A stretch of 64,000 nucleotides of DNA from Hyphomicrobium sp. NDB2Meth4 (GTDB lineage Bacteria; Pseudomonadota; Alphaproteobacteria; Rhizobiales; Hyphomicrobiaceae). Location of the stretch: positions 672,501 through 736,500 of the forward strand of contig NZ_FPEJ01000001.1 of assembly GCF_900117445.1 (NCBI RefSeq). The letters run 5' to 3'. The translations under genes were made by a program, and so were the position numbers. Within the stretch, counting starts at the first letter, position 1. Each line of letters starts with the position of its first letter. Positions 1-64,000 of this stretch are shown here, piece after piece. Under the pieces are notes generated by a model. That model had not been told where the DNA came from. It made no database searches and saw only the letters and a program-made list of their open reading frames with translations.

Positions 1-480
<480 letters not shown>

Positions 481-558
481 CACCTTCCCCTGCTGCCGGT
501 CCAAACCGCGGCCCGCGGCTAACATGGGGCCTTAACGCCCTAACGGCTAGTTCAGTGC

Positions 559-1890
559 ATGGCCGCACCAACGACAATCTTTGCCCTTTCGACCGCACCA
601 GGACACTCCGGTGTAGCTGTCATCCGCATCAGTGGACCCTGCGCTGGGGATGTCCTCGATCGGATGTCACCACCCCGTCCCGATCATCGCTATGCCGCGC
701 TGAGACGCATCCGAGACCCTCACAGCGGAGACCTCCTCGACGAGGCATTGGTGCTCTGGTTCGCCGCCCCACGCACCGAGACCGGCGAGGACATGGCCGA
801 GCTGCACCTCCACGGCAGCCCGGCGGTCGTCAAAGCCGTCCTCTCTGCCCTCGGAAGCCTTGAAGGCTGCCGCCTCGCCGAGCCTGGAGAGTTCGCCCGC
901 CGCGCGTTCGAGAACGGCAAACTCGACCTCGCGCAGATCGAAGGCCTCGCCGATCTCATCGACGCGGAGACCGACGCCCAACGCAGCCAGGCGCTGGCAC
1001 AAATGCGCGGCGCGCTCTCGAACCTCTACGAAGGCTGGCGCCGTGACATCCTCGAAGCCAGTGCACTCATGGAAGCCGCCATCGACTTCAGCGACGAGGA
1101 CGATGTCGCGACCGACGCAGCGGACCGCGCGCTCGCCATCGTCCGCACGCTGGGAGGAGAAATCGCCGCCCACCTCGATGATGGTCACCGCGGCGAGATC
1201 CTGCGCGACGGCTTCCGCGTCGTCCTCGCCGGTCCCCCCAACGCCGGCAAATCCAGCCTCTTGAACGCTCTCGCGCGAAGAGAAGCTGCTATCGTCTCCG
1301 AGGAGGCCGGCACGACACGCGACGCCATCGAGGTGCGTCTCGATCTGGAAGGTCTACCAGTCATCGTCACCGACACCGCAGGCATCCGCACCGCGTCTGG
1401 TGAGGTCGAAAAGGAAGGCATCCGCCGTGCACTGGCACACGCCAGAGAGGCTGACCTCATCCTCTGGCTGAGCGATGCGACAGCCCCCGTCGCCACGCCC
1501 CCGCCTGAGGACATCAGCCGCGGGGACAAGTTTCTCATCCCCGTCGCCACCAAAATAGATATCCCCGGCGCCGCCCTGAGTGCCGGCCATGTCGCCATCT
1601 CAGCCAAGACCGGAGCCGGACTCCCGCAGCTGGTCGCCGCGATCACGGCAGCTGCACGCGACCGCATCGGCGCCTCGACGACACCGGCCATCACCCGCGA
1701 GCGCTACCGCCAGCAACTCACGCAATGCATGAGCGCAGTACATGCGTTCATGCAGGGCAACATGATGGAACAGGAACTGCGTGCTGAGGACCTTCGCCAG
1801 GCGGCAAGTGCGCTGGGACGCATCACCGGCCGCATCGATGTAGAAGATGTCCTGGGCGAAATCTTCGGCCGCTTCTGCATCGGCAAATAG
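559..1890 (+). CDS. mnmE: tRNA modification GTPase MnmE (TrmE)
   Basis: MnmE works with MnmG to install the (carboxymethyl)aminomethyl group at C5 of wobble uridine 34 in certain tRNAs. The 443-residue protein has the usual layout: an N-terminal tetrahydrofolate-binding domain, a helical domain, and an inserted G domain with P-loop GPPNAGKSS (about 225-233), DTAGIR (272-277), TKID and SAKTG. It ends in the invariant CIGK motif that carries the functional cysteine. Length is normal for the family (about 440-455). It starts at ATG 559, 78 nt from the divergent DUF255 gene. Its partner mnmG follows on the same strand, separated by the parS array. Confidence 0.96.
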   Translation: MAAPTTIFALSTAPGHSGVAVIRISGPCAGDVLDRMSPPRPDHRYAALRRIRDPHSGDLLDEALVLWFAAPRTETGEDMAELHLHGSPAVVKAVLSALGSLEGCRLAEPGEFARRAFENGKLDLAQIEGLADLIDAETDAQRSQALAQMRGALSNLYEGWRRDILEASALMEAAIDFSDEDDVATDAADRALAIVRTLGGEIAAHLDDGHRGEILRDGFRVVLAGPPNAGKSSLLNALARREAAIVSEEAGTTRDAIEVRLDLEGLPVIVTDTAGIRTASGEVEKEGIRRALAHAREADLILWLSDATAPVATPPPEDISRGDKFLIPVATKIDIPGAALSAGHVAISAKTGAGLPQLVAAITAAARDRIGASTTPAITRERYRQQLTQCMSAVHAFMQGNMMEQELRAEDLRQAASALGRITGRIDVEDVLGEIFGRFCIGK

Positions 1891-1900
1891 ATCGGACGAC

Positions 1901-1915
1901 GATTCACGTGAAACA
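1901..1915 (+). promoter_or_regulatory. parS: parS-like ParB site 1
   Basis: GATTCACGTGAAACA, a one-mismatch version of the palindrome GTTTCACGTGAAAC. It begins 11 bp after mnmE ends. TTAACCAT starts exactly 5 nt after it, at 1921. Confidence 0.85.
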
Positions 1916-1945
1916 CTTGATTAACCATGGCCGGCAGGCAGACGT

Positions 1946-1960
1946 GATTCACGTGAAACA
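1946..1960 (+). promoter_or_regulatory. parS: parS-like ParB site 2
   Basis: Identical 15-mer GATTCACGTGAAACA. Its centre is 45 bp from site 1. TTAACCAT starts 5 nt after it, at 1966. Confidence 0.85.
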
Positions 1961-1992
1961 GATTATTAACCATAAGTTGATGCAGCAACTTT

Positions 1993-2007
1993 GATTCACG
2001 TGAAACA
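1993..2007 (+). promoter_or_regulatory. parS: parS-like ParB site 3
   Basis: Identical 15-mer GATTCACGTGAAACA. Its centre is 47 bp from site 2. TTAACCAA starts 5 nt after it, at 2013. Confidence 0.85.
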
Positions 2008-2052
2008 TTTTCTTAACCAACCGAGTCCCTTGCGGACTCCGGCTGCCAAATC

Positions 2053-2067
2053 GATTCACGTGAAACA
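2053..2067 (+). promoter_or_regulatory. parS: parS-like ParB site 4
   Basis: Identical 15-mer GATTCACGTGAAACA. Its centre is 60 bp from site 3. A degenerate TTAAAG starts 5 nt after it, at 2073. Confidence 0.85.
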
Positions 2068-2118
2068 CCTCGTTAAAGTGTCCAGGCGGTTTGATTCCCA
2101 GCCACCTGTCAACAAAAC

Positions 2119-2132
2119 GTTTCACGTGAAAC
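2119..2132 (-). promoter_or_regulatory. parS: perfect parS palindrome, site 5 (companion element in opposite orientation)
   Basis: GTTTCACGTGAAAC is a perfect 14-bp palindrome matching the canonical ParB site. Its centre is 66 bp from site 4. No TTAACC follows it on the plus strand. Read on the minus strand, a weak TTGAC lies at about the same distance, so this unit may point the other way. Confidence 0.9.
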
Positions 2133-2175
2133 TCGCCTGCAGGCCCTTGCCCTTTGCCGAGCATGCCCGGGTCGT

Positions 2176-2190
2176 GATTCACGTGAAACA
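2176..2190 (+). promoter_or_regulatory. parS: parS-like ParB site 6
   Basis: Identical 15-mer GATTCACGTGAAACA. Its centre is 57 bp from site 5. TTAACCAC starts 5 nt after it, at 2196. It is the last site before mnmG. Confidence 0.85.
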
Positions 2191-2269
2191 CTCTCTTAAC
2201 CACGATCCGGCCCTTTGATTCGGCACGCCCTCTCCAGTAGGTTCGCGGCTCAACACCCGGATTTTGCAG

Positions 2270-4141
2270 ATGTCAGACGCTAGGTTCGACGTGATCGTTG
2301 TTGGCGGCGGCCACGCCGGCTGCGAAGCCGCGGCCGCAGCCGCACGCATGGGCGCCCGCACGGCCCTCGTCACCCACTCCTTCGCCACCGTCGGCGAGAT
2401 GTCCTGCAACCCGGCCATCGGCGGCCTCGGCAAAGGCCACCTGGTGCGCGAGGTGGACGCCCTCGACGGCCTCATGGGCCGCGTCGCCGACGCTGCCGGC
2501 ATCCAGTTCCGCCTGCTCAACCGGTCCAAGGGCCCCGCCGTCCAGGGGCCACGCACCCAGGCTGACCGCAAGCTCTACCGCGCCGCCATGCAGGCCGCGA
2601 TCCGCGCCACGCCGAACCTCGAAGTCGTCGAAGGCGGCGTCGAGGACCTGATCGTGTCCAATGGGCGCGTTGGCGGCGTCGTGACGGCTGATGGCCGCCG
2701 GCTCTCCGCTGGCGCCGTGGTCCTCACAACCGGCACTTTCCTCAACGGCCTGATCCATCTGGGGGACGAAAAAATCCCCGCCGGCCGCGCTGGCGAAGCG
2801 CCGGCCCTCAAGCTGTCTGACCGCCTCTACGCCCTCGGCCTCCAGCTCGGCCGGCTCAAGACCGGCACCCCGGCCCGGCTATCGAAGGCGTCGATTGCCT
2901 GGGACAGCCTCGAGCAGCAGGCAGCCGACGATCCCCCGGTGCCCTTCTCTTTCCTGACCGACCGGATCACCACGCCCCAGGTGACCTGCGCCATCACTCG
3001 CACCACCGAGGCGGCGCACGCCATCATCCGCGCCAACCTCGGCTGTTCGGCCATGTATTCCGGGCAAATCTCATCGACCGGGCCGCGCTACTGCCCGTCG
3101 ATCGAAGACAAAGTCGTCCGCTTCGCCGGCCGCGAGACCCACCAGGTCTTTCTCGAACCCGAGGGCCTCGACGACGACACCGTCTATCCCAACGGCATCT
3201 CGACCTCGCTGCCCGCCGACGTGCAGGAAGCCTTCATCCGCACCATGCCAGGGCTGGAAAATGCCGTCATCAAGCGGCCCGGCTACGCCATCGAATATGA
3301 CTACGTCGATCCGCGCGAACTGACCCCGTGCCTTCAAGTTAGCCGCCTGCCAGGCCTGTTTCTCGCCGGTCAGATCAACGGCACCACCGGCTACGAGGAA
3401 GCCGCCGCCCAGGGCCTCGCCGCCGGCATCAACGCCGCCATCCTCGCCGGCGGCCGCGAGCCGGACTTCGTCGTCTCCCGCGCCGACGGCTACCTCGGTG
3501 TGATGATCGACGACCTCGTCACCCGCGGCGTCACCGAGCCCTACCGCATGTTCACCTCGCGGGCGGAGTACCGCCTGCGCCTGCGTGCCGACAACGCCGA
3601 CCAGAGGCTCACCCCGCTTGGTCTCGAGATCGGCTGTGTGGGCCCCGACCGGCGCGCTGCGTATGCGGAGAAAGAGAAAGCGCTATCAGCGGCTTCGGAG
3701 CTGATCTTAAAGTTATCTCTCACGCCGACGGAAGCCGGTCGCCACGGCCTCGACGTCAATCGCGATGGCCGCCGCCGCACTGCCTTTGAGCTTCTGGCCC
3801 TTCCGAACGTCGACATGGCCCGCCTCGCCGCCATCTGGCCGGAAATCGCCGCCCTGCCCCCCGCTGTCGCCGACCAGGTGGCTGTCGATGCCCACTATGC
3901 CGCCTATGTCGAGCGCCAGGAGCTGGATGTTGCCGCCCTGCGCCGGGACGAAGCCCTCGCCATTCCTCAGGGCTTTGACTATGCGGCCCTGCCCGGCCTT
4001 TCCACCGAGGTCCGCCAGAAGCTCGATAAGCACCGCCCGGCCACGATCGCTCACGCCGCCCGCATCGACGGAATCACCCCGGCCGCCCTGCTTCTCGTCC
4101 TCGCCCAGCTCAAATCAGCCCCTGCCCGGAAATCCGCCTGA
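2270..4141 (+). CDS. mnmG: tRNA uridine-5-carboxymethylaminomethylation enzyme MnmG (GidA)
   Basis: MnmG is the FAD-dependent partner of MnmE in wobble-uridine modification of tRNA. The protein opens with the dinucleotide-binding motif [10 protein letters not shown] (about residues 12-21), followed by [20 protein letters not shown]-type sequence and further family blocks such as FLNGLIHLG and [17 protein letters not shown] chose ATG 2270 (MSDARFDV) over an in-frame TTG two codons earlier because it matches the usual N-terminus. The product is 623 residues, normal for the family. The stop overlaps the rsmG start by one base, so mnmG, rsmG and parA are probably co-transcribed. Confidence 0.96.
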
Positions 4142-4811
4142 TGGGCGCAGTCCCTGCCGCGAAAATCGATTCGCCCGCTGATTTTGCTCGCGTTTTCGGC
4201 GTTTCACGTGAAACGACTGAGAAACTTTCCGCCTACGAGACCCTGCTTCGCCAGTGGCAGAAAACGATAAATCTCGTGGCCCCGAGCACCCTGGCCGACA
4301 TCTGGCACCGCCATTTCGCCGATTCGGCCCAGCTCCTCGCTCTGGCGCCGCCCGAAGCTCGAAATTGGCTCGATCTGGGCTCCGGCGCCGGCTTTCCGGG
4401 CCTCGTTTTGGGGATTCTCCTCGCAGACCGGGAAGGGGCTAAGATGACTTTGGTCGAAAGCGACACCCGCAAGGCCGCCTTTCTCCGCGAAGTCGCCCGT
4501 CGCACTGGAGCAGCTGTGGACATCCAACCCGAGCGAATCGAAAAAGTTGCGACTCAAACTAAGCTTGGCGGCGTCGACGTGATCACCGCACGCGCGTTGG
4601 CGCCCTTGCCGCGTCTGCTTGAATTGGCGGCTCCGGCCTTCTCGGCTCATACAACTGGGCTGTTTTTGAAGGGTCGCGAAGCCGAGACGGAAGTTGATGC
4701 GGCCAGGGAGCGGTGGGCGTTCGAAAGTGCGCTGCAGCCCAGCCTGACAGATGCCGGTGCTCGAATCGTCGTAGTCCGGGCGCTGCAGGCTAAGCAGGAG
4801 GGTCAACGGCG

Positions 4812-4815
<4 letters not shown>
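4141..4815 (+). CDS. rsmG: 16S rRNA (guanine527-N7)-methyltransferase RsmG (GidB)
   Basis: RsmG uses S-adenosylmethionine to methylate N7 of G527 in 16S rRNA. The 224-residue protein has the family's LDLGSGAGFPGL SAM-binding loop (about residues 78-89) and downstream blocks VESDTRKAAFLREV and ITARALAPL. The N-terminal FGVSRETTEKL stretch is typical of the family, and here the VSRET codons spell a perfect parS palindrome. The gene begins one base inside the mnmG stop and its own stop overlaps the parA start (ATGA), which points to translational coupling. Confidence 0.95.
4201..4214. promoter_or_regulatory. parS: parS site 7, inside rsmG coding sequence
   Basis: GTTTCACGTGAAAC is a perfect 14-bp palindrome identical to site 5. 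It lies in frame within rsmG and encodes Val-Ser-Arg-Glu-Thr. It is about 0.6 kb upstream of parA and about 2.0 kb from array site 6. No TTAACC companion element is present on either side. Confidence 0.9.
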
Positions 4816-5636
<821 letters not shown>

Positions 5637-5659
5637 AAGAGCTAACGCCCAGAGGAACC

Positions 5660-6538
5660 ATGAACGCACCAATGCAGAAGAGCCGCCTCGGACGCGGTCT
5701 TGCCTCGCTCATCGGGGAGCCGATGCAGCCCGGGCGCGTGCATCTTCCGCCCGAGGGCGAGCAGCGCATGGTGCCGACGGCGGAAGTCCGCCCCAGCAAG
5801 CTCAATCCGCGCAAGGAGTTTCGCAACGAGGACCTAACGGAGCTCGCTGATTCGATTCGCTCCAAGGGCCTCGTCCAGCCGATCATCGTGCGCCCCTCGC
5901 CAGACGGCAACGGCTACGAAATCGTCGCCGGCGAACGCCGCTGGCGCGCCGCTCAGCTCGCTGGCATTCACACCGTTCCCGTGATCGCTCGCGACCTCGA
6001 CGACCGCGAGGTGCTCGAGCTTGCCATCATCGAGAACGTGCAGCGCGCCGACCTCAACGCCATCGAGGAAGCCGCCGGCTATCGTGAGCTGGTCGAGCGA
6101 TTCGATTACAGCCAGGAGCAGCTTTCTGAGATCATCGGCAAATCGCGCAGCCACGTCGCCAACACGCTGCGCCTTTTGAAGCTGCCCGATGGTGTCCAGA
6201 CCATGGTGCAGGACGGCCGCCTCACCGCCGGCCACGCCCGCGCTCTGATTGGGCGCGACGACGCCGACCAGCTGGCTCAGCGCATCATTGACCAGGCTCT
6301 CAACGTGCGCGAAGTCGAAGCCCTGGTCCAAAGCGGCGATGTCATTCCGCCGGCGATGCCCGTGCCCCGCATTCCGCGCGAAAAAGACCCGGACACCAAA
6401 GCCTTCGAGAAGGATCTGTCGAACATTCTCGGCCTCAAAGTCGAGATCAAGCGCGGCTCGGGCGAGAGCGGAAACCTCGTCATCAAGTTCGGCAACTTCG
6501 ATCAGCTCGACTACATCCGCCAGCGCCTCGGCGGCTGA
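5660..6538 (+). CDS. parB: chromosome partitioning protein ParB (Spo0J)
   Basis: ParB is the parS-binding CTPase that spreads on DNA around the origin and recruits ParA. The 292-residue protein has the N-terminal ParB/Srx domain with the GERRWRAAQLAG box, which binds CTP in this family, and the LAIIENVQRADLNAIEEA block. A helix-turn-helix segment (SQEQLSEIIGKSRSHVANTL) and a C-terminal dimerisation region ending YIRQRLGG follow. An AGAGGAACC ribosome site precedes ATG 5660. Seven good parS sites lie within 4 kb upstream, which fits its role. Confidence 0.96.
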   Translation: MNAPMQKSRLGRGLASLIGEPMQPGRVHLPPEGEQRMVPTAEVRPSKLNPRKEFRNEDLTELADSIRSKGLVQPIIVRPSPDGNGYEIVAGERRWRAAQLAGIHTVPVIARDLDDREVLELAIIENVQRADLNAIEEAAGYRELVERFDYSQEQLSEIIGKSRSHVANTLRLLKLPDGVQTMVQDGRLTAGHARALIGRDDADQLAQRIIDQALNVREVEALVQSGDVIPPAMPVPRIPREKDPDTKAFEKDLSNILGLKVEIKRGSGESGNLVIKFGNFDQLDYIRQRLGG

Positions 6539-6635
6539 CCGGCTGGCCAGACGGGGGCCGCTCAGCTTGACGCGAGGCCCCTGTTGCTGCATCTGCCGGG
6601 CGCAGTAACCCCTTGCGCCCGTTGAGGATCGCCAT

Positions 6636-6956
6636 ATGAGCGACGTGTTGCTGCAACTCGCAGCCACCATTAAGGACCGCCGCGCGGCGACCGCCGACAG
6701 TTCCTATACGCGTCAGCTGCTCGATGCGGGCCCTGCGCGCTGCGCCAAAAAGCTCGGCGAGGAAGCCGTCGAGACCGTCATCGCCGCGGTCGGAGAAAGT
6801 GACGAGGCGCTTAAGGGAGAGGCCGCCGACCTTCTCTATCACCTGCTGGTTTTGCTCGAGAGCCGCAACGTAGCGCTCGCCGATGTTCTGGCCGTCTTGG
6901 ACAAACGGATGGGAACGTCCGGTTTGAAAGAAAAGGCCGAGCGCACTAAGCGTTGA
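6636..6956 (+). CDS. hisE: phosphoribosyl-ATP pyrophosphatase HisE
   Basis: HisE catalyses the second step of histidine synthesis, removing pyrophosphate from phosphoribosyl-ATP. The 106-residue protein contains the MazG-like metal-binding pattern KKLGEEAVETVIAA and the GEAADLLYHLLVLL block with conserved acidic residues. Length is normal for a stand-alone HisE. In many Hyphomicrobiales hisE closes a hisBHAFE cluster next to coaA. Here only the hisE-coaA part is present, placed behind parB, so the other his genes must lie elsewhere. Confidence 0.93.
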   Translation: MSDVLLQLAATIKDRRAATADSSYTRQLLDAGPARCAKKLGEEAVETVIAAVGESDEALKGEAADLLYHLLVLLESRNVALADVLAVLDKRMGTSGLKEKAERTKR

Positions 6957-6994
6957 TATAACGAATAACAATCAGGCCCCTGCCGCTGGCCCCG

Positions 6995-7948
6995 ATGCCG
7001 AACCGAGAAGATCTCCAGTTCTCGCCCTACCGCGTTTTTCAGCGCGAGGAATGGGCCCGCCTGCGCGCCGATACCCCGATGACTCTGAAGGAGAGCGAGC
7101 TCGAGCAGCTCTCCGGCCTCATTGAAGAGCTTTCGGTCGACGAGGTCGAGACGATTTACCTGCCGATGTCGCGGCTTCTCAATCTCTACGTCGCCGCCGC
7201 CCAGCAGCTCCATTCCGTCACGTCGAAGTTTCTCGGCCGCACGGACGGCAAGGTGCCATTCATCATCGGAGTCGGCGGTTCGGTTGCGGTCGGCAAGAGC
7301 ACCACGGCCCGTGTGCTGAAAGCCCTGCTGGCCCGCTGGCCCGATCATCCGCGCGTCGACCAGATCACCACCGACGGCTTCCTCTGGCCCAACGCTGAGC
7401 TGGAGCGGCGCCAGATCATGGACCGCAAGGGCTTCCCGGAAAGCTTCGACACCGCGCGCTTGCTAAACTTCCTGGCGAGTGTGAAGTCAGGCGTAAAACG
7501 CGTTGAAGCGCCTGTATATTCTCACTTCCATTACGACATCCTTCCGGACCAGAAGGTCGTCGTTGAGAACCCGGACATTCTCATTGTCGAAGGGCTCAAC
7601 GTGCTGCAACCGGCGCGCATGCCACGCGACGGCCAGGCCATCCCCTTTGTGTCCGACTTCTTCGACTTCTCGATCTACCTCGACGCAGAACCCGAAGTGA
7701 TCGGCGAATGGTACGTCGCCCGCTTCATGCGCTTGCGTACGACCGCATTCCGCGACCCCGCGGCATACTTCCACCAGTACGCCAGTCTTTCGCCTGATGC
7801 GGCCGTCGCTCGCGCGCGAGACATCTGGCGTTCGATCAACCTCAGAAACCTCGAGGAAAACATCCTCCCGACCCGCCAGCGCGCGCGCCTGATCCTGCGC
7901 AAGGCCGCCGACCACCACATCGAATCCGTCGCGCTGCGCAAGCTCTGA
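6995..7948 (+). CDS. coaA: pantothenate kinase, type I (CoaA)
   Basis: CoaA phosphorylates pantothenate, the first and usually rate-limiting step of coenzyme A synthesis. The 317-residue protein has the P-loop GGSVAVGKS (about residues 94-102), followed by TTDGFLWPN and RKGFPESFD and later the [10 protein letters not shown] block, all diagnostic of the bacterial type I enzyme. It starts at ATG 6995, 38 nt after hisE, and the two are probably co-transcribed. The gene ends just before a strong hairpin facing the opposite direction. Confidence 0.95.
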
Positions 7949-7975
7949 GCTCGTCTGCGAGCAGACGTCGCCGGA

Positions 7976-8006
7976 CAAAAAAAGGGCCGCCTTGGGGAGG
8001 CGGCCC
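7976..8006 (-). terminator. intrinsic terminator (minus strand) between convergent genes
   Basis: A perfect 9-bp stem (GGGCCGCCT / AGGCGGCCC) has a 5-nt loop. Read on the minus strand it is followed by a run of T, so it ends transcription of the gene at 8054-8647. The hairpin could also slow coaA transcripts from the other side, but no T-run follows it on the plus strand. Confidence 0.85.
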
Positions 8007-8053
8007 GTCAAGTGACGTGCTCTAGCTCTAGGTCGATGTGCAGGAGATGCCGC

Positions 8054-8647
8054 TCAATGAGTGCGCGGCGTCAGCGGTTTTCGCGGTGAACTGACCGCAA
8101 CGAGAAAGGAACCGACTGCGAGCTGGGCTCGCACGGCGTTCTCCACCGCAGGGTGACGCAGCCAGTGCTGGGCAAGCACCGCATGCTGGTCTATCGCCGT
8201 CGTCATCGCTCGAAGCCCAAAGTCAAACCAGTTCGCGAGCAGCGGCGGCTGCGTCGCTACATGAGCGGGTTCGGCGGCGATATCGTTGTCCGGTGCCTTG
8301 GGAAGGCCGGCCGGAACATTGCTGCGGACACTCTTGAGCTGCCGCCGAGAGACCGCCGAGCGCAGAGGCTGGCCGCGGCGGGCTTGGGTGACTGAGTGTC
8401 CGATGTTGTGGAATTCGGGGCGCGCATTCGCCATCAGCCGCGCCTGCTCCACGCGAAACTTGTCGCGCAGCCGGCGAATGGCGGATGGATCTTCAACGCC
8501 AAGAGAGCGGATTGCGGTCGTCGGTTTGAGGCCGGGATTGGCCGCAAGGAGGGCGGCAATGCTCTCGAGCTGCTGACTGTCGTCGAGGCCACTGCCCCTC
8601 GGACGTCCATAACGCGGCTGCATGGTCGGCATGCAATCGGTCCCCAT
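8054..8647 (-). CDS. hypothetical protein with possible N-terminal DNA-binding helices
   Basis: I do not recognise a named family for this 197-residue protein. The N-terminal half is basic (YGRPRGSGLDDSQQ, then DPSAIRRLRDKFRVEQAR) and reads like a small helical, possibly helix-turn-helix, domain. The middle is low in complexity and rich in Pro, Ala and Ser. The C-terminal 60 residues form amphipathic helices (NWFDFGLRAMTTAIDQH) loosely like phasin or membrane-surface helices. The true start may be Met6. It is monocistronic, with a clear terminator behind it and a 190-nt gap to the kinase gene. Function is unknown. Confidence 0.6.
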   Translation of the reverse strand: MGTDCMPTMQPRYGRPRGSGLDDSQQLESIAALLAANPGLKPTTAIRSLGVEDPSAIRRLRDKFRVEQARLMANARPEFHNIGHSVTQARRGQPLRSAVSRRQLKSVRSNVPAGLPKAPDNDIAAEPAHVATQPPLLANWFDFGLRAMTTAIDQHAVLAQHWLRHPAVENAVRAQLAVGSFLVAVSSPRKPLTPRTH

Positions 8648-8837
8648 GACCTTGGACGAGAACGATCTAAATCGAACCCGAATCGCTCAGATGTCTGTGG
8701 GGATTATGTTGGTGAGTCAGTGCGTTGCTAGGGAGAATAAATGTCTTGTAGCAGCGAGCCGATGCAATCGGTGGTTATTGTGGCCCAATTGCACCCTCGC
8801 TTTGCATCACGAACCTGACGTAGGGCGATCGCCCGCA

Positions 8838-9839
8838 TCAGCGCGGCAGCAGGCCTTCCTGCTGGGCGATCGCAGATAGAGGACGCTCGGGGCGCGCACC
8901 GATATGGCTGATCACCTCCGCCGCCGCGAGGCTCCCGAGGCGCCCGCAGTCCGCCAGATTGAGGTTGCGCGTATATCCATAGAGGAAGCCCGCGGCGTAG
9001 AGATCGCCCGCGCCAGTCGCATCGACCACCTTGGCAACGCGCACCGGGCGAACGTCGACGGTCTCGTTCGCCGTTACGATCAGCGACCCGGCCTCCGATC
9101 GCGTCAGCACGGCAATCTGGCATTCACCGCGCACCTTCGCCACGGCCTCGTCGAAGCTGTTCACTTCATAGAGGGCCGTGATCTCCTTCTCATTGGCGAA
9201 AAGGATATCGGTGCCGTCCTTGATCAGCTTGCGGAAGTCGGCGCGATGCCGGTCGACGCAGAACGCATCGGATAGCGACAGCGCGGTCTTGCGCCCAGCC
9301 TTCGTCGCGATCTCAGCCGCGGCGTAGTACGCGGCTTTCGCCTCCGGCTTGTCGAACAGATAGCCTTCCAAATACGTGATCTTCGCCGCAGCGATCATCT
9401 CTGCATTGAGTTCTTCAACGCCGAGCTCGGTGCTGGCACCAAGGAACGTATTCATCGTGCGCTCGCCGTCGGGCGTAACGAGGATCAGGCAAACGGCAGT
9501 CGGCAGTCCATTCGCCGCCGGGCTCGTATCGAACGCCACCCCTGCCGAATGGATGTCGTGCCAGAAGACCTTGCCGAACTGATCGTCGGCCACCCGTCCG
9601 ATGAAGGCACCACGTCCGCCGAACGAAGCAAGACCCGCAATCGTGTTGGCTGCTGAGCCGCCCGACCGCTCAATCGAAGGACCCATCAGCCCATAGAGTC
9701 TGTCCGCCTCGCTGGCATCGATGAGACGCATGAAGCCCTTGGCTAGGTCGTGCTTCGACAGGAAACCGTCGTCGCAGCGCCCGATGATGTCGACGATCGC
9801 ATTGCCAATGCCGACAACGTCGTACCGCGTCTCTTGCAT
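8838..9839 (-). CDS. PfkB-family sugar/nucleoside kinase, probably adenosine kinase
   Basis: This 333-residue protein belongs to the PfkB (ribokinase) superfamily, which phosphorylates sugars or nucleosides with ATP. Signature 1 is seen as SGGSAANTIAGLASFGG (about residues 58-74), and signature 2 as DATGAGDLYAAGFLYG near the C-terminus, where the Asp of GAGD is the catalytic base. The GNAIVDII start and overall pattern resemble alphaproteobacterial proteins annotated as adenosine kinase, but the substrate cannot be proved from sequence. It has no close neighbour on its strand. Confidence 0.85.
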   Translation of the reverse strand: MQETRYDVVGIGNAIVDIIGRCDDGFLSKHDLAKGFMRLIDASEADRLYGLMGPSIERSGGSAANTIAGLASFGGRGAFIGRVADDQFGKVFWHDIHSAGVAFDTSPAANGLPTAVCLILVTPDGERTMNTFLGASTELGVEELNAEMIAAAKITYLEGYLFDKPEAKAAYYAAAEIATKAGRKTALSLSDAFCVDRHRADFRKLIKDGTDILFANEKEITALYEVNSFDEAVAKVRGECQIAVLTRSEAGSLIVTANETVDVRPVRVAKVVDATGAGDLYAAGFLYGYTRNLNLADCGRLGSLAAAEVISHIGARPERPLSAIAQQEGLLPR

Positions 9840-9949
9840 GATCCCCCCGATTTCGAGATGGGCGCACTATAGGCACCCGGCCGTCCGGGACAAGTCGCCA
9901 GTCCTGCTAGCCAAAACAAGCCATTGGAGAGGTTAACCAGCCGATGGCC

Positions 9950-10981
9950 CTAAGCCCTCCCGGCGCGTTGACGCGCTAAAGCCGCCACCGCGAGAAGCAG
10001 GTCCTCGGTGATAGCTTCCTCGAGCGCCGAGTTGAGCCGCGCAGCCTTCGCCGCCCTGGCGGTCCGCTTCAGCGCCTCGTTCAAGCGCGGCGAATTCCAC
10101 ATGCGGCATTGCAGCCCCAACGCATCCTTTTGCTTGAAGTGCACCGGCGGGCGCTGCTGCCGCATGACATCTTCGAACGACGCCCCAGCATCGAGATCCC
10201 CCCGTATGCGATGCAGCCGCTGCACGGCGCGCTGCAGTGCTGCGATGATCATCTGCGGGCTCTCACCTGAGGCAATAGCGCGCGAGAATTCCTCGATCGC
10301 CCGCTTCCCGTCGCCGGACGCCGCGGCATTGAGGGTCCGGTCAATGGCCAGCTCCGAGGCATCCCCCACGATCGCTTCGATGTCAGCGGCATCGACCTCA
10401 TGCTTCCCGGATGCGTAAAGGGCGAGTTTCTCGATCTCCCCGCGCGACATCACCCGGTCGGCCCCCATGCGCGCCACCAGCAGCTCTCGCGCGTCCGAGG
10501 TAATGCCGAGCCCATGCGCCTGTAGCACCTCGCGGATGAGCCCCTCGATGTCGGCGGCTTCGTCCGCGTAGCAGGCGACCGCTGCCGCCTTGGCCGACTT
10601 CTCGAACAGCGCCCGCATGGAGTCGGAGGGCTTCAGGTTGCCCGCTTCCACGATCAATGTGGCCGTAAGCGTGTTGCCGTCGATCAGCGGCTGCAGTGCC
10701 GCCGCGTTGATCCTTCGGCCCGCCGCAACGCGCACGACCTTCGAGCCGCCAAACATCGGGATGGTCTGCAATTCGACCGCCAAACGATCAGGATCGGTGT
10801 CGAGGTCGGTATCGTCCAGGCGCACGATCTCGCCGGTGTCGCGCGCCGCAACCAGCGCCGCAAGCTTCTGCGCGCGTTCGGCGACGAGTCCGACGTCGGT
10901 GCCGTAGAACAGCACTGCCGGGACCTTGGGCCCCGGCGGATTTAGGAAGGCATTCGCCTGATGTGCTTTGATGGCGACCAT
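9950..10981 (-). CDS. holA: DNA polymerase III subunit delta (HolA)
   Basis: HolA is the clamp-loader delta subunit that opens the beta sliding clamp. The 343-residue protein begins MVAIKAHQANAFLN and contains the delta-type LFYGTDVGLVAERAQKLA block (about residues 24-41), the region that in this family aligns with the AAA+ nucleotide fold but lacks a real Walker A. Blocks such as NLKPSDSMRALFEKS and LYASGKHEVDAADIEAIVG also match. It lies downstream of leuS and lptE on the minus strand, the usual leuS-lptE-holA order in proteobacteria. Confidence 0.92.
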   Translation of the reverse strand: MVAIKAHQANAFLNPPGPKVPAVLFYGTDVGLVAERAQKLAALVAARDTGEIVRLDDTDLDTDPDRLAVELQTIPMFGGSKVVRVAAGRRINAAALQPLIDGNTLTATLIVEAGNLKPSDSMRALFEKSAKAAAVACYADEAADIEGLIREVLQAHGLGITSDARELLVARMGADRVMSRGEIEKLALYASGKHEVDAADIEAIVGDASELAIDRTLNAAASGDGKRAIEEFSRAIASGESPQMIIAALQRAVQRLHRIRGDLDAGASFEDVMRQQRPPVHFKQKDALGLQCRMWNSPRLNEALKRTARAAKAARLNSALEEAITEDLLLAVAALARQRAGRA

Positions 10982-11043
10982 GATGTGCGCGCGTCCGATT
11001 GCAGGCGCGCTCTATAACATGGAAGCCGGAGACGACGAGGCGA

Positions 11044-11580
11044 TCAGGCGTTGCCGGAGAGATAGGCTGCCAGACGGCCCTTCAACTCATCGCCAACCGT
11101 CTTGGCCGCGCGATCCTCGGCATCCTCACGCGCACGCACGTTGGCGAACACGCTGTCGAAGCGCTGGAACGCCACGCGTCCGGTGCTCTGGCCCTGCAGC
11201 GCAACCGACTTGTCCGCGAGGCGCACCAGGCGGAACGTGGTGTTGAGGTTATAGACGCTGCCCGACGAGTTACCGTCCTGCTGCACCAGGGTAGGCGTCA
11301 GCGACTCGCGGATGACGATCTCGAGGCGATACACCGGCTCTTGCGCATGTCCGCCGCCGGTAGACTGATAGATCAGCTCGTTGCGCAGCCGCTGCCCGAC
11401 GCGGCCCGGGATGGGCGCGATCTCGAGTTGAGCAAGCTTTTCATTGACGTCCGGGCCGCCGGTTAGGGCGCTCGAAGCGTACATTGGACGGAAGCCGGAA
11501 TCACCGCAGCCTGCCACGAGCATAGATGCTGCGGCACACGCCAACAAAACCCGGATCGTCCCTCGGCGGCTAGCGTTCAA
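11044..11580 (-). CDS. lptE: LPS-assembly lipoprotein LptE
   Basis: LptE is the outer-membrane lipoprotein that plugs the LptD barrel and helps place lipopolysaccharide in the outer leaflet. The 178-residue protein has a signal peptide ending in the lipobox LVAGC (Cys at about residue 24), followed by GFRPMY, a typical start of mature LptE. Sequence conservation in this family is low, so position matters: the gene sits 21 nt after leuS and 62 nt before holA, which is the classical order. Confidence 0.9.
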   Translation of the reverse strand: MNASRRGTIRVLLACAAASMLVAGCGDSGFRPMYASSALTGGPDVNEKLAQLEIAPIPGRVGQRLRNELIYQSTGGGHAQEPVYRLEIVIRESLTPTLVQQDGNSSGSVYNLNTTFRLVRLADKSVALQGQSTGRVAFQRFDSVFANVRAREDAEDRAAKTVGDELKGRLAAYLSGNA

Positions 11581-11601
11581 GCGCCGTCCCCCGTGTTCGG
11601 C

Positions 11602-14223
11602 CTACACGACGACATTCACAATCTTCTGCGGCACAACGATGACCTTCTTGGCTGGTCGCCCTTCGAGAGCCCGCTGCACAGCGTCCAATTGGAGCGCTGC
11701 CGCCTCGATCTCCCCACGATCAGCCGTTCGGGCAATCGTCAATTCGTCCCGCCGCTTACCATTCACCTGTACGGCAATGGTAATCGTATCGTCAACGAGC
11801 AACGCCGGATCGGCCTCTGGCCACGCCTGATTGGCCAGCAGTGTGTTGTATCCGAGCCGCGCCCAGCTTTCCTCGGCCAAATGCGGCATCATCGGGCCGA
11901 TCATCTGCACCAGGAACTCCAGCGCCTCGCGCTGCGCCCAGGCAAAATCTGTCCCCGATTTCCCCAGGGCGGACGAGAGAACATTTGCGAACTCGTAGAC
12001 CTGGGCCACCGCCACGTTGAAGCGCAGGCTCTCGATTGAGCGGGCGACGTTGTCCAGCGCCTTGTGCGTGGCACGGCGCAGAGCCGTCGCCTCCGGCCCG
12101 AAGCTGTCGGGCTTCGGCGTCCCCGCCGGCACCGTCGCCTCGGCACCCTGATCGACGATGCGCCAGATGCGCTGTACGAACCGCCGCGCGCCTTCGACGC
12201 CGACGTCCGTATAGATCACGTCGCGCTCCGGCGGGCTGTCCGACAGCACGAACCACCGCGCCACGTCGGCCCCGTAGCGGGAAACGAAATCGTCGAGGTC
12301 CACAGTGTTCTTGCGCGACTTCGACATCTTCTCGATCGAGCCGATCACTGCCGGCTCACCTGTCGCGATCTCGAACGCCTTGCGCCCAGGCCCCTCGCCC
12401 TCCAGCCGCACCTGCGTCGGCTGCAGCCAGCCGCCATGGCGCGACTTGTAGGTCTCGTGCGTGACCATGCCTTGCGTGAACAGCGCGGCGAACGGCTCGC
12501 GCACGTTCTGCGACAGCTTCAGGTTGCCGGTGTCGCACATGGCGCGCGTGAAGAAGCGCGAATAGAGCAGATGCAGGATCGCGTGCTCGATGCCGCCGAT
12601 ATACTGATCTACCGGCAGCCAGTAGGCGCCAGCGTCCTTCTCGACCGGAACCTCGGCCTGCGGAGACGTGAACCGCGCGAAGTACCAAGAGGAATCGACA
12701 AACGTGTCCATCGTGTCCGTCTCGCGGCGCGCTTCTCCGCCGCACGTCGGGCACTTCACATGCTTCCACGTCGGATGCCGGTCGAGCGGATTGCCCGGCT
12801 TGTCGAAGGTCGCATCCTTCGGCAGCTCGACGGGCAGGTCGGCTTCCGGAACCGGCACCGTCCCGCACTTTTCGCAGTGGATCACGGGGATCGGGCAGCC
12901 CCAATAGCGCTGCCGCGAGATGCCCCAGTCGCGCAGGCGATAGTTCACCTTGCGCTGGCCCACAGGCTTCTTGCCGAGCTTGGCTTTCTCAAGCCGCGCC
13001 GCGGTTTCCTCGAACGCCGCCGTTGTCGTCATGCCGTCGAGGAACGACGAGTTGAACATCACGCCGTCGCCGTCATAGGCCTTTTCGTTGATGGCGAACG
13101 TCGCTGCATCTTCACCCGGCGGCAGGATCACCGGCTTGAACGGCAGGTCGTACTTGCGCGCGAAATCGAGGTCGCGCTGATCGCCCGAAGGACAGCCGAA
13201 GATGGCGCCGGTGCCGTAGTCCATCAAGATGAAGTTCGCGACGTAGACGGGCAGCGTCCAGTTCTTGTCGAACGGATGCACCGCGCGGATGCCGGTGTCG
13301 AAGCCCTGCTTTTCCGCCGTTTCCAGCTCGGCAACGGAAGTGCCCATGTGCCGGCACTCTTCGCAGAACTTGGCGAGCGCAGGATTCTTCTCCGCCGCGG
13401 CCTTCGCTAGCGGGTGATCGGGAGCCAGCGCCACGAACGAAGCGCCAAACAGCGTATCGGGCCGCGTCGTATAGACCTCGACCTCGGTTTCCCCCTCCGG
13501 CGCCGTCTTCTTGTCGAGCGCGAAGCGAACCATCAGGCCGTCAGAGCGGCCGATCCAGTTCGCCTGCATCAGGCGCACCTTCTCCGGCCACTTGTCGAGC
13601 GTGCCGAGAGCCTCCAGCAGCTCGTCGGCATAGTCGGTGATCCGGAAGAACCACTGCGTCAGCTCGCGCTGCTCGACCAGCGCGCCCGACCGCCAGCCGC
13701 GCCCGTCGATCACCTGCTCGTTGGCGAGCACGGTGTGGTCGACCGGGTCCCAGTTCACCTTCGACGACTTGCGATAGGCGAGACCCTTTTTCAGCAGGTC
13801 GAGAAACAGCTTCTGCTGGTGGCGGTAGTACTCCGGCGAGCAGGTCGCGACCTCGCGCGACCAATCGAGCGAAAAGCCCATGGATTTGAGCTGCCGCCGC
13901 ATCGTGTCGATGTTCTGGTAGGTCCACTCCGCCGGATGCACCTTCCGCTCCATGGCGGCGTTCTCGGCCGGCATGCCGAACGCGTCCCAACCCATGGGGT
14001 GCAGCACGTTGAAGCCCTTGGCGCGCTTGTAGCGTGCGAAGACGTCGCCCATGGTGTAGTTGCGGGAATGCCCGACGTGGATGCGCCCCGAAGGATAGGG
14101 GAACATCTCGAGCACGTAGCACTTGGGATGCTCGTCGTTGTTGGAAGCGCGGAAAATATCCGCCTTCTCCCAGACTTCTTGCCAGTGCTTTTCGCGTGCG
14201 GGCGCGTCGTATTGAGTAGCCAT
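11602..14223 (-). CDS. leuS: leucyl-tRNA synthetase LeuS
   Basis: LeuS charges tRNA-Leu with leucine. The 873-residue protein is a class Ia synthetase, with the HIGH-type motif [12 protein letters not shown] (about residues 49-60), a CP1 editing domain with [12 protein letters not shown], a four-cysteine zinc knuckle ([14 protein letters not shown]), and the KMSKSRKN catalytic loop in the C-terminal third. Length is normal. It is the first gene of the minus-strand leuS-lptE-holA cluster and is divergent from the YggS-family gene, so both promoters must lie in the 77-nt gap. Confidence 0.97.
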
Positions 14224-14300
14224 ACGGCGTCAAACTCTCAGGATTTAGCGGCTTTGAGCGGCGTAATGAGCCCTAAAGCACCTTTGGTCAAGGCGGTCCG

Positions 14301-14993
14301 ATGACACCAGACACGGAAGCGGCGGGCGGAGCCGTGGGGCGGCTCGCCGAGGTCGAGGCAAAGATTGCAGCGGCGGCCGAGGAAGCCGGCCGCGCTTCCC
14401 ACGATATCAGGCTGATCGCCGTCTCGAAAATCTTTGATGCGCCGGAGATTCTGCCCGTGCTCGCGGCCGGCCAGCGCCAGTTCGGCGAAAATCGCGTGCA
14501 GGAGGCGAAGGGCAAGTGGCCGGCCTTGCGGGAGCAGTACCCCGACATGCGCCTGCATCTCATCGGTCCCCTGCAATCGAACAAGGCCAAAGAGGCGGTC
14601 GAGCTGTTCGACGCCATCCATTCCATCGACCGGCCCAAGATCGCCCGCGCCATCGCCGAGGAGATGCAGAAGCAAGGAAAGACGCTGGAGCTGTTCATTC
14701 AGGTCAATACCGGCGAGGAGCCGCAGAAGGCAGGTGTCACCCCCGCCGAACTGCCTGAGCTGCTGCGCCTCTGTCGCGACGAGCTGAAGCTCGAGATCGC
14801 CGGGCTGATGTGCATTCCCCCGGTCGAAGAGGAGCCCGCGATCCATTTCGCCTTTCTCGCCAAGCTCGCCGCCGAGCACGGCCTCAAAGGCCTCTCCATG
14901 GGCATGAGCGACGACTACGAAACCGCCGTCGCTTTCGGCGCCACTTATGTCCGTGTCGGCAGCGCCATCTTCGGCCACCGCCCGAAGCTCTAA
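14301..14993 (+). CDS. YggS/PROSC-family pyridoxal-phosphate homeostasis protein
   Basis: Members of this family bind pyridoxal 5'-phosphate, have no known enzymatic activity and help balance free PLP and amino-acid pools. The 230-residue protein has the family's LIAVSK block (about residues 39-44, with the PLP lysine in VSK), FGENRVQEA, LIGPLQSNK, IQVNTGEEPQKAG and the C-terminal SMGMSDDYETAVAFG...VRVGSAIFG phosphate-binding region. Length is normal. It is divergent from leuS and followed after 95 nt by the LURP-one-like gene. Confidence 0.94.
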   Translation: MTPDTEAAGGAVGRLAEVEAKIAAAAEEAGRASHDIRLIAVSKIFDAPEILPVLAAGQRQFGENRVQEAKGKWPALREQYPDMRLHLIGPLQSNKAKEAVELFDAIHSIDRPKIARAIAEEMQKQGKTLELFIQVNTGEEPQKAGVTPAELPELLRLCRDELKLEIAGLMCIPPVEEEPAIHFAFLAKLAAEHGLKGLSMGMSDDYETAVAFGATYVRVGSAIFGHRPKL

Positions 14994-15088
14994 CGGTGGT
15001 TTTCCAAAGCGAAATCGCGCCTGCCAAATTTGCAAGCGCAACCCGATGCTAGGCTTCAGCAACTGATTCGCTAGCTGGAGGCCATTGC

Positions 15089-15976
15089 ATGAACGCTGTC
15101 GCAGCTCGGGCTGATGCAAGCACCGACGCCGCCGTCTCCGATGCGGCCAATGATGCCCGCGGCGAGGTGACGAAGGTCAAAGGCGTCACCAAGGCGACCG
15201 CCGCCAAGGCCATCAAGAATGGCTACTACCACTTCATCGTCGACATCTGGATCACCGACCTCAACGCCACTGAGTTCGGCGTCTACAAGCACACGCGCAA
15301 TCGCGCCAAGTCGCGCCAGTTCACCTCCGACATGGACATCTTTGCCGATGTCACTGAAGGCGGCGAGCGCACCGGCCTCATCGGTTATCGCGAGGACACT
15401 TGGAAGAAGGGCGAAGCGAACGATAAGCGCCTCGTCTTCAAGCTCTTCACCGACAACCTCAACTGGCGCGCCACCATGGACCTGATGATCGGCCGCTCGC
15501 TGCAGTCGACGATTGCTGCACGCGGTGAGCCGGTGATGGTCTTCTCCATCAACACCGATCAGGACGACTTCGTCGTCTACCTCGAGCGCTCGGCCAACAA
15601 GTGGCCATTCCTCCCCGAGCACTTCGGCTTCTTCATTCCTGACGCCGACGGTCAGCCGATTTTCTATCGGCTGAAGCGCGACTTCATCAACCTCGGCGGC
15701 GACTACACGCTCTACGACCAGCAGGGCAAGAAGATCGGCCACCTCGATGGCAAGGTGTTCTCCATCGGCGGCAAGTGGAAGGGCAAGGTGAAGGTCGAGC
15801 ACGCCGACCGCCGCCTGCTCACTGTGCTGCAGTTCTTCAGCGCCATGCAGGTCTTCAATGGCGACTGTCGCCGCTATATGCGCCGCCTCTGGCGCGACAT
15901 CGTCAAAGGCAAGGTCAAGCCCAAGCTCGATGCCCAGGAGCTCGACCTCTACAAGAACCCCCGCCGCGTCCGCTGA
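15089..15976 (+). CDS. LURP-one-related (tubby/scramblase-fold) protein
   Basis: The 295-residue protein has a disordered Ala/Thr/Asp-rich N-terminus (about 40 residues) and then a beta-rich body. The segment around residues 190-235 (RDFINLGGDYTLYDQQGKK, then IGHLDGKVFSIGGKW) follows the repeated strand pattern of LURP-one proteins, a fold shared with tubby and phospholipid scramblases. An RNRAKSR stretch and the basic C-terminus could contact acidic lipids or nucleic acids. No signal peptide or membrane span is visible. The fold assignment comes from motif resemblance only, and the function is unknown. It stands alone, convergent with hipA. Confidence 0.6.
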   Translation: MNAVAARADASTDAAVSDAANDARGEVTKVKGVTKATAAKAIKNGYYHFIVDIWITDLNATEFGVYKHTRNRAKSRQFTSDMDIFADVTEGGERTGLIGYREDTWKKGEANDKRLVFKLFTDNLNWRATMDLMIGRSLQSTIAARGEPVMVFSINTDQDDFVVYLERSANKWPFLPEHFGFFIPDADGQPIFYRLKRDFINLGGDYTLYDQQGKKIGHLDGKVFSIGGKWKGKVKVEHADRRLLTVLQFFSAMQVFNGDCRRYMRRLWRDIVKGKVKPKLDAQELDLYKNPRRVR

Positions 15977-16111
15977 AGTTGGCGACTAGCCTGCACTCCG
16001 TCATGGCCACGAAGGTGGCCATCCACGCCAGCTTCCGCAAACGTCTCTAGGCATTCGCAAGGTTGCGAGCGGGCACCCGCCACGGGTGATTTTTAGCCGC
16101 TGAATTACGCT

Positions 16112-17458
16112 CTAAGCAGGCCGCGCGGCTTTGGGCTTCGACACACGCCGCCCTTTGCTCGCTGCCGGCTTTGTCTTTGCCGGTGGAGCGTCTGGCTCCG
16201 CGCCCGCATCATCCGAAAGCCCTGACAGCAGCGCCCGCGCGCGCTTCTCGATCGCACCCGCAACCGTCTCGATCAGCGGATGCCCGCCGGCCGGCATCGC
16301 CGCAACGTCATCACCCGCCTTGCGCGCCTCGGCGAGCGCACCCTTCGCCAGCACTTCGACGCGCGCAATGAGCCGGCCGGCATTCAGCCCGACGTCCGCC
16401 GCAAATCGCTGCCAGTGACGCCGCTTCAGATGCTCGCCGCGGTTCTTCCCCGCGATCTTCTGCGCCATGTTGCGCGTGACGTGCTCCCACGCTTCACCGC
16501 ACATGATGTCGTAGATCGGCGCCAGCTTGAAACCGCGCCCTGAAATCATCATCGAATAGTTCTTCGCGTGCGCATCCGTGTTGCACGCGAGCACGTTGAA
16601 GATCACGTAGTCGAGCAGGTTGACGACGTCCGGCGCCTGCATTGCATTGCGGGTCGTCGCGAATATTTCCGCCAGCGTCGGCCCCGGCACGCCGGTCTGG
16701 TTCGACTCGTATTTCGCCGACGGCGGCTTGCCGAGCGCCTGGCAGAAATCCTCCTGGTGCAGACGCCGCCAGCGCCCCTGCTGCTCCACGCGGTCATAGC
16801 GCTTCACCATCAGGTAGGTGCGCTTCCCCGCCTTGCCGGTCGTGACCTCCGGTGCGTTGAGACCGAGCCGCTTCGCCAGCACCAGGCACAGCGCCTCGTT
16901 CTGTACGCCGCCGAACAGCCGCTCTGAATCAGGCTTCATGATCCACGTCGACGGCGCGCCATTGATCGGCACGCAGATGCGTCCCTTCTCGTCGATGGCA
17001 ACGCCCAGCTTCGTCTGCACGCCGGCAAGCGACATCGACACGCCATCCTCGCCCACCAGAAACGGCTTCGACGGCAGCTCGTTGAGGATCTTTTCCAGCG
17101 TCTTGTCGTTGGGGATGGGCTTCCAGTCGTGCGTGCTCGTCGTGCCCGGCTTGCCGATCGACAGCGCGCCCGCTGTATCGCGGCCCAGCTCCGACAGGAT
17201 GCCGATCACGTCCTCGGGCGCTGCGCCCAGCTGCAGTCCGATGGCGCGCAACTGCGTCGACTCCGGCAGCAGGTTCGCTGCCCATGGCAGGAACAGCCGG
17301 GCCGGCACCCGCCGCGGCGACAGCGGCATCAGCAGCGAGATCGGAAACGCGCCGCGCGTCGTCAGCCATTCGGGCGCATAGGTGAAACTCGGCCCGTCGC
17401 TCTGCACCAGGATGCTGCCGACCATCCGGCTCTCATAGAAGACGGGCAGCTCAGCCAT
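16112..17458 (-). CDS. hipA: HipA-family serine/threonine kinase toxin
   Basis: HipA toxins are kinases that phosphorylate a translation target (glutamyl-tRNA synthetase in E. coli) and cause growth arrest; HipB neutralises them. The 448-residue protein has an N-terminal HipA-N1 subdomain, the SLAGVQTKL nucleotide-loop block (about residues 143-151), WIMKP with the probable ATP lysine (K175), the catalytic NTDAHAKN block (293-300) and the metal-binding LAPIYDIMC (312-320). All key residues look intact. The C-terminus adds a Lys/Pro/Ala-rich tail of about 40 residues. The start overlaps hipB by 8 nt. Confidence 0.93.
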   Translation of the reverse strand: MAELPVFYESRMVGSILVQSDGPSFTYAPEWLTTRGAFPISLLMPLSPRRVPARLFLPWAANLLPESTQLRAIGLQLGAAPEDVIGILSELGRDTAGALSIGKPGTTSTHDWKPIPNDKTLEKILNELPSKPFLVGEDGVSMSLAGVQTKLGVAIDEKGRICVPINGAPSTWIMKPDSERLFGGVQNEALCLVLAKRLGLNAPEVTTGKAGKRTYLMVKRYDRVEQQGRWRRLHQEDFCQALGKPPSAKYESNQTGVPGPTLAEIFATTRNAMQAPDVVNLLDYVIFNVLACNTDAHAKNYSMMISGRGFKLAPIYDIMCGEAWEHVTRNMAQKIAGKNRGEHLKRRHWQRFAADVGLNAGRLIARVEVLAKGALAEARKAGDDVAAMPAGGHPLIETVAGAIEKRARALLSGLSDDAGAEPDAPPAKTKPAASKGRRVSKPKAARPA

Positions 17459-17786
17459 GATCGTCGTCCGCGATGTCGGGCAGATCGTCGGCGAGGTCCG
17501 GCAGCAGCGCGTTGTCGTCGCCGTTGTTGGCGCTCATCAGATCGAACGGACGCAGGCCCACCGCCGCCGCAACGACCAGCGCCCGCCCGAGCTGGCAGGA
17601 GGGCTTTCCTGCTTCCAGCTCGACGATGAAGCGATGGCCGACGCCGGTCGCCAGCGCCACGTCGTCCTGGCGCATCCCCAACGCCTCGCGCCGCTCGCGC
17701 ACCATGGCCCCGAGCTGCTGCGCCTGTGCGCGCGCCGCCTTTTCCAGCTCCGTGGCGGGGCGATCTGTTGTTGGCTTCTCTGCCAT
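17451..17786 (-). CDS. hipB: HipB-type antitoxin, XRE-family repressor
   Basis: HipB binds HipA and represses the hipBA promoter. The 111-residue protein contains a Cro/C1-type helix-turn-helix at about residues 30-75 (LGMRQDDVALATGVGHRFIV, then ELEAGKPS), which resembles the HipB DNA-binding domain. The acidic C-terminal tail (LADDLPDIADDDHG) is probably flexible, as in other HipB proteins. It is the first gene of the operon, and its upstream region holds five palindromes matching a HipB operator pattern, so autoregulation is very likely. Confidence 0.92.
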   Translation of the reverse strand: MAEKPTTDRPATELEKAARAQAQQLGAMVRERREALGMRQDDVALATGVGHRFIVELEAGKPSCQLGRALVVAAAVGLRPFDLMSANNGDDNALLPDLADDLPDIADDDHG

Positions 17787-17803
17787 GACCCAAGTCTCCC
17801 GGA

Positions 17804-17819
17804 GTTCCCGCTCGGGAAC
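17804..17819. promoter_or_regulatory. candidate HipB operator O1
   Basis: GTTCCCGCTCGGGAAC is a 16-bp palindrome, broken only at its two central bases. It ends 17 bp upstream of the hipB start codon on the minus strand, so a bound repressor could block transcription start or ribosome loading. Confidence 0.8.
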
Positions 17820-17853
17820 CTGGAGGCCCGGATCAAGCTCCGACGGCCCATAA

Positions 17854-17869
17854 ATTCCCGATCGGGAAC
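17854..17869. promoter_or_regulatory. candidate HipB operator O2
   Basis: ATTCCCGATCGGGAAC, with 14 core bases forming a perfect palindrome. Its centre is exactly 50 bp from O1. Confidence 0.8.
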
Positions 17870-17903
17870 TTATAACCGGATTCGCCCCTCAGCGCGACCC
17901 CAT

Positions 17904-17919
17904 ATTCCCGATCGGGAAC
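17904..17919. promoter_or_regulatory. candidate HipB operator O3
   Basis: ATTCCCGATCGGGAAC, identical to O2. Its centre is exactly 50 bp from O2. Confidence 0.8.
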
Positions 17920-17953
17920 ATAAGCACCCGCAGCCGCCCCTTCAACGCCCAAT

Positions 17954-17969
17954 ATTCCCGCTCGGGAAC
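17954..17969. promoter_or_regulatory. candidate HipB operator O4
   Basis: ATTCCCGCTCGGGAAC, with the same arms as O2 and the centre of O1. Its centre is exactly 50 bp from O3. Confidence 0.8.
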
Positions 17970-18002
17970 TTCTAGCCAGAACCACGCATCAATCGACCAA
18001 AA

Positions 18003-18018
18003 GTGCCCGATCGGGAAC
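18003..18018. promoter_or_regulatory. candidate HipB operator O5, next to the SemiSWEET stop codon
   Basis: GTGCCCGATCGGGAAC, with one arm base changed. Its centre is 49 bp from O4 and it lies 8 bp beyond the 3' end of the SemiSWEET gene. It closes the array, which fills the whole 240-nt gap. Confidence 0.75.
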
Positions 18019-18026
18019 GCGGCGCC

Positions 18027-18275
18027 CTACCCGTTCTTGATCTTCAGGTAGAGGATCGTGCCGGCGAGGACGAAGGTGACCGCATTGGCCATGATCAGCG
18101 GCGCATCCCGGATCACGATCCCATAGACCAGCCACGCAAAGACGCCGGTCGTGAAGATCGCGAACGTCGCCAGCGAAATGTCATGCGTCGCCTGCGTGCG
18201 CCACGTCTTGATCACCTGCGGCACGAAGGCGACCGTCGTCATCAAACCGGCCAGCAGCCCGAGCAGCGTCACCAT
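18027..18275 (-). CDS. SemiSWEET-type (MtN3/PQ-loop) small sugar transporter
   Basis: SemiSWEETs are three-helix proteins that dimerise to form sugar carriers. The 82-residue product starting at ATG 18275 has three membrane segments (about residues 3-20, 33-52 and 58-77), with VAFVPQVIKTWRT in helix 1 holding the conserved PQ motif. An upstream in-frame ATG at 18383 would add 36 non-hydrophobic residues that do not fit the family's usual size of about 85-90, so the shorter form is preferred. The transported substrate is not known. It lies upstream of the hipBA operators on the same strand. Confidence 0.85.
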   Translation of the reverse strand: MVTLLGLLAGLMTTVAFVPQVIKTWRTQATHDISLATFAIFTTGVFAWLVYGIVIRDAPLIMANAVTFVLAGTILYLKIKNG

Positions 18276-18391
18276 CCTGAGGGATCCTATTGGCTTTCCG
18301 TGTGGGGCACATTTTCGCCCATCCGGGAAAGCGCTTGCGAGCTTGGAAAGTTGCTTGCCTAGCCTATCGGCCGCAGCCGGCACAGCCAGCT

Positions 18392-18916
18392 TCAGCGAAT
18401 GCCGAATTCAGAAAAGCACTGGCGCATGTATTCGCACCGGTGTGAGCCCGAAAAATGCATGGCATCGCCCTTGGCCGGCGAAATGAATTGGCAGATTTCA
18501 TCGACGCCACCGGGCGAAAGCCAGCCCTGGCGCCGTCCGCGCTGCACGGCGAAGCAGTCCGCGGTTTCCTCGTCCGGACCGCGGAACTGGTGCCCGCACT
18601 CGTGCGAGTAGATCCACAGCTTCACCGGCGTCGATACGCGCGACAGCAGCCGCATGTTCATGATCAGGAAGCCGGGATACGCCGCGCCATAATCGTCGAG
18701 ATTGTTGTCGATGACGGTCGGCCGCGTGCCGCAATACATCGTGATGCCGTCGAGCTTGAACTCTCCGGCGGGAATGAACGTTGCTTCGCCGTTGGTATGC
18801 GCGATGTAGTCCTCAGGCGTCGGCGTTTTCGGGTCCTGTGCGAACACCGGACCCGGCAATGCCAGCAATGCAATGAGGCCCCAGGCCAAGCGGCGCGCGC
18901 CGCGGCGGATAATCAT
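18392..18916 (-). CDS. exported HExxH protein, putative zinc metalloprotease
   Basis: I chose the ATG at 18916 because the protein then begins with a clear signal peptide (MIIRRGARRLAWGLIALLAL, cleavage after VFA). The mature part of about 145 residues contains HECGH with a downstream DEETADCFA segment, which matches the pattern of gluzincin zinc proteases (HExxH plus a distal ExxxD-type glutamate). Several cysteines could form periplasmic disulfides. A longer in-frame start at 19015 exists but would bury the signal peptide. The family is not recognised by name and catalytic activity is inferred. It lies just upstream of the SemiSWEET gene. Confidence 0.65.
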   Translation of the reverse strand: MIIRRGARRLAWGLIALLALPGPVFAQDPKTPTPEDYIAHTNGEATFIPAGEFKLDGITMYCGTRPTVIDNNLDDYGAAYPGFLIMNMRLLSRVSTPVKLWIYSHECGHQFRGPDEETADCFAVQRGRRQGWLSPGGVDEICQFISPAKGDAMHFSGSHRCEYMRQCFSEFGIR

Positions 18917-19055
18917 CGGCAAACTCGTGGAATCCCGAAATAGCCCTCTCCCCTTAGCATGGCGCCGAACCGATCCACTTACAAGCTTGCGGGGCGAGCT
19001 ATGCAAATTTCGCATTAGGATTACGACGCGTTATCCCGATTGCGACTTGCATGTC

Positions 19056-19478
19056 TCAGTTGCCCACAGCTGCTTCGATTCGCGCCATGTCGTCATCGGA
19101 GAAGCCGAAGTGATGGCCCACCTCGTGCACCAGCACATGCGTGATGAGGTCGCCCAGCGTCTCGCCCGAGTTGGCCCACTCGTCGAGCAGCGGCCGCCGG
19201 TAGAGAAACACCATGTCCGGCTGCGGCGCGATATCGAGCAAGCTCTTCTTCTCTAGGCTAACGCCCTGATAGAGGCCGAGCAGATCGAACGCATCGTCGA
19301 TGTCGAGCGCGTCCAGCACTTCGTCGGTCGCAAAGTCCTCCACCCGGATGAGCAGGTCGCCGGCGGGCGCACGGAAGGCATCGGGCAGCCGCTCCCAAGC
19401 GATCAGCGCCATCTCCTCGAACGTCGCGAGGTCGGGGGCGGCAATGCCCTCCCAGTTCATTGCTGTTTGCATGGTCAT
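19056..19478 (-). CDS. small acidic metallopeptidase-family protein (zincin-like, HExxHxxG)
   Basis: This 140-residue acidic cytosolic protein has the motif HEVGHHFGFSDDDM near its C-terminus, the extended zinc-binding signature HExxHxxGxxD of small bacterial zincin-like proteins. The upstream block DMVFLYRRPLLDEWA and the helix TLGDLITHVLVHE are also family features. Activity has not been established for most members. The start ATG overlaps the stop of the methyltransferase gene by four bases (ATGA), which supports this start and co-translation. Confidence 0.85.
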   Translation of the reverse strand: MTMQTAMNWEGIAAPDLATFEEMALIAWERLPDAFRAPAGDLLIRVEDFATDEVLDALDIDDAFDLLGLYQGVSLEKKSLLDIAPQPDMVFLYRRPLLDEWANSGETLGDLITHVLVHEVGHHFGFSDDDMARIEAAVGN

Positions 19479-20272
19479 CCTGGTTTCTTCGCGACGATGA
19501 TGGCTTCCTGCAGCGTGAATACCAGCCCGCCGTCCTCCTCGCGCGGGCGCAGGAATGTACGTAGGAGGTCATCGTCGAACAGCATAGACCTCAGCACTTC
19601 CACCGTCTTGGGCGTACACCGCATGCGCTGCGCCCACGACTGGAACGGAATGTGCTGGTCGAGCAGTTCGGAGCTGGCAACCGTAAATCCGGATTGCTGC
19701 ATCAGTCCGTGCCATTCCTCCACCGTCAGCGCCCGCGCATGGCTCGGATCGCGCGTCTTCTCGTAGACGTTGAATGCCCGCGCTGCATTCATCACCTCGG
19801 CGGGTGTTGCGAGCGGCAGTATGGCCTCGTCGGGACTGACGTTGTCGACCAGTGCGACTGTCCCGCCCGGCCGCAGCACACGGTAGCTTTCGGCAACGAA
19901 CGCACCGGGGTCCGGGAAGTGATGCGCCGCCAGTCGGCACGTAACGAGGTCGAAGCTCGAATCATCGAAAGGCAGCTTGCTGGCATCCGCCTTCGCCGTC
20001 TCGACGTTGGAAAGCCCGCGCTCCGCCGCCAGCCTCGCAGTCTCCGCCAGCATCTCGTCGGTGATGTCCGAGGCAACGACGTGCGCGACGAGCGGGCCGA
20101 ACGCCAGCGCCGTATGGCCCGCGCCCGTCGCGATATCGAGCGCTCGCCACGTCGCCTGCGGAGCGACGACGTCCACAAGGCGCTGCAGGCTCGGCCCGCG
20201 CGCGTGCACAGCCGAGCTGGCATAGTCGGATGCGGAAACGCCGAACTGCTCTTGCACCAGCGATCGCTTCAT
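19475..20272 (-). CDS. class I SAM-dependent methyltransferase (UbiE-like)
   Basis: The 265-residue protein has the seven-strand methyltransferase fold: motif I ALDIATGAGHTALAF (about residues 44-58), an acidic residue at the end of strand 2 (VVASDITDEML), PFDDSSFDLVTCRLAAHHF as motif II, and VLRPGGTVALVD as motif III. The pattern is close to UbiE/Coq5-type small-molecule methyltransferases, but it is not the ubiquinone enzyme itself as far as can be judged. It overlaps the LysR gene upstream and the metallopeptidase gene downstream by four bases each. Confidence 0.88.
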   Translation of the reverse strand: MKRSLVQEQFGVSASDYASSAVHARGPSLQRLVDVVAPQATWRALDIATGAGHTALAFGPLVAHVVASDITDEMLAETARLAAERGLSNVETAKADASKLPFDDSSFDLVTCRLAAHHFPDPGAFVAESYRVLRPGGTVALVDNVSPDEAILPLATPAEVMNAARAFNVYEKTRDPSHARALTVEEWHGLMQQSGFTVASSELLDQHIPFQSWAQRMRCTPKTVEVLRSMLFDDDLLRTFLRPREEDGGLVFTLQEAIIVAKKPG

Positions 20273-21195
20273 GGACGCTCCATCTCAATCTGTTCCGCCG
20301 CGGCCGATGCCGCCTGCCGCCGCTCGCCGTAACGCGAGGCGAATTCCTGCCGCACGAACGCGGCGAACTCCTCGGCCACGGCCGAGCGTCCGCTGCGGTG
20401 AAAATGCATGTTGATGCAGAACGGCGGCAATTGCGGCAAACCGTCCGCCGCCTCCAGCACCGTGAGATCGGCCGGAACCGCAGACAGCAGCATGGGCGCG
20501 ATGGCCGTGTCGGCGTAGAGCGTGGCTTTGACGGCGTCGAGCACGGTTGCTTCGCACACCGGGCGCCAGTCCCGCCGAACCGCCGCCAGCGCCGCCAGCG
20601 CCGAGGCGCGAAACGCGCACGCTGGGCTGCCGAACGACACCGGCAGCGGCTGGCGCAAGTGCGCCTGGCCGCCCGGCGAGCCGACCCACACCAAGGGGTC
20701 GCGCAGCAGCAGCTCGGCTTTGTCGGGCGTGTCCGGCAGCGTCGACAGCGCGACGTCGAGTTCGCCCGCCTCGAGCGCCGCCAGAAGATCGACCGTGATG
20801 CCCGAGATCAGCGTCACGTGCACCCTCGGCCACGCCCTGTCGAACCGCTTGAGCACCGGCGGCAGGTTCGGCTCCACCACGTCGTGGGGTACGCCCACAC
20901 GCAGCTCGCCTTCGTAATGCGGCTTGCTCATCAATCCCCAAACCGCATCGTTCATGGTCAGCATCGATTGCGCGTGTGGCAGCAACCGCTCGCCCTCCGC
21001 AGACGTGCGCAGCGCGCGATTGCTACGGTCGAACAGCGCCACGCCGAACAGCTCTTCCAGCCGCTTCAACTGCTGGCTCACCGCCGCCTGCGTGAGATTG
21101 AGCAGATGCGCCGCCCGCGTCACGCTCCCCGTTTCCACCACCGCCACGAAGGCGCGCAGCAGGGCAACGTCGATATTTCGAGATAGGGCTGCCAT
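20269..21195 (-). CDS. LysR-family transcriptional regulator
   Basis: The 308-residue product from ATG 21195 (MAALSRNIDVALLRAF) has an N-terminal winged helix-turn-helix (VTRAAHLLNLTQAAVSQQLK, about residues 25-44) and a C-terminal ligand-binding domain of the LysR type. An in-frame ATG six codons upstream is possible. It is the first gene of a minus-strand operon with the methyltransferase and metallopeptidase, and it is divergent from the DUF1127 gene at 21302. A 21-bp palindrome sits between them, so it probably controls both directions. The inducer is unknown. Confidence 0.92.
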   Translation of the reverse strand: MAALSRNIDVALLRAFVAVVETGSVTRAAHLLNLTQAAVSQQLKRLEELFGVALFDRSNRALRTSAEGERLLPHAQSMLTMNDAVWGLMSKPHYEGELRVGVPHDVVEPNLPPVLKRFDRAWPRVHVTLISGITVDLLAALEAGELDVALSTLPDTPDKAELLLRDPLVWVGSPGGQAHLRQPLPVSFGSPACAFRASALAALAAVRRDWRPVCEATVLDAVKATLYADTAIAPMLLSAVPADLTVLEAADGLPQLPPFCINMHFHRSGRSAVAEEFAAFVRQEFASRYGERRQAASAAAEQIEMERP

Positions 21196-21230
21196 CACAA
21201 GCACCATAAGCAACCATGATGCGAAGCATA

Positions 21231-21251
21231 ATAAACATTCGATATGTTTAT
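21231..21251. promoter_or_regulatory. candidate LysR operator between divergent genes
   Basis: An 8-bp perfect inverted repeat (ATAAACAT / ATGTTTAT) surrounds TCGAT. It contains a T-N11-A pattern typical of LysR boxes and lies 36 bp upstream of the LysR start and 50 bp upstream of the DUF1127 start. Confidence 0.65.
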
Positions 21252-21301
21252 GGAAGTGGGCCCCCTAGATACGCCTTGCCAGCATCGTGGGAGGAGAATC
21301 G

Positions 21302-21532
21302 ATGGCAAAGGCAGACGAGGAAGGGAGCGGCATCAAGACCCTCTCCCGCCGTTCAGGGTCGGGCTTTGCAAAGCTGTTCAGGTTCGTCGAGCGCGCCAAT
21401 CAGGTGGCCCGCGAGCGGCGGGAGCTGATGCGTCTCGGCGACGCCGCGCTCAAGGACTTCGCGGTTTCACGCGCGGATGCTGTCGGCGAGGCCAGCCGCC
21501 CCTGGTGGGACCTGCCCACCGACCGCCAGTGA
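21302..21532 (+). CDS. DUF1127 (YjiS-like) small protein
   Basis: This is a 76-residue basic protein with the DUF1127 core around residues 28-60 (ERANQVARERRELMRLGD, then AALKDFAVSRADA), which follows the family pattern RxRxELxxLxDxxLxDIGLSRxxx. In other alphaproteobacteria, small DUF1127 proteins have been linked to RNA binding and phosphate or carbon regulation, but nothing specific can be said here. A strong GGGAGGAGA ribosome site precedes ATG 21302. It is divergent from a LysR gene and convergent with leuC. Confidence 0.88.
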   Translation: MAKADEEGSGIKTLSRRSGSGFAKLFRFVERANQVARERRELMRLGDAALKDFAVSRADAVGEASRPWWDLPTDRQ

Positions 21533-21580
21533 CCCGGAGAGCGCCGCGCAACGCTCAGCGCCTCCGGATGAAGGCGCGGA

Positions 21581-22996
21581 TTAGACCGCGCCGCCGTTCC
21601 ACGAGCGGATGTCGACGAAGTGCCCTTCCAGCGCCGCCGCTGCCGCCATCACCGGCGACAACAGATGCGTGCGCCCGAGGCGCCCCTGCCTGCCTTCGAA
21701 GTTGCGGTTCGACGTCGACGCACAGCGCTGTCCCGGCTTCAGCTGGTCCGGATTCATGCCGAGGCACATCGAGCATCCGGGCTCGCGCCACTCGAAGCCC
21801 GCATCCTTGAAGATCTTGTCGAGGCCTTCAGCTTCCGCCTGCGCTTTGACGAGGCCCGATCCGGGCACGATCATCGCGTAAGCGAGGCGATCGGAGATCT
21901 TCTTGCCCTCGACGATCTTCGCCACCGCGCGCAGATCCTCGATGCGCCCATTCGTGCACGAGCCGATCCACACCACGTCGAGTCCGACGTCGGTCATCCG
22001 CGTGCCGGGCTTCAAGCCCATGTAGTCGAGCGCGCGCTGCATGGAGGCGCGCTTGTTCTCGTTGTCGACCTTCGCCGGATCGGGAACGAGGCCGGCGATC
22101 GACACGACGTCTTCCGGACTAGTGCCCCAGGTGACGATCGGCGGCAGGCTGGCCGCATCGAGCTTCACCACGGAATCAAAGTGCGCGCCCGCGTCCGTCT
22201 GCAGCGTCTCCCAGTAGCGCATGGCGGCGTCCCACGCGCTTCCCTTCGGCGCCTTGGGGCGCCCCTTGATGAATTCGTACGTCTTCTCGTCCGGCGCGAT
22301 CATGCCGGCACGCGCGCCGCCCTCGATCGACATGTTGCAGACGGTCATGCGCCCTTCCATCGACAGCGAGCGAATGGCTTCACCCGCGTACTCGATGACG
22401 TGGCCGGTGCCGCCGGCGGTGCCGATCTCGCCGATGATGGCAAGGATGATGTCCTTGGCGCCGACGCCGGCCGGCAGCTTGCCGTCGACGGAGACGAGCA
22501 TGTTCTTCGCTTTGCGCTGGATCAGCGTCTGCGTGGCGAGCACATGCTCGACCTCCGACGTGCCGATGCCGTGCGCCAGCGCGCCGAAGGCGCCATGCGT
22601 CGAGGTATGGCTGTCACCGCATACGATCGTCGTGCCCGGCAGCGTGAAGCCCTGCTCGGGGCCAACGACGTGGACGATGCCCTGCCGCTTATCGAGCTCG
22701 TTGAAGTATTCGACGCCGAAGTCGCGCGCGTTCTGCGCCAGCGTCTCGACCTGGATGCGGCTGTCCTCGTCGTCGATGCCCTTGGTGCGATCCGATGTCG
22801 GCACGTTGTGGTCGACGACGGCCAGCGTCTTCTCCGGAGCGCGCACTTTGCGGCCCGTCATGCGCAGGCCCTCGAACGCCTGCGGGCTCGTCACCTCGTG
22901 GACAAGGTGGCGATCGATGTAGAGCAGGCAGGTGCCGTCGTCCTGACGCTCGACCACGTGATCGTCGAAGATCTTGTCATAGAGTGTTTTAGCCAT
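21581..22996 (-). CDS. leuC: 3-isopropylmalate dehydratase large subunit LeuC
   Basis: LeuC and LeuD together isomerise 2-isopropylmalate to 3-isopropylmalate in leucine synthesis. The protein is aconitase-like, with the 4Fe-4S ligands seen as [12 protein letters not shown] and GCSMCLGMN, and with the [26 protein letters not shown] block. ATG 22996 ([10 protein letters not shown]) matches the usual start and gives 471 residues; an upstream in-frame ATG would add 15 basic residues. leuD is not adjacent but lies 40 kb away at the right end of the window, and leuB lies in between. Confidence 0.96.
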
Positions 22997-23168
22997 GCCG
23001 CGTCTCTTGTTTCGATAGGCCTTACCGGCCAGCCTGGGCAACGCAAAGAGCCGCCCTGATGCCGCGGTCGTCCGCGCACGAGGGTGGAGGTTTTCGCTTC
23101 TTAGCCGCCGATGCTGAAGAAACCGCCCGTTAGATAGCGTCTTGCCGCGCCGGCTGCAAACCCCCCGT

Positions 23169-23256
23169 AGTGTCGGCGCGCCCTGGGGGGGACGCCAGGC
23201 GGTTGGATCGTCGGGAGACGCCCGAGGACGACGGGATTACAGGGCGCGCCGACACT
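23169..23256. repeat. 17-bp perfect inverted repeat with nested hairpin
   Basis: The arms at 23169-23185 (AGTGTCGGCGCGCCCTG) and 23240-23256 are exact reverse complements, separated by 54 nt. The spacer holds a smaller hairpin, TCGGG-agacg-CCCGA. No transposase or T-run is present, so it is neither an insertion sequence nor an obvious terminator. Confidence 0.75.
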
Positions 23257-23264
23257 CAACGTCA

Positions 23265-23329
23265 CCCCGACCAGGTCGGGGCCTGCGCCAGCTTCAAGGT
23301 GCCAAGGGCGCCCGCGCCTTTTGGCGCGG
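23265..23329. repeat. two further hairpins next to the inverted repeat
   Basis: CCCCGAC-CAG-GTCGGGG spans 23265-23281, and CCGCGCC-TTTT-GGCGCGG spans 23312-23329. With the larger repeat they form a run of three stem-loops. Confidence 0.65.
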
Positions 23330-23393
23330 CCTTCAACTTGCGCGACGGTAGCCGCGGAACAAGCCTCGCTCAGCTCGTGTCAGGCAAGAAAAA

Positions 23394-24284
23394 TCAGAAC
23401 TTCCACTGCCGCGCCTGGGCGACCATGAAGTCGCGCAGCACCTGCACCTTCTTGGAGGCCTTCAACTCCTCCGGGTAGACGAACAGGATCGGCAGCGTCG
23501 GCGGCTCGATCTCCGTCAGCACCGGCACCAGGTCCCCCTCGTTCTCGGTCATGTAGTCGGGGATCATGCCGATCCCGATGCCCGCCCGGATGGCGATGCG
23601 CAACGCCATCACGCTGTTCGCCCTGAAGGCCGGCTCGCGCGGACCTCGGCCATCGCGGCCGGCGGTCTCGATCCAAGAAATGGCCGTGAGATGCTGTGCC
23701 GGCTGCCCGCTGTACGAGACGATGCTGTGTCCATCCAGCTCATCCAACGTCTTCGGCGCACCGAACCGGCGAACGTATTGCGTTGAGGCGAACGCCCGCA
23801 CCCGGCTGGTGAACAGCATGCGCCGGATGAGATCCGACTGCGGCGGCTCCCTTGTCCAGATGGCGACATCCGCCGCACGCATGCCGATATCGAGCTGGTC
23901 GTCGTTGAGATGCAGCTCGATGCGGATTTCCGGATAGAGATCGTGAAACTCGCGCAGCCGCGGCGTCAGCCACATCGTGCCGAAGCCCACCGGCGCCGTG
24001 ATGCGCAATTCGCCTGATGGCTTCGACGTCGTATCCGACAGTAGCGTCTCGGCTGTGTGCAGCCGATTGATCACGTCGGAGGTGGTGCGATGCAGAAGCT
24101 CGCCCTGCTCGGTGAGCACGAGCCCGCGCGCATGGCGATGGAACAGCGTCACCTTCAGGTCGCGTTCCAGCGCCGAGACTTGACGGCTCACAGCCGACTG
24201 GCTCATGTGCAAAGCATCACCAGCGTGCGTGAAGCTCCCTGCCTCTGCCGCTGCGTGAAAGATCCTGAGCTTGTCCCAGTCCAT
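23394..24284 (-). CDS. LysR-family transcriptional regulator
   Basis: The 296-residue protein begins MDWDKLRIFHAAAEAGSFTH, with the winged helix-turn-helix at about residues 18-40 (AGDALHMSQSAVSRQVSALE). The C-terminal periplasmic-binding-like effector domain contains GELRITAPVGFGTMWL and RAGIGIGMIPDYM. The start sequence and overall pattern resemble the LysR regulators often found near trxB in Hyphomicrobiales; here trxB is about 1.4 kb away on the same strand. The regulated genes are unknown. It is divergent from the exported SMP-30-like gene, which is a plausible target. Confidence 0.92.
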   Translation of the reverse strand: MDWDKLRIFHAAAEAGSFTHAGDALHMSQSAVSRQVSALERDLKVTLFHRHARGLVLTEQGELLHRTTSDVINRLHTAETLLSDTTSKPSGELRITAPVGFGTMWLTPRLREFHDLYPEIRIELHLNDDQLDIGMRAADVAIWTREPPQSDLIRRMLFTSRVRAFASTQYVRRFGAPKTLDELDGHSIVSYSGQPAQHLTAISWIETAGRDGRGPREPAFRANSVMALRIAIRAGIGIGMIPDYMTENEGDLVPVLTEIEPPTLPILFVYPEELKASKKVQVLRDFMVAQARQWKF

Positions 24285-24463
24285 GGGTCGGGCACCGCGT
24301 CCTGGCCGAGCATCCCTGCCCTGAACGAAGAGGCTTCAGGACGGCCGCATCGACATTGTTGCGGTGCAACTTAGACCAGCGTTGGACGCATGGGTAGGGT
24401 GACGCGGTCGCGCAGCCTATATAGCAACAGCAACTCAAACAACGAACTCTAGGAGGTGTCGCG

Positions 24464-25333
24464 ATGAAGTCGATCGGTGCAGCCATGGCTCTTCTGCTTG
24501 CCAGCGGAGCAGCGCTTGCGGGGGCAGTCGCAGAACCCGCCAAGCTCTGGGAGACGCCGGGCTTCAAGACACCGGAATCGGTATTGCCGGTCCCTGCCGA
24601 AGGCTTCGCCTACGTCAGCAACGTCGCCGGCCAGCCCACCGATAAGGACGGCAACGGCTTCATTTCAAAGCTTTCGCTCGCCGACGGTAAGATCATCGCA
24701 CTCGAATGGGCCAAAGGTCTCGATGCGCCGAAGGGCATGGCGCTGTCCGGTGGCAAGCTCTACACCGCCGACATCGACAAGCTGGTCGAGATCGATCCCG
24801 CCAGCGGCAAGATCCTCGCCAAGTTCGAGGCGCCCGGCGCCACGTTCCTCAACGACGTCGTCGCCGACAAGGACGGCAGCGTTTACATCTCGGATTCCAA
24901 CACCAGCACCATTTGGCGCCTGGCCGGCGGCAAGCTGGAGAAGTGGCTCGAAGGGCCCGAGCTGAAATTCCCCAACGGCCTCACGATTGACGGTGACAAG
25001 CTGATCGTCGCCGCGTGGGGCGCTCCCGGCACCTCGGCCCCGAAGTCCGAGCCCGCCAACCTCATCTCGGTCGCTCTCGCCGACAAGAAGGTGTCGAACC
25101 TCGGCGACGGCGCACCCGTCGGCAACCTCGACGGCATCGAAGCCGACGGCGATGATTTCATCGTCTCGGACTGGGTCGCAGGCAAAGTGTTCCGCATCGC
25201 GCGGTCCGGCAAAGCCGACGAGATCCTTGCTCTCAAGCAGGGCACCGCCGACATCGGCTACGTCGCTTCCGACAAGCTGCTGCTCATCCCGCTGATGATG
25301 GAAGACAAGGTCGCGGCCTATAAGGTCGAATAA
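24464..25333 (+). CDS. exported SMP-30/gluconolactonase-like beta-propeller protein
   Basis: The 289-residue product has a signal peptide (MKSIGAAMALLLASGAALAG) and then repeated propeller blades with motifs such as GLDAPKGMALSGGKLYTADI, FLNDVVADKDGSVYISDSNT and FPNGLTIDGDKLIVAAWG. These match the SMP-30/LRE-like lactonase superfamily, whose members often bind a divalent metal. The actual substrate, if any, is not known. An AGGAGGT ribosome site lies 8 nt before ATG 24464. It is divergent from the LysR gene and is followed by a hairpin shared with the gene on the other strand. Confidence 0.82.
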   Translation: MKSIGAAMALLLASGAALAGAVAEPAKLWETPGFKTPESVLPVPAEGFAYVSNVAGQPTDKDGNGFISKLSLADGKIIALEWAKGLDAPKGMALSGGKLYTADIDKLVEIDPASGKILAKFEAPGATFLNDVVADKDGSVYISDSNTSTIWRLAGGKLEKWLEGPELKFPNGLTIDGDKLIVAAWGAPGTSAPKSEPANLISVALADKKVSNLGDGAPVGNLDGIEADGDDFIVSDWVAGKVFRIARSGKADEILALKQGTADIGYVASDKLLLIPLMMEDKVAAYKVE

Positions 25334-25340
25334 ACGAAAA

Positions 25341-25367
25341 GCGCGGCCTGCTGGAAGCGGGCCGCGC
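25341..25367 (-). terminator. intrinsic terminator for the minus-strand gene at 25391
   Basis: A GCGCGGCC / GGCCGCGC stem has a loop of 11 nt. Read on the minus strand it is followed by TTTTCGTTT. It may act in both directions between two convergent genes. Confidence 0.75.
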
Positions 25368-25390
25368 ATTCAAACGATTGCGAATGAAGG

Positions 25391-25639
25391 CTATTGCCCG
25401 TCAGAACCCTCGTGCGTGTCGGTGCCGATCACCGTCATCATCGGCCCAATGACGAGATCACTCGCCGGCGAATCCTCGCTCGGCAGATTGCACGCGTTCG
25501 AAACCGCATCGAAGGTTCCGTTCTTGGCCGCGCATTTGGCGGCAAGATCATGTGCTGTTGCGTCCATCTCGTTGGCGGATGCGGCGCCGGCGGCGAGCAC
25601 CAGCACAGCGGACACGGCAACACACTTCAGGAAAGTCAT
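25391..25639 (-). CDS. small secreted hypothetical protein
   Basis: This 82-residue protein has a clear signal peptide (MTFLKCVAVSAVLVLAAGAA, cleavage near SANE). The mature part of about 60 residues is acidic and has two cysteines (AAKCAAKNGTFDAVSNACNLP) that could form a disulfide. No family was recognised. It is separated from trxB by 75 nt and is followed by a terminator hairpin, so it may be its own transcript or the start of nothing further. A periplasmic location is inferred from the signal peptide. Confidence 0.7.
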   Translation of the reverse strand: MTFLKCVAVSAVLVLAAGAASANEMDATAHDLAAKCAAKNGTFDAVSNACNLPSEDSPASDLVIGPMMTVIGTDTHEGSDGQ

Positions 25640-25714
25640 GGCGTCCCCCAGTGATTCGCTTTTGGAGGGCGCCTCTATTCAACGGCTTGACGTCAATCTT
25701 GTGACCTTCGCCGA

Positions 25715-26767
<1,053 letters not shown>

Positions 26768-26882
26768 TCAATGCGCCGGAATGGGCTCGCTGGGGACGCT
26801 TCGCGCCCTCCACTTTCGTCCCTTCAGCCTGCAGCTGGCCGGACACACGTTGTCCCGAATGGCCATGCTACGTTAGCTTGCA

Positions 26883-28022
26883 ATGGGGGAGCCCGGAGAC
26901 CGGGCCAGGGACGGGGTTTGCGTTATGGCGGAAGTACGGGAGCGACTGATCACGCGGGCGTTCGGCGCCTTCGACAAGGCATGGACGAGCGTCTGCTGGC
27001 CGCTCATCGGCGTCCTCAACTTCATCTTCCGCCCTGACCATCAGACTGGAGACGTCGCCATCTGGCGCGTCATAGCTTGGCTCGCCGCCAACACCGCCGT
27101 TCTCTATTTCGCCGTCGCCGGACTCAATACCCAGCCTCTGTTCTGGTCGCTGTCGCTGTTCCTCATCATTCACATCCTCATCATCGCCTCCAGCCTGCGC
27201 ATCATGTACGAGGAAAAGCGCGTGATGGAGGGCTCGCTCGCCGCCGACAAGATGACATTCTCGGCGCTCGATGCAGTCAACAACGTGCCGATCCTCGCCT
27301 CCTCGACCGCCTTCTATATTTTAGGCGTCGCGGCGCTCATCCAGACCGTCGAGCACACCGGGCTAGCCCAGATCCTCCGTCATCGCCCTAGCCTGCCGAG
27401 CGAATACGGCGAATACCTCGCCTGCGTCGTCAACGAGATTCCAATCGTCAACACGCTGCTCAACGCGTGGGCCAATCTCGTCAACTACTCCGATAACCTC
27501 AGCGCGCAGATCGTCTACAACGGCTGGACCGGAAACGCCGTGCGCATCGCCATCGTCGTCACGCTGTCGATCATCGTCGTGCGTACGCTGTTGCTGCGTT
27601 TCCAGCAGTGGAGCCATCAAATCTCGATGGCGCATGCGCTGGAGAACGGCACCGTCAGCCCCGACAGCGTCAAGAAGCGCCTCGTGCGCGTACCGACCAC
27701 GCTCAACAACCGCCTGATGCGCTCTGCGCTGACCCACCCCGATACGGCTGTGCGTCGCCGCGCGCTCGCCGCCATGGCTCGTCTTGAGGTACCCAACTTC
27801 GCGCGCGAATTCCTCGAGAGCATCGGCCAGCACATCGAGCGTGATTTAGGTCTCGCCCATATCCGCGAAACGCTGGCGACGATGAATGCTTCTGCACGCG
27901 AAAGCATGGCCGGCGAGCTGACAGCCGTTATCGAAAAGCAGATGATGACGATCAAGGATGCCATCGACATGCAGACCAAGCAGCGCCTCGACGAACTGCG
28001 CTCGATGCTGAAGCGTGCGTAG
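26883..28022 (+). CDS. polytopic membrane protein of unknown function
   Basis: No family was recognised for this protein of up to 379 residues. Hydrophobic segments suggest four to five membrane spans: WRVIAWLAANTAVLYFAVAG, LSLFLIIHILIIAS, ILASSTAFYILGVAALIQ and RIAIVVTLSIIVVRTLLLRF, plus a weaker first one. The C-terminal 140 residues are soluble and helical, with heptad-like Leu/Met spacing, and end in a basic stretch. Met15 (ATG 26925, preceded by a GGGACGGGG stretch) is an alternative start. It is probably co-transcribed with the MFS transporter gene, which begins 31 nt later. Confidence 0.7.
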   Translation: MGEPGDRARDGVCVMAEVRERLITRAFGAFDKAWTSVCWPLIGVLNFIFRPDHQTGDVAIWRVIAWLAANTAVLYFAVAGLNTQPLFWSLSLFLIIHILIIASSLRIMYEEKRVMEGSLAADKMTFSALDAVNNVPILASSTAFYILGVAALIQTVEHTGLAQILRHRPSLPSEYGEYLACVVNEIPIVNTLLNAWANLVNYSDNLSAQIVYNGWTGNAVRIAIVVTLSIIVVRTLLLRFQQWSHQISMAHALENGTVSPDSVKKRLVRVPTTLNNRLMRSALTHPDTAVRRRALAAMARLEVPNFAREFLESIGQHIERDLGLAHIRETLATMNASARESMAGELTAVIEKQMMTIKDAIDMQTKQRLDELRSMLKRA

Positions 28023-28053
28023 CGACGCACAGCCAATAGGAGGACATCGGAGG

Positions 28054-29385
28054 ATGGATCATCGCGCGGGCGGCGGCGCCAAGACAGCGACGCCAGAAAC
28101 GTCGCTCGCCGACACAGCCCGCCGCATCAAGGCGATCTTTGTTGGCTCGGCCGGCAATCTCGTCGAGTGGTTCGACTTCTACGCCTATTCCGCCTTCGCG
28201 CTTTACTTCGCCAAGTCGTTCTTCCCGTCTGAAAGTCCCACGGCGCAGCTTCTCAACGCAGCCGCAATCTTTGCCGTCGGCTTTCTCATGCGTCCCTTCG
28301 GCGGCTGGATGTTTGGCCACATCGCCGACCGCCATGGCCGCCGGCTGTCGCTCACCATCTCGGTGCTGATGATGTGCTTTGGATCACTCATCATTGCCAT
28401 GACGCCGACTTACGCCACCATCGGTCTGGCAGCGCCAGTTGTGCTGCTCTTGGCGCGGCTCATACAAGGCCTCAGCCTCGGCGGCGAGTACGGCACCAGT
28501 GCCACCTATCTGTCCGAAGTTGCGCACCCCGATCATCGCGGTTTCTATTCGAGCTTTCAGTACGTCACGCTGATTGGCGGTCAGCTTCTCGCCATGCTGG
28601 TGCTGCTGTCTTTGCAGCTGTTCCTGCTGACGCCTGAGCAGCTCGACGCGTGGGGCTGGCGCATCCCGTTTTTCATCGGCGCTGGACTGGCAGTCGTCAT
28701 CTATTTCATGCGTCGCGACATGCACGAGAGCGAGGCTTTCGTCGCAGCGCGCGCGGCGGGTGTGCGTGAAAGTCCGTTAAAAGGGCTGCTGCGCCATCCG
28801 CGCGAGGTGGCGATTGTCGTCGGCCTCACGCTCGGCGGCACCGTCGCTTTTTATACGTACACGACCTACATGCAGAAGTTCCTCGTCAACTCTGTCGGAC
28901 TGCCGAAAGAGACATCCACCATCATCGCCGCGGCGACGCTGTTTCTCTATATGTGCCTGCAGCCGCTTGTCGGCGCGCTCTCGGATGTCGTTGGCCGCCG
29001 CCCGGTGCTCCTGTCGTTCGGCGTCCTTGGCGTCCTTCTGACGGTGCCGATCCTCACCGCTCTGCAGAACACCGACAGCGCATGGACGGCGTTCTTCCTC
29101 ATCATGGCGGCCCTCCTCATCGTCTCGGGCTACACCGCCATCAACGCCGTGGTGAAAGCTGAGCTTTTTCCAACCAGCGTGCGCGCCATGGGCGTCGGCT
29201 TCCCCTACGCCGTCACCGTCGCGCTGTTCGGTGGCACCGCGGAATACGTCGCGCTGTACCTGAAAGAGATCGGCTACGAGCACGCCTTCTATTGGTACGT
29301 CACCGGCTGCATCGCCATCTCGCTCGCCGTCTATGCGCTGATGCGCGACACGCGCGACGCGTCCGCCATGGACCGCCACGTCTAG
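28054..29385 (+). CDS. MFS transporter, metabolite:H+ symporter type (KgtP/ProP-like)
   Basis: The 443-residue protein has about twelve membrane spans and the metabolite:H+ symporter subfamily marks: GNLVEWFDFYAYSAFALYFA in helix 1, GWMFGHIADRHGRR between helices 2 and 3, and RLIQGLSLGGEYGTSATYL with the family's conserved GGE. These resemble alpha-ketoglutarate permease and proline/betaine carriers, so an organic acid or compatible solute is the likely cargo. ATG 28054 is chosen because AGGAGG lies 9 nt upstream; an earlier in-frame start overlaps the previous gene. Confidence 0.9.
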   Translation: MDHRAGGGAKTATPETSLADTARRIKAIFVGSAGNLVEWFDFYAYSAFALYFAKSFFPSESPTAQLLNAAAIFAVGFLMRPFGGWMFGHIADRHGRRLSLTISVLMMCFGSLIIAMTPTYATIGLAAPVVLLLARLIQGLSLGGEYGTSATYLSEVAHPDHRGFYSSFQYVTLIGGQLLAMLVLLSLQLFLLTPEQLDAWGWRIPFFIGAGLAVVIYFMRRDMHESEAFVAARAAGVRESPLKGLLRHPREVAIVVGLTLGGTVAFYTYTTYMQKFLVNSVGLPKETSTIIAAATLFLYMCLQPLVGALSDVVGRRPVLLSFGVLGVLLTVPILTALQNTDSAWTAFFLIMAALLIVSGYTAINAVVKAELFPTSVRAMGVGFPYAVTVALFGGTAEYVALYLKEIGYEHAFYWYVTGCIAISLAVYALMRDTRDASAMDRHV

Positions 29386-29449
29386 GGCACGCCCCTCTCT
29401 TCGCCGCAATTCTTGCACATGCGTAGCGCTCCAACTGGGGAGCACGCCG

Positions 29450-30205
29450 ATGACCCGCTCGAAGCTCGATAGAACCCTGCGCCGCACCTACGTCGTGCTC
29501 GTCGTCATCCTTGCGATCTCGGTCGCGGCCAAGCTCGCGCCCCGCATCCCCGGCCTCGAAGGCACCCAGGCGGCGCGCTTTGCCACCGACATCTATGACT
29601 ACCTGAAAGACATGTCCCTGGTGCTGGTCACGGTCGTCGCCGCCTACCTCGCCAACGTCTTCCAGAAGCGCTCCAAGTTCATCGAGCGCCTGGAGGAAGA
29701 GTGGCGCGGCATCGTCCGTACCAAGTCGGCCCTGTTCGCATTCTGCGAGAAGTCAGCTCCCACCCCCGACGATTACCTCGCCGCCTTCTGCCGCATCAGC
29801 GAGACCATCGACAACATGCGCGTCGTCTACGCGAACGTGGGCGAAACCGACGAACTGATCGGCCTTTATCCATACGCCCCGCTGCACGATATGCGGCGCG
29901 CGCTGCAGACCCTCGACCCGGCCAAGGGAGGCGTCTCGCCCGAGGAGCGCAAGCTGATCCGTGACGCGATCCTGCAGGCCTTCTACGCGCTGCGCGAAAG
30001 CTTCCTGGTCGAGCTCGATATCGGAGAACCGGACAATCCGATCATCCCGCACGCGGCCCGTCGCCGGAAGCAGCCAGGGGCAACCCGGCGAGCCGAGCGC
30101 TTGAAAGCGCAGCAAGCCGCTACATATACGTCACACCCAGCGCCCCGCAGGGCGGAAATCGACGAGCTGCTGGGCCAGTTGCGGACCCGCGAAGAGCCTG
30201 CCTAA
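29450..30205 (+). CDS. hypothetical membrane-anchored protein
   Basis: The 251-residue protein has two membrane segments in its first 75 residues (VVLVVILAISVAAKLA and MSLVLVTVVAAYLANVF), then a soluble helical domain (FIERLEEEWRGIVRTKSALF and further) and a basic, Ala/Arg-rich C-terminal tail. I do not recognise the family. The topology suggests a cytoplasmic C-terminal domain held at the inner membrane. A GGGGAGC ribosome site precedes ATG 29450. It sits between the MFS gene and typA with gaps of 64 and 94 nt. Confidence 0.7.
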   Translation: MTRSKLDRTLRRTYVVLVVILAISVAAKLAPRIPGLEGTQAARFATDIYDYLKDMSLVLVTVVAAYLANVFQKRSKFIERLEEEWRGIVRTKSALFAFCEKSAPTPDDYLAAFCRISETIDNMRVVYANVGETDELIGLYPYAPLHDMRRALQTLDPAKGGVSPEERKLIRDAILQAFYALRESFLVELDIGEPDNPIIPHAARRRKQPGATRRAERLKAQQAATYTSHPAPRRAEIDELLGQLRTREEPA

Positions 30206-30299
30206 TGCCTGGTTAAGCGGCATCTGAGGCAGGGCCCCTATCGGAATACACGCCGATATGCTAGGTCCGCGCATCTTTTGCAGCGCACAAAGTCCCCGG

Positions 30300-32126
<1,827 letters not shown>

Positions 32127-32202
32127 GTTTCAAATTCGCGGTGTGCCCCGCAAAATACGCGTGTTATAGCGAGTCGTGGCACTCAACGAAGGAGGAACTT
32201 CC

Positions 32203-32460
32203 ATGAAGAACTTCGCAATTGCGGCAATCGCGTTGGCGTTCTGCAGTGCTCCGGCATTCGCCGACTCGAAGCCGGCCGAGGATGAAGCCGGCAAGATCAA
32301 GCAGACGCTGTCCGATTGGGGCTGCGAAGGCGGCACGTTTGAAAAAGAGACCGAGGCTTCCAGTCTCTTCGAAGCTGACGACGTCAAGTGCAAGGACGGC
32401 AACCAGTACGACGTGAAGCTCGACGGCAGCTTCAAGGTGATCTCGATCACGCGCGATTGA
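32203..32460 (+). CDS. small secreted PepSY-like protein
   Basis: The 85-residue product from ATG 32203 has a signal peptide (MKNFAIAAIALAFCSAPAFA) and a mature domain of about 65 residues whose pattern (KIKQTLSDWGCEGGTFEKET, then QYDVKLDGSFKVISITRD) resembles a single PepSY domain. It contains two cysteines. A strong AAGGAGGAA ribosome site lies just upstream, which favours this start over one nine codons earlier. A 13-bp terminator follows the stop, so this is probably a short independent transcript. The role is unknown; PepSY domains are often linked to protease inhibition or metal handling. Confidence 0.8.
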   Translation: MKNFAIAAIALAFCSAPAFADSKPAEDEAGKIKQTLSDWGCEGGTFEKETEASSLFEADDVKCKDGNQYDVKLDGSFKVISITRD

Positions 32461-32486
32461 AAGCCAGTCGGCAACTGATTTACATG

Positions 32487-32517
32487 CGCGCCGGCCGATG
32501 CACGATCGGCCGGCGCG
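32487..32517 (+). terminator. strong intrinsic terminator
   Basis: CGCGCCGGCCGAT-gcacg-ATCGGCCGGCGCG is a perfect 13-bp stem followed by ATTGTTTTCT. It ends the PepSY-like gene transcript. Confidence 0.93.
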
Positions 32518-32599
32518 ATTGTTTTCTGGCGCCGCGGGGACTACTTGGAGCTATCGGCCAAGCGAGCGTGACGGGGGCAGGTTGTCGAACGCAAAGGAC

Positions 32600-33916
32600 A
32601 TGATCAGCGGAACGCCGATTGCCTGGCCCGCTGGCGTGACACCGCCGCCGGAGTTCGAGCGCGCCATAGATTTCGCGCGTTACGATCAAGGGCATCTCTT
32701 CGTCACCGGCCGCGCCGGCACCGGCAAATCGACGCTGCTGCGTGTGCTCCGCGACCACATCACCGAAGAGACGGTCGTGCTCGCGCCCACCGGACTAGCC
32801 GCGGTCAACGTCGGCGGCCAGACAATCCATTCGTTCTTCGGGTTTCCTCCTCGGCTGATCCGTCCCGACGATATCAAGCGCAGCCGCAATGGCCGCGTCA
32901 TGCGCAAACTCAAGGTCATCATTATCGACGAGGTGTCGATGGTGCGCTCGGACCTGATGTGGGCCATCGACCAATCGCTTCGCGTCAATCGCGGACGCCC
33001 GCGCGAAGCGTTCGGCGGCGTGCGGCTGATGCTGTTCGGCGATTTGCATCAGCTCCCACCGGTCATCCAGGGCGATGTTGCCCAGCACCTGGAGAGCGAG
33101 TTCGGCGGACCCTTCTTCTTTCAGGTATCGGCCCTCAACGAGGGCGTCGGCGTTTCGCTGCTGGAGCTGGATCAGGTCTTCCGCCAGAGCGATGAGACAT
33201 TCCTCACCGTGCTCAATCGCATCCGCGACGGCGACGCGACCGAAGAGGACCTCGAAGCGCTGAACGAGCGCACGCATCCGATCCGAACGCTCGGCGAAGG
33301 CGACCCCTACGTCATCCTGACGCCGACCAATGCCGCCGCCCAGCGCATCAACATGGCCTACCTCGATGCACTCCCGAGCCCGGCCCGCAATTATGAAGCC
33401 GGTATCACGGGCGAATATTCCGATGGTGCCCACCCCACCGATGCCAGCCTCATTTTGAAGGAAGGCGCCAAGGTCATCCTTTTGCGCAACGATCCCGACA
33501 GGCGCTGGGTCAATGGCTCCATCGCTCGCGTCGCCCGCCTCGAGGACAAGCGCGTCTGGATCGAGCTCGACGGCAAGACTCATGAGATCGAGCAGGCTTC
33601 TTGGGAATCCCGGCGCTATGCCTTCGACCAAAGCGCCGAAAAGGTCGTCGAGAACGTTACTGGCACATTCCGCCAGTTCCCTCTGCGCCTCGCCTGGGCT
33701 CTTACAATCCACAAATCCCAGGGGCTGACCCTGGATAAGGTCTATATCGACCTTGGTCGGGGTACCTTCGCGCACGGCCAGGCGTATGTAGCGCTTTCCC
33801 GGTGCCGTACCCTCGAAGGTCTGGCGCTGGCTCGCCCGCTTCGTCCGTCGGACATCATGTTCGACCCATCGGCCATGGGCTACCGCGACCGATTTTCTCC
33901 ACTCGGCTTGCGCTAG
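32600..33916 (+). CDS. PIF1/RecD-type superfamily 1 DNA helicase
   Basis: The 438-residue protein is an SF1B-type helicase. Motifs in order are Walker A GRAGTGKST, motif Ia APTGLAAVNVGG, the TIHSFFG block typical of PIF1/RecD2, Walker B IIIDEVSMVRSDLM, motif III FGDLHQLPPV, and motifs V-VI WALTIHKSQGLTLDKV and YVALSRCRTLEGL. It is shorter than RecD2 and lacks obvious extra domains. ATG 32600 is preferred because a further-upstream start would lie inside the terminator at 32487-32517. TTG 32583 is another option. A role in DNA repair or replication-fork processing is inferred. Confidence 0.88.
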   Translation: MISGTPIAWPAGVTPPPEFERAIDFARYDQGHLFVTGRAGTGKSTLLRVLRDHITEETVVLAPTGLAAVNVGGQTIHSFFGFPPRLIRPDDIKRSRNGRVMRKLKVIIIDEVSMVRSDLMWAIDQSLRVNRGRPREAFGGVRLMLFGDLHQLPPVIQGDVAQHLESEFGGPFFFQVSALNEGVGVSLLELDQVFRQSDETFLTVLNRIRDGDATEEDLEALNERTHPIRTLGEGDPYVILTPTNAAAQRINMAYLDALPSPARNYEAGITGEYSDGAHPTDASLILKEGAKVILLRNDPDRRWVNGSIARVARLEDKRVWIELDGKTHEIEQASWESRRYAFDQSAEKVVENVTGTFRQFPLRLAWALTIHKSQGLTLDKVYIDLGRGTFAHGQAYVALSRCRTLEGLALARPLRPSDIMFDPSAMGYRDRFSPLGLR

Positions 33917-33987
33917 ATCAAGACGGTCCCCCGCGCCGGGCGTAATCCTCCGCCAACTGCCTTTGACGCAGCGCACAAACATTTATG

Positions 33988-34017
33988 TTGCACTGCACAA
34001 AAAACCGTGTAGAGTAT
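33988..34017 (+). promoter_or_regulatory. candidate promoter of the phasin gene
   Basis: TTGCAC (33988-33993) is followed 18 nt later by GAGTAT, giving a rough sigma-70 layout. The overlapping TTGCACTGCAC sequence is a plausible PhaR-type repressor site. Both calls rest on eye inspection only. Confidence 0.35.
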
Positions 34018-34113
34018 CATTCGCCAGACGTACACAGGTGCTAATAGCAGCCTGTGCCCGACTTCATAAGCCGCTCGCCCGCGGCCGCAAATATTAGTGG
34101 AATGGAGAGAAGA

Positions 34114-34566
34114 ATGAACGATTTCACCCGCCAGGCCCAGGACATGTTCGCCGCCGCCAAGGAAGCGCGCATCCCCGAGAACGTACAGGCCTTCGCTGAG
34201 GAGAGCGTTGCCAAGACCCGCGACGCCTACACCAAGATGAACGCCGCGACGCAGGACAGCGTGAAGGCCGTCGAGGAGATCGTCCTCGCCGCCCAGGCTG
34301 GCGCCAAGTCGTTCAGCGAGAAGTTCCTGCACACCGCGACCGTCAACGCCGAAGCTGCCTTCGAGGCCGCCGAAGCCATGGCAAAAGCCAAGACGCTTCC
34401 CGAGGTTGCTCGTCTCCAGGCTGACTTCTTCAAGCAGCAGCTTGCCGCTGCCAGCGCGCAGACGAAGGAATTCTTCGAGCTGTCCAGCAAGATCAGCCGC
34501 CAGACGCTCGAGAGCCTCAACTCGGCTGCCACCAAGACCTTCGACCAGATGAAGAAGGTCGGCTAA
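34114..34566 (+). CDS. phasin family protein
   Basis: Phasins coat polyhydroxyalkanoate granules and control their number and size. The 150-residue protein is almost entirely amphipathic helix, with the phasin-2 pattern of alternating Ala, Glu and Lys blocks: FTRQAQDMFAAAKEARIPEN, VQAFAEESVAKTRDAYTKM, and FKQQLAAASAQTKEFFELSS near the C-terminus. ATG 34114 is chosen because GGAGAGAAG lies directly upstream. It is monocistronic, with a 197-nt upstream gap and a strong terminator behind it, as expected for a highly expressed granule protein. Confidence 0.88.
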   Translation: MNDFTRQAQDMFAAAKEARIPENVQAFAEESVAKTRDAYTKMNAATQDSVKAVEEIVLAAQAGAKSFSEKFLHTATVNAEAAFEAAEAMAKAKTLPEVARLQADFFKQQLAAASAQTKEFFELSSKISRQTLESLNSAATKTFDQMKKVG

Positions 34567-34600
34567 TCGCTTCGCCGAACGGCGCGACGATCGAGTTTTG

Positions 34601-34630
34601 AAGGCCGCGGCATGTCCGCGGCCTTTGTCG
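34601..34630 (+). terminator. intrinsic terminator of the phasin gene
   Basis: AAGGCCGCGG-catgt-CCGCGGCCTT is a perfect 10-bp stem at 34601-34625, followed by TTGTCGTTT. Confidence 0.9.
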
Positions 34631-34711
34631 TTTCAAGTGCGCCCAACTTTCAGCAAACTGCTGCGGGAGCCTCGCATAGTCTGATTTACGGTTGTGGCGT
34701 AGTGTATCCAG

Positions 34712-35221
34712 ATGCTGAGCGAACGATCCCATTGCGACATCCGACCCGGCCAGCCGGCCGACGCCGCAGCTGTGAGCGAGGTGTTCCGCACGAGTTGGCA
34801 CAACGCCTATCAGGGCATCATTCCTCACCTTCAGCTCGACAGCATGATACGTCGCCGCACCTCCGACTGGTGGGCGAAGACGTTGCGGTCTGATGGCGAC
34901 AACCTCGTCCTCGAAGTATCGGGTGATGTCGTTGGATATGCCACATTGGGTCCCTCGCGCACCCGAGGCCGTTTTGAAGGCGAGATCTATGAGCTCTACA
35001 TGGCCCCACCGCACCAGGGGCTCGGCTTTGGCGAGTGCCTGTTCGAAGCCTGCCGCTACCGCCTCGACGAACGCAGATTGAGCGGTCTGCTCGTCTGGGC
35101 CCTGGCCGACAATGCATCCGCGTCGGACTTCTACTGGGGTCGGGGCGGCAGACCTGTCGCCACGGCCTACGAGCGATTCGGCACTGCGCGCCTCCAGAAG
35201 GTCGCCTTCGGCTGGGATTGA
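34712..35221 (+). CDS. GNAT-family N-acetyltransferase
   Basis: The 169-residue protein has a GNAT fold: an N-terminal DIRPGQPADAAAVSEVF strand-helix, the middle strands with IYELYMAP, and the acetyl-CoA pyrophosphate loop in motif A as QGLGFGECLFEA (pattern Q/R-x-x-G-x-G/A). The WALADNASASDFYWGRGGR segment is typical of the C-terminal half. The acetylated substrate cannot be told from sequence. It lies between the phasin terminator and dapB, with a gap of about 200 nt before dapB in which I see nothing of note. Confidence 0.88.
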   Translation: MLSERSHCDIRPGQPADAAAVSEVFRTSWHNAYQGIIPHLQLDSMIRRRTSDWWAKTLRSDGDNLVLEVSGDVVGYATLGPSRTRGRFEGEIYELYMAPPHQGLGFGECLFEACRYRLDERRLSGLLVWALADNASASDFYWGRGGRPVATAYERFGTARLQKVAFGWD

Positions 35222-35422
35222 GATCGGCATGGCCAAGCCCGGTCTTGGGGCCATTTGGGCCAACTCCCTGGGCAACGCTGCAGGCACCAGATTGGTTCAT
35301 TAAGTCGCGCCGGCAGCGACGTTTCACCGTCCAACCAAAGTTTTGATGCCGCTCAACTTCCCTCACAGGCGCTTGTGCTGCTATATCGCGGCGCATCCTT
35401 CGATCGACACCGAGGTTTCCGG

Positions 35423-36217
35423 ATGAAAGTCGCCGTGATGGGCGTTGCTGGGCGCATGGGTCAGGAGCTCTTGCGCGCGGCGCATGCTGCCGGCTGCACC
35501 ATCGTAGGGGCCGTTGAGCGTCATGGCTCGCCGCTGATTGGCGCCGACGCGGGCGAAGTCGCCGGCCTGAAGGCGCTGGGGGTGCCGGTCACCGCCGATG
35601 CCCTCGAGGCCATCTCCCGCTGCGATGGCATCCTGGATTTCACGTCGCCCAAGGCCACGGTGGAGTTTGCCGGCCTCGCCGCTAATGCGCGCGCCGTTCA
35701 CGTCATCGGCACCACCGGCCTCAGTACCGAGGACGAGGCGCACATCGCTGCCGCCGCCCGTCACGCCCCTATCATCAAGGCCGGCAACATGAGCCTTGGT
35801 GTGAACCTGCTCGTCGCTCTGACGCGACGCGTGGCCGAAGCCCTCGATGAGGATTTCGACATCGAGATCGTCGAGATGCATCACCGCGATAAAGTGGATG
35901 CCCCTTCCGGTACCGCCCTCATGCTCGGTGCTGCCGCAGCGGAGGGCCGCAATATCGACCTTGGCCAGCATGCCGTGCGCGCCCGTGACGGTCACACCGG
36001 ACCGCGTCAGCGCGGCGACATCGGCTTCGCCACCCTGCGCGGTGGCAGTGTGGTTGGCGAGCACAGCGTTATCTTCGCTGGCGCCGGGGAACGCATTGAG
36101 TTGTCTCACATCGCCGGTGATCGCTCGATCTTTGCACGCGGTGCCGTGAAGGCGCTGCAATGGGGCCAAGGCAAAGCTCCCGGCCTTTACGCCATGTCTG
36201 ACGTGCTGGGGTTGTGA
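35423..36217 (+). CDS. dapB: 4-hydroxy-tetrahydrodipicolinate reductase DapB
   Basis: DapB makes tetrahydrodipicolinate in the lysine/diaminopimelate pathway using NAD(P)H. The 264-residue protein starts [14 protein letters not shown], with the GxxGxxG nucleotide-binding loop (about residues 7-12), and contains VIGTTGLS, the catalytic [16 protein letters not shown] block, and [20 protein letters not shown] 35423 fits this start; a longer frame upstream is not part of the gene. Its stop overlaps the gpmA GTG start by four bases. Confidence 0.96.
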
Positions 36218-36927
36218 TCGTGGAAGGTCGTCCAATCGAAGCTACAGACCCTAAGGCGCCATTGGAGCCGGCCGACCGCCAGCTCGTGCTCGTTCGCCAT
36301 GGCGAAAGCGAATGGAACCGCCGTAACCTTTTCACCGGATGGTGCAATCCCGACCTCACCGAAAAGGGTCTGATCGAAGCCCTGGTGGCAGCGCGTATGC
36401 TGCGCGCCAAGGGCATCAAGTTCGACGTCGCGTACACCAGCAAATTGAAGCGTGCGCAGCGCACCCTCGACATCATCCTGTCCGAGCTCGGCCAGGAGAA
36501 GATCCCGATCGTCTTCGAAGAAGCGCTCAACGAGCGCCATTACGGCGACCTCTGCGGCCTCAACAAGGATGAAGCCAAGCAGCGCTGGGGCGAGGAGCAG
36601 GTGCGCATCTGGCGGCGCAGCTACGACATCCCCCCGCCCGGCGGTGAAAGCCTGAAGGACACCGAGGACCGGGTGATGCCCTACTACAATTCGCGCATTT
36701 GGCCCGATCTCGCTGCGGGCAAGAAGGTGCTCGTCGTCGCGCACGGCAACTCGTTGCGCGCCCTGATCATGAATCTCGAGAATCTGACCGGCGAAGAGAT
36801 TCTCAGCCGCGAATTGGCGACCGGCGCGCCCATCCTCTATAATCTCGGCGCCGATGGCGTGCCTGTTGACCGTAACGATCTGCTGCCATCGCGCAGCATT
36901 GATGCCCCGCCGGAAGACATGGTCTGA
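36214..36927 (+). CDS. gpmA: 2,3-bisphosphoglycerate-dependent phosphoglycerate mutase GpmA
   Basis: GpmA interconverts 3- and 2-phosphoglycerate in glycolysis and gluconeogenesis. The 237-residue protein contains the phosphohistidine motif [10 protein letters not shown] (catalytic His in RHG at about residue 29), [13 protein letters not shown], the [12 protein letters not shown] block and the second histidine in [11 protein letters not shown]. It begins with GTG 36214, which overlaps the dapB stop (GTGA), so the first about 20 residues form an N-terminal extension before the usual start. The dapB-gpmA pairing is common in Hyphomicrobiales. Confidence 0.94.
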
Positions 36928-36951
36928 CGCCGGCTTGCATTAGGGGGGCAC

Positions 36952-37545
36952 ATGGCATTCCAGGATTTGGCCGACGCCGTCGACGCCGGAAAGAGGCAGC
37001 GCGATAGACTGATTGCCGTCTACATCGGCATCCTCGCAGTCATCCTCGCCGTTGCAGGGGTCGGCGGTGGAAACGCCACAAAGGACGCCACCGCACGCAA
37101 TATCGAAGCAGCCAACACCTGGGCCTTTTTCCAGGCCAAGAACATCCGTCGGCACGAAATTCGCCTGATGATCTCCGAATTCGAGGTCCTGCTCGCGACG
37201 CAGCCAGGCATGCCCGAGGCCGCGCGCGCCATGATCGACGAGCGCATGAACAAGTTGCGCGCTGACGAAGCCCGCTATACGTCCGAGCCCGACACCGGCG
37301 AAGGCACCAAGGAGCTGTCTGCGCGGGCGAAGGAGCTCGAAAAGCAACGCGACCTGGCGATGTCCAAGGATCCGTATTTCGACTACGGACAGGCCATGCT
37401 GCAGATCGCCATCGTCCTGGCGTCCGTGGCCATCATCACGGGAGGAAGCGCTCTACTGGTCCTCAGCGGCCTTCTGAGCGCGCTCGGCACGGTCCTCACC
37501 CTAAACGGCTTCCTGCTCTTCTATCACATCCCCTACATCGGCTGA
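36952..37545 (+). CDS. DUF4337 membrane protein
   Basis: The 197-residue protein has one membrane span near the N-terminus (DRLIAVYIGILAVILAVAG) and two at the C-terminus (MLQIAIVLASVAIITGGSAL and LLSALGTVLTLNGFLLFYHI). A charged helical loop of about 90 residues between them contains ARNIEAANTWAFFQAKNIR, the DUF4337 hallmark. Function of the family is unknown. It starts 24 nt after gpmA, preceded by GGGGGG, and may share its transcript. leuB follows after about 95 nt. Confidence 0.85.
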   Translation: MAFQDLADAVDAGKRQRDRLIAVYIGILAVILAVAGVGGGNATKDATARNIEAANTWAFFQAKNIRRHEIRLMISEFEVLLATQPGMPEAARAMIDERMNKLRADEARYTSEPDTGEGTKELSARAKELEKQRDLAMSKDPYFDYGQAMLQIAIVLASVAIITGGSALLVLSGLLSALGTVLTLNGFLLFYHIPYIG

Positions 37546-37641
37546 GCGCCCTAGCCCGGCACCCCGGCCCCCCTTGCCGCGATGGGGCCGAGGCGATAGC
37601 ACTACCGCGCTTTTTCAAATCTCCAGTCAGGCACCGAGCGA

Positions 37642-38754
37642 ATGACCACGTACAATCTGCTTCTGCTTCCCGGTGACGGCATCGGCGTCGAGACCATCGC
37701 CGAGGTCGAGCGCATCATCGACTTCCTCAACAAAGCAGGGCGGGTCAAATTCGCCACCGACACCGGCCTGGTGGGTGGCGCAGCCTACGACGTACACGGT
37801 GTCGCCATTTCCGACGCCGACATGGACAAGGCCCAGAAAGCGGATGCCGTGATCTTCGGCGCCGTCGGCGGCCCCAAGTGGGATGGCGTCCCTTATGCGG
37901 TGCGCCCCGAGGCCGGTCTCCTGCGCTTGCGCAAGGACCTCGGCCTGTTTGCCAACCTCCGCCCTGCCATCTGCTATCCGGCGCTCGCCGATGCCTCCTC
38001 GCTCAAGCGCGAGCTGGTCGAAGGCCTCGACATCATGATCGTGCGCGAGCTGACAGGCGGCGTTTACTTCGGCGAGCCGAAGGAAATCGTCACCCTGGAG
38101 AACGGCGAGAAGCGCGCTGTCGACACCCAGATCTACACGACGAGCGAGATCGAGCGCATCGCCAAGGTCGCCTTCGACCTCGCCCGCAAACGCGGCAACA
38201 AGGTGCACTCGGCCGAGAAGCGCAACGTCATGCGCACCGGCGTCCTGTGGAACGAGGTCGTGACCGCGGTTCACAAGTCCTACGCGCCCGACGTGCAGCT
38301 CGAGCACATCCTCGCCGACAACTGCGCCATGCAGCTCGTGCGCAACCCCAAGCAGTTCGACGTCATCGTCACCGATAACCTCTTCGGCGACGTGTTGTCG
38401 GATGAGGCCGCGATGGCCACCGGCTCGCTCGGCATGCTGCCGTCGGCCTCGCTCGGCGCCGCTGACCCCAAGACCGGAAAGCGCAAGGCGCTGTACGAGC
38501 CCGTGCATGGTTCGGCGCCCGACATCGCCGGCAAGGGCCTCGCCAACCCCATCGCCACCATTGCTTCCTTCGGCATGGCGCTGCGCTACTCCTTCGACAT
38601 GGGCGCCGAGGCCGATCTGCTCGACAAGGCTATCGCCGGCGTCCTCGCCCAGGGCCTGCGCACTGGCGACATCATGCAGCCGGGCATGACCAAGGTCGGC
38701 ACCGCCGAGATGGGCAGCGCCATTCTCGCCGAGCTGCAAAAGCTCGCCGCCTGA
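37642..38754 (+). CDS. leuB: 3-isopropylmalate dehydrogenase LeuB
   Basis: LeuB oxidises 3-isopropylmalate to 2-isopropyl-3-oxosuccinate, the NAD-dependent third step of leucine synthesis. The 370-residue protein shows [15 protein letters not shown] near the N-terminus, [32 protein letters not shown], the metal-binding [20 protein letters not shown] and [20 protein letters not shown]. Length and motifs are standard. It lies just upstream of asd, a common arrangement, but leuC and leuD are each more than 14 kb away. Confidence 0.97.
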
Positions 38755-38941
38755 AATCGCGGCCAGCTCTGCGCGGCCGGCGGGTGGAAGCGCCCCGCTG
38801 GCGCTGCCGGGTGCGGGCCCATAGACTAGGTGCGGGCAGGCCAGGACCTGCCCCGCCACCCCTTGCGCCAGCAGGCAACCGCGCGTAAGTGAGCCCGACG
38901 AATGCAGCATGTCGCTGCATCGAAGAAAATCGGGTTCTCCC

Positions 38942-39970
38942 ATGGGTTATAAGGTCGCCGTCGTCGGCGCCACGGGCAACGTGGGCCGCGAAATGCTGAA
39001 TGTCCTCGCCGAGCGCGAATTTCCCGCGGACGAGGTCTATGCCATTGCCTCTCGCCGCTCACTCGGCACTGAGGTTTCATTCGGCGACAAAACCCTCAAA
39101 TGCCAGGACCTGGAGCAGTTCGACTTCTCGAAGGCGGACTTCTGCCTCATGTCCGCGGGCTCGGCCGTGTCCAAGGAGTGGTCCCCGCGCATCGGCGCCA
39201 AGGGCTGCATCGTCATCGATAACTCGTCGTGCTGGCGCTATGACCAGGACGTGCCGTTGATCGTGCCCGAGGTGAACGCCGACGCTGTCGCCGGCTACAC
39301 CAAGAAGAACATCATCGCCAATCCCAACTGCTCGACGGCGCAGCTCGTTGTCGTGCTGAAGCCGTTGCACGATGCCGCCAAGATCAAGCGCGTCGTCGTC
39401 TCGACCTATCAGTCGGTGTCCGGCGCCGGCAAGGAAGCCATGGACGAGCTCTGGTCGCAGACCAAGGGCATGTACGTCCCCGGCCAGGAGGTCGAGCCAA
39501 AGAAGTTCACGAAGCAGATCGCCTTCAACTGCATTCCTCAGATCGACGTCTTCATGGAGGACGGCTACACGAAGGAAGAGTGGAAGATGCTCGCCGAGAC
39601 CAAGAAGATCTTGGATCCCAAGATCAAGCTCACGGCGACCTGCGTGCGCGTGCCCGTGTTCGTCGGCCACTCCGAGGCGGTCAACATCGAGTTCGAGAAC
39701 CCGATTAGCCCCGAGGAAGCACGCGCTATCCTGCGCGAGGCACCTGGCGTGATGGTCGTGGATAAGCGCGAGCCCGGCGGTTACGTGACGCCGGTCGAGG
39801 CCGCGGGCGAATTCGCCACCTTCGTGTCGCGCATCCGCGAGGACGCCACCGTCGAAAACGGGCTCGCGCTGTGGTGCGTGTCGGACAATCTTCTGAAGGG
39901 TGCGGCGCTGAATACGGTGCAGATCGCCGAGACGATCATCAACCGCAACCTGCTGCCGAACGCGGCTTGA
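38942..39970 (+). CDS. asd: aspartate-semialdehyde dehydrogenase Asd
   Basis: Asd reduces aspartyl phosphate to aspartate semialdehyde, the branch point for lysine, diaminopimelate, threonine and methionine. The 342-residue protein starts MGYKVAVVGATGNVGREML with the NADP loop, and has the catalytic cysteine in NPNCSTAQ (Cys130) and the YQSVSGAGKEAMDEL block. ATG 38942 is preferred over an in-frame start 11 codons upstream. A clear terminator follows the stop codon. Confidence 0.96.
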   Translation: MGYKVAVVGATGNVGREMLNVLAEREFPADEVYAIASRRSLGTEVSFGDKTLKCQDLEQFDFSKADFCLMSAGSAVSKEWSPRIGAKGCIVIDNSSCWRYDQDVPLIVPEVNADAVAGYTKKNIIANPNCSTAQLVVVLKPLHDAAKIKRVVVSTYQSVSGAGKEAMDELWSQTKGMYVPGQEVEPKKFTKQIAFNCIPQIDVFMEDGYTKEEWKMLAETKKILDPKIKLTATCVRVPVFVGHSEAVNIEFENPISPEEARAILREAPGVMVVDKREPGGYVTPVEAAGEFATFVSRIREDATVENGLALWCVSDNLLKGAALNTVQIAETIINRNLLPNAA

Positions 39971-39989
39971 GCAGTCGGCGAGCAACATG

Positions 39990-40030
39990 AATTGGCCAGG
40001 CAAGCATCACTTGCCCGGCCAATTGCTTTC
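39990..40030 (+). terminator. intrinsic terminator of the leuB-asd region
   Basis: AATTGGCC and GGCAAG, with one A between, pair with CTTGCC and GGCCAATT across a 5-nt loop (stem 39990-40024, one mismatch). GCTTTCTTG follows. Confidence 0.88.
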
Positions 40031-40042
40031 TTGTGCTTTCGA

Positions 40043-40537
40043 TTATTCGGTCCGGTCGAGACCGTTGCGCGCCTGTAGCTTGCCCAGCGCCTTCACGATC
40101 TGGTTGAGATCCTGCATGAAGCGTTCGCGCTGCTGCTGGTTGGGAAGCACGCCAAGTATTTTCTCGTCCACGCGCTTCGCCAGCGGATCGGTGGCTTTGA
40201 GAACCCGCCAGCCCTCCTCCGTCAGTTTGACGGCATAAGCGCGGGCATCCTCTTTCGTGCGGCGGCGCTGCAGAAGGCCCTTCTTCAGCATCCGTCTGAC
40301 GATATCGGCCAGCGTCGATCGATCGACGCCGGTCTTTTCCACCAGCAGCGTCTGGCTCAGGCCCTCATTCTGCGAGACGGCCAGCAGCACGGCGAATTGC
40401 CGTGGCGTCAGGTCGCCCGAGCCCATCTCGTCTTGGAATATGTCGCTTGCACACTGGCCAGCTCGATGCAGCAGGTGAATAGGTGACCGCTCGAGTTTGC
40501 CCCCGGCCATTGCTCGCTTTGCCTTGTGACGTGTCAT
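40043..40537 (-). CDS. MarR-family transcriptional regulator
   Basis: The protein of about 164 residues has the MarR winged-helix layout: LTPRQFAVLLAVSQNEGLSQ as the start of the DNA-binding domain, the recognition-helix region TLLVEKTGVDRSTLADIVRR (about residues 59-78), and the wing with RRRTKEDARAYAVKLTEEG. The start is uncertain; ATG 40537 gives MTRHKAKRAMAGG and Met10 (ATG 40510) is also possible. MarR proteins bind palindromes and respond to phenolic or oxidising compounds. Two overlapping palindromes lie about 150-180 nt upstream. Confidence 0.88.
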   Translation of the reverse strand: MTRHKAKRAMAGGKLERSPIHLLHRAGQCASDIFQDEMGSGDLTPRQFAVLLAVSQNEGLSQTLLVEKTGVDRSTLADIVRRMLKKGLLQRRRTKEDARAYAVKLTEEGWRVLKATDPLAKRVDEKILGVLPNQQQRERFMQDLNQIVKALGKLQARNGLDRTE

Positions 40538-40689
40538 TTCAGATTTCTGGGCAAAGACGAGCACGTTTCGAGTGTCGCGAACGGCAACACGTCGACCCCC
40601 CATGCGCGCCCCTGCTGGCTTGGAGTGAAAGTTAGGTTACGGGCTGGAGGAAATACCAGTTTCCCCAATTCGTCCAGAGCAAAACGCCC

Positions 40690-40721
40690 ATTCTTGCAAC
40701 TAAAGCGCAAGAATATTCTTG
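40690..40721. promoter_or_regulatory. overlapping palindromes, candidate MarR operator
   Basis: CAAGAATATTCTTG (40708-40721) is a perfect 14-bp palindrome. ATTCTTGC (40690-40697) also pairs with GCAAGAAT (40707-40714), so three related half-sites lie in 32 bp. They sit in the 237-nt gap between ispZ and the MarR gene. Confidence 0.55.
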
Positions 40722-40774
40722 GCGTTACTATGTCGGCAGAAGATCAGCGTAAGGATGATCCGGCTGCGCCAAGC

Positions 40775-41359
40775 TCAGTCTGCGGGGATTTCATGTGCTC
40801 TCAGCAGTCCTATCTGTGCGAGAGCGAAAATCATCGTCAGAGGCATGATCGCGAATACTTTGAAGCTCACCCAGGCATCGGTGGAGACTGTGCGCCACAC
40901 CACTTCATTCAAGATCGCGAGAAAAGCGAAAAAGAACGCCCATCGCAGCGTCAATTTGCGCCACCCGTCCTCGTTGAGGCGAAATACCTCCCCGAACACG
41001 ACTTTAAGCAGAGAATGGCCGGCGAGAAGTCCGCCGAACAGCGCCGCGGCGAACAGGGCATTCACGATCGTCGGTTTGAGTTTGATGAAGTGGTCGTCCT
41101 GCAGCCACAGCGTCAGGCCGCCGAATACGATCACACACGCACCCGAGATGAGCGGCATCACCGGCACCCGCCCGAACATGAAGCGCGAAGCAATGAGCGC
41201 AGCGATCGTGGCCACCATGAACACGCCCGTGCCCCAGAAGATGCCCGCGCGCGCATTGACGATGAAGAATACGACCAGCGGTCCGACCTCGACGGCAAGT
41301 TTCAGGAGCTGGGCCCGCGTGGCCGAAGCCTCGTCCGGCTTGGTTGCATCTTCAGTCAT
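40775..41359 (-). CDS. ispZ: YciB/IspZ family inner-membrane protein (septation protein A)
   Basis: The 194-residue protein has five to six membrane spans and the family blocks LAVEVGPLVVFFIVNARAGIFWG near the start, RVPVMPLISGACVIVFGGLTL, and RWAFFFAFLAILNEVVWR. YciB proteins take part in cell-envelope synthesis at the division site, and in intracellular bacteria the name reflects septation defects. Length is normal. A second, longer family member lies 53 nt upstream on the same strand, so this is the 3' gene of a tandem pair. Confidence 0.9.
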   Translation of the reverse strand: MTEDATKPDEASATRAQLLKLAVEVGPLVVFFIVNARAGIFWGTGVFMVATIAALIASRFMFGRVPVMPLISGACVIVFGGLTLWLQDDHFIKLKPTIVNALFAAALFGGLLAGHSLLKVVFGEVFRLNEDGWRKLTLRWAFFFAFLAILNEVVWRTVSTDAWVSFKVFAIMPLTMIFALAQIGLLRAHEIPAD

Positions 41360-41412
41360 AGTTCGGTTGGCTCCCCAGTCCCGCGACCGCTGCGTGCGAC
41401 GCGCTCAGTCAA

Positions 41413-42177
41413 TTATCCTACGTTCGCCTCGTGCCCGCTCTCGGTCCGGCCGGTCGTGGCGGCCCGGAGACCGGCTTTGGGCGTGGCCGAGGCGGAAGGC
41501 TCGGCTGCCATGTCCGCGCCCGCCGGGGCTGACGCTGCATCTTGCGCCAGCGCGGCTACTTCGTCCTCAGGAATCCGATAGCGCTGCATAAGGCGCGTCA
41601 GGTACCAGGCATAGAGACCCGAAAGGGGCATGATCAACGCGACTTTGAACGCGATCCAGATCCCCACGCCGTCCATTTGCATACCAAGGAAATTGTAGAT
41701 CTGCTCATCCTTGAAGGTCAGCCGGACGAACTCGTTGGCAACCGCAGTAAAGACGAAAAACCACGCGAAGTTCCAAGTGAACTTATCCCACCCGATCTTC
41801 GTATAGTGGAAGGTCTTCTCGAAGACGTACTTGAAGAAGTTCCGCTCGAACCAAAGCCCGCCGAACAGAAACAATGCAAACATTGCATTGAAAATCGTGA
41901 CTTTGATCTGCACCCACATCGGGTCATGGGTGATGATCGTCAGCGCGCCGAAAACCATGGTCACGGTCGAGGCGATCAGCGGGAAGATAGGCAATCGCCG
42001 CAGCACGACGTACATCGTCACGATGGCGATCACCGTTGAGATGATCAGGGCCCAGGTGCCAGCCGCGATGCCGTACATCGCGTTCACGATGAACATCAAC
42101 ACCAGCGGACCGAACTCGCTGAGGATGTTCACGCACTGCTCGGCGTTGAAAGGCATAAATCGCTTCAGCGCATTCAT
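41413..42177 (-). CDS. second YciB/IspZ-family protein with an extended C-terminal tail
   Basis: The 254-residue protein has the same core as its neighbour: FGPLVLMFIVNAMYGIAAGT, RLPIFPLIASTVTMVFGALT and WNFAWFFVFTAVANEFVRLT. It differs in a longer insertion before the last span (KDEQIYNFLGMQMDGVGIW) and in a tail of about 50 residues rich in Ala, Ser and Gly that looks disordered. It is clearly a paralogue rather than a duplicate of the same gene, because the cores have diverged a good deal. The start MNALKRFMPFNAEQ is plausible. It precedes ispZ and follows ftsY on the minus strand. Confidence 0.87.
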   Translation of the reverse strand: MNALKRFMPFNAEQCVNILSEFGPLVLMFIVNAMYGIAAGTWALIISTVIAIVTMYVVLRRLPIFPLIASTVTMVFGALTIITHDPMWVQIKVTIFNAMFALFLFGGLWFERNFFKYVFEKTFHYTKIGWDKFTWNFAWFFVFTAVANEFVRLTFKDEQIYNFLGMQMDGVGIWIAFKVALIMPLSGLYAWYLTRLMQRYRIPEDEVAALAQDAASAPAGADMAAEPSASATPKAGLRAATTGRTESGHEANVG

Positions 42178-42248
42178 CTGCCGCAGATCACCTGTTCCAC
42201 TTAAGGTTTTCTATTCGCAAGCTATTTAGGTTGCCCATGCCGCTACGG

Positions 42249-43328
42249 CTAGCTCCCTGCGATGGCTTGGGCGAACTCGCCCGCATCGAACGGCTGCAAG
42301 TCGTCGACGCTTTCGCCCACGCCGATGGCATGCACGGGCAGCTTATGCTTGGCCGAGATGGCGACTAGGATGCCGCCCCGCGCCGTGCCGTCGAGCTTGG
42401 TCATGACCAGCCCAGTGACGCCGGCGCGCTCGCGGAATACCTCGACTTGCGACAGAGCGTTCTGCCCGGTGGTCGCGTCCAGCACCAATAGAACGTCGTG
42501 CGGTGCCGTCGCGTCAATCTTGCGCAGTACGCGCACCACCTTCGACAGCTCCTCCATCAGGCCTTCCTTGTTCTGCAGCCGGCCGGCCGTATCGACGAGG
42601 AGGATATCGACCCCTGCATCTTTTGCGCGCGAGAATGCGTCGTAGACGAGGCCGGCGGCATCGGCGCCCGTCGCCCCGGAAACGACTTCGGCACCTGTTC
42701 GCTCGCCCCAGATGCGCAATTGCTCGATGGCTGCCGCGCGGAACGTATCGCCCGCCGCCATCATCACCTTCTTGCCTTCGGCGCGGAACTGCGCAGCGAG
42801 CTTGCCGATTGTCGTCGTTTTGCCCGTCCCGTTCACGCCCACCATCAAGATGACGTGCGGCTTTTGCTTACCGTCGATCACCAGCGGCTTGGCCACCGGT
42901 CGCAGCACGTCTTCGACCTCTGTCTTGAGAACGGCGCGTACATCGTCGGCGCTGATGTCCTTTTCGAAGCGCCCCTTGCGCAGCGTCGTAATGATCTTCT
43001 CGGCGGTCGCGATCCCGAGGTCGGCTTCGATCAGCAGATCTTCCAGATCATCGAGCGTCGCCGCTTCCAGCTTCTTCTTCGTGAAGAGACCGGTGATGCC
43101 GTCCGTCAGCTTCGTGGATGTCTTTCCGAGGCCCTGCTTCAGCCGGGTGAACCAGCTCGTTTTCACGGGCGCAGCTTCTTCCGGGGCAGTCAGCGACGCG
43201 GGATCGGCCACGGTCTGCAGAGCGTCGGCTTCCACCGCGGCAGGCGTCTCCGTCTCTACAGCCGGTTGATCTGCGGCCCGCTTGCCGCCCCACAGCCGAC
43301 TGAATGCGCCTTGCACTTTCCCGCTCAC
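42249..43328 (-). CDS. ftsY: signal recognition particle receptor FtsY
   Basis: FtsY is the membrane-associated GTPase that docks SRP-ribosome complexes at the translocon. The 359-residue protein has an acidic/Ala-rich A domain (first about 55 residues), an N domain, and a G domain with GVNGTGKTTTIGKLA, the DTFRAAAIEQL I-box, DTAGRLQNK and TKLDGTARGG. Its partner ffh lies 4 kb away on the other strand. Its start overlaps the mtaB stop by four bases, so the two are translationally coupled. Confidence 0.96.
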   Translation of the reverse strand: MSGKVQGAFSRLWGGKRAADQPAVETETPAAVEADALQTVADPASLTAPEEAAPVKTSWFTRLKQGLGKTSTKLTDGITGLFTKKKLEAATLDDLEDLLIEADLGIATAEKIITTLRKGRFEKDISADDVRAVLKTEVEDVLRPVAKPLVIDGKQKPHVILMVGVNGTGKTTTIGKLAAQFRAEGKKVMMAAGDTFRAAAIEQLRIWGERTGAEVVSGATGADAAGLVYDAFSRAKDAGVDILLVDTAGRLQNKEGLMEELSKVVRVLRKIDATAPHDVLLVLDATTGQNALSQVEVFRERAGVTGLVMTKLDGTARGGILVAISAKHKLPVHAIGVGESVDDLQPFDAGEFAQAIAGS

Positions 43329-44584
43329 GCCACGACCTCGCCCGACAACCGTTGCCCGTCGTGTCCGCTCACGCGCGCGCGCACCATCGCCCCCGCAGCG
43401 ACGTCGACCGGCAGGCGCATCTCTGCGAACTGGCGAGTGCGTCCAAGGCCGCTCTTTTCGATGAGGAGCTCTACCTCCGACCCCGCCTGCCTATCGAGGA
43501 ATGCCGCCAAGGCAGCCGCCCCTTTCTCCCGCAGCCGCGCCGCCCGCTCTTTGACCACAGGACGATCGACCTGAGGCATGCGCGCGGCCGGTGTACCCTT
43601 GCGGGGCGAATAGGGAAACACGTGCAAATACGTCAGCTCGCACGCATCGACGATGCTCAGCGAATTCTCGAACATCTCTTCCGTCTCGGTGGGGAAGCCC
43701 GCGATCAGATCGGCGCCGAACACGGTGTCGGGCCTGAGACGGCGCACCTCGGCGCAGAACTTTTCGCTGTCGCGCCGGCTGTGACGCCGCTTCATGCGCT
43801 TCAGGATCATATCGTCTCCAGCCTGCATCGACAGATGCAGGTGCGGCATCAATCGCTCTTCTTCTGCGATGGCTCGCATCAGGTGCTCGTCAGTCTCCAC
43901 TTGGTCGATAGACGACAACCGCAACCGCTCCAGCTCCGGCACGTGCTTCAGCACCTGCCGCACGAGCATGCCGAGAGACGGCGAGCCGGGAAGGTCTGCG
44001 CCGTAAGCGGTGATGTCGACGCCCGTCAGCACCACCTCGCGGCAGCCGCCTTCGGCGAGACGACGGATTTGCGTCACCACTTCGCCCGCAGGCACCGAGC
44101 GCGAAGGTCCGCGTCCGAAAGGAATGATGCAGAAGGTGCAGCGATGATCGCACCCGTTCTGCACCTGTACGTAAGCCCGCGTGCGCGAACCGAACCCATC
44201 GATCAGATGGCCCGCCGTCTCGCGCACGCTCATGATGTCATCGACCTGAACGCGCTCGCAATCGTCCGTCGAAAGGCCGAGGAACGTCTCCGCCTTCATC
44301 TTCTCGGCGTTGCCGATAACGTGGTCGACCTCATCGAGCGCTGCAAAGCGCTCTGGCTCGGTCTGCGCTGCGCAGCCCGTCACGATGATGCGCGCGGAGG
44401 GATTTTCACGTCGCAGTTTGCGGATCGTCTGGGTGGCCTGGCGAACGGCCTCTGCCGTAACCGCACACGTGTTGACGACGATTGCATCGTTGAGCCCGGC
44501 CGCCGCGGCATTCCGGCGGATCACCTCGGACTCGTAGGTATTGAGTCGGCAGCCGAGCGTTATGACTTGAGGGTCGGCCATCAC
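43325..44584 (-). CDS. mtaB: tRNA t6A37 methylthiotransferase MtaB
   Basis: MtaB is a radical-SAM enzyme that turns t6A37 into ms2t6A37 in tRNAs reading ANN codons. The 419-residue protein has the N-terminal UPF0004 domain with conserved cysteines (GCRLNTYESEVIR, VNTCAVT, VTGCAAQ) and the radical-SAM cluster CDHRCTFCI (CxxxCxxC), followed by a TRAM domain. The presence of all six cluster cysteines and the MtaB-like spacing favour MtaB over MiaB. It is followed immediately by ftsY, a common order in alphaproteobacteria. Confidence 0.92.
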   Translation of the reverse strand: MMADPQVITLGCRLNTYESEVIRRNAAAAGLNDAIVVNTCAVTAEAVRQATQTIRKLRRENPSARIIVTGCAAQTEPERFAALDEVDHVIGNAEKMKAETFLGLSTDDCERVQVDDIMSVRETAGHLIDGFGSRTRAYVQVQNGCDHRCTFCIIPFGRGPSRSVPAGEVVTQIRRLAEGGCREVVLTGVDITAYGADLPGSPSLGMLVRQVLKHVPELERLRLSSIDQVETDEHLMRAIAEEERLMPHLHLSMQAGDDMILKRMKRRHSRRDSEKFCAEVRRLRPDTVFGADLIAGFPTETEEMFENSLSIVDACELTYLHVFPYSPRKGTPAARMPQVDRPVVKERAARLREKGAAALAAFLDRQAGSEVELLIEKSGLGRTRQFAEMRLPVDVAAGAMVRARVSGHDGQRLSGEVVA

Positions 44585-44716
44585 TACTCAGGTTGCCTCG
44601 GTTGAAACTGTTGCGCGGTGCTCGTCCAAGCCGATCCGCGCATGAGGAGCCTGAGGCAAACGGGATATTCGGCAAGTTAACGTCAGGGCGGTCATACCGG
44701 ACAACTTTGTCGTTCG

Positions 44717-45583
44717 CTAGACGGGTGCGCGCGACAGAGTATCTGCACTGATCGTCCCCTCAAACTCCAGCTCTGCCGGGCCGCGCATCATGATGTGGTC
44801 GTTTTCGGCCCATTCGATGTAGAGGGTACCACCCGGCAGCTCGACTGCAACTTGCCGATCGGTAAGGCCTTTGCGCGCCGCAGCAATCGCGGCGGCGCAT
44901 GCCGCCGTCCCGCAGGCCCGCGTCAATCCGGCTCCGCGTTCCCACGTCCTTAATTTAAGGCTATTGGGCCCCGTCACCTGTGCCAGCGAGATGTTTGCCC
45001 GTTCAGGAAAGATCGGGTGGTTTTCCAGCAGCGGCCCGAAACGTCCGAGGTCGTGCGCGTTCACGTCGTTGACCCAGAAGATCGCATGCGGGTTGCCGAC
45101 GTTCACCACGGACGGCGTATGCAGCACTGGCGCATCGATCGGCCCGATCTGCAGCTCGATACCTGTCGTATCCTCGAACGGCTCGGCGAGCGGAATATCC
45201 CTCCAGCCAAAGCGCGGTTTGCCCATGTCGATGGTGATGCTGTCGGCGCTGTCGACTTTGGCCTTCAATAGCCCCGCGCTCGTCTCGACGCTGACCTCGT
45301 CGCGTCCGCTTTCTTCCGCAGCGATGAGGGCAATGCAACGCGTAGCGTTCCCGCACGCGCTCACCTCAGACCCATCCGCATTGAAGATGCGCATGAAGAG
45401 GTCCGCCTTTTTTGACGGCTCCATGACAATGATCTGATCGCAGCCGATCCCGCCGTTGCGGTCGCCGATGCGGCGCACCTCGTCCGCGCCGAGCGCCAGC
45501 GACGTCTCGCGCGCGTCGAGCACGACGAAATCGTTGCCGAGGCCGTTCATCTTACGGAATGGAATGCTGGCGGTATCGGTCAT
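44717..45583 (-). CDS. dapF: diaminopimelate epimerase DapF
   Basis: DapF converts LL- to meso-diaminopimelate, needed for lysine and peptidoglycan. The 288-residue protein starts with FRKMNGLGNDFVVLD and contains the two catalytic-cysteine blocks: NADGSEVSACGNATRC and ERGAGLTRACGTAACA. Length is standard. It is upstream of mtaB-ftsY, with a 132-nt gap, in an arrangement often seen in Hyphomicrobiales. Confidence 0.96.
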   Translation of the reverse strand: MTDTASIPFRKMNGLGNDFVVLDARETSLALGADEVRRIGDRNGGIGCDQIIVMEPSKKADLFMRIFNADGSEVSACGNATRCIALIAAEESGRDEVSVETSAGLLKAKVDSADSITIDMGKPRFGWRDIPLAEPFEDTTGIELQIGPIDAPVLHTPSVVNVGNPHAIFWVNDVNAHDLGRFGPLLENHPIFPERANISLAQVTGPNSLKLRTWERGAGLTRACGTAACAAAIAAARKGLTDRQVAVELPGGTLYIEWAENDHIMMRGPAELEFEGTISADTLSRAPV

Positions 45584-45637
45584 GCGCTCATATATGGCCC
45601 AGAGATGAGAAAAGACAATCGAATGGAGAACGGGCCG

Positions 45638-46789
45638 ATGACCACCCCGCGTCTGGGCACTTTGTCGGCGCTTTTTATGACAGCGCTCCTATGGGGCGCT
45701 GCGCCAGCCGCCGCTGTGATAACCGACGCGCCCGCACCTGCCCAACCCAGCAAGTTCAACCTCGAAACCTTTGCCGAAGGGCTTGAGCACCCTTGGGGCA
45801 TGCAGTTCCTGCCCGATGGGCGCCTTCTCGTCACCGAGCGCCCCGGCCGCATGCGCCTCATTTCCAAGGACGGCAAGCTCTCGCCCCCTGTCGGCGGTGT
45901 GCCCGAGGTGGCGGCCGTCGGTCAGGGCGGCCTTCTCGACGTCCTGCTCGCGCCGGACTTTGCCTCGAGCGGCGTCATCTATTTCTCTTACGGCGAGCCG
46001 CGCGAGGACGGCAAGAATGGCACCTCCGTCGCCCGTGCCAAGCTCGTCTTTGATGGTGACGCCGCCAAGCTCGAGGACGTCAAGGTCATCTTTCGCCAGC
46101 AGCCCGCCACTTCGAGCGGCCACCACTTCGGCTCGCGCCTCGTCTGGGCCAAGGACGGCACGCTCTTCATCACCACGGGCGAGCGCAACAAGCTGCGCGC
46201 TGAAGCGCAGAACCCTGCCAACGATATCGGCAAGGTCATCCGCATCAACGCTGATGGCTCGATTCCCGCCGACAACCCCAAGCTTCCCGGCTGGGCACCC
46301 GAGGTCTGGTCCATCGGCCACCGCAACATTCAGGGCGCGGCCATCCGCCCCGACAACGGCCAGCTCTACACGGTCGAGCACGGCGCCCGTGGCGGCGATG
46401 AGCTGAACCGCCCTGAAGCCGGCAAGAACTATGGCTGGCCCATCATCACCTACGGCATCGACTATTCGGGCCTGCCCATCGGCGAGGGCTCTGAGAAAGA
46501 GGGCATGGAGCCCGCCGTCTATTATTGGGTCCCCTCGATCGCCACCTCCGGCCTCGCCTTCTACAACGGCGACCTGTTCCCCGAATGGAAGGGTAACGCC
46601 TTCGTCGGCGGCCTCGCCGGCACGCAGCTGCATCGCCTGGTCTTCGATGGCGACAATGTCGTCGCCGCCGAGCCGTTGCTGCGCGAGAAGGTTAAGCGCA
46701 TCCGGGACGTGCGCCAGGGCCCGGACGGCGCCCTCTGGCTGCTCACCGACGACGACGGCGAGGTGCTTCGTCTCACGCCGCCGAAATAG
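45638..46789 (+). CDS. periplasmic PQQ-dependent sugar dehydrogenase (soluble aldose/sorbosone dehydrogenase type)
   Basis: The 383-residue protein starts MTTPRLGTLSALFMTALLWG, a signal peptide with cleavage near AAA. The mature six-blade propeller contains LEHPWGMQFLPDGRLLVTER, GQGGLLDVLLAPDF, GHHFGSRLVWAKDG, the GHRNIQGAAI block and VEHGARGGDELNRPEAGKNY, which are marks of the GDH/sorbosone dehydrogenase family that uses PQQ and calcium. ATG 45638 is chosen over two upstream Met codons because GGAG sits 8 nt before it. The sugar substrate is not known. No pqq synthesis genes are in the window. Confidence 0.9.
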   Translation: MTTPRLGTLSALFMTALLWGAAPAAAVITDAPAPAQPSKFNLETFAEGLEHPWGMQFLPDGRLLVTERPGRMRLISKDGKLSPPVGGVPEVAAVGQGGLLDVLLAPDFASSGVIYFSYGEPREDGKNGTSVARAKLVFDGDAAKLEDVKVIFRQQPATSSGHHFGSRLVWAKDGTLFITTGERNKLRAEAQNPANDIGKVIRINADGSIPADNPKLPGWAPEVWSIGHRNIQGAAIRPDNGQLYTVEHGARGGDELNRPEAGKNYGWPIITYGIDYSGLPIGEGSEKEGMEPAVYYWVPSIATSGLAFYNGDLFPEWKGNAFVGGLAGTQLHRLVFDGDNVVAAEPLLREKVKRIRDVRQGPDGALWLLTDDDGEVLRLTPPK

Positions 46790-46892
46790 CGGCCTGAGAC
46801 AACATGCGCCCGTGCGAAGGGAACCCTGGCGGATGGTTGCGACTTGAGGATAATCGCGGGAGATGACCCCGCGGCTATCGAAAGAGCACCCT

Positions 46893-47141
46893 ATGAGCGA
46901 CCCTAACAGCTCTCCAGTTCCGATATCCCGCGCCAGCCGCCGGCTGCTACAACTCTCGTTGGTTACGCCCCGCCCTTGCCCCCGCTGCGGTGGGTGCATC
47001 TGTCTCACGCGCGCCGAGCGTAAATCGCTGCGCCGGGTCACTAAAATCGCCCGCCAGTGGCGCCGCCGCGTCCGCCGCGAGGCCAAGCATGCCGCCCAGG
47101 CACGGGCCGAGCAGCAGAATCTAGGCGAAATCTCCCGCTAA
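46893..47141 (+). CDS. small Arg-rich zinc-ribbon-like protein
   Basis: The 82-residue protein has a CPRCGGCICL cluster (residues about 29-38) that could bind zinc with two CxxC-like pairs, followed by a strongly basic helix (RKSLRRVTKIARQWRRRVRR). This layout suggests RNA or DNA binding, but no family was recognised. ATG 46893 is preferred over an in-frame ATG ten codons earlier because AAAGAG lies upstream. It sits between the dehydrogenase and ffh. Coding status is likely but unproven. Confidence 0.55.
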   Translation: MSDPNSSPVPISRASRRLLQLSLVTPRPCPRCGGCICLTRAERKSLRRVTKIARQWRRRVRREAKHAAQARAEQQNLGEISR

Positions 47142-47359
47142 CCGGGCCCAGGTTGACAGAAACCGCCCCCCGAGGGCATTGTCCGCCCCAATCACGACGG
47201 CCCTGACCTCAGAGCCGCCGCCCTGTGCGCTCCTCGCGATGTCGAGCGAATGATGCAGGGGGGTCAACATCCGCCAGCGCGTTGCGCCCGCGGATGCCAT
47301 TTTCGTTTGGGCTAACGGATCTTCCTCGAAGATCCCGCACCCGCTGGTGAAGGACGAGC

Positions 47360-48937
47360 ATGTTCCAATCGCTGTCAGACCGCCTGTCGGGCATTCTCGA
47401 CAAGCTGACGCGCCGCGGTGCTCTCACCGAGAGCGACGTCGCCGAGGCGATGCGCGAAGTGCGCCGCGCTCTGCTCGAAGCCGACGTGGCTCTCGATGTC
47501 GTGCGCGACTTCATCGAGAAGGTGAAGGCGAAGGCGATTGGCCAGGAGGTTCTGCGCTCCGTCACGCCGGGCCAGATGGTCGTCAAGATCGTCAACGACG
47601 AGCTCGTCGCGATGCTGGGTTCGGAGAACTCGGCCATCGACCTGCACGCCGCGCCTCCGGTTGCGATCATGATGGTCGGTCTGCAGGGCTCCGGTAAAAC
47701 CACCACCACCGCGAAGATCGCCAAGCGCCTCACCGATCGCGACAAGAAAAAAGTGCTGATGGCCTCGCTCGACACGCGGCGCCCCGCAGCACAGGAACAG
47801 CTCCGCATTCTCGGCGAGCAGACCGGCGTCGACACGCTGCCGATCGTTGCCGGCCAGACCCCGCAGCAGATTGCCAAGCGCGCGCTCGATGCTGGCAGGC
47901 TCGGCGGCTACGACGTCGTCATGCTCGACACCGCCGGCCGCATCCACATCGACGAAGAGCTGATGCGCGAATCCGCGGAGGTGCGCGACATCGCCACCCC
48001 GCACGAAACGCTGCTCGTTGCTGACAGCCTCACCGGCCAGGACGCCGTCAACGTTGCCAAGTCGTTCGACGAGCGCGTCGGCATCACCGGCATCGTTTTG
48101 ACGCGTGCCGACGGCGATGCCCGCGGTGGCGCTGCGCTCTCCATGCGCGCCGTCACCGGCAAGCCGATCAAGCTGCTCGGCGTCGGCGAGAAGTGGGACG
48201 AACTCGAAGACTTCCATCCCTCGCGCGTTGCTTCGCGCATCCTCGGCATGGGCGACGTTGTCAGCCTCGTTGAGAAGGCCGCCCAGACCATCGACGCCGA
48301 GAAGGCGACGAAGATCGCCGAGAAGATGAAGAAGGGCATCTTCGATCTCGACGACATGGCCGAGCAGCTGAAGCAGATGCAGCGCATCGGCGGTATGTCC
48401 GGCGTTCTCGGCATGCTGCCGGGCATGGGTAAGATCAAGAACCAGATCGCCGAAGCGAACCTCGACGACAGCATCCTCAAGCGTCAGCACGCCATCATCA
48501 CCTCGATGACGCCGCATGAGCGCCGCAACCCGAAGGTGCTCGACGCCAAGCGCAAGCGCCGCATCGCGGCCGGCTCGGGCACCAAGGTCGAGGACGTCAA
48601 CAAGCTCGTCAAAATGCACCGCCAGATGGCGGACATGATGAAGTCGCTGGGCAAGAACCGCGGCATGCTCAATCGGCTCGTCGGCGGCGGCCGCGGTGCT
48701 GCCCCGAGCGAAGCCGAGATGGCCGCCATGCAGGACGAGCTGGGCCGCCTCGATCCCAAGGCACTCGAACAGCTTCCCCAGGAGCTGCGCGACGCGATCC
48801 CCAAAGGCGGTGGTTTGCCGAAGGGACTGCCTGGCCTCACCGGCGGCATTCCCAAGCTCCCCGGATTGGGGGGCGGCCTCCCCGGCCTCGGCGGCGGCCT
48901 ACCGAAATTCCCCGGTCTTCCGGGAAAGAAAAAGTAG
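47360..48937 (+). CDS. ffh: signal recognition particle protein Ffh
   Basis: Ffh is the SRP54 GTPase that binds signal sequences and SRP RNA. The 525-residue protein has an N domain, a G domain with [15 protein letters not shown] (about residues 108-122), [20 protein letters not shown] and [10 protein letters not shown], and a Met-rich M domain ([20 protein letters not shown] and following). An unusual C-terminal tail of about 60 residues is rich in Gly and Pro (repeated [10 protein letters not shown] blocks). The 218-nt upstream gap holds TTGACA (47153-47158) and GCATTG 17 nt later, a candidate promoter. It is followed by rpsP. Confidence 0.96.
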
Positions 48938-48983
48938 CTCTCAACACCAACACATCGAAACAACACACGAAGGAAAGAACGCA

Positions 48984-49364
48984 ATGTCCGTCAAGATTCG
49001 TCTCGCCCGCGGCGGCGCCAAGAAGCGCCCCTACTACTACGTCGTCGTCGCCCACGGCACCTCGCCGCGCGATGGCCGCTACATCGAGCAGGTCGGCACC
49101 TTCAACCCGATGCTCAAGAAGGACGACGAGAACCGCGTGAAGCTGAACCTCGACCGCTGCAAGCATTGGCTGTCGGTCGGCGCCCAGCCGACGGACCGCG
49201 TCGCTCGCTTCCTCGATGCTGCTGGTCTGATGAAGCGCACGGCCTCGAACAACCCGTCCAAGGCCAAGCCGAAGAAGAAGCGCCTGGAGCGCGAGGCCGC
49301 GCAGGCAGACAAGGCCGCCAAGGCCGCCGAAGCTGCTGCCGCCGCTGCTGCCTCGGCCGAGTAA
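48984..49364 (+). CDS. rpsP: 30S ribosomal protein S16
   Basis: S16 is an early-assembly protein of the small ribosomal subunit. The product of 126 residues starts [20 protein letters not shown] and shows [14 protein letters not shown]. The first about 80 residues are the normal domain; the C-terminal tail of about 45 residues ([13 protein letters not shown] and a run of Ala) is longer than in E. coli but common in alphaproteobacteria. An AAGGAAAG ribosome site precedes ATG 48984. It follows ffh by 46 nt in the usual ffh-rpsP order. Confidence 0.97.
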
Positions 49365-49427
49365 GGTTTGCGCGCACTAGTCTGCGCGTGCCGATCACGC
49401 CATGTTCAACCTTGGCGTGCAAAATCT

Positions 49428-49459
49428 CCCCGGCGAGGCATCAGCGCCTTGCCGAGGGG
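49428..49459 (+). promoter_or_regulatory. hairpin covering the ribosome site of the next gene
   Basis: CCCCGGCGAGGC (49428-49439) can pair with GCCTTGCC-GA-GGGG (49446-49459), leaving a 6-nt loop and a 2-nt bulge. The right arm contains the GAGGGG that is the only good ribosome site for the gene starting at 49461. Confidence 0.5.
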
Positions 49460-49460
49460 G

Positions 49461-49829
49461 ATGACAGGTATGCTCGAGAACGGCCTCTACGCGCTTCGCT
49501 TTGCAGCTTCGCTGAATGGCGAGCCCGAGGAAGGCCGCGGCCTCGCCGTCCTGCGTGACGGCAAGGTGCTGGGCTCCGATCCGATGGGCGCGGTGTTCTC
49601 CGGCACCTATGAGTTCGACGCCAGGCGCAACCTCAACAAGGTTCGCCTGCAGCTCGAAATACCTGCCGGCGGCATCCTCATCACCGGCTTCACGGCAGGC
49701 CCCGAAGGCGCCAGTCTCGACGTGGTCGGCGCTTTCGCCGATGCTCCGGGTGAAGGCTCCGCGTTTCTGCAGATCGACGGGGCTCCCCTCGGCGTGCAGA
49801 TCAGGTACCTTGGCCCGCCGCCAACATAG
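49461..49829 (+). CDS. small GrlR-like beta-rich protein between rpsP and rimM
   Basis: The 122-residue product starts at ATG 49461 directly after GAGGGGG; Met4 (ATG 49470) is also possible and begins with MLENGLYALRF. Its order of short strands and the GRGLAVLRDGKVLGSDPMGA, then VFSGTYEF pattern resemble the beta-barrel of GrlR-type small regulators, though this is a weak, eye-based match. It has no signal peptide. Such a gene is not a standard member of the rpsP-rimM-trmD-rplS operon. rimM begins 20 nt after its stop. Confidence 0.6.
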   Translation: MTGMLENGLYALRFAASLNGEPEEGRGLAVLRDGKVLGSDPMGAVFSGTYEFDARRNLNKVRLQLEIPAGGILITGFTAGPEGASLDVVGAFADAPGEGSAFLQIDGAPLGVQIRYLGPPPT

Positions 49830-49849
49830 ATGAACTCGCCACGGCCCTG

Positions 49850-50407
49850 ATGACCGACCAAAGACAGCGCGTCCTGCTCGGCCGCATCGTCACCGTGCAC
49901 GGCATTCGCGGCGATGTCGTCATAGACAGCTACACTGGCGAGCCGGCCGACATCGGTGCCTACGGCCCCCTGCAATCCGCCGACGGCGCGAAGGAATTCA
50001 AGCTCAAGGTCCTGCGGGTGAGACCCAAGGGCGTAGTCGCCCACATCGTTGGCGTCGATGATCGCAATGGCGCTGAAGCGTTGCGCGGCACCGACCTCTA
50101 CGCGCCCCGCGCCAGCCTGCCCGCTGCCGATGAAGGCGAGTATTACTACACCGACCTTGAAGGTCTGCGCGCCGACAACGAAGCCGGCGAGACGCTAGGC
50201 ACGGTCGTCGCGGTTCAGAACTACGGCGCGGGCGATCTGCTTGAAGTGAAGCTCACCGGCGAGCGCGGCACCGAGCTCATTCCCTTCACCGACACCTACG
50301 TCCCTGTCGTCGACGTCCCCGCTGGCCGCGTTGTCGTCGTCATGCCGATCTCGACCGACGACGATGATGAAGAAGGCGGCGAACCGGACGAAAACGCCGC
50401 CGGCTAG
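49850..50407 (+). CDS. rimM: ribosome maturation factor RimM
   Basis: RimM helps mature the 30S subunit head and binds S19. The 185-residue protein has the N-terminal RimM fold (LLGRIVTVHGIRGDVVIDSY, residues about 9-28) and the PRC-barrel C-terminal domain (YYTDLEGLRADNEAGETLGT through FTDTYVPVVDVPAGRVVV). The acidic tail (STDDDDEEGGEPDENAAG) is typical of alphaproteobacteria. trmD and rplS, which normally follow, are missing here; a convergent DHFR-like gene comes next. Confidence 0.94.
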   Translation: MTDQRQRVLLGRIVTVHGIRGDVVIDSYTGEPADIGAYGPLQSADGAKEFKLKVLRVRPKGVVAHIVGVDDRNGAEALRGTDLYAPRASLPAADEGEYYYTDLEGLRADNEAGETLGTVVAVQNYGAGDLLEVKLTGERGTELIPFTDTYVPVVDVPAGRVVVVMPISTDDDDEEGGEPDENAAG

Positions 50408-50418
50408 ACGCATGCCGC

Positions 50419-50949
50419 TCAAGCCGGAACGTACGTTAGCCGGATCACACTCTCATCGACACGATCGCTGGCGGCCAGGCGCAGCGGCGGTCGCGGGCCA
50501 GCAAAGAAGGGCTTGCCGCGACCCAGGACGACGGGGTGGAGGTACAGCCGGTACTGATCGATGAGACCCATATCAGTGAGGCTTCCGGCCAGCTCTGGAC
50601 CGGAAACAGTGATCTCTCCATCGAGCTGGGACTTGAGCCCCATTATCTCGGAGCCGACATCACCCTCGACCAGCGTTGTGTTAGGACCGACCGAACTCAG
50701 CGAGCGCGACACGACCCACTTAGGGAGCTGCCGCCATGCCAGCGCGAACTCGCGATGGTCTGCGCCCCAATCCGAATGATCGTCATCCCAGTAGCGCATC
50801 ACCTCGTACATCCGGCGACCGTATACGCTGCCAGACAGGCCTCGAACGTGCTCTATCCAATGACGAAAAAGCGCTGGGCTGGGCCCAAACTTGTCGTGGT
50901 CGACGTAGCCGTCCAACGACATGTTCATAGCGAAGACCAGTAGAGCCAT
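50419..50949 (-). CDS. dihydrofolate reductase-like protein (RibD C-terminal domain family)
   Basis: The 176-residue protein belongs to the DHFR/RibD-C superfamily, as shown by VFAMNMSLDGYVDH at the start, the GRRMYEVMRYW block (about residues 44-54), GSEIMGLKSQLDGEITVSGP and LHPVVLGRGKPFF. These match the YyaP/YwjB-like stand-alone group, whose reaction is not established and which should not be assumed to be folate reductases. It is convergent with rimM, with an 11-nt gap, and occupies the position where trmD would be expected. Confidence 0.88.
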   Translation of the reverse strand: MALLVFAMNMSLDGYVDHDKFGPSPALFRHWIEHVRGLSGSVYGRRMYEVMRYWDDDHSDWGADHREFALAWRQLPKWVVSRSLSSVGPNTTLVEGDVGSEIMGLKSQLDGEITVSGPELAGSLTDMGLIDQYRLYLHPVVLGRGKPFFAGPRPPLRLAASDRVDESVIRLTYVPA

Positions 50950-51000
50950 TATTCCGTTTCACTCCCGGCCTTCGCTGCCATTTGGCGTCGGAATGCTCGA

Positions 51001-52266
51001 CTAGACCCGCTCGCCTTTGAGTAGGCGCGGCAGCTCTCCAGTAAGGCCTGCCGCCTCAGCGACGAAGAAGCGCTTTAGTGCCGGAACGCGATCGACGATG
51101 CCGAGCCCTGCTTCGCGCACCGAGCGCAGCAGCGTCACGTCGTTGCCGAACAGCCGATTGATCGCATCGAATGTGCCGGCCGAGATCGCCGAGTCGAAAC
51201 GGCGCCAGCGCTCATAGCGCTTCAGGCCTTCCGCGTTGCCGGCCCCAAATCCGCACCGCACGCTCTCCGCCACCGTCTCCGTCAGCGCCGCGACGTCGCG
51301 CAAAGCCAGGTTGAGCCCCTGGCCGGCAATCGGATGCACGCCATGCGCCGCATCGCCCACCAGGGCAAATCGGGGACCCACGTAGCGACGTGCTAGGTGA
51401 AGCTCCAGCGGCCACGACTGCCGCGGTCCGGCCAAACTCACACGCCCGAGCTTGCCGCCGAAACGCTTCTCCACCTCGGCGAGAAAGCCGGCATCGTCGA
51501 GTGCCATGATGCGCTTTGCTTCACGTGAATCCTCGGTCCACGTAATGCACGACCGGTTGCCGGTAAGCGGCAGGATGGCGAACGGCCCGTTGGGAAGAAA
51601 GTGCTGCACCGCGCGCGCACCGTGCGGCCGGTCGTGCTGCACGGTGGTGACGATGCCCGTCTGCGGATAGCTCCAGCCGATCACCTTGATGCCGGCAGCC
51701 TCGCGCAGCGCTGAGCGGCGTCCGTCGGCGGCAACGACCAGCGACGCCGTCACCTCGCGTCCGTCGGCAAGCGTAAGCTGCGCCCCGGCCTCCTCGGCGA
51801 CAAACCCTTTTGCCTCCGCGGGCGCCAGCAGTGTTATCCCGCTCCGCGCCGCAGCTGCGCTGCGTAAAGCCCGCCACAGGGGCTCAACCGGCAGAATATG
51901 CGTTGCTGCTTCGCCGGCTTCAGTCGTGTTGTCGTAGGCGAGCAGCACCGGCCGCACGCCGGCTTCCAGAGCTGAATCGGTGATGTCGATGCCATCGACC
52001 GGCTGCGCGTCGACGGCAACCTGCTCCCACACCCCGATCGCCTCCAGCAAATGGCGCGAGGCGGCCGACAGCGCGAACGCCCTCGCGTCCGGGCGAGGCT
52101 CAGCCGTCGCCACGCGATCGATGATGGCGATTCTGAATTCAGGCCCGAGCGCATCGGTGAGGGCGCATGCGAGCGCTAGGCCGGCGAAGCTCGCACCTGA
52201 AATTGCGACATCGAAGCTGAGGGCCTGTTTCGCCCCGTCTTGCTGCGCCGTGTCTCGTTGCGCCAT
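51001..52266 (-). CDS. UbiH/UbiF/Coq6-family FAD-dependent hydroxylase
   Basis: Members of this family add hydroxyl groups to the ring of ubiquinone precursors. The 421-residue protein has an N-terminal FAD motif (VAISGASFAGLALACAL, residues about 20-36), the DG motif LVVAADGRRSALRE, and the second FAD motif GDAAHGVHPIAGQGLNLALRD (GD box). Which ring carbon is oxidised cannot be assigned. A parS-like 15-mer lies within the coding sequence at 51517. It is divergent from tesB. Confidence 0.9.
   Translation of the reverse strand: MAQRDTAQQDGAKQALSFDVAISGASFAGLALACALTDALGPEFRIAIIDRVATAEPRPDARAFALSAASRHLLEAIGVWEQVAVDAQPVDGIDITDSALEAGVRPVLLAYDNTTEAGEAATHILPVEPLWRALRSAAAARSGITLLAPAEAKGFVAEEAGAQLTLADGREVTASLVVAADGRRSALREAAGIKVIGWSYPQTGIVTTVQHDRPHGARAVQHFLPNGPFAILPLTGNRSCITWTEDSREAKRIMALDDAGFLAEVEKRFGGKLGRVSLAGPRQSWPLELHLARRYVGPRFALVGDAAHGVHPIAGQGLNLALRDVAALTETVAESVRCGFGAGNAEGLKRYERWRRFDSAISAGTFDAINRLFGNDVTLLRSVREAGLGIVDRVPALKRFFVAEAAGLTGELPRLLKGERV
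51517..51531 (-). promoter_or_regulatory. solitary parS-like site in the ubiH-type gene
   Basis: On the minus strand this reads GATTCACGTGAAGCA, one base different from the 15-mer in the array at 1.9-2.2 kb, including the same departure from the canonical palindrome. It is in frame and codes for Asp-Ser-Arg-Glu-Ala. No TTAACC element follows. Confidence 0.4.
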
Positions 52267-52377
52267 GTCTCGTCCGGAAGTCTGGGGCTAAGGTGCGGTG
52301 AAAAGGCCAGAAGTTGCCATCTATCCTACGCCAGCATCCCCACCCCCGCCACCATCCGAAGATCCCAGCGAGGCCCT

Positions 52378-53277
52378 ATGTCGACCAATGATGCCGCACC
52401 GCAGAGCGCGCTCCAAGACCTCCTCAGGACGCTCGACCTCGAACCCATCGAGGACAATCTCTTCCTCGGCCCGCGCGGCATAGAGGGCTGGCAGCGTGTC
52501 TTCGGGGGGCAGGTGCTCGGCCAATCACTGGTGGCCGCGGCACGCACCGTAGAGCCCGGCCGGCTGATGCACTCCCTGCACGGCTACTTCCTCCTCGCCG
52601 GCGACCCCGCGCGTCCAATCCTCTACGACGTCGAGCGCATCCGCGATGGCGGCAGCTTCACCACCCGGCGCGTCAAGGCGATCCAGCACGGCCGCCCCAT
52701 CTTCTCGATGAGCAGCTCGTTCCACAAGGACGAGCCGGGCTTCGAGCACCAGGCCCAGATGCCCGATCTGCCGCCGCCGGAGGCCCTCCCCAACCCCAAG
52801 GACGTCATCGACCAGCACATCGACGCGCTACCGCCGGCCATGCGTAGCTACTGGAGCCGCGAGCGCCCCATCGAGATGCGTGCTCCCGACCTGTCGCGTT
52901 ATTTCACCCGCGAGAAGAAGCCGCCCGCCCAGAGCATCTGGATCAGGGCCAACGGTACGCTCCCCGATGATCCGGTTATTCATCAGGCCGTTCTCGCCTA
53001 TGCCTCCGATTTCACCCTTCTCGACACTGCGCTGATCGCGCACGGCAAGCTCCTGTTCGACGCCGACGTACAACTCGCGAGCCTCGACCACGGCATCTGG
53101 TATCACCGCCCGTTCAGGGCCGACGAGTGGATGCTCTACGTCCAGGACAGCCCCAGTGCCTTCGGCGCACGCGGGTTCTGCCGCGGGAGTATCTACACCC
53201 GCGACGGCCAGCTCATTGCCTCGGTCGTGCAAGAAGGGCTGATGCGGCAGCGCACCTCCGCGTTCGTGCCCAATTGA
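52378..53277 (+). CDS. tesB: acyl-CoA thioesterase II TesB
   Basis: TesB hydrolyses medium- and long-chain acyl-CoAs. The 299-residue protein has two hot-dog domains: the first with GPRGIEGWQRVFGGQVLGQS and HSLHGYFLLAGDPARPI, the second with AVLAYASDFTLLDTALIAHG, SLDHGIWYHRPFRADEWMLY and the catalytic-region pattern of Asp, Gln and Thr typical of TesB. ATG 52378 gives MSTNDAAPQS; an upstream longer frame is not needed. glnK follows after a 240-nt regulatory gap. Confidence 0.95.
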   Translation: MSTNDAAPQSALQDLLRTLDLEPIEDNLFLGPRGIEGWQRVFGGQVLGQSLVAAARTVEPGRLMHSLHGYFLLAGDPARPILYDVERIRDGGSFTTRRVKAIQHGRPIFSMSSSFHKDEPGFEHQAQMPDLPPPEALPNPKDVIDQHIDALPPAMRSYWSRERPIEMRAPDLSRYFTREKKPPAQSIWIRANGTLPDDPVIHQAVLAYASDFTLLDTALIAHGKLLFDADVQLASLDHGIWYHRPFRADEWMLYVQDSPSAFGARGFCRGSIYTRDGQLIASVVQEGLMRQRTSAFVPN

Positions 53278-53308
53278 TAGGCACTAACTGTTATTCGCAC
53301 AAAAATAA

Positions 53309-53325
53309 TGCAATTCGAGTGTGCA
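53309..53325. promoter_or_regulatory. candidate NtrC enhancer site 1 of glnK-amtB
   Basis: TGCAATTCGAGTGTGCA has the 17-bp TGCA-N9-TGCA frame of NtrC sites. It lies about 74 bp upstream of the -24 box. Confidence 0.5.
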
Positions 53326-53343
53326 AAATAGCGGGTCGCCTGA

Positions 53344-53856
<513 letters not shown>

Positions 53857-53917
53857 AGCGGGCTCCGTCGTTAAGGACGCAGTCCAAGTACTACAGGAAG
53901 GGAAGGGGAGTTTCAGG

Positions 53918-55231
53918 ATGAACTTCAACGGACTAAAAAGACTGGCGACGTCCGCCTGTGCGGCCGCTGCACTTTACGCAGGATCAACGTTGCCCTCGCT
54001 GGCACAGGATGCTGCTCCCACGCTGAATTCGGGCGACACCGCGTGGATGCTCACCTCGACCGTTCTCGTTATTTTGATGACGGTCCCTGGCCTCGCGCTC
54101 TTCTACGGCGGCATGGTCCGCAAGAAGAACGTGCTGTCCGTTCTTGCTGCCACGTTCGCCACCTTCTGCCTTCTGACGGTCTGCTGGTTCCTCGCCGGTT
54201 ACTCGCTTGCCTTCACCGACGGCGGTGCCAACAACGCCTACATCGGCGGCCTCTCCAAGGCCCTGTTTGCCGGTGTCACGCCTGCGAGCCTTTCGGGCAC
54301 CATCCCCGAGTTGGTCTTCGCCTGCTTCCAGCTGACCTTCGCTGCAATCACTCCGGCGCTCATCATCGGAGCTGTCGTTGATCGCATGAAGTTCTCTGCG
54401 CTGCTGATCTTCATGGCCGCGTGGATGTTCGTCGTCTACGTTCCGGTCGCGCACTGGGTGTGGGGCGGTGGCTTCCTTGCTTCTGACGGCGTTCTCGACT
54501 TCGCTGGCGGCACGGTCGTTCACATCAACGCCGGTATCGCTGGTCTCGTCGCCTGCATCATCCTTGGTCGTCGCCAGGGTTACGGTACCGAGAGCCTCGC
54601 GCCTTACAACATCGTCTACACGCTGATCGGCGCCTCGCTTCTGTGGGTGGGCTGGTTCGGCTTCAACGTCGGTTCGGCCCTCTCGGCTGGCACCGGCGCT
54701 GCTGTCGCAATGACCACCACCCAACTCGCAACCGCCGCTGCCGCGCTCGCTTGGATGTTCTCCGAGTGGCTCGTGCATGGTAAGCCGACCCTGCTCGGAA
54801 TGGCCTCGGGTGCCGTCGCTGGCCTCGTCGCCATCACCCCGGCTTGCGGCTTCGTCGATCCCAAGGGTGCCATCGTTATCGGCATCGCTGCTGGTGTCAT
54901 CTGCTACATCTTCTCGACCGGCGTGAAGAAGGCCCTCGGTTACGACGACAGCCTCGACGTCTTCGGCGTACATGGTGTCGGCGGCATCGTCGGCGCCATC
55001 CTGACGGGTGTCTTCGCCGCCGAGGCTTACGGCGGCAAGGTCGGTCTGCTCGAAGGCAACTTCGCGCAGGTTCCGATCCAGATCTACGGCGTCATCGCCA
55101 CCGTCGTCTGGTCGGCCGTTGCCACCGCCGTGATCCTCTTCATCCTGAAGTTCACGATCGGCATTCGCGTCAGCGAGTCCGCCGAGGTCGAAGGCCTCGA
55201 CGTCGCGCTGCATGGCGAGTCCATCCAGTAG
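53918..55231 (+). CDS. amtB: ammonium transporter AmtB
   Basis: AmtB forms the ammonia/ammonium channel of the inner membrane. The protein of 437 residues begins with a cleavable signal peptide (MNFNGLKRLATSACAAAALY, ending LAQDA), then eleven membrane spans. Visible marks are DTAWMLTSTVLVILMTVPGLALFYGG, the AWMFVVYVPVAHWVWGGG region, the pore histidine region DFAGGTVVHINAGIAGL and the second pore histidine in DVFGVHGVGGIVGA. ATG 53918 is preceded by GGAAGGGGAG. It is co-transcribed with glnK and ends before a perfect terminator. Confidence 0.96.
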   Translation: MNFNGLKRLATSACAAAALYAGSTLPSLAQDAAPTLNSGDTAWMLTSTVLVILMTVPGLALFYGGMVRKKNVLSVLAATFATFCLLTVCWFLAGYSLAFTDGGANNAYIGGLSKALFAGVTPASLSGTIPELVFACFQLTFAAITPALIIGAVVDRMKFSALLIFMAAWMFVVYVPVAHWVWGGGFLASDGVLDFAGGTVVHINAGIAGLVACIILGRRQGYGTESLAPYNIVYTLIGASLLWVGWFGFNVGSALSAGTGAAVAMTTTQLATAAAALAWMFSEWLVHGKPTLLGMASGAVAGLVAITPACGFVDPKGAIVIGIAAGVICYIFSTGVKKALGYDDSLDVFGVHGVGGIVGAILTGVFAAEAYGGKVGLLEGNFAQVPIQIYGVIATVVWSAVATAVILFILKFTIGIRVSESAEVEGLDVALHGESIQ

Positions 55232-55241
55232 TAGCTCCTGC

Positions 55242-55281
55242 GGGACGCGAGGCTTAACCCCCTCGCGTCCCGTGTCTTCTC
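55242..55281 (+). terminator. intrinsic terminator of glnK-amtB
   Basis: GGGACGCGAGG-CTTAACCC-CCTCGCGTCCC is a perfect 11-bp stem (55242-55271), followed by the T-containing tract GTGTCTTCT. Confidence 0.85.
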
Positions 55282-55437
55282 CCGAGCGTGCGCCTTCCCC
55301 TAGGCGTGCTCTAAACTCGGCCCGGTGCCACTGGCATTCCGGGCCGTTTTTTGTTTGTGCGTCTTGACGCGCGACAACGCCCTCAGCCGCGCCTTGCGCC
55401 GCTACTCAATCATCAGGTTGAAAAGGGCAATCGCGCC

Positions 55438-55986
55438 TCAGGCCACGATCTTGATCTTGGCGCCGCGTCGCAACGCTGACATCAGCTGCCGCAGATGCTG
55501 CGGCTCGAGCGCAACGCACCCCTCGGTCGGATTCATGCCTGGCGACGCCACGTGCATGAAGATCGCGCTGCCGCGCCCCGCGATGCGCGGTCTGTCGTTA
55601 CAGCCAAGCACGACCACGAGATCGTAGAGTCGATCCTGGCGCCATAAATGCTCTGCGCTCTGAGGGTAAGGATGGCGAACAAATCGGTTGTAGTTCCGAT
55701 CGCCGACGGCATCGCACCATCCATCCTTCGGCCGGGTCGCGGCGACATGCAGAGGCAACCGGGGGCGGCCGATCCGGTCGGCCCGGTAGAACGCCTCTCG
55801 CAAAGCGAATTCTCCGATTGGCGTCGCCCCGTCGCCTTCTCGCTTCAGCGCAGTCCGCCCGCTGCGCCCCAGTACGCAGGGAAAGCTCAGGGTGCCATAA
55901 GTCAGCACACCGCGCGTCGATCGGGCCGAAAGGCTCCTCACGACGATTTTAGCCCCTGTTAGGGGTGTCCTACCCTGCGTCTTCAT
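55438..55986 (-). CDS. L,D-transpeptidase (YkuD family)
   Basis: YkuD enzymes cross-link or anchor peptidoglycan using a catalytic cysteine. The 182-residue protein has GDGATPIGEFALREAFYR, a typical substrate-loop block, and the active-site segment FMHVASPGMNPTEGCVAL, with the histidine (FMHVAS) and the nucleophile cysteine in TEGCVAL (pattern H...S/T-x-G-C). No signal peptide is obvious, so export may need another route or an upstream start. It is divergent from the CenR-like regulator gene, with a 110-nt gap, which fits a link to envelope control. Confidence 0.88.
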   Translation of the reverse strand: MKTQGRTPLTGAKIVVRSLSARSTRGVLTYGTLSFPCVLGRSGRTALKREGDGATPIGEFALREAFYRADRIGRPRLPLHVAATRPKDGWCDAVGDRNYNRFVRHPYPQSAEHLWRQDRLYDLVVVLGCNDRPRIAGRGSAIFMHVASPGMNPTEGCVALEPQHLRQLMSALRRGAKIKIVA

Positions 55987-56096
55987 TGGAGCTTCCCGGC
56001 GCGCGTGCTATTCGCATCCCTCAGATAAAGCCGTCGTGGGCCGCAGCCAACTGTCTGCGGCTTCACGGTTATGTCCGTGCCGGAGCGAAGAACAAG

Positions 56097-56783
56097 ATGA
56101 GCAATGCCCGACGCGTCCTGATCGTCGATGACGACGAGGAATTGCGCGAAACTCTGAAAGACCAACTCCTTCTCCACGACGAGTTTGAGGTGGAGACGGC
56201 GGGGCTCGCCTCCAAGGGAATGGAGCACGCGCGTTCGGACCACTTCGATCTCGTCATCTTCGACGTCTCCTTGCCCGATATGGATGGCCGCGAAGCTGTG
56301 CGCCACCTGCGCAAGTCAGGCTTCAAGACGCCCATCATCATGCTCACCGGCAATGTGTCTGACGCCGACCAGATTCTCGGGCTCGACGCCGGTGCAAACG
56401 ACTACGTCACCAAGCCATTCAAATTCGCCGTGCTTCTCGCCCGCATCAGGGCGCAGCTGCGTCAGCACGAGCAGAGCGAGGATGCCGTCTTCGCCATCGG
56501 ACCCTATACCTTCAAGCCTGCCTCCAAACTGCTGATCACCGACAAGGGCGCGAAGATCCGTCTCACCGAGAAAGAGACCTCGATCCTCAAATACCTCTAC
56601 CGATCCGGCGATAAGGTGGTCTCCCGCGACACGCTTCTGCATGAGGTCTGGGGCTATAACGCGGGCGTCACCACCCACACCCTGGAGACGCACATCTATC
56701 GGCTTCGTCAGAAGATCGAAAAGGACCCATCGAGCGCCGAGCTGCTCGTCACTGAGACGGGCGGCTACCGTCTGGTTCCCTGA
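56097..56783 (+). CDS. cenR: OmpR-type response regulator, CenR-like
   Basis: CenR is an envelope-controlling response regulator in alphaproteobacteria, essential in Caulobacter. The 228-residue protein has a receiver domain with VLIVDDDEELRETL, the phosphoacceptor Asp in LVIFDVSLPDMDGREAVRHL (about residue 54) and LTGNVS plus TKPFKFAVLLARI. The DNA-binding winged helix contains TEKETSILKYLYRSGDKVVS and VTTHTLETHIYRLRQKIE. This sequence style closely matches CenR as I remember it. No histidine kinase is adjacent, so it would be an orphan gene here. Confidence 0.75.
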   Translation: MSNARRVLIVDDDEELRETLKDQLLLHDEFEVETAGLASKGMEHARSDHFDLVIFDVSLPDMDGREAVRHLRKSGFKTPIIMLTGNVSDADQILGLDAGANDYVTKPFKFAVLLARIRAQLRQHEQSEDAVFAIGPYTFKPASKLLITDKGAKIRLTEKETSILKYLYRSGDKVVSRDTLLHEVWGYNAGVTTHTLETHIYRLRQKIEKDPSSAELLVTETGGYRLVP

Positions 56784-56883
56784 CACTTTTCCACAGCGCA
56801 TCTGGATATCATGTGGACATTGCGGGCCCCTGTTGTGCGCTAGTCATAGCCCACGGGGTCGAATCGCATGAGTTTGCGAGCAC

Positions 56884-57468
56884 TTGCTGGTGCCCGGCAT
56901 CGCTTCATCGAATGTGGACCAGCTGGTGACAAGTTCGCGAACGCGAACGCCACGCGAGAGGATGCGCTTGGAGCTCTTCGCCGGACACTTGGCCGTGTTG
57001 CCGCTCTTTCGCGGACTGACACCGCTGCAGCTCGCGGGCATTGCCCGTCATGCTGAGCGTGTCTCCTACACGCCGGGCGCTACGATCACCGAAGAGAACG
57101 CAACGGCTGATGCGGCGATTGTGATCATCGGCGGCAACGCTGTGCGCGTCAGCGGACCTGAGCTGGCCCAGCGGTCGGAGCCCATTCCGCCCGGATCCCT
57201 GTTGGGGGAGGCCGCAATGCTCGTCGAGACTACTTTTGGTTCGACCGTTGTCGCCCGCACCAAGGTCCGAGCAGTCCACCTCACCCGGGATGCCATGCAT
57301 CAGCAAATGCTGGAGGATCCCGACTTGGCCGGGCGCATAGCCCAGAACCTCGCCAAGCGGCTAAGCAACGTGGCTGAGATATTGAAGCGGGCCGATGCCC
57401 ATCTCTCGGGCGCAAAGCCTCAGGCGACCCGCGCGTCGGCGCGGCTGCCGCTCCAGGCCGCCAGGTAA
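56884..57468 (+). CDS. cyclic-nucleotide-binding-domain protein without DNA-binding domain
   Basis: The protein of up to 194 residues has one cNMP-binding domain: PLFRGLTPLQLAGIARHAER (residues about 40-59), YTPGATITEENATADAAIVI, and the phosphate-binding-cassette region GSLLGEAAMLVETTF. No Crp-type helix-turn-helix follows, so it is not a DNA-binding CRP. The start is unclear: TTG 56884, GTG 56914 and ATG 56962 (MRLELFAGHL, directly preceded by GAGAGG) are all in frame, and the last gives a clean domain start. Its partner protein is unknown. The region behind it holds the candidate sRNA. Confidence 0.75.
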   Translation: MLVPGIASSNVDQLVTSSRTRTPRERMRLELFAGHLAVLPLFRGLTPLQLAGIARHAERVSYTPGATITEENATADAAIVIIGGNAVRVSGPELAQRSEPIPPGSLLGEAAMLVETTFGSTVVARTKVRAVHLTRDAMHQQMLEDPDLAGRIAQNLAKRLSNVAEILKRADAHLSGAKPQATRASARLPLQAAR

Positions 57469-57490
57469 GGGGCGGCTGAACAATTTGGGA

Positions 57491-57529
57491 AAGAAAAAAC
57501 GCCCAACCCCGGGGGGAGGGGTTGGGCGT
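57491..57529 (-). terminator. strong intrinsic terminator on the minus strand
   Basis: ACGCCCAACCCC (57499-57510) pairs perfectly with GGGGTTGGGCGT (57518-57529). On the minus strand a T-rich tract follows. It lies about 240 nt behind lolA, too far to be a simple lolA terminator, so it may end a separate short RNA. Confidence 0.88.
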
Positions 57530-57680
57530 CGAGAGCGCTTTCGCGCGCGGTGCCGGGAGGGAAGCCGGCACCTCAGACGATGTCTTTCGGCTAGACGGGG
57601 GGCACTACCGATACAGGGTGACATCGCCTGACTGCATTGAGTTAAGCGCAAAGGGCTGAAGTTCAATAGAGCCGGGGGGC
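57491..57680 (-). ncRNA. candidate small RNA with C-rich hairpin loops
   Basis: No gene is present between 57469 and 57766. On the minus strand the region folds into a GGTGCCGG / CCGGCACC hairpin (57549-57572) with loop CTTCCCTC, and then the terminator hairpin with loop TCCCCCC. C-rich loops that can pair with ribosome sites are known from several alphaproteobacterial sRNAs. The 5' end is a guess and no promoter was fixed. It could instead be a long lolA 3' UTR. Confidence 0.4.
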
Positions 57681-57766
57681 GCCGATCACAAAAATGTTAC
57701 CAGCACCGCCTGGGTTTTCCCCAGCCTCCTGTTGCCCAGAGCCCGAACAGCCACAGTGGGCGGTGT

Positions 57767-58519
57767 TCAGGGCATGGTCATGGGGCGGCCCAGGGACTGA
57801 ATCTTGAACAAGGCAGCATCCAGCTCGGCGCTCTTGGTGAGGTCGGAGACCTGTACCCGGGTATCGAGCCCCTGAGCATCCTTGGTAACCCACTCCTTAA
57901 GTTCCAGGGCGGGCTTGGTGGAAAGGAATAGCTTGATCTGACCGAGAGTATTGGGGTCCTTGTCGACCAGCCCGACCACGAGCAGGTCGTCGGACTGCTG
58001 CACCTCCATGATCCGCGCGTCACGTACGAGATCGACGTCCTTGCGCAGGAGCAGGCGGAACGGAGTGTCGTCGAGAGCGACCCGGTCCTCGTTGTTGAGG
58101 TCGTAATCCTGGATAGCGAGGTAATGCCCGTCCGAGACGACGACTTGTCGCGATGGCCGCGCATAGTCGAAGCGGAAGCGGCCCGGACGCATCAGATAGA
58201 ACTTGCCGCGCATGCGCTTGTTGTCGGCACCCGTCTGCACGAAGTTGCCCTGCAAGGTGTCGATTTTGCTGAAGTAGTCCGACACCTTATGGACGAGGTC
58301 GGCTTGCTGCGGATTGAGATTGAGCCCCTCTCCAGCCTTCGCGGGCGCGACTTCCGCGCTCCATGCGGAGCTTGAACCTGGGGACGGCGGTGGGCTTGCA
58401 GGTGCCGGGGCAGGTACATTGAGCGGCTTGGAAGAGTCCTCGCCCGCAGCGCTCGCCGGCCCTGCCAGCAAGCACATGGATGCCATCGCCGCGATTGCGA
58501 TTGCTCTCAACTCGTGCAT
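57767..58519 (-). CDS. lolA: outer-membrane lipoprotein carrier LolA
   Basis: LolA ferries lipoproteins across the periplasm to the outer membrane. The 250-residue product from ATG 58519 has a signal peptide (MHELRAIAIAAMASMCLLAG, ending ASA), a Pro/Ala/Ser-rich linker of about 40 residues, and then the LolA half-barrel with LQGNFVQTGADNKRMRGKFY, RPGRFRFDYARPSRQVVVSDG and DDTPFRLLL. An in-frame start 28 codons upstream would hide the signal peptide. It lies behind ftsK on the minus strand, the usual order. Confidence 0.93.
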   Translation of the reverse strand: MHELRAIAIAAMASMCLLAGPASAAGEDSSKPLNVPAPAPASPPPSPGSSSAWSAEVAPAKAGEGLNLNPQQADLVHKVSDYFSKIDTLQGNFVQTGADNKRMRGKFYLMRPGRFRFDYARPSRQVVVSDGHYLAIQDYDLNNEDRVALDDTPFRLLLRKDVDLVRDARIMEVQQSDDLLVVGLVDKDPNTLGQIKLFLSTKPALELKEWVTKDAQGLDTRVQVSDLTKSAELDAALFKIQSLGRPMTMP

Positions 58520-58655
58520 GGACCCCCGACGTCTCCCGAATCGTCCCGAACTCAGCTTTGATAGGATATCCGCGAGCGCGCGAAAACTCCCGCCAGCGCT
58601 CATCGCCGAACATTGCGTCTAGATGTAGGCGTATCGAGCATCCGCGGAGGATATA

Positions 58656-61226
58656 CTAGCCCGCTGCGGCCGCCCGGACACCCTCTCTGCCGGCCGCCAG
58701 GATCTCGCGCTTACCGGTGCTCCCTGCTGCGCTGATCAGGCCTTCCTGCTCCATGCGCTCGATCAGATCGGCAGCACGGTTGTACCCGATCGACAGGCGC
58801 CGCTGGATGTAGCTCGTCGACGCCTTGCGATCACGCAGCACGATGGCGACCGCCATGTCGTAGAGGTCGTCCTCGCTCGTGGCACGCGCGTCCGCACCCG
58901 GACCGTCCGATGCGGGCGGCGTATCGGTTATTCCGTCGATGTATTCCGGGACCCCCTGCTTGCGCAGTGCCTCCGCGATCCGTTCGACTTCCTCGTCGGA
59001 AACGAACGGGCCATGCGCACGGATGATCTGCCCCATGCCCAGCGAATAGAGCATGTCGCCCTGACCCAACAATTGCTCGGCGCCCTGCTCGTTGAGGATC
59101 GTCCGGCTGTCGATCTTCGAGGCGACCTTGAAGCTGATGCGCGCCGGGAAGTTCGCCTTGATGGTGCCGGTGACGATATCGACCGACGGCCGCTGCGTCG
59201 CCATGATGAGGTGGATACCGGCAGCGCGCGCCATCTGCGCCAGGCGCTGCACGGCGGCCTCGATCTCCTTGCCGGCGACGATCATCAGGTCAGCGAACTC
59301 ATCGACCACCACGACGATGTACGGCATCGTCTCGGCAGGCATTTCCTGCTCGGCGTAGACGGCAGCGCCCGTTGCCTCGTCGAAGCCCGTTTGCACCGTG
59401 CGCGTCAGCTGCTCGCCGCGGCTCTGCGCTTTCTTCACGCGGCCGTTGAACGCCTCGATGTTGCGAACCGACAGCGCCGCCATGCGCTTGTAGCGCTCTT
59501 CCATCTCGCCAACGACCCAGTTGAGGGCCGCGACGGCCTTGTGAGGATCGGTCACGACAGGCGTCAGAAGGTGCGGAATGCCGTTGTAAACCGACAGCTC
59601 CAGCATCTTCGGATCGATCATCAAAAGCCGGCAGTCTTCAGGTGAGCGCCGATAGAGCAGCGACAGGATCATCGCGTTGATGCCCACCGACTTGCCAGAG
59701 CCGGTGGTGCCGGCAACGAGCAGATGCGGCATGCGCGCAAGGTCGGCCACGATCGGCTCGCCGCCGATCGACTTGCCGAGCGCCATCGGCAGCGCCGCGT
59801 CGGATGCGGTGAATGCGTTGGCTTCGAAAATGTCGCGAAGATACACGGTCTCGCGCCGCACGTTGGGCAGCTCGATCCCGATCACGTTGCGGCCCGGCAC
59901 GATGGCGGCGCGCGCCGACGTCACGCTCAGCGAGCGCGCAATGTCTTCGGCAAGCGCTACGACGCGTGAGGATTTGGTGCCGCGCGCAGGCTCCAGTTCG
60001 AACAGAGTGACGACCGGACCCGGGCGGATCTCGCGCACCTCACCCTTGATGGAGAAGTCGGCCAGAACCTCTTCGAGCAGCCGCGCGGTGCCGCGCAGCA
60101 CCGACTGAGTGAACGTCGGGGTATTCTTCGAGGCCGGCCGGCGCAGCAGGTTCATCGAAGGCGCGCGATAAGCGGGCGCCACGCGTGTCTGGGCAATGCC
60201 GCCAAGCATATTGGAGCGCTTCGCCTTGCCGCCGCGCTTCGCAGTTTCTGGCGCAACCTCGACGATCTGCGGCTCGCCATCGGCTGAGCGCTTGGCGTTG
60301 GCCGGAGCAAAGCGGCGGGCTATGGCGCGGCTCTCTGCATCAGTGCTGTCGTCGAATTCTGCGTCGCGTCCCGCGGGGATGTCATCGCCAGCGCGGCGTG
60401 CGACCACGGCCTCGGCGAACGCAGCTTGCACATTTTGCGGCCGCTCGAACGTGGCCGGCCCCGGAAGGAACGGCTCGCGGCGCGGCGCACTGCGTTTAGG
60501 CTCGCTTGGAACGGTGTAGCGAATGGGTTCGGTGACGCTGTCGGCCGGCTCGAAAGTGACCTGCGCTTTGGCGAAATATTCGCCCATCCATTCGGGGATC
60601 AGTGGACCGCGGCGGCGCGACAGCCGCCGGCTGCGCTCCACGAGCCGCATGATGTCGTCGCGCTCGAGGCCGAGGCTGTAGCCCAGCATGCCGAAGCCGC
60701 ACAGGAAGTAGGCGAGGCCGGCGAGAGGCAGCATGCTTTCAGCGCCCACGGCGTCGAACAGGGTTGCCGTCAGTCTCTGCACCCAGTCGCCGACGATGCC
60801 GCCGAAGCTATGGCCGAACGGCCAGCCGGCCGACAACGGCAGCGCGGCGAACCCGCCCGCGAGCAGCAAGACCGCCAGAGGGAAGAGGCTCGTCTTCTTG
60901 CGGTTAGCGGAGAGGCGCTCGGCGAGCATCAGCTCCAGCCCCCAGAACATGGGAGCGAGCAGAACGAACACGCCCGCAAAACCTAATGTGTTGAGAAGCA
61001 CGTCGGCAAAGATCGCGCCGGCCGAGCCGAGCGCGTTGGTTGCCGCTCCATCAGCAGCGTGCGTCAGGCTGGGATCCGCTTGCGACCAGGTGAGCAGGCT
61101 GGCCCAGGCCGCACCTACTGACACCAGGAGCGCGAGCCCACCGGCACGGATTGACAATCCAATCAGCCTGTCTTCGACAGTAGCCGGAAGCAGGCGTCTC
61201 GGGTCGCTTGACTCGAGGGGACGCAT
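58656..61226 (-). CDS. ftsK: DNA translocase FtsK
   Basis: FtsK is a septal ATPase that pumps chromosome ends toward dif and helps division. The 856-residue protein has four membrane spans in the first about 180 residues, a variable linker, then the motor with Walker A GTTGSGKSVG and Walker B region PYIVVVVDEFADLM, the LIMATQRPSVDIVTG block, and a C-terminal gamma winged-helix domain (STSYIQRRLSIGYNRAADLI) that in this family reads KOPS sequences. Length is normal for alphaproteobacteria. The aminotransferase gene precedes it and lolA follows. Confidence 0.96.
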   Translation of the reverse strand: MRPLESSDPRRLLPATVEDRLIGLSIRAGGLALLVSVGAAWASLLTWSQADPSLTHAADGAATNALGSAGAIFADVLLNTLGFAGVFVLLAPMFWGLELMLAERLSANRKKTSLFPLAVLLLAGGFAALPLSAGWPFGHSFGGIVGDWVQRLTATLFDAVGAESMLPLAGLAYFLCGFGMLGYSLGLERDDIMRLVERSRRLSRRRGPLIPEWMGEYFAKAQVTFEPADSVTEPIRYTVPSEPKRSAPRREPFLPGPATFERPQNVQAAFAEAVVARRAGDDIPAGRDAEFDDSTDAESRAIARRFAPANAKRSADGEPQIVEVAPETAKRGGKAKRSNMLGGIAQTRVAPAYRAPSMNLLRRPASKNTPTFTQSVLRGTARLLEEVLADFSIKGEVREIRPGPVVTLFELEPARGTKSSRVVALAEDIARSLSVTSARAAIVPGRNVIGIELPNVRRETVYLRDIFEANAFTASDAALPMALGKSIGGEPIVADLARMPHLLVAGTTGSGKSVGINAMILSLLYRRSPEDCRLLMIDPKMLELSVYNGIPHLLTPVVTDPHKAVAALNWVVGEMEERYKRMAALSVRNIEAFNGRVKKAQSRGEQLTRTVQTGFDEATGAAVYAEQEMPAETMPYIVVVVDEFADLMIVAGKEIEAAVQRLAQMARAAGIHLIMATQRPSVDIVTGTIKANFPARISFKVASKIDSRTILNEQGAEQLLGQGDMLYSLGMGQIIRAHGPFVSDEEVERIAEALRKQGVPEYIDGITDTPPASDGPGADARATSEDDLYDMAVAIVLRDRKASTSYIQRRLSIGYNRAADLIERMEQEGLISAAGSTGKREILAAGREGVRAAAAG

Positions 61227-61243
61227 TTCGAACGTACTCTACG

Positions 61244-62461
61244 CTACGCAAGTACTACTACTAATCGTTCGAGTGCCTCACCGACGGTCACCGCATCGCG
61301 GACCAGTGCCAGGCGCACATAGTCTGCTCCTGGATTGATCCCATTGCGCCCGGCTTGCGCCAGGTAGGCACCAGGGATCACCTTGACACCTGCGTCTTGC
61401 CATAAGGTTACTGTTGCCTGAGCAGAACCGCCAAACTTGCTGACATCCAACCACAAAAAGAAACCACCTGCGGGCCGCTGGTAACCGTACTTGCCCGCCA
61501 GAATGCGGTCGGCGACGTCGTATTTTGCCCGGTACGCCGCCCGGTTTGCCTCAACGTGGGCCTCGTCTGACCACACGGCGGCGGACACGAACTGCGTCGG
61601 TCCAGGCACCTGTGGCGCCACCATGTTGCGCAGCTCCGCAAAGATTTCGATGAACTCCCTGTCGCCCGCGCAAAACCCCGACCGCAGCCCTGGCAGGTTC
61701 GAGCGCTTCGAAAGCGAATTGAAGACGACAAGATTGTCGAACCGCTGCGGTGTCGCCGCCGCGACTTCCAGTCCTCCGGGCGGAGGCACATCCGAGTAGA
61801 TCTCGGAATAGCACTCGTCGAAGAACAAGATGAAATCGTACGCGCGCGCCAGATCGAGCGCCCGCCGTATGTATTCGCGGCTCGCGACCGCACCTTGCGG
61901 GTTCGCCGGCGAGCAGAGATAGAAGGCCACCGTGCGCTCCAGCAGCGCCTTGTCGTGCTCCAGCTCATCCAGGTCCGGCAGGAATCCGCTTTCCGCGGTG
62001 GCATTGAGGAACACCGGCTCCGCATCGACCGCAAGGGCGCCGCCCACGTATGCGCTGTAATAGGGATTGCACATCAGAACGGCCTGCCGTCCGCTGACGT
62101 TCTTGCGCCCCGCCGCCGATAGCGCGGCAAGGAAAAGCCCTTCTCGTGAGCCATTTATCGGCAGAATCTCGCTGTCGGCGTCCGGCGCCGCGGCGGCACC
62201 GTAACGTCGCTCCGACCATTTCGAGATGGCCTCGCGCAGAGCCTGCGTGCCCCGAATCGGTGGATACTGCCCGTAGCTCGCCACGGCCTCGGCCAGCTTG
62301 CTCGCCACGAACGCCGGCATCGGCTCGCGCGGCTCCCCGATTGTCAGATCGATCGGCACTTGATGCCCGGCTGGAGACGAACCCAGCAGCTTCCGCAATT
62401 GCGTGAAAGGCGAAAGCACAGCGCCGTTGGCAAGCGCTGCCAGTCCGGAGGGCGTGGCCAT
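61244..62461 (-). CDS. class I/II PLP-dependent aminotransferase, DapC-like
   Basis: The 405-residue protein is a fold-type I aminotransferase with IDLTIGEPREPMPAFV, the YPPIRGTQALREAI block, LCSPANPQGAV, the DECYSEIY strand holding the PLP-binding Asp-Tyr pair, and the PLP lysine in FNSLSKRSNLPGLRSGF. The SLSKRSNLPGLRSGF form is typical of the succinyldiaminopimelate aminotransferase (DapC) group, but substrate assignment is inferred. It sits upstream of ftsK with a 17-nt gap. Confidence 0.88.
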   Translation of the reverse strand: MATPSGLAALANGAVLSPFTQLRKLLGSSPAGHQVPIDLTIGEPREPMPAFVASKLAEAVASYGQYPPIRGTQALREAISKWSERRYGAAAAPDADSEILPINGSREGLFLAALSAAGRKNVSGRQAVLMCNPYYSAYVGGALAVDAEPVFLNATAESGFLPDLDELEHDKALLERTVAFYLCSPANPQGAVASREYIRRALDLARAYDFILFFDECYSEIYSDVPPPGGLEVAAATPQRFDNLVVFNSLSKRSNLPGLRSGFCAGDREFIEIFAELRNMVAPQVPGPTQFVSAAVWSDEAHVEANRAAYRAKYDVADRILAGKYGYQRPAGGFFLWLDVSKFGGSAQATVTLWQDAGVKVIPGAYLAQAGRNGINPGADYVRLALVRDAVTVGEALERLVVVLA

Positions 62462-62620
62462 GGTCGAACCCTGAGTGCCGACGGCAGCCGCTGTCGGCTG
62501 CTGCTGTCGCTGCCAATAGCGGCCGCGCGAGCCAGCGTCTACAGCGACTACGCTCAGGCAGTCAGAGAATTACGATCGGTGATGCCGCCGGGACTGCGGG
62601 CGCGCGAGCGCTCTTGTCGA

Positions 62621-62755
62621 TCAGCCGCGCGCCAGGAGATGCTCTGCCGTAACGACATGCACGCTGCTTCCGAGGCGGAGCGAACCGGTGCAGCCAGACA
62701 GTTGAACGGCTAGGAGGGCGAGGAGGGTCGCCAGAAGAACTCGGTACATACGCAT
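62621..62755 (-). CDS. 44-residue lipoprotein
   Basis: Reading the minus strand from the ATG at 62755 gives a short peptide: MRMYRVLLATLLALLAVQLS followed by GCTGSLRLGSSVHVVTAEHL and LLARG-type ending, then TGA at 62621. The hydrophobic stretch and lipobox LSGC (Cys at about residue 22) mark a lipoprotein whose mature form would be only about 23 residues. Met3 (ATG 62749) has GGAG six nucleotides upstream and is the likelier start. It resembles very small lipoproteins such as LptM or entericidins in layout only. It lies upstream of the aminotransferase gene on the same strand. Confidence 0.65.
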   Translation of the reverse strand: MRMYRVLLATLLALLAVQLSGCTGSLRLGSSVHVVTAEHLLARG

Positions 62756-62925
62756 CTCCGAGGGTCCAGATTGGATCGCCATTGGCGCTGAACCGGAGGG
62801 TGAATAATTTAGGTTAAAAATTCGTAGACAAATGGCCGGCTGCGCACCGTTCCGTTGGTTATACGAGAAAAATCCCCGCGCCTCTCCAACGGGCTAGCTT
62901 GGCCTCGTACCCGGAGCGCGACACC

Positions 62926-63357
62926 TTGCCCATCGCCGAATACGCCCGCTGTATCCTCTCGATCGCCGAGACTGTGCACTGCTGGCTTGCGGCCCTTAGC
63001 GCCCTCGACGGCGCCCGCCGGGCGCGGGTTGCGGCCTACGCCGAGAAGATCGCCGCCACCCTTGATCGCGCCAGCGTGGCCCTGAGGCAGCTCGAGGCAG
63101 CCCCGCGCGACCGGTCGGCGCGTGAGCGGGCCGTGCGCGAACTCGGGCGTATCAGCGGCTACATCGAAACAATGGTCGAGGTTCTCGAGCATCACCTTGA
63201 CGGGCGCAAGCTCGCAGGAGTTAAAAGGCGCCTAGAGTTGCTTCGGCCAGGGGAGCTGACGAAAACCGTCGTCGCGGGCCGCAAGCCTACCCATATCGAC
63301 CGCTTGGCCTCGGCCGAGGGCTATTTCCAGGCTCTCGCAGACGGGCTCAGAATGTAA
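62926..63357 (+). CDS. hypothetical helical protein upstream of leuD
   Basis: I do not recognise this protein of about 143 residues. It is almost all amphipathic helix, rich in Ala, Arg, Leu and Glu (RVAAYAEKIAATLDRASVAL, then RQLEAAPRDRSARERAVREL), with no signal peptide or membrane span. The start is uncertain: TTG 62926 has GGAG about 10 nt upstream, and another TTG at 62899 is in frame; no good ATG exists. It is followed after 20 nt by leuD, so it is probably co-transcribed, but no tie to leucine synthesis is evident. Confidence 0.6.
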   Translation: MPIAEYARCILSIAETVHCWLAALSALDGARRARVAAYAEKIAATLDRASVALRQLEAAPRDRSARERAVRELGRISGYIETMVEVLEHHLDGRKLAGVKRRLELLRPGELTKTVVAGRKPTHIDRLASAEGYFQALADGLRM

Positions 63358-63377
63358 GGCGCTGAAAGAAAGCCAGC

Positions 63378-63983
63378 ATGGACAAGTTCACGACCTTGAC
63401 CGGTGTCGCCGCCCCGCTGCCGCTGCGCAACATCGACACCGACATGATCATCCCCAAGCAGTTCCTGAAGACCATCAAGCGCACCGGGCTCGGCAAGAGC
63501 CTGTTCTACGAGATGCGCTATGACCAGGAAGGCAAGGAGATCCCCGAGTTCGTCCTCAATCAGCCGGCCTATCGCCAGGCGACGCTCCTCGTCACCGGCG
63601 AGAACTTCGGCTGCGGCTCCTCGCGCGAGCATGCACCCTGGTCGCTGCTCGACTTCGGCATCCGCTGCATCATCGCGCCGGACTTCGCTGACATCTTCTA
63701 TAACAACTGCTTCCAGAACGGCATTCTGCCCATCAAGCTGCCGCAGTCCGAAGTCGACAAGCTGATGGACGATGCGAGCCGCGGCGCCAACGCCACCCTC
63801 ACCGTCGATCTGGAAAAGCAGGAGATCCGTGGCCCCGATGGCGGCGTCATCAAGTTCGACATCGATCCGTTCCGCAAGCACTGCCTGCTCAACGGCCTCG
63901 ACGCCATCGGCTTGACGCTCGAGAAGAAGCAGGCGATCGAGAAGTTCGAGACGTCGGCCTCTGAATCGCGGCCCTGGCTGTAA
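63378..63983 (+). CDS. leuD: 3-isopropylmalate dehydratase small subunit LeuD
   Basis: LeuD is the small subunit that completes the isopropylmalate isomerase with LeuC. The 201-residue protein contains [18 protein letters not shown], the family's [17 protein letters not shown] substrate loop and [17 protein letters not shown]. Length is standard. A GAAAGAAAG tract precedes ATG 63378. leuC lies 40 kb to the left and on the opposite strand, so the two subunits are made from separate loci in this genome. Confidence 0.96.
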
Positions 63984-64000
63984 CAGCCGCTCCCGCCCTC

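Follow-up and report, generated by a model that had tools for sequence, protein, structure and literature searches.

A parS-like array with a phased TTAACC box and a single GATTC arm between mnmE and mnmG in Hyphomicrobium

Chromosomal ParABS systems such as those of Caulobacter and Hyphomonas are built around the parS sequence TGTTTCACGTGAAACA, which was the site used in EMSA for Hyphomonas (PMC6650430). A second cell-cycle DNA-binding protein has been reported within parS itself, since the Caulobacter site contains a DnaA site linked to partitioning control, which is one reported link between the timing of centromere assembly and replication (review, PMC4468827). The Caulobacter origin (Cori) has CtrA sites near or overlapping DnaA boxes (PMC4468827), and in repABC partition regions GANTC sites and a CtrA-like site are described around parS or the repABC promoter (PMC9040568, PMC11514494).

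We analyzed a 64-kb stretch of a 4.08-Mb Hyphomicrobium genome (the window), in which the gap between mnmE and mnmG resembles these systems in several respects. It shares with the chromosomal ParABS systems the same core, the linkage to parA and parB and a three-domain ParB, but differs from those with TGTTTCACGTGAAACA in that five of its six sites lack symmetry, having one GATTC arm and a second box at a fixed spacing. Compared with the DnaA-bearing parS of Caulobacter, the gap differs in its recurring TTAACC, spaced constantly from five sites and lacking the TTATNCACA consensus. The arrangement would resemble that at Cori, with ParB at the centromere as the partner. In the repABC regions the sites lie near parS or in promoters, whereas in this gap one parS arm itself contains GANTC and TTAACC keeps a fixed phase with parS.

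The parS-like array and its surroundings

The 379-bp gap contains six TTCACGTGAA cores and is followed on its 3' side by mnmG, rsmG, parA and parB, so that, with cores near both partition genes, the locus falls among chromosomal ParABS systems. The closest solved relative of the encoded ParB is 6t1f, a ParB (E 4e-68) that we take to be the Caulobacter protein. The gap is best explained as a chromosomal, centromere-like cluster for ParB loading, directly 5' of the parA/parB operon. Features of the locus are as follows, with genes assigned by the Pfam domains named and the other features read from the sequence:

559–1890, + strand: mnmE (trmE), 5' of the array (MnmE_helical and TrmE_N)
1901–1915, + strand: parS-like site 1, whose GATTC (1901–1905) is a GANTC site
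1921–1926, + strand: TTAACC box of site 1, reading TTAACCAT, 5 nt 3' of parS
1946–1960, + strand: parS-like site 2, with GATTC arm
1966–1971, + strand: TTAACC box of site 2, reading TTAACCAT
1993–2007, + strand: parS-like site 3, with GATTC arm
2013–2018, + strand: TTAACC box of site 3
2023–2039, no strand: GAGTCC-N5-GGACTC inverted repeat, hairpin-like, between sites 3 and 4, with two more GANTC sites
2053–2067, + strand: parS-like site 4, with GATTC arm
2073–2078, + strand: TTAAAG, degenerate box of site 4
2119–2133, + strand: parS-like site 5, GTTTCACGTGAAACT, symmetric GTTTCACGTGAAAC, without TTAA box or GATTC arm
2176–2190, + strand: parS-like site 6, with GATTC arm, promoter-proximal
2196–2201, + strand: TTAACC box of site 6
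2215–2243, + strand: putative promoter of the mnmG operon, identified by eye from four genus-mate sequences
2270–4141, + strand: mnmG (gidA; GIDA)
4141–4815, + strand: rsmG (gidB; GidB)
4201–4215, + strand: symmetric parS-like core within the start of rsmG, without TTAACC box
4812–5636, + strand: parA (AAA_31 and CbiA)
5660–6538, + strand: parB (ParB_N, HTH_ParB and ParB_C)

Sites 1, 2, 3, 4 and 6 are exact copies of GATTCACGTGAAACA, all on the + strand. A preliminary description of this DNA had noted five same-facing copies, each followed by five variable bases and then by TTAACC (four copies) or TTAAAG (one), which is exact: the spacers read, in order, CTTGA, GATTA, TTTTC, CCTCG and CTCTC, and the boxes TTAACC, TTAACC, TTAACC, TTAAAG and TTAACC. 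Sites 1 and 2 do read TTAACCAT, as it claimed, and its view of the repeat as an asymmetric composite holds as well, with TTAACC and the 5-nt spacing kept in scrambled surroundings. On the sequence, however, much of the site asymmetry is the GATTC (GANTC) arm, which that description had overlooked and which is far more widespread than the box.

The 16-bp palindrome TGTTTCACGTGAAACA is absent from the gap, where five of six sites carry one GATTC arm and the sixth, GTTTCACGTGAAAC, has non-palindromic outer bases. This deviation makes a canonical parS less likely but not a site that works as parS. In Hyphomonas, a two-base change in one parS arm abolished ParB binding in vitro (PMC6650430), so the arm change here, adjacent to those bases, may not be silent. 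As for marks of an origin, the 64-kb window contains no TTATNCACA and no turn of cumulative GC skew.

The putative promoter consists of TTGATT (2215–2220), a 17-bp spacer and TAGGTT (2238–2243), and its TTGATT overlaps a GATTC at 2217–2221. A similar TTGATT-17-TAGGTT lies 3' of the promoter-proximal composite in the window genome (G000) and in the genus-mates G001, G002 and G005 (TAGTTT in G002), and G001, G002 and G005 each have a composite like site 6 at a similar distance from mnmG. The gap between parS and box is 5 nt in all four genomes, while the distance from the box to the TTTGATT promoter block is 12 nt in three and 11 nt in one. Because the distance to the promoter varies slightly and that to parS is constant, a register of TTAACC with parS is slightly favored. 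Reading of the same four sequences disfavors TTAACC as a −35 element.

Spread of the box and of the GATTC arm

We fetched mnmG regions for 90 loci from 89 other genomes of the family, giving 91 loci from 90 genomes with the window; G098 contributes two mnmG copies, and a second copy of G014 lies outside the set. Twelve of 102 family genomes without an mnmG match at E 1e-60 were left out, and two loci on contigs starting inside mnmG (L093 and L095) were dropped, leaving 89 loci with upstream sequence, window included. At least one core was present within 700 bp of mnmG in 73 of these, and the composite (a box at the same offset that departs from TTAACC by one base at most) in 11 of the 73. Upstream of mnmG, 13 of 17 pairs of a core and an exact TTAACC within 40 nt had the box at offset +8 from the core end, and the 17 boxes at +8 within one mismatch comprised 13 TTAACC, 3 TTTACC and 1 TTAAAC. 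Bare TTAA at +8 gave 15 matches from four genera upstream of mnmG, compared to roughly 0.3 expected per offset, and the next-best offset gave four matches from a single genus (131 cores, one of them spurious).

On a FastTree phylogeny of 84 MnmG proteins, the composite was found in every member of one six-genome clade (local support 99), namely G000, G001, G002, G004, G005 and G007, with the box reading TTTACC in G004 and G007. It was absent from the sister genus-mates G003 and G006 and recurred in G040, G041, G043, G081 and G095, which amounts to at least five changes in all on the MnmG tree; its orientation relative to mnmG is reversed in G040 and G041. A single symmetric parS lies upstream of mnmG in each of four clade members (G001, G002, G004 and G007), and G000 and G005 have arrays with GATTC arms. 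Within the genus, the parS-N5-box unit probably came first, followed by the GATTC arm and multiplication of the site in the ancestor of G000 and G005.

The co-conservation of TTAACC and its spacing that the preliminary description proposed looking for in relatives was borne out in part. The unit is kept throughout the composite clade, and in G000 and G005 it persists amid flanks scrambled between copies, but 62 of 73 family loci keep the core without the box even when one mismatch is allowed, and the genus-mates G003 and G006 lack it. Across 397 genomes of the order, 16 matches in 11 genomes showed no preference for 5 nt. Gaps in the 12 that lie outside G000 were 3, 3, 4, 4, 7, 7, 7, 9, 14, 21, 21 and 27 nt, and with none of them at 5 nt an order-wide 5-nt composite was rejected. 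Genome-wide in the family, bare TTAA at +8 was not significant at the genus level (five genera, P 0.57). The exact composite occurred at 19 loci in a collection of named genomes, one being G005 with four sites; of the other 18, only L104 (a Xanthobacteraceae metagenome-assembled genome) has it in the mnmE–mnmG gap, and the rest (Rhizobium, Ciceribacter, Bosea, Roseibium and others) fall into a few look-alike contexts and may be chance. The composite looks conserved for function in its lineage, yet is lineage-restricted.

Other members of the family have different sequences beside parS. G012, from another genus, contains scattered modules of about 44 bp with two cores around TTAACCA, arranged as parS-(A)RA-TTAACCA-N5-YTGATG-parS (L100 1776–1819, L101 1970–2013, L102 1730–1773, L126 1630 and L127 1559); three have both cores intact and two have one mutated, and the module represents a second geometry of TTAACC and parS. 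In G014, inverted arms resembling TTGAACGC and GCGTTCAA enclose the cores and form an extended palindrome around parS (L044 8613, L131 1701 and L134 1544; partly at L044 8677, L132 1531 and L133 1503). In the genus g7 (L028, L029, L033, L034, L035, L040 and L042, but not L045), TTGAC lies 4 or 5 nt before the mnmG-proximal one-GA parS, on the strand that reads GATTC first, and is either another lineage-specific neighbor box or a promoter element.

All five composite sites start with GATTC, a GANTC (CcrM) site, and the genome encodes a candidate methylase, with RAMA over the cut-off in one ORF together with N6_N4_Mtase; the array thus has the features of a GANTC target. Exactly one GATTC arm was found in 132 of 280 cores across the 91 family loci, and both arms in none. 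Among the 107 cores within 450 bp of mnmG there were 59 with one GATTC and no doubles, whereas independent arms would give about 8 doubles (P ~2e-4, kinship ignored). The bases next to the core in 260 arms (130 cores within 700 bp) were GT in 167, GA in 64, AT in 16, TT in 11, GC in 2 and GG in 0. When the 59 one-GA sites are turned alike, the opposite arm hardly varies (AAACA in 54 or more). The core at the rsmG start is symmetric, with GT in both arms, in 52 of 59 loci, as expected where the core also encodes protein.

The double-GATTC form GATTCACGTGAATC was present in only 1 of 397 genomes of the order. Counted per genome, with group sizes tallied by hand, GATTCACGTGAAACA was found in half of the order's sampled genomes (23 of 46, the window's included) and in 3 of 263 genomes from other classes. 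None of 89 other Alphaproteobacteria had it, though 73 of these carry some GNTTCACGTGAAACA site. The one-GATTC-arm parS therefore appears to be mainly a trait of Hyphomicrobiales. Most Alphaproteobacteria carry CcrM; since those outside the order lack GATTCACGTGAAACA, CcrM alone does not produce the GATTC arm, which may reflect what ParB tolerates rather than methylation. With parS masked, the 250 bp upstream of mnmG contained 143 GANTC in 20,990 nt, about twice the base-shuffle expectation of 73, and GANTC was depleted in mnmG (62 versus 167 expected in 53,398 nt; 170 versus 356 expected in 106,613 nt). A lone GATTCACGTGAAGCA, also with a GATTC arm, lies far from the array at 51517–51531 of the window, on the − strand. 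In the literature searched, the strings GATTCACGTGAAAC and TTTCACGTGAATC occurred in no paper text (figures and supplements fell outside the search), and titles and abstract openings held no description of parS with GANTC or CcrM. The single GANTC arm of Hyphomicrobiales parS is thus a more general feature than the box, and no earlier description was found in the literature searched.

Readings of the TTAACC box

TTAACC occurs 130 times on the + strand of the 4.08-Mb genome, and four of five boxes at one fixed offset have a naive probability of ~5e-18, duplication ignored. On both strands of the whole genome it occurs at 264 places, compared to 897 for its reversed letters; avoidance of a regulatory word or of TTAA alone would both fit this roughly 3.4-fold rarity.

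Published CtrA motifs comprise TTAA-N7-TTAA, ungapped TTAACCAT and the half-site TTAA (PMC6180460), and the motif reported for budding Hyphomonas is TTAA-N7-TTAAC (PMC7200025). The match of sites 1 and 2 to a CtrA half-site, claimed in the preliminary description, agrees with these motifs, with TTAACC in four of five boxes and TTAACCAT in two of five. The genome also encodes a CtrA orthologue (89% identity over residues 1–225 of the 226 in the query, a Caulobacter CtrA; E 5.6e-134), whose gene has TTAACC 96 bp upstream on the same strand. Taken across parS and the box, GAAA-N7-TTAAC is present in eight of the nine copies in G000 and G005, the ninth ending in TTAAA, but GAAA matches TTAA at only two of four bases and about one spacing in 11 would place it in CtrA register by luck. 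The full motif TTAA-N7-TTAAC has 10 matches at 7 places in the genome compared to 5 matches for a reversed control, so its use here is not independently validated. ORFs that start no more than 35 bp past such places encode a LysM/M23 peptidase, an aminotransferase and a CAP-domain protein; an outer-membrane barrel ORF begins 75 bp beyond another place, and a further one is just 3' of a TolB ORF. As support for CtrA use these neighbors are weak at best. The main text of the Hyphomonas CtrA paper (PMC7200025) contains no occurrence of ParB, parS or mnmG. Overall, CtrA is the best candidate for a partner that would bind the TTAACC box, rather than a demonstrated one.

Could the box have arrived with parS simply by copying? 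If one parS-N5-TTAACC unit had been duplicated and TTAACC were functionless, the five copies should face the same way, which they do, as do the one-GA sites in 20 of the 22 family loci that have at least two. However, copies in the window array agree pairwise at 100% of parS positions and 87% of box positions, against 34% for the spacer, 25.5% for the 20 bases 5' of parS and 24.6% for a 13-base stretch that starts one base past the box; the closest array-bearing relative, G005, has 100, 100, 53, 27 and 24% for these segments. Because parS and box are kept but flanks and spacer agree no better, or hardly better, than random sequence, duplication alone is insufficient, and G001 and G002, with single copies, retain the 5-nt spacing; a passive history of this kind is most improbable. 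What is kept is parS, the box and their distance, with everything around them lost or never shared, and we infer selection on the box for a function. This function could instead be transcriptional, with the boxes as operators of the mnmG-rsmG-parA-parB operon rather than regulators of a centromere, and site 6 does have a putative promoter, similar in four genomes, directly 3' of it. The TTAACC of site 6 nevertheless stops 13 nt short of the putative −35 hexamer, whereas Caulobacter CtrA sites are reported to act at −35 or −10 (PMC6180460), four further boxes are up to 275 bp farther upstream and it is the distance to parS, not to the promoter, that is constant in the four genomes. We consider operators improbable.

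A protein other than CtrA deserves more weight, although we still regard it as somewhat unlikely: TTAACC might be the site of a nucleoid protein or an unknown repressor, or an extension of what ParB recognizes, and its likeness to CtrA sites accidental. Past TTAACC, the boxes share little but an A at position 7 (11 of 14), too short a motif to name a protein; all 14 were picked for TTAA at +8, so constant TTAA there proves nothing. The G012 modules and the TTGAACGC/GCGTTCAA arms of G014 do indicate that other family members add other boxes to parS. On the other side, the box fits the published CtrA motifs (PMC6180460, PMC7200025), and the symmetric cores of the same locus (at 2119 and 4201) have no box, which counts against a part in ParB recognition. 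The DnaA site within Caulobacter parS (PMC4468827) provides a precedent for another reading, in which TTAACC is a variant DnaA box beside parS and TTAACCAC the sequence that DnaA would bind. It is very improbable for the present boxes. The DnaA box consensus is TTATCCACA or TTATNCACA. Six of the 14 boxes, chosen as they were for TTAA at +8, match TTATCCACA at seven of nine positions, but the mean match is 6.1 of 9, positions 8 and 9 vary, TTATCC is absent among the 17 boxes at +8 that differ from TTAACC at no more than one base, and TTATNCACA was found on neither strand of the 64-kb window.

A working model and its significance

With CtrA as the candidate partner, it is quite possible, if short of probable, that five of the six parS sites are composites with two cell-cycle inputs, a CtrA half-site on the right and a CcrM site on the left; such composites may tie chromosome segregation to the cell cycle. 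TTAACC would be a CtrA half-site at the one spacing that places the GAAA of the right arm N7 before TTAAC, and the right parS arm would double as a degenerate second half of a CtrA box (TTAA-N7-TTAAC), with the left arm, GATTC, as a CcrM methylation site. ParB would nucleate on the composite sites. In non-replicating cells, phosphorylated CtrA on TTAACC and the right arm would compete with, position or hold back ParB, and loss of CtrA at S-phase entry would free the sites. After passage of the fork, the GATTC arm would be hemimethylated, and CcrM methylation may tune ParB affinity on newly copied DNA. Competition between CtrA and ParB at the composites, and a role for methylation, would both follow from this model.

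A bolder form, which we regard as distinctly unlikely, is a centromere gated both epigenetically and by phospho-relay, with exactly one CcrM site per composite parS, in one of its ParB arms, and a lineage-specific CtrA half-site that excludes joint occupancy of the right arm by CtrA and ParB. ParB loading would then read both replication status, through hemimethylated versus fully methylated DNA, and cell type (CtrA~P), under a one-GANTC-arm rule holding across much of Hyphomicrobiales to which lineage-specific boxes were added.

If true, CtrA-like and CcrM sites inside ParB sites would open the timing of centromere assembly to tests with oligonucleotides and point mutations. The question extends past Hyphomicrobium, since loci titled Rhizobium, Agrobacterium, Bosea and Roseibium have one-GATTC-arm sites too.
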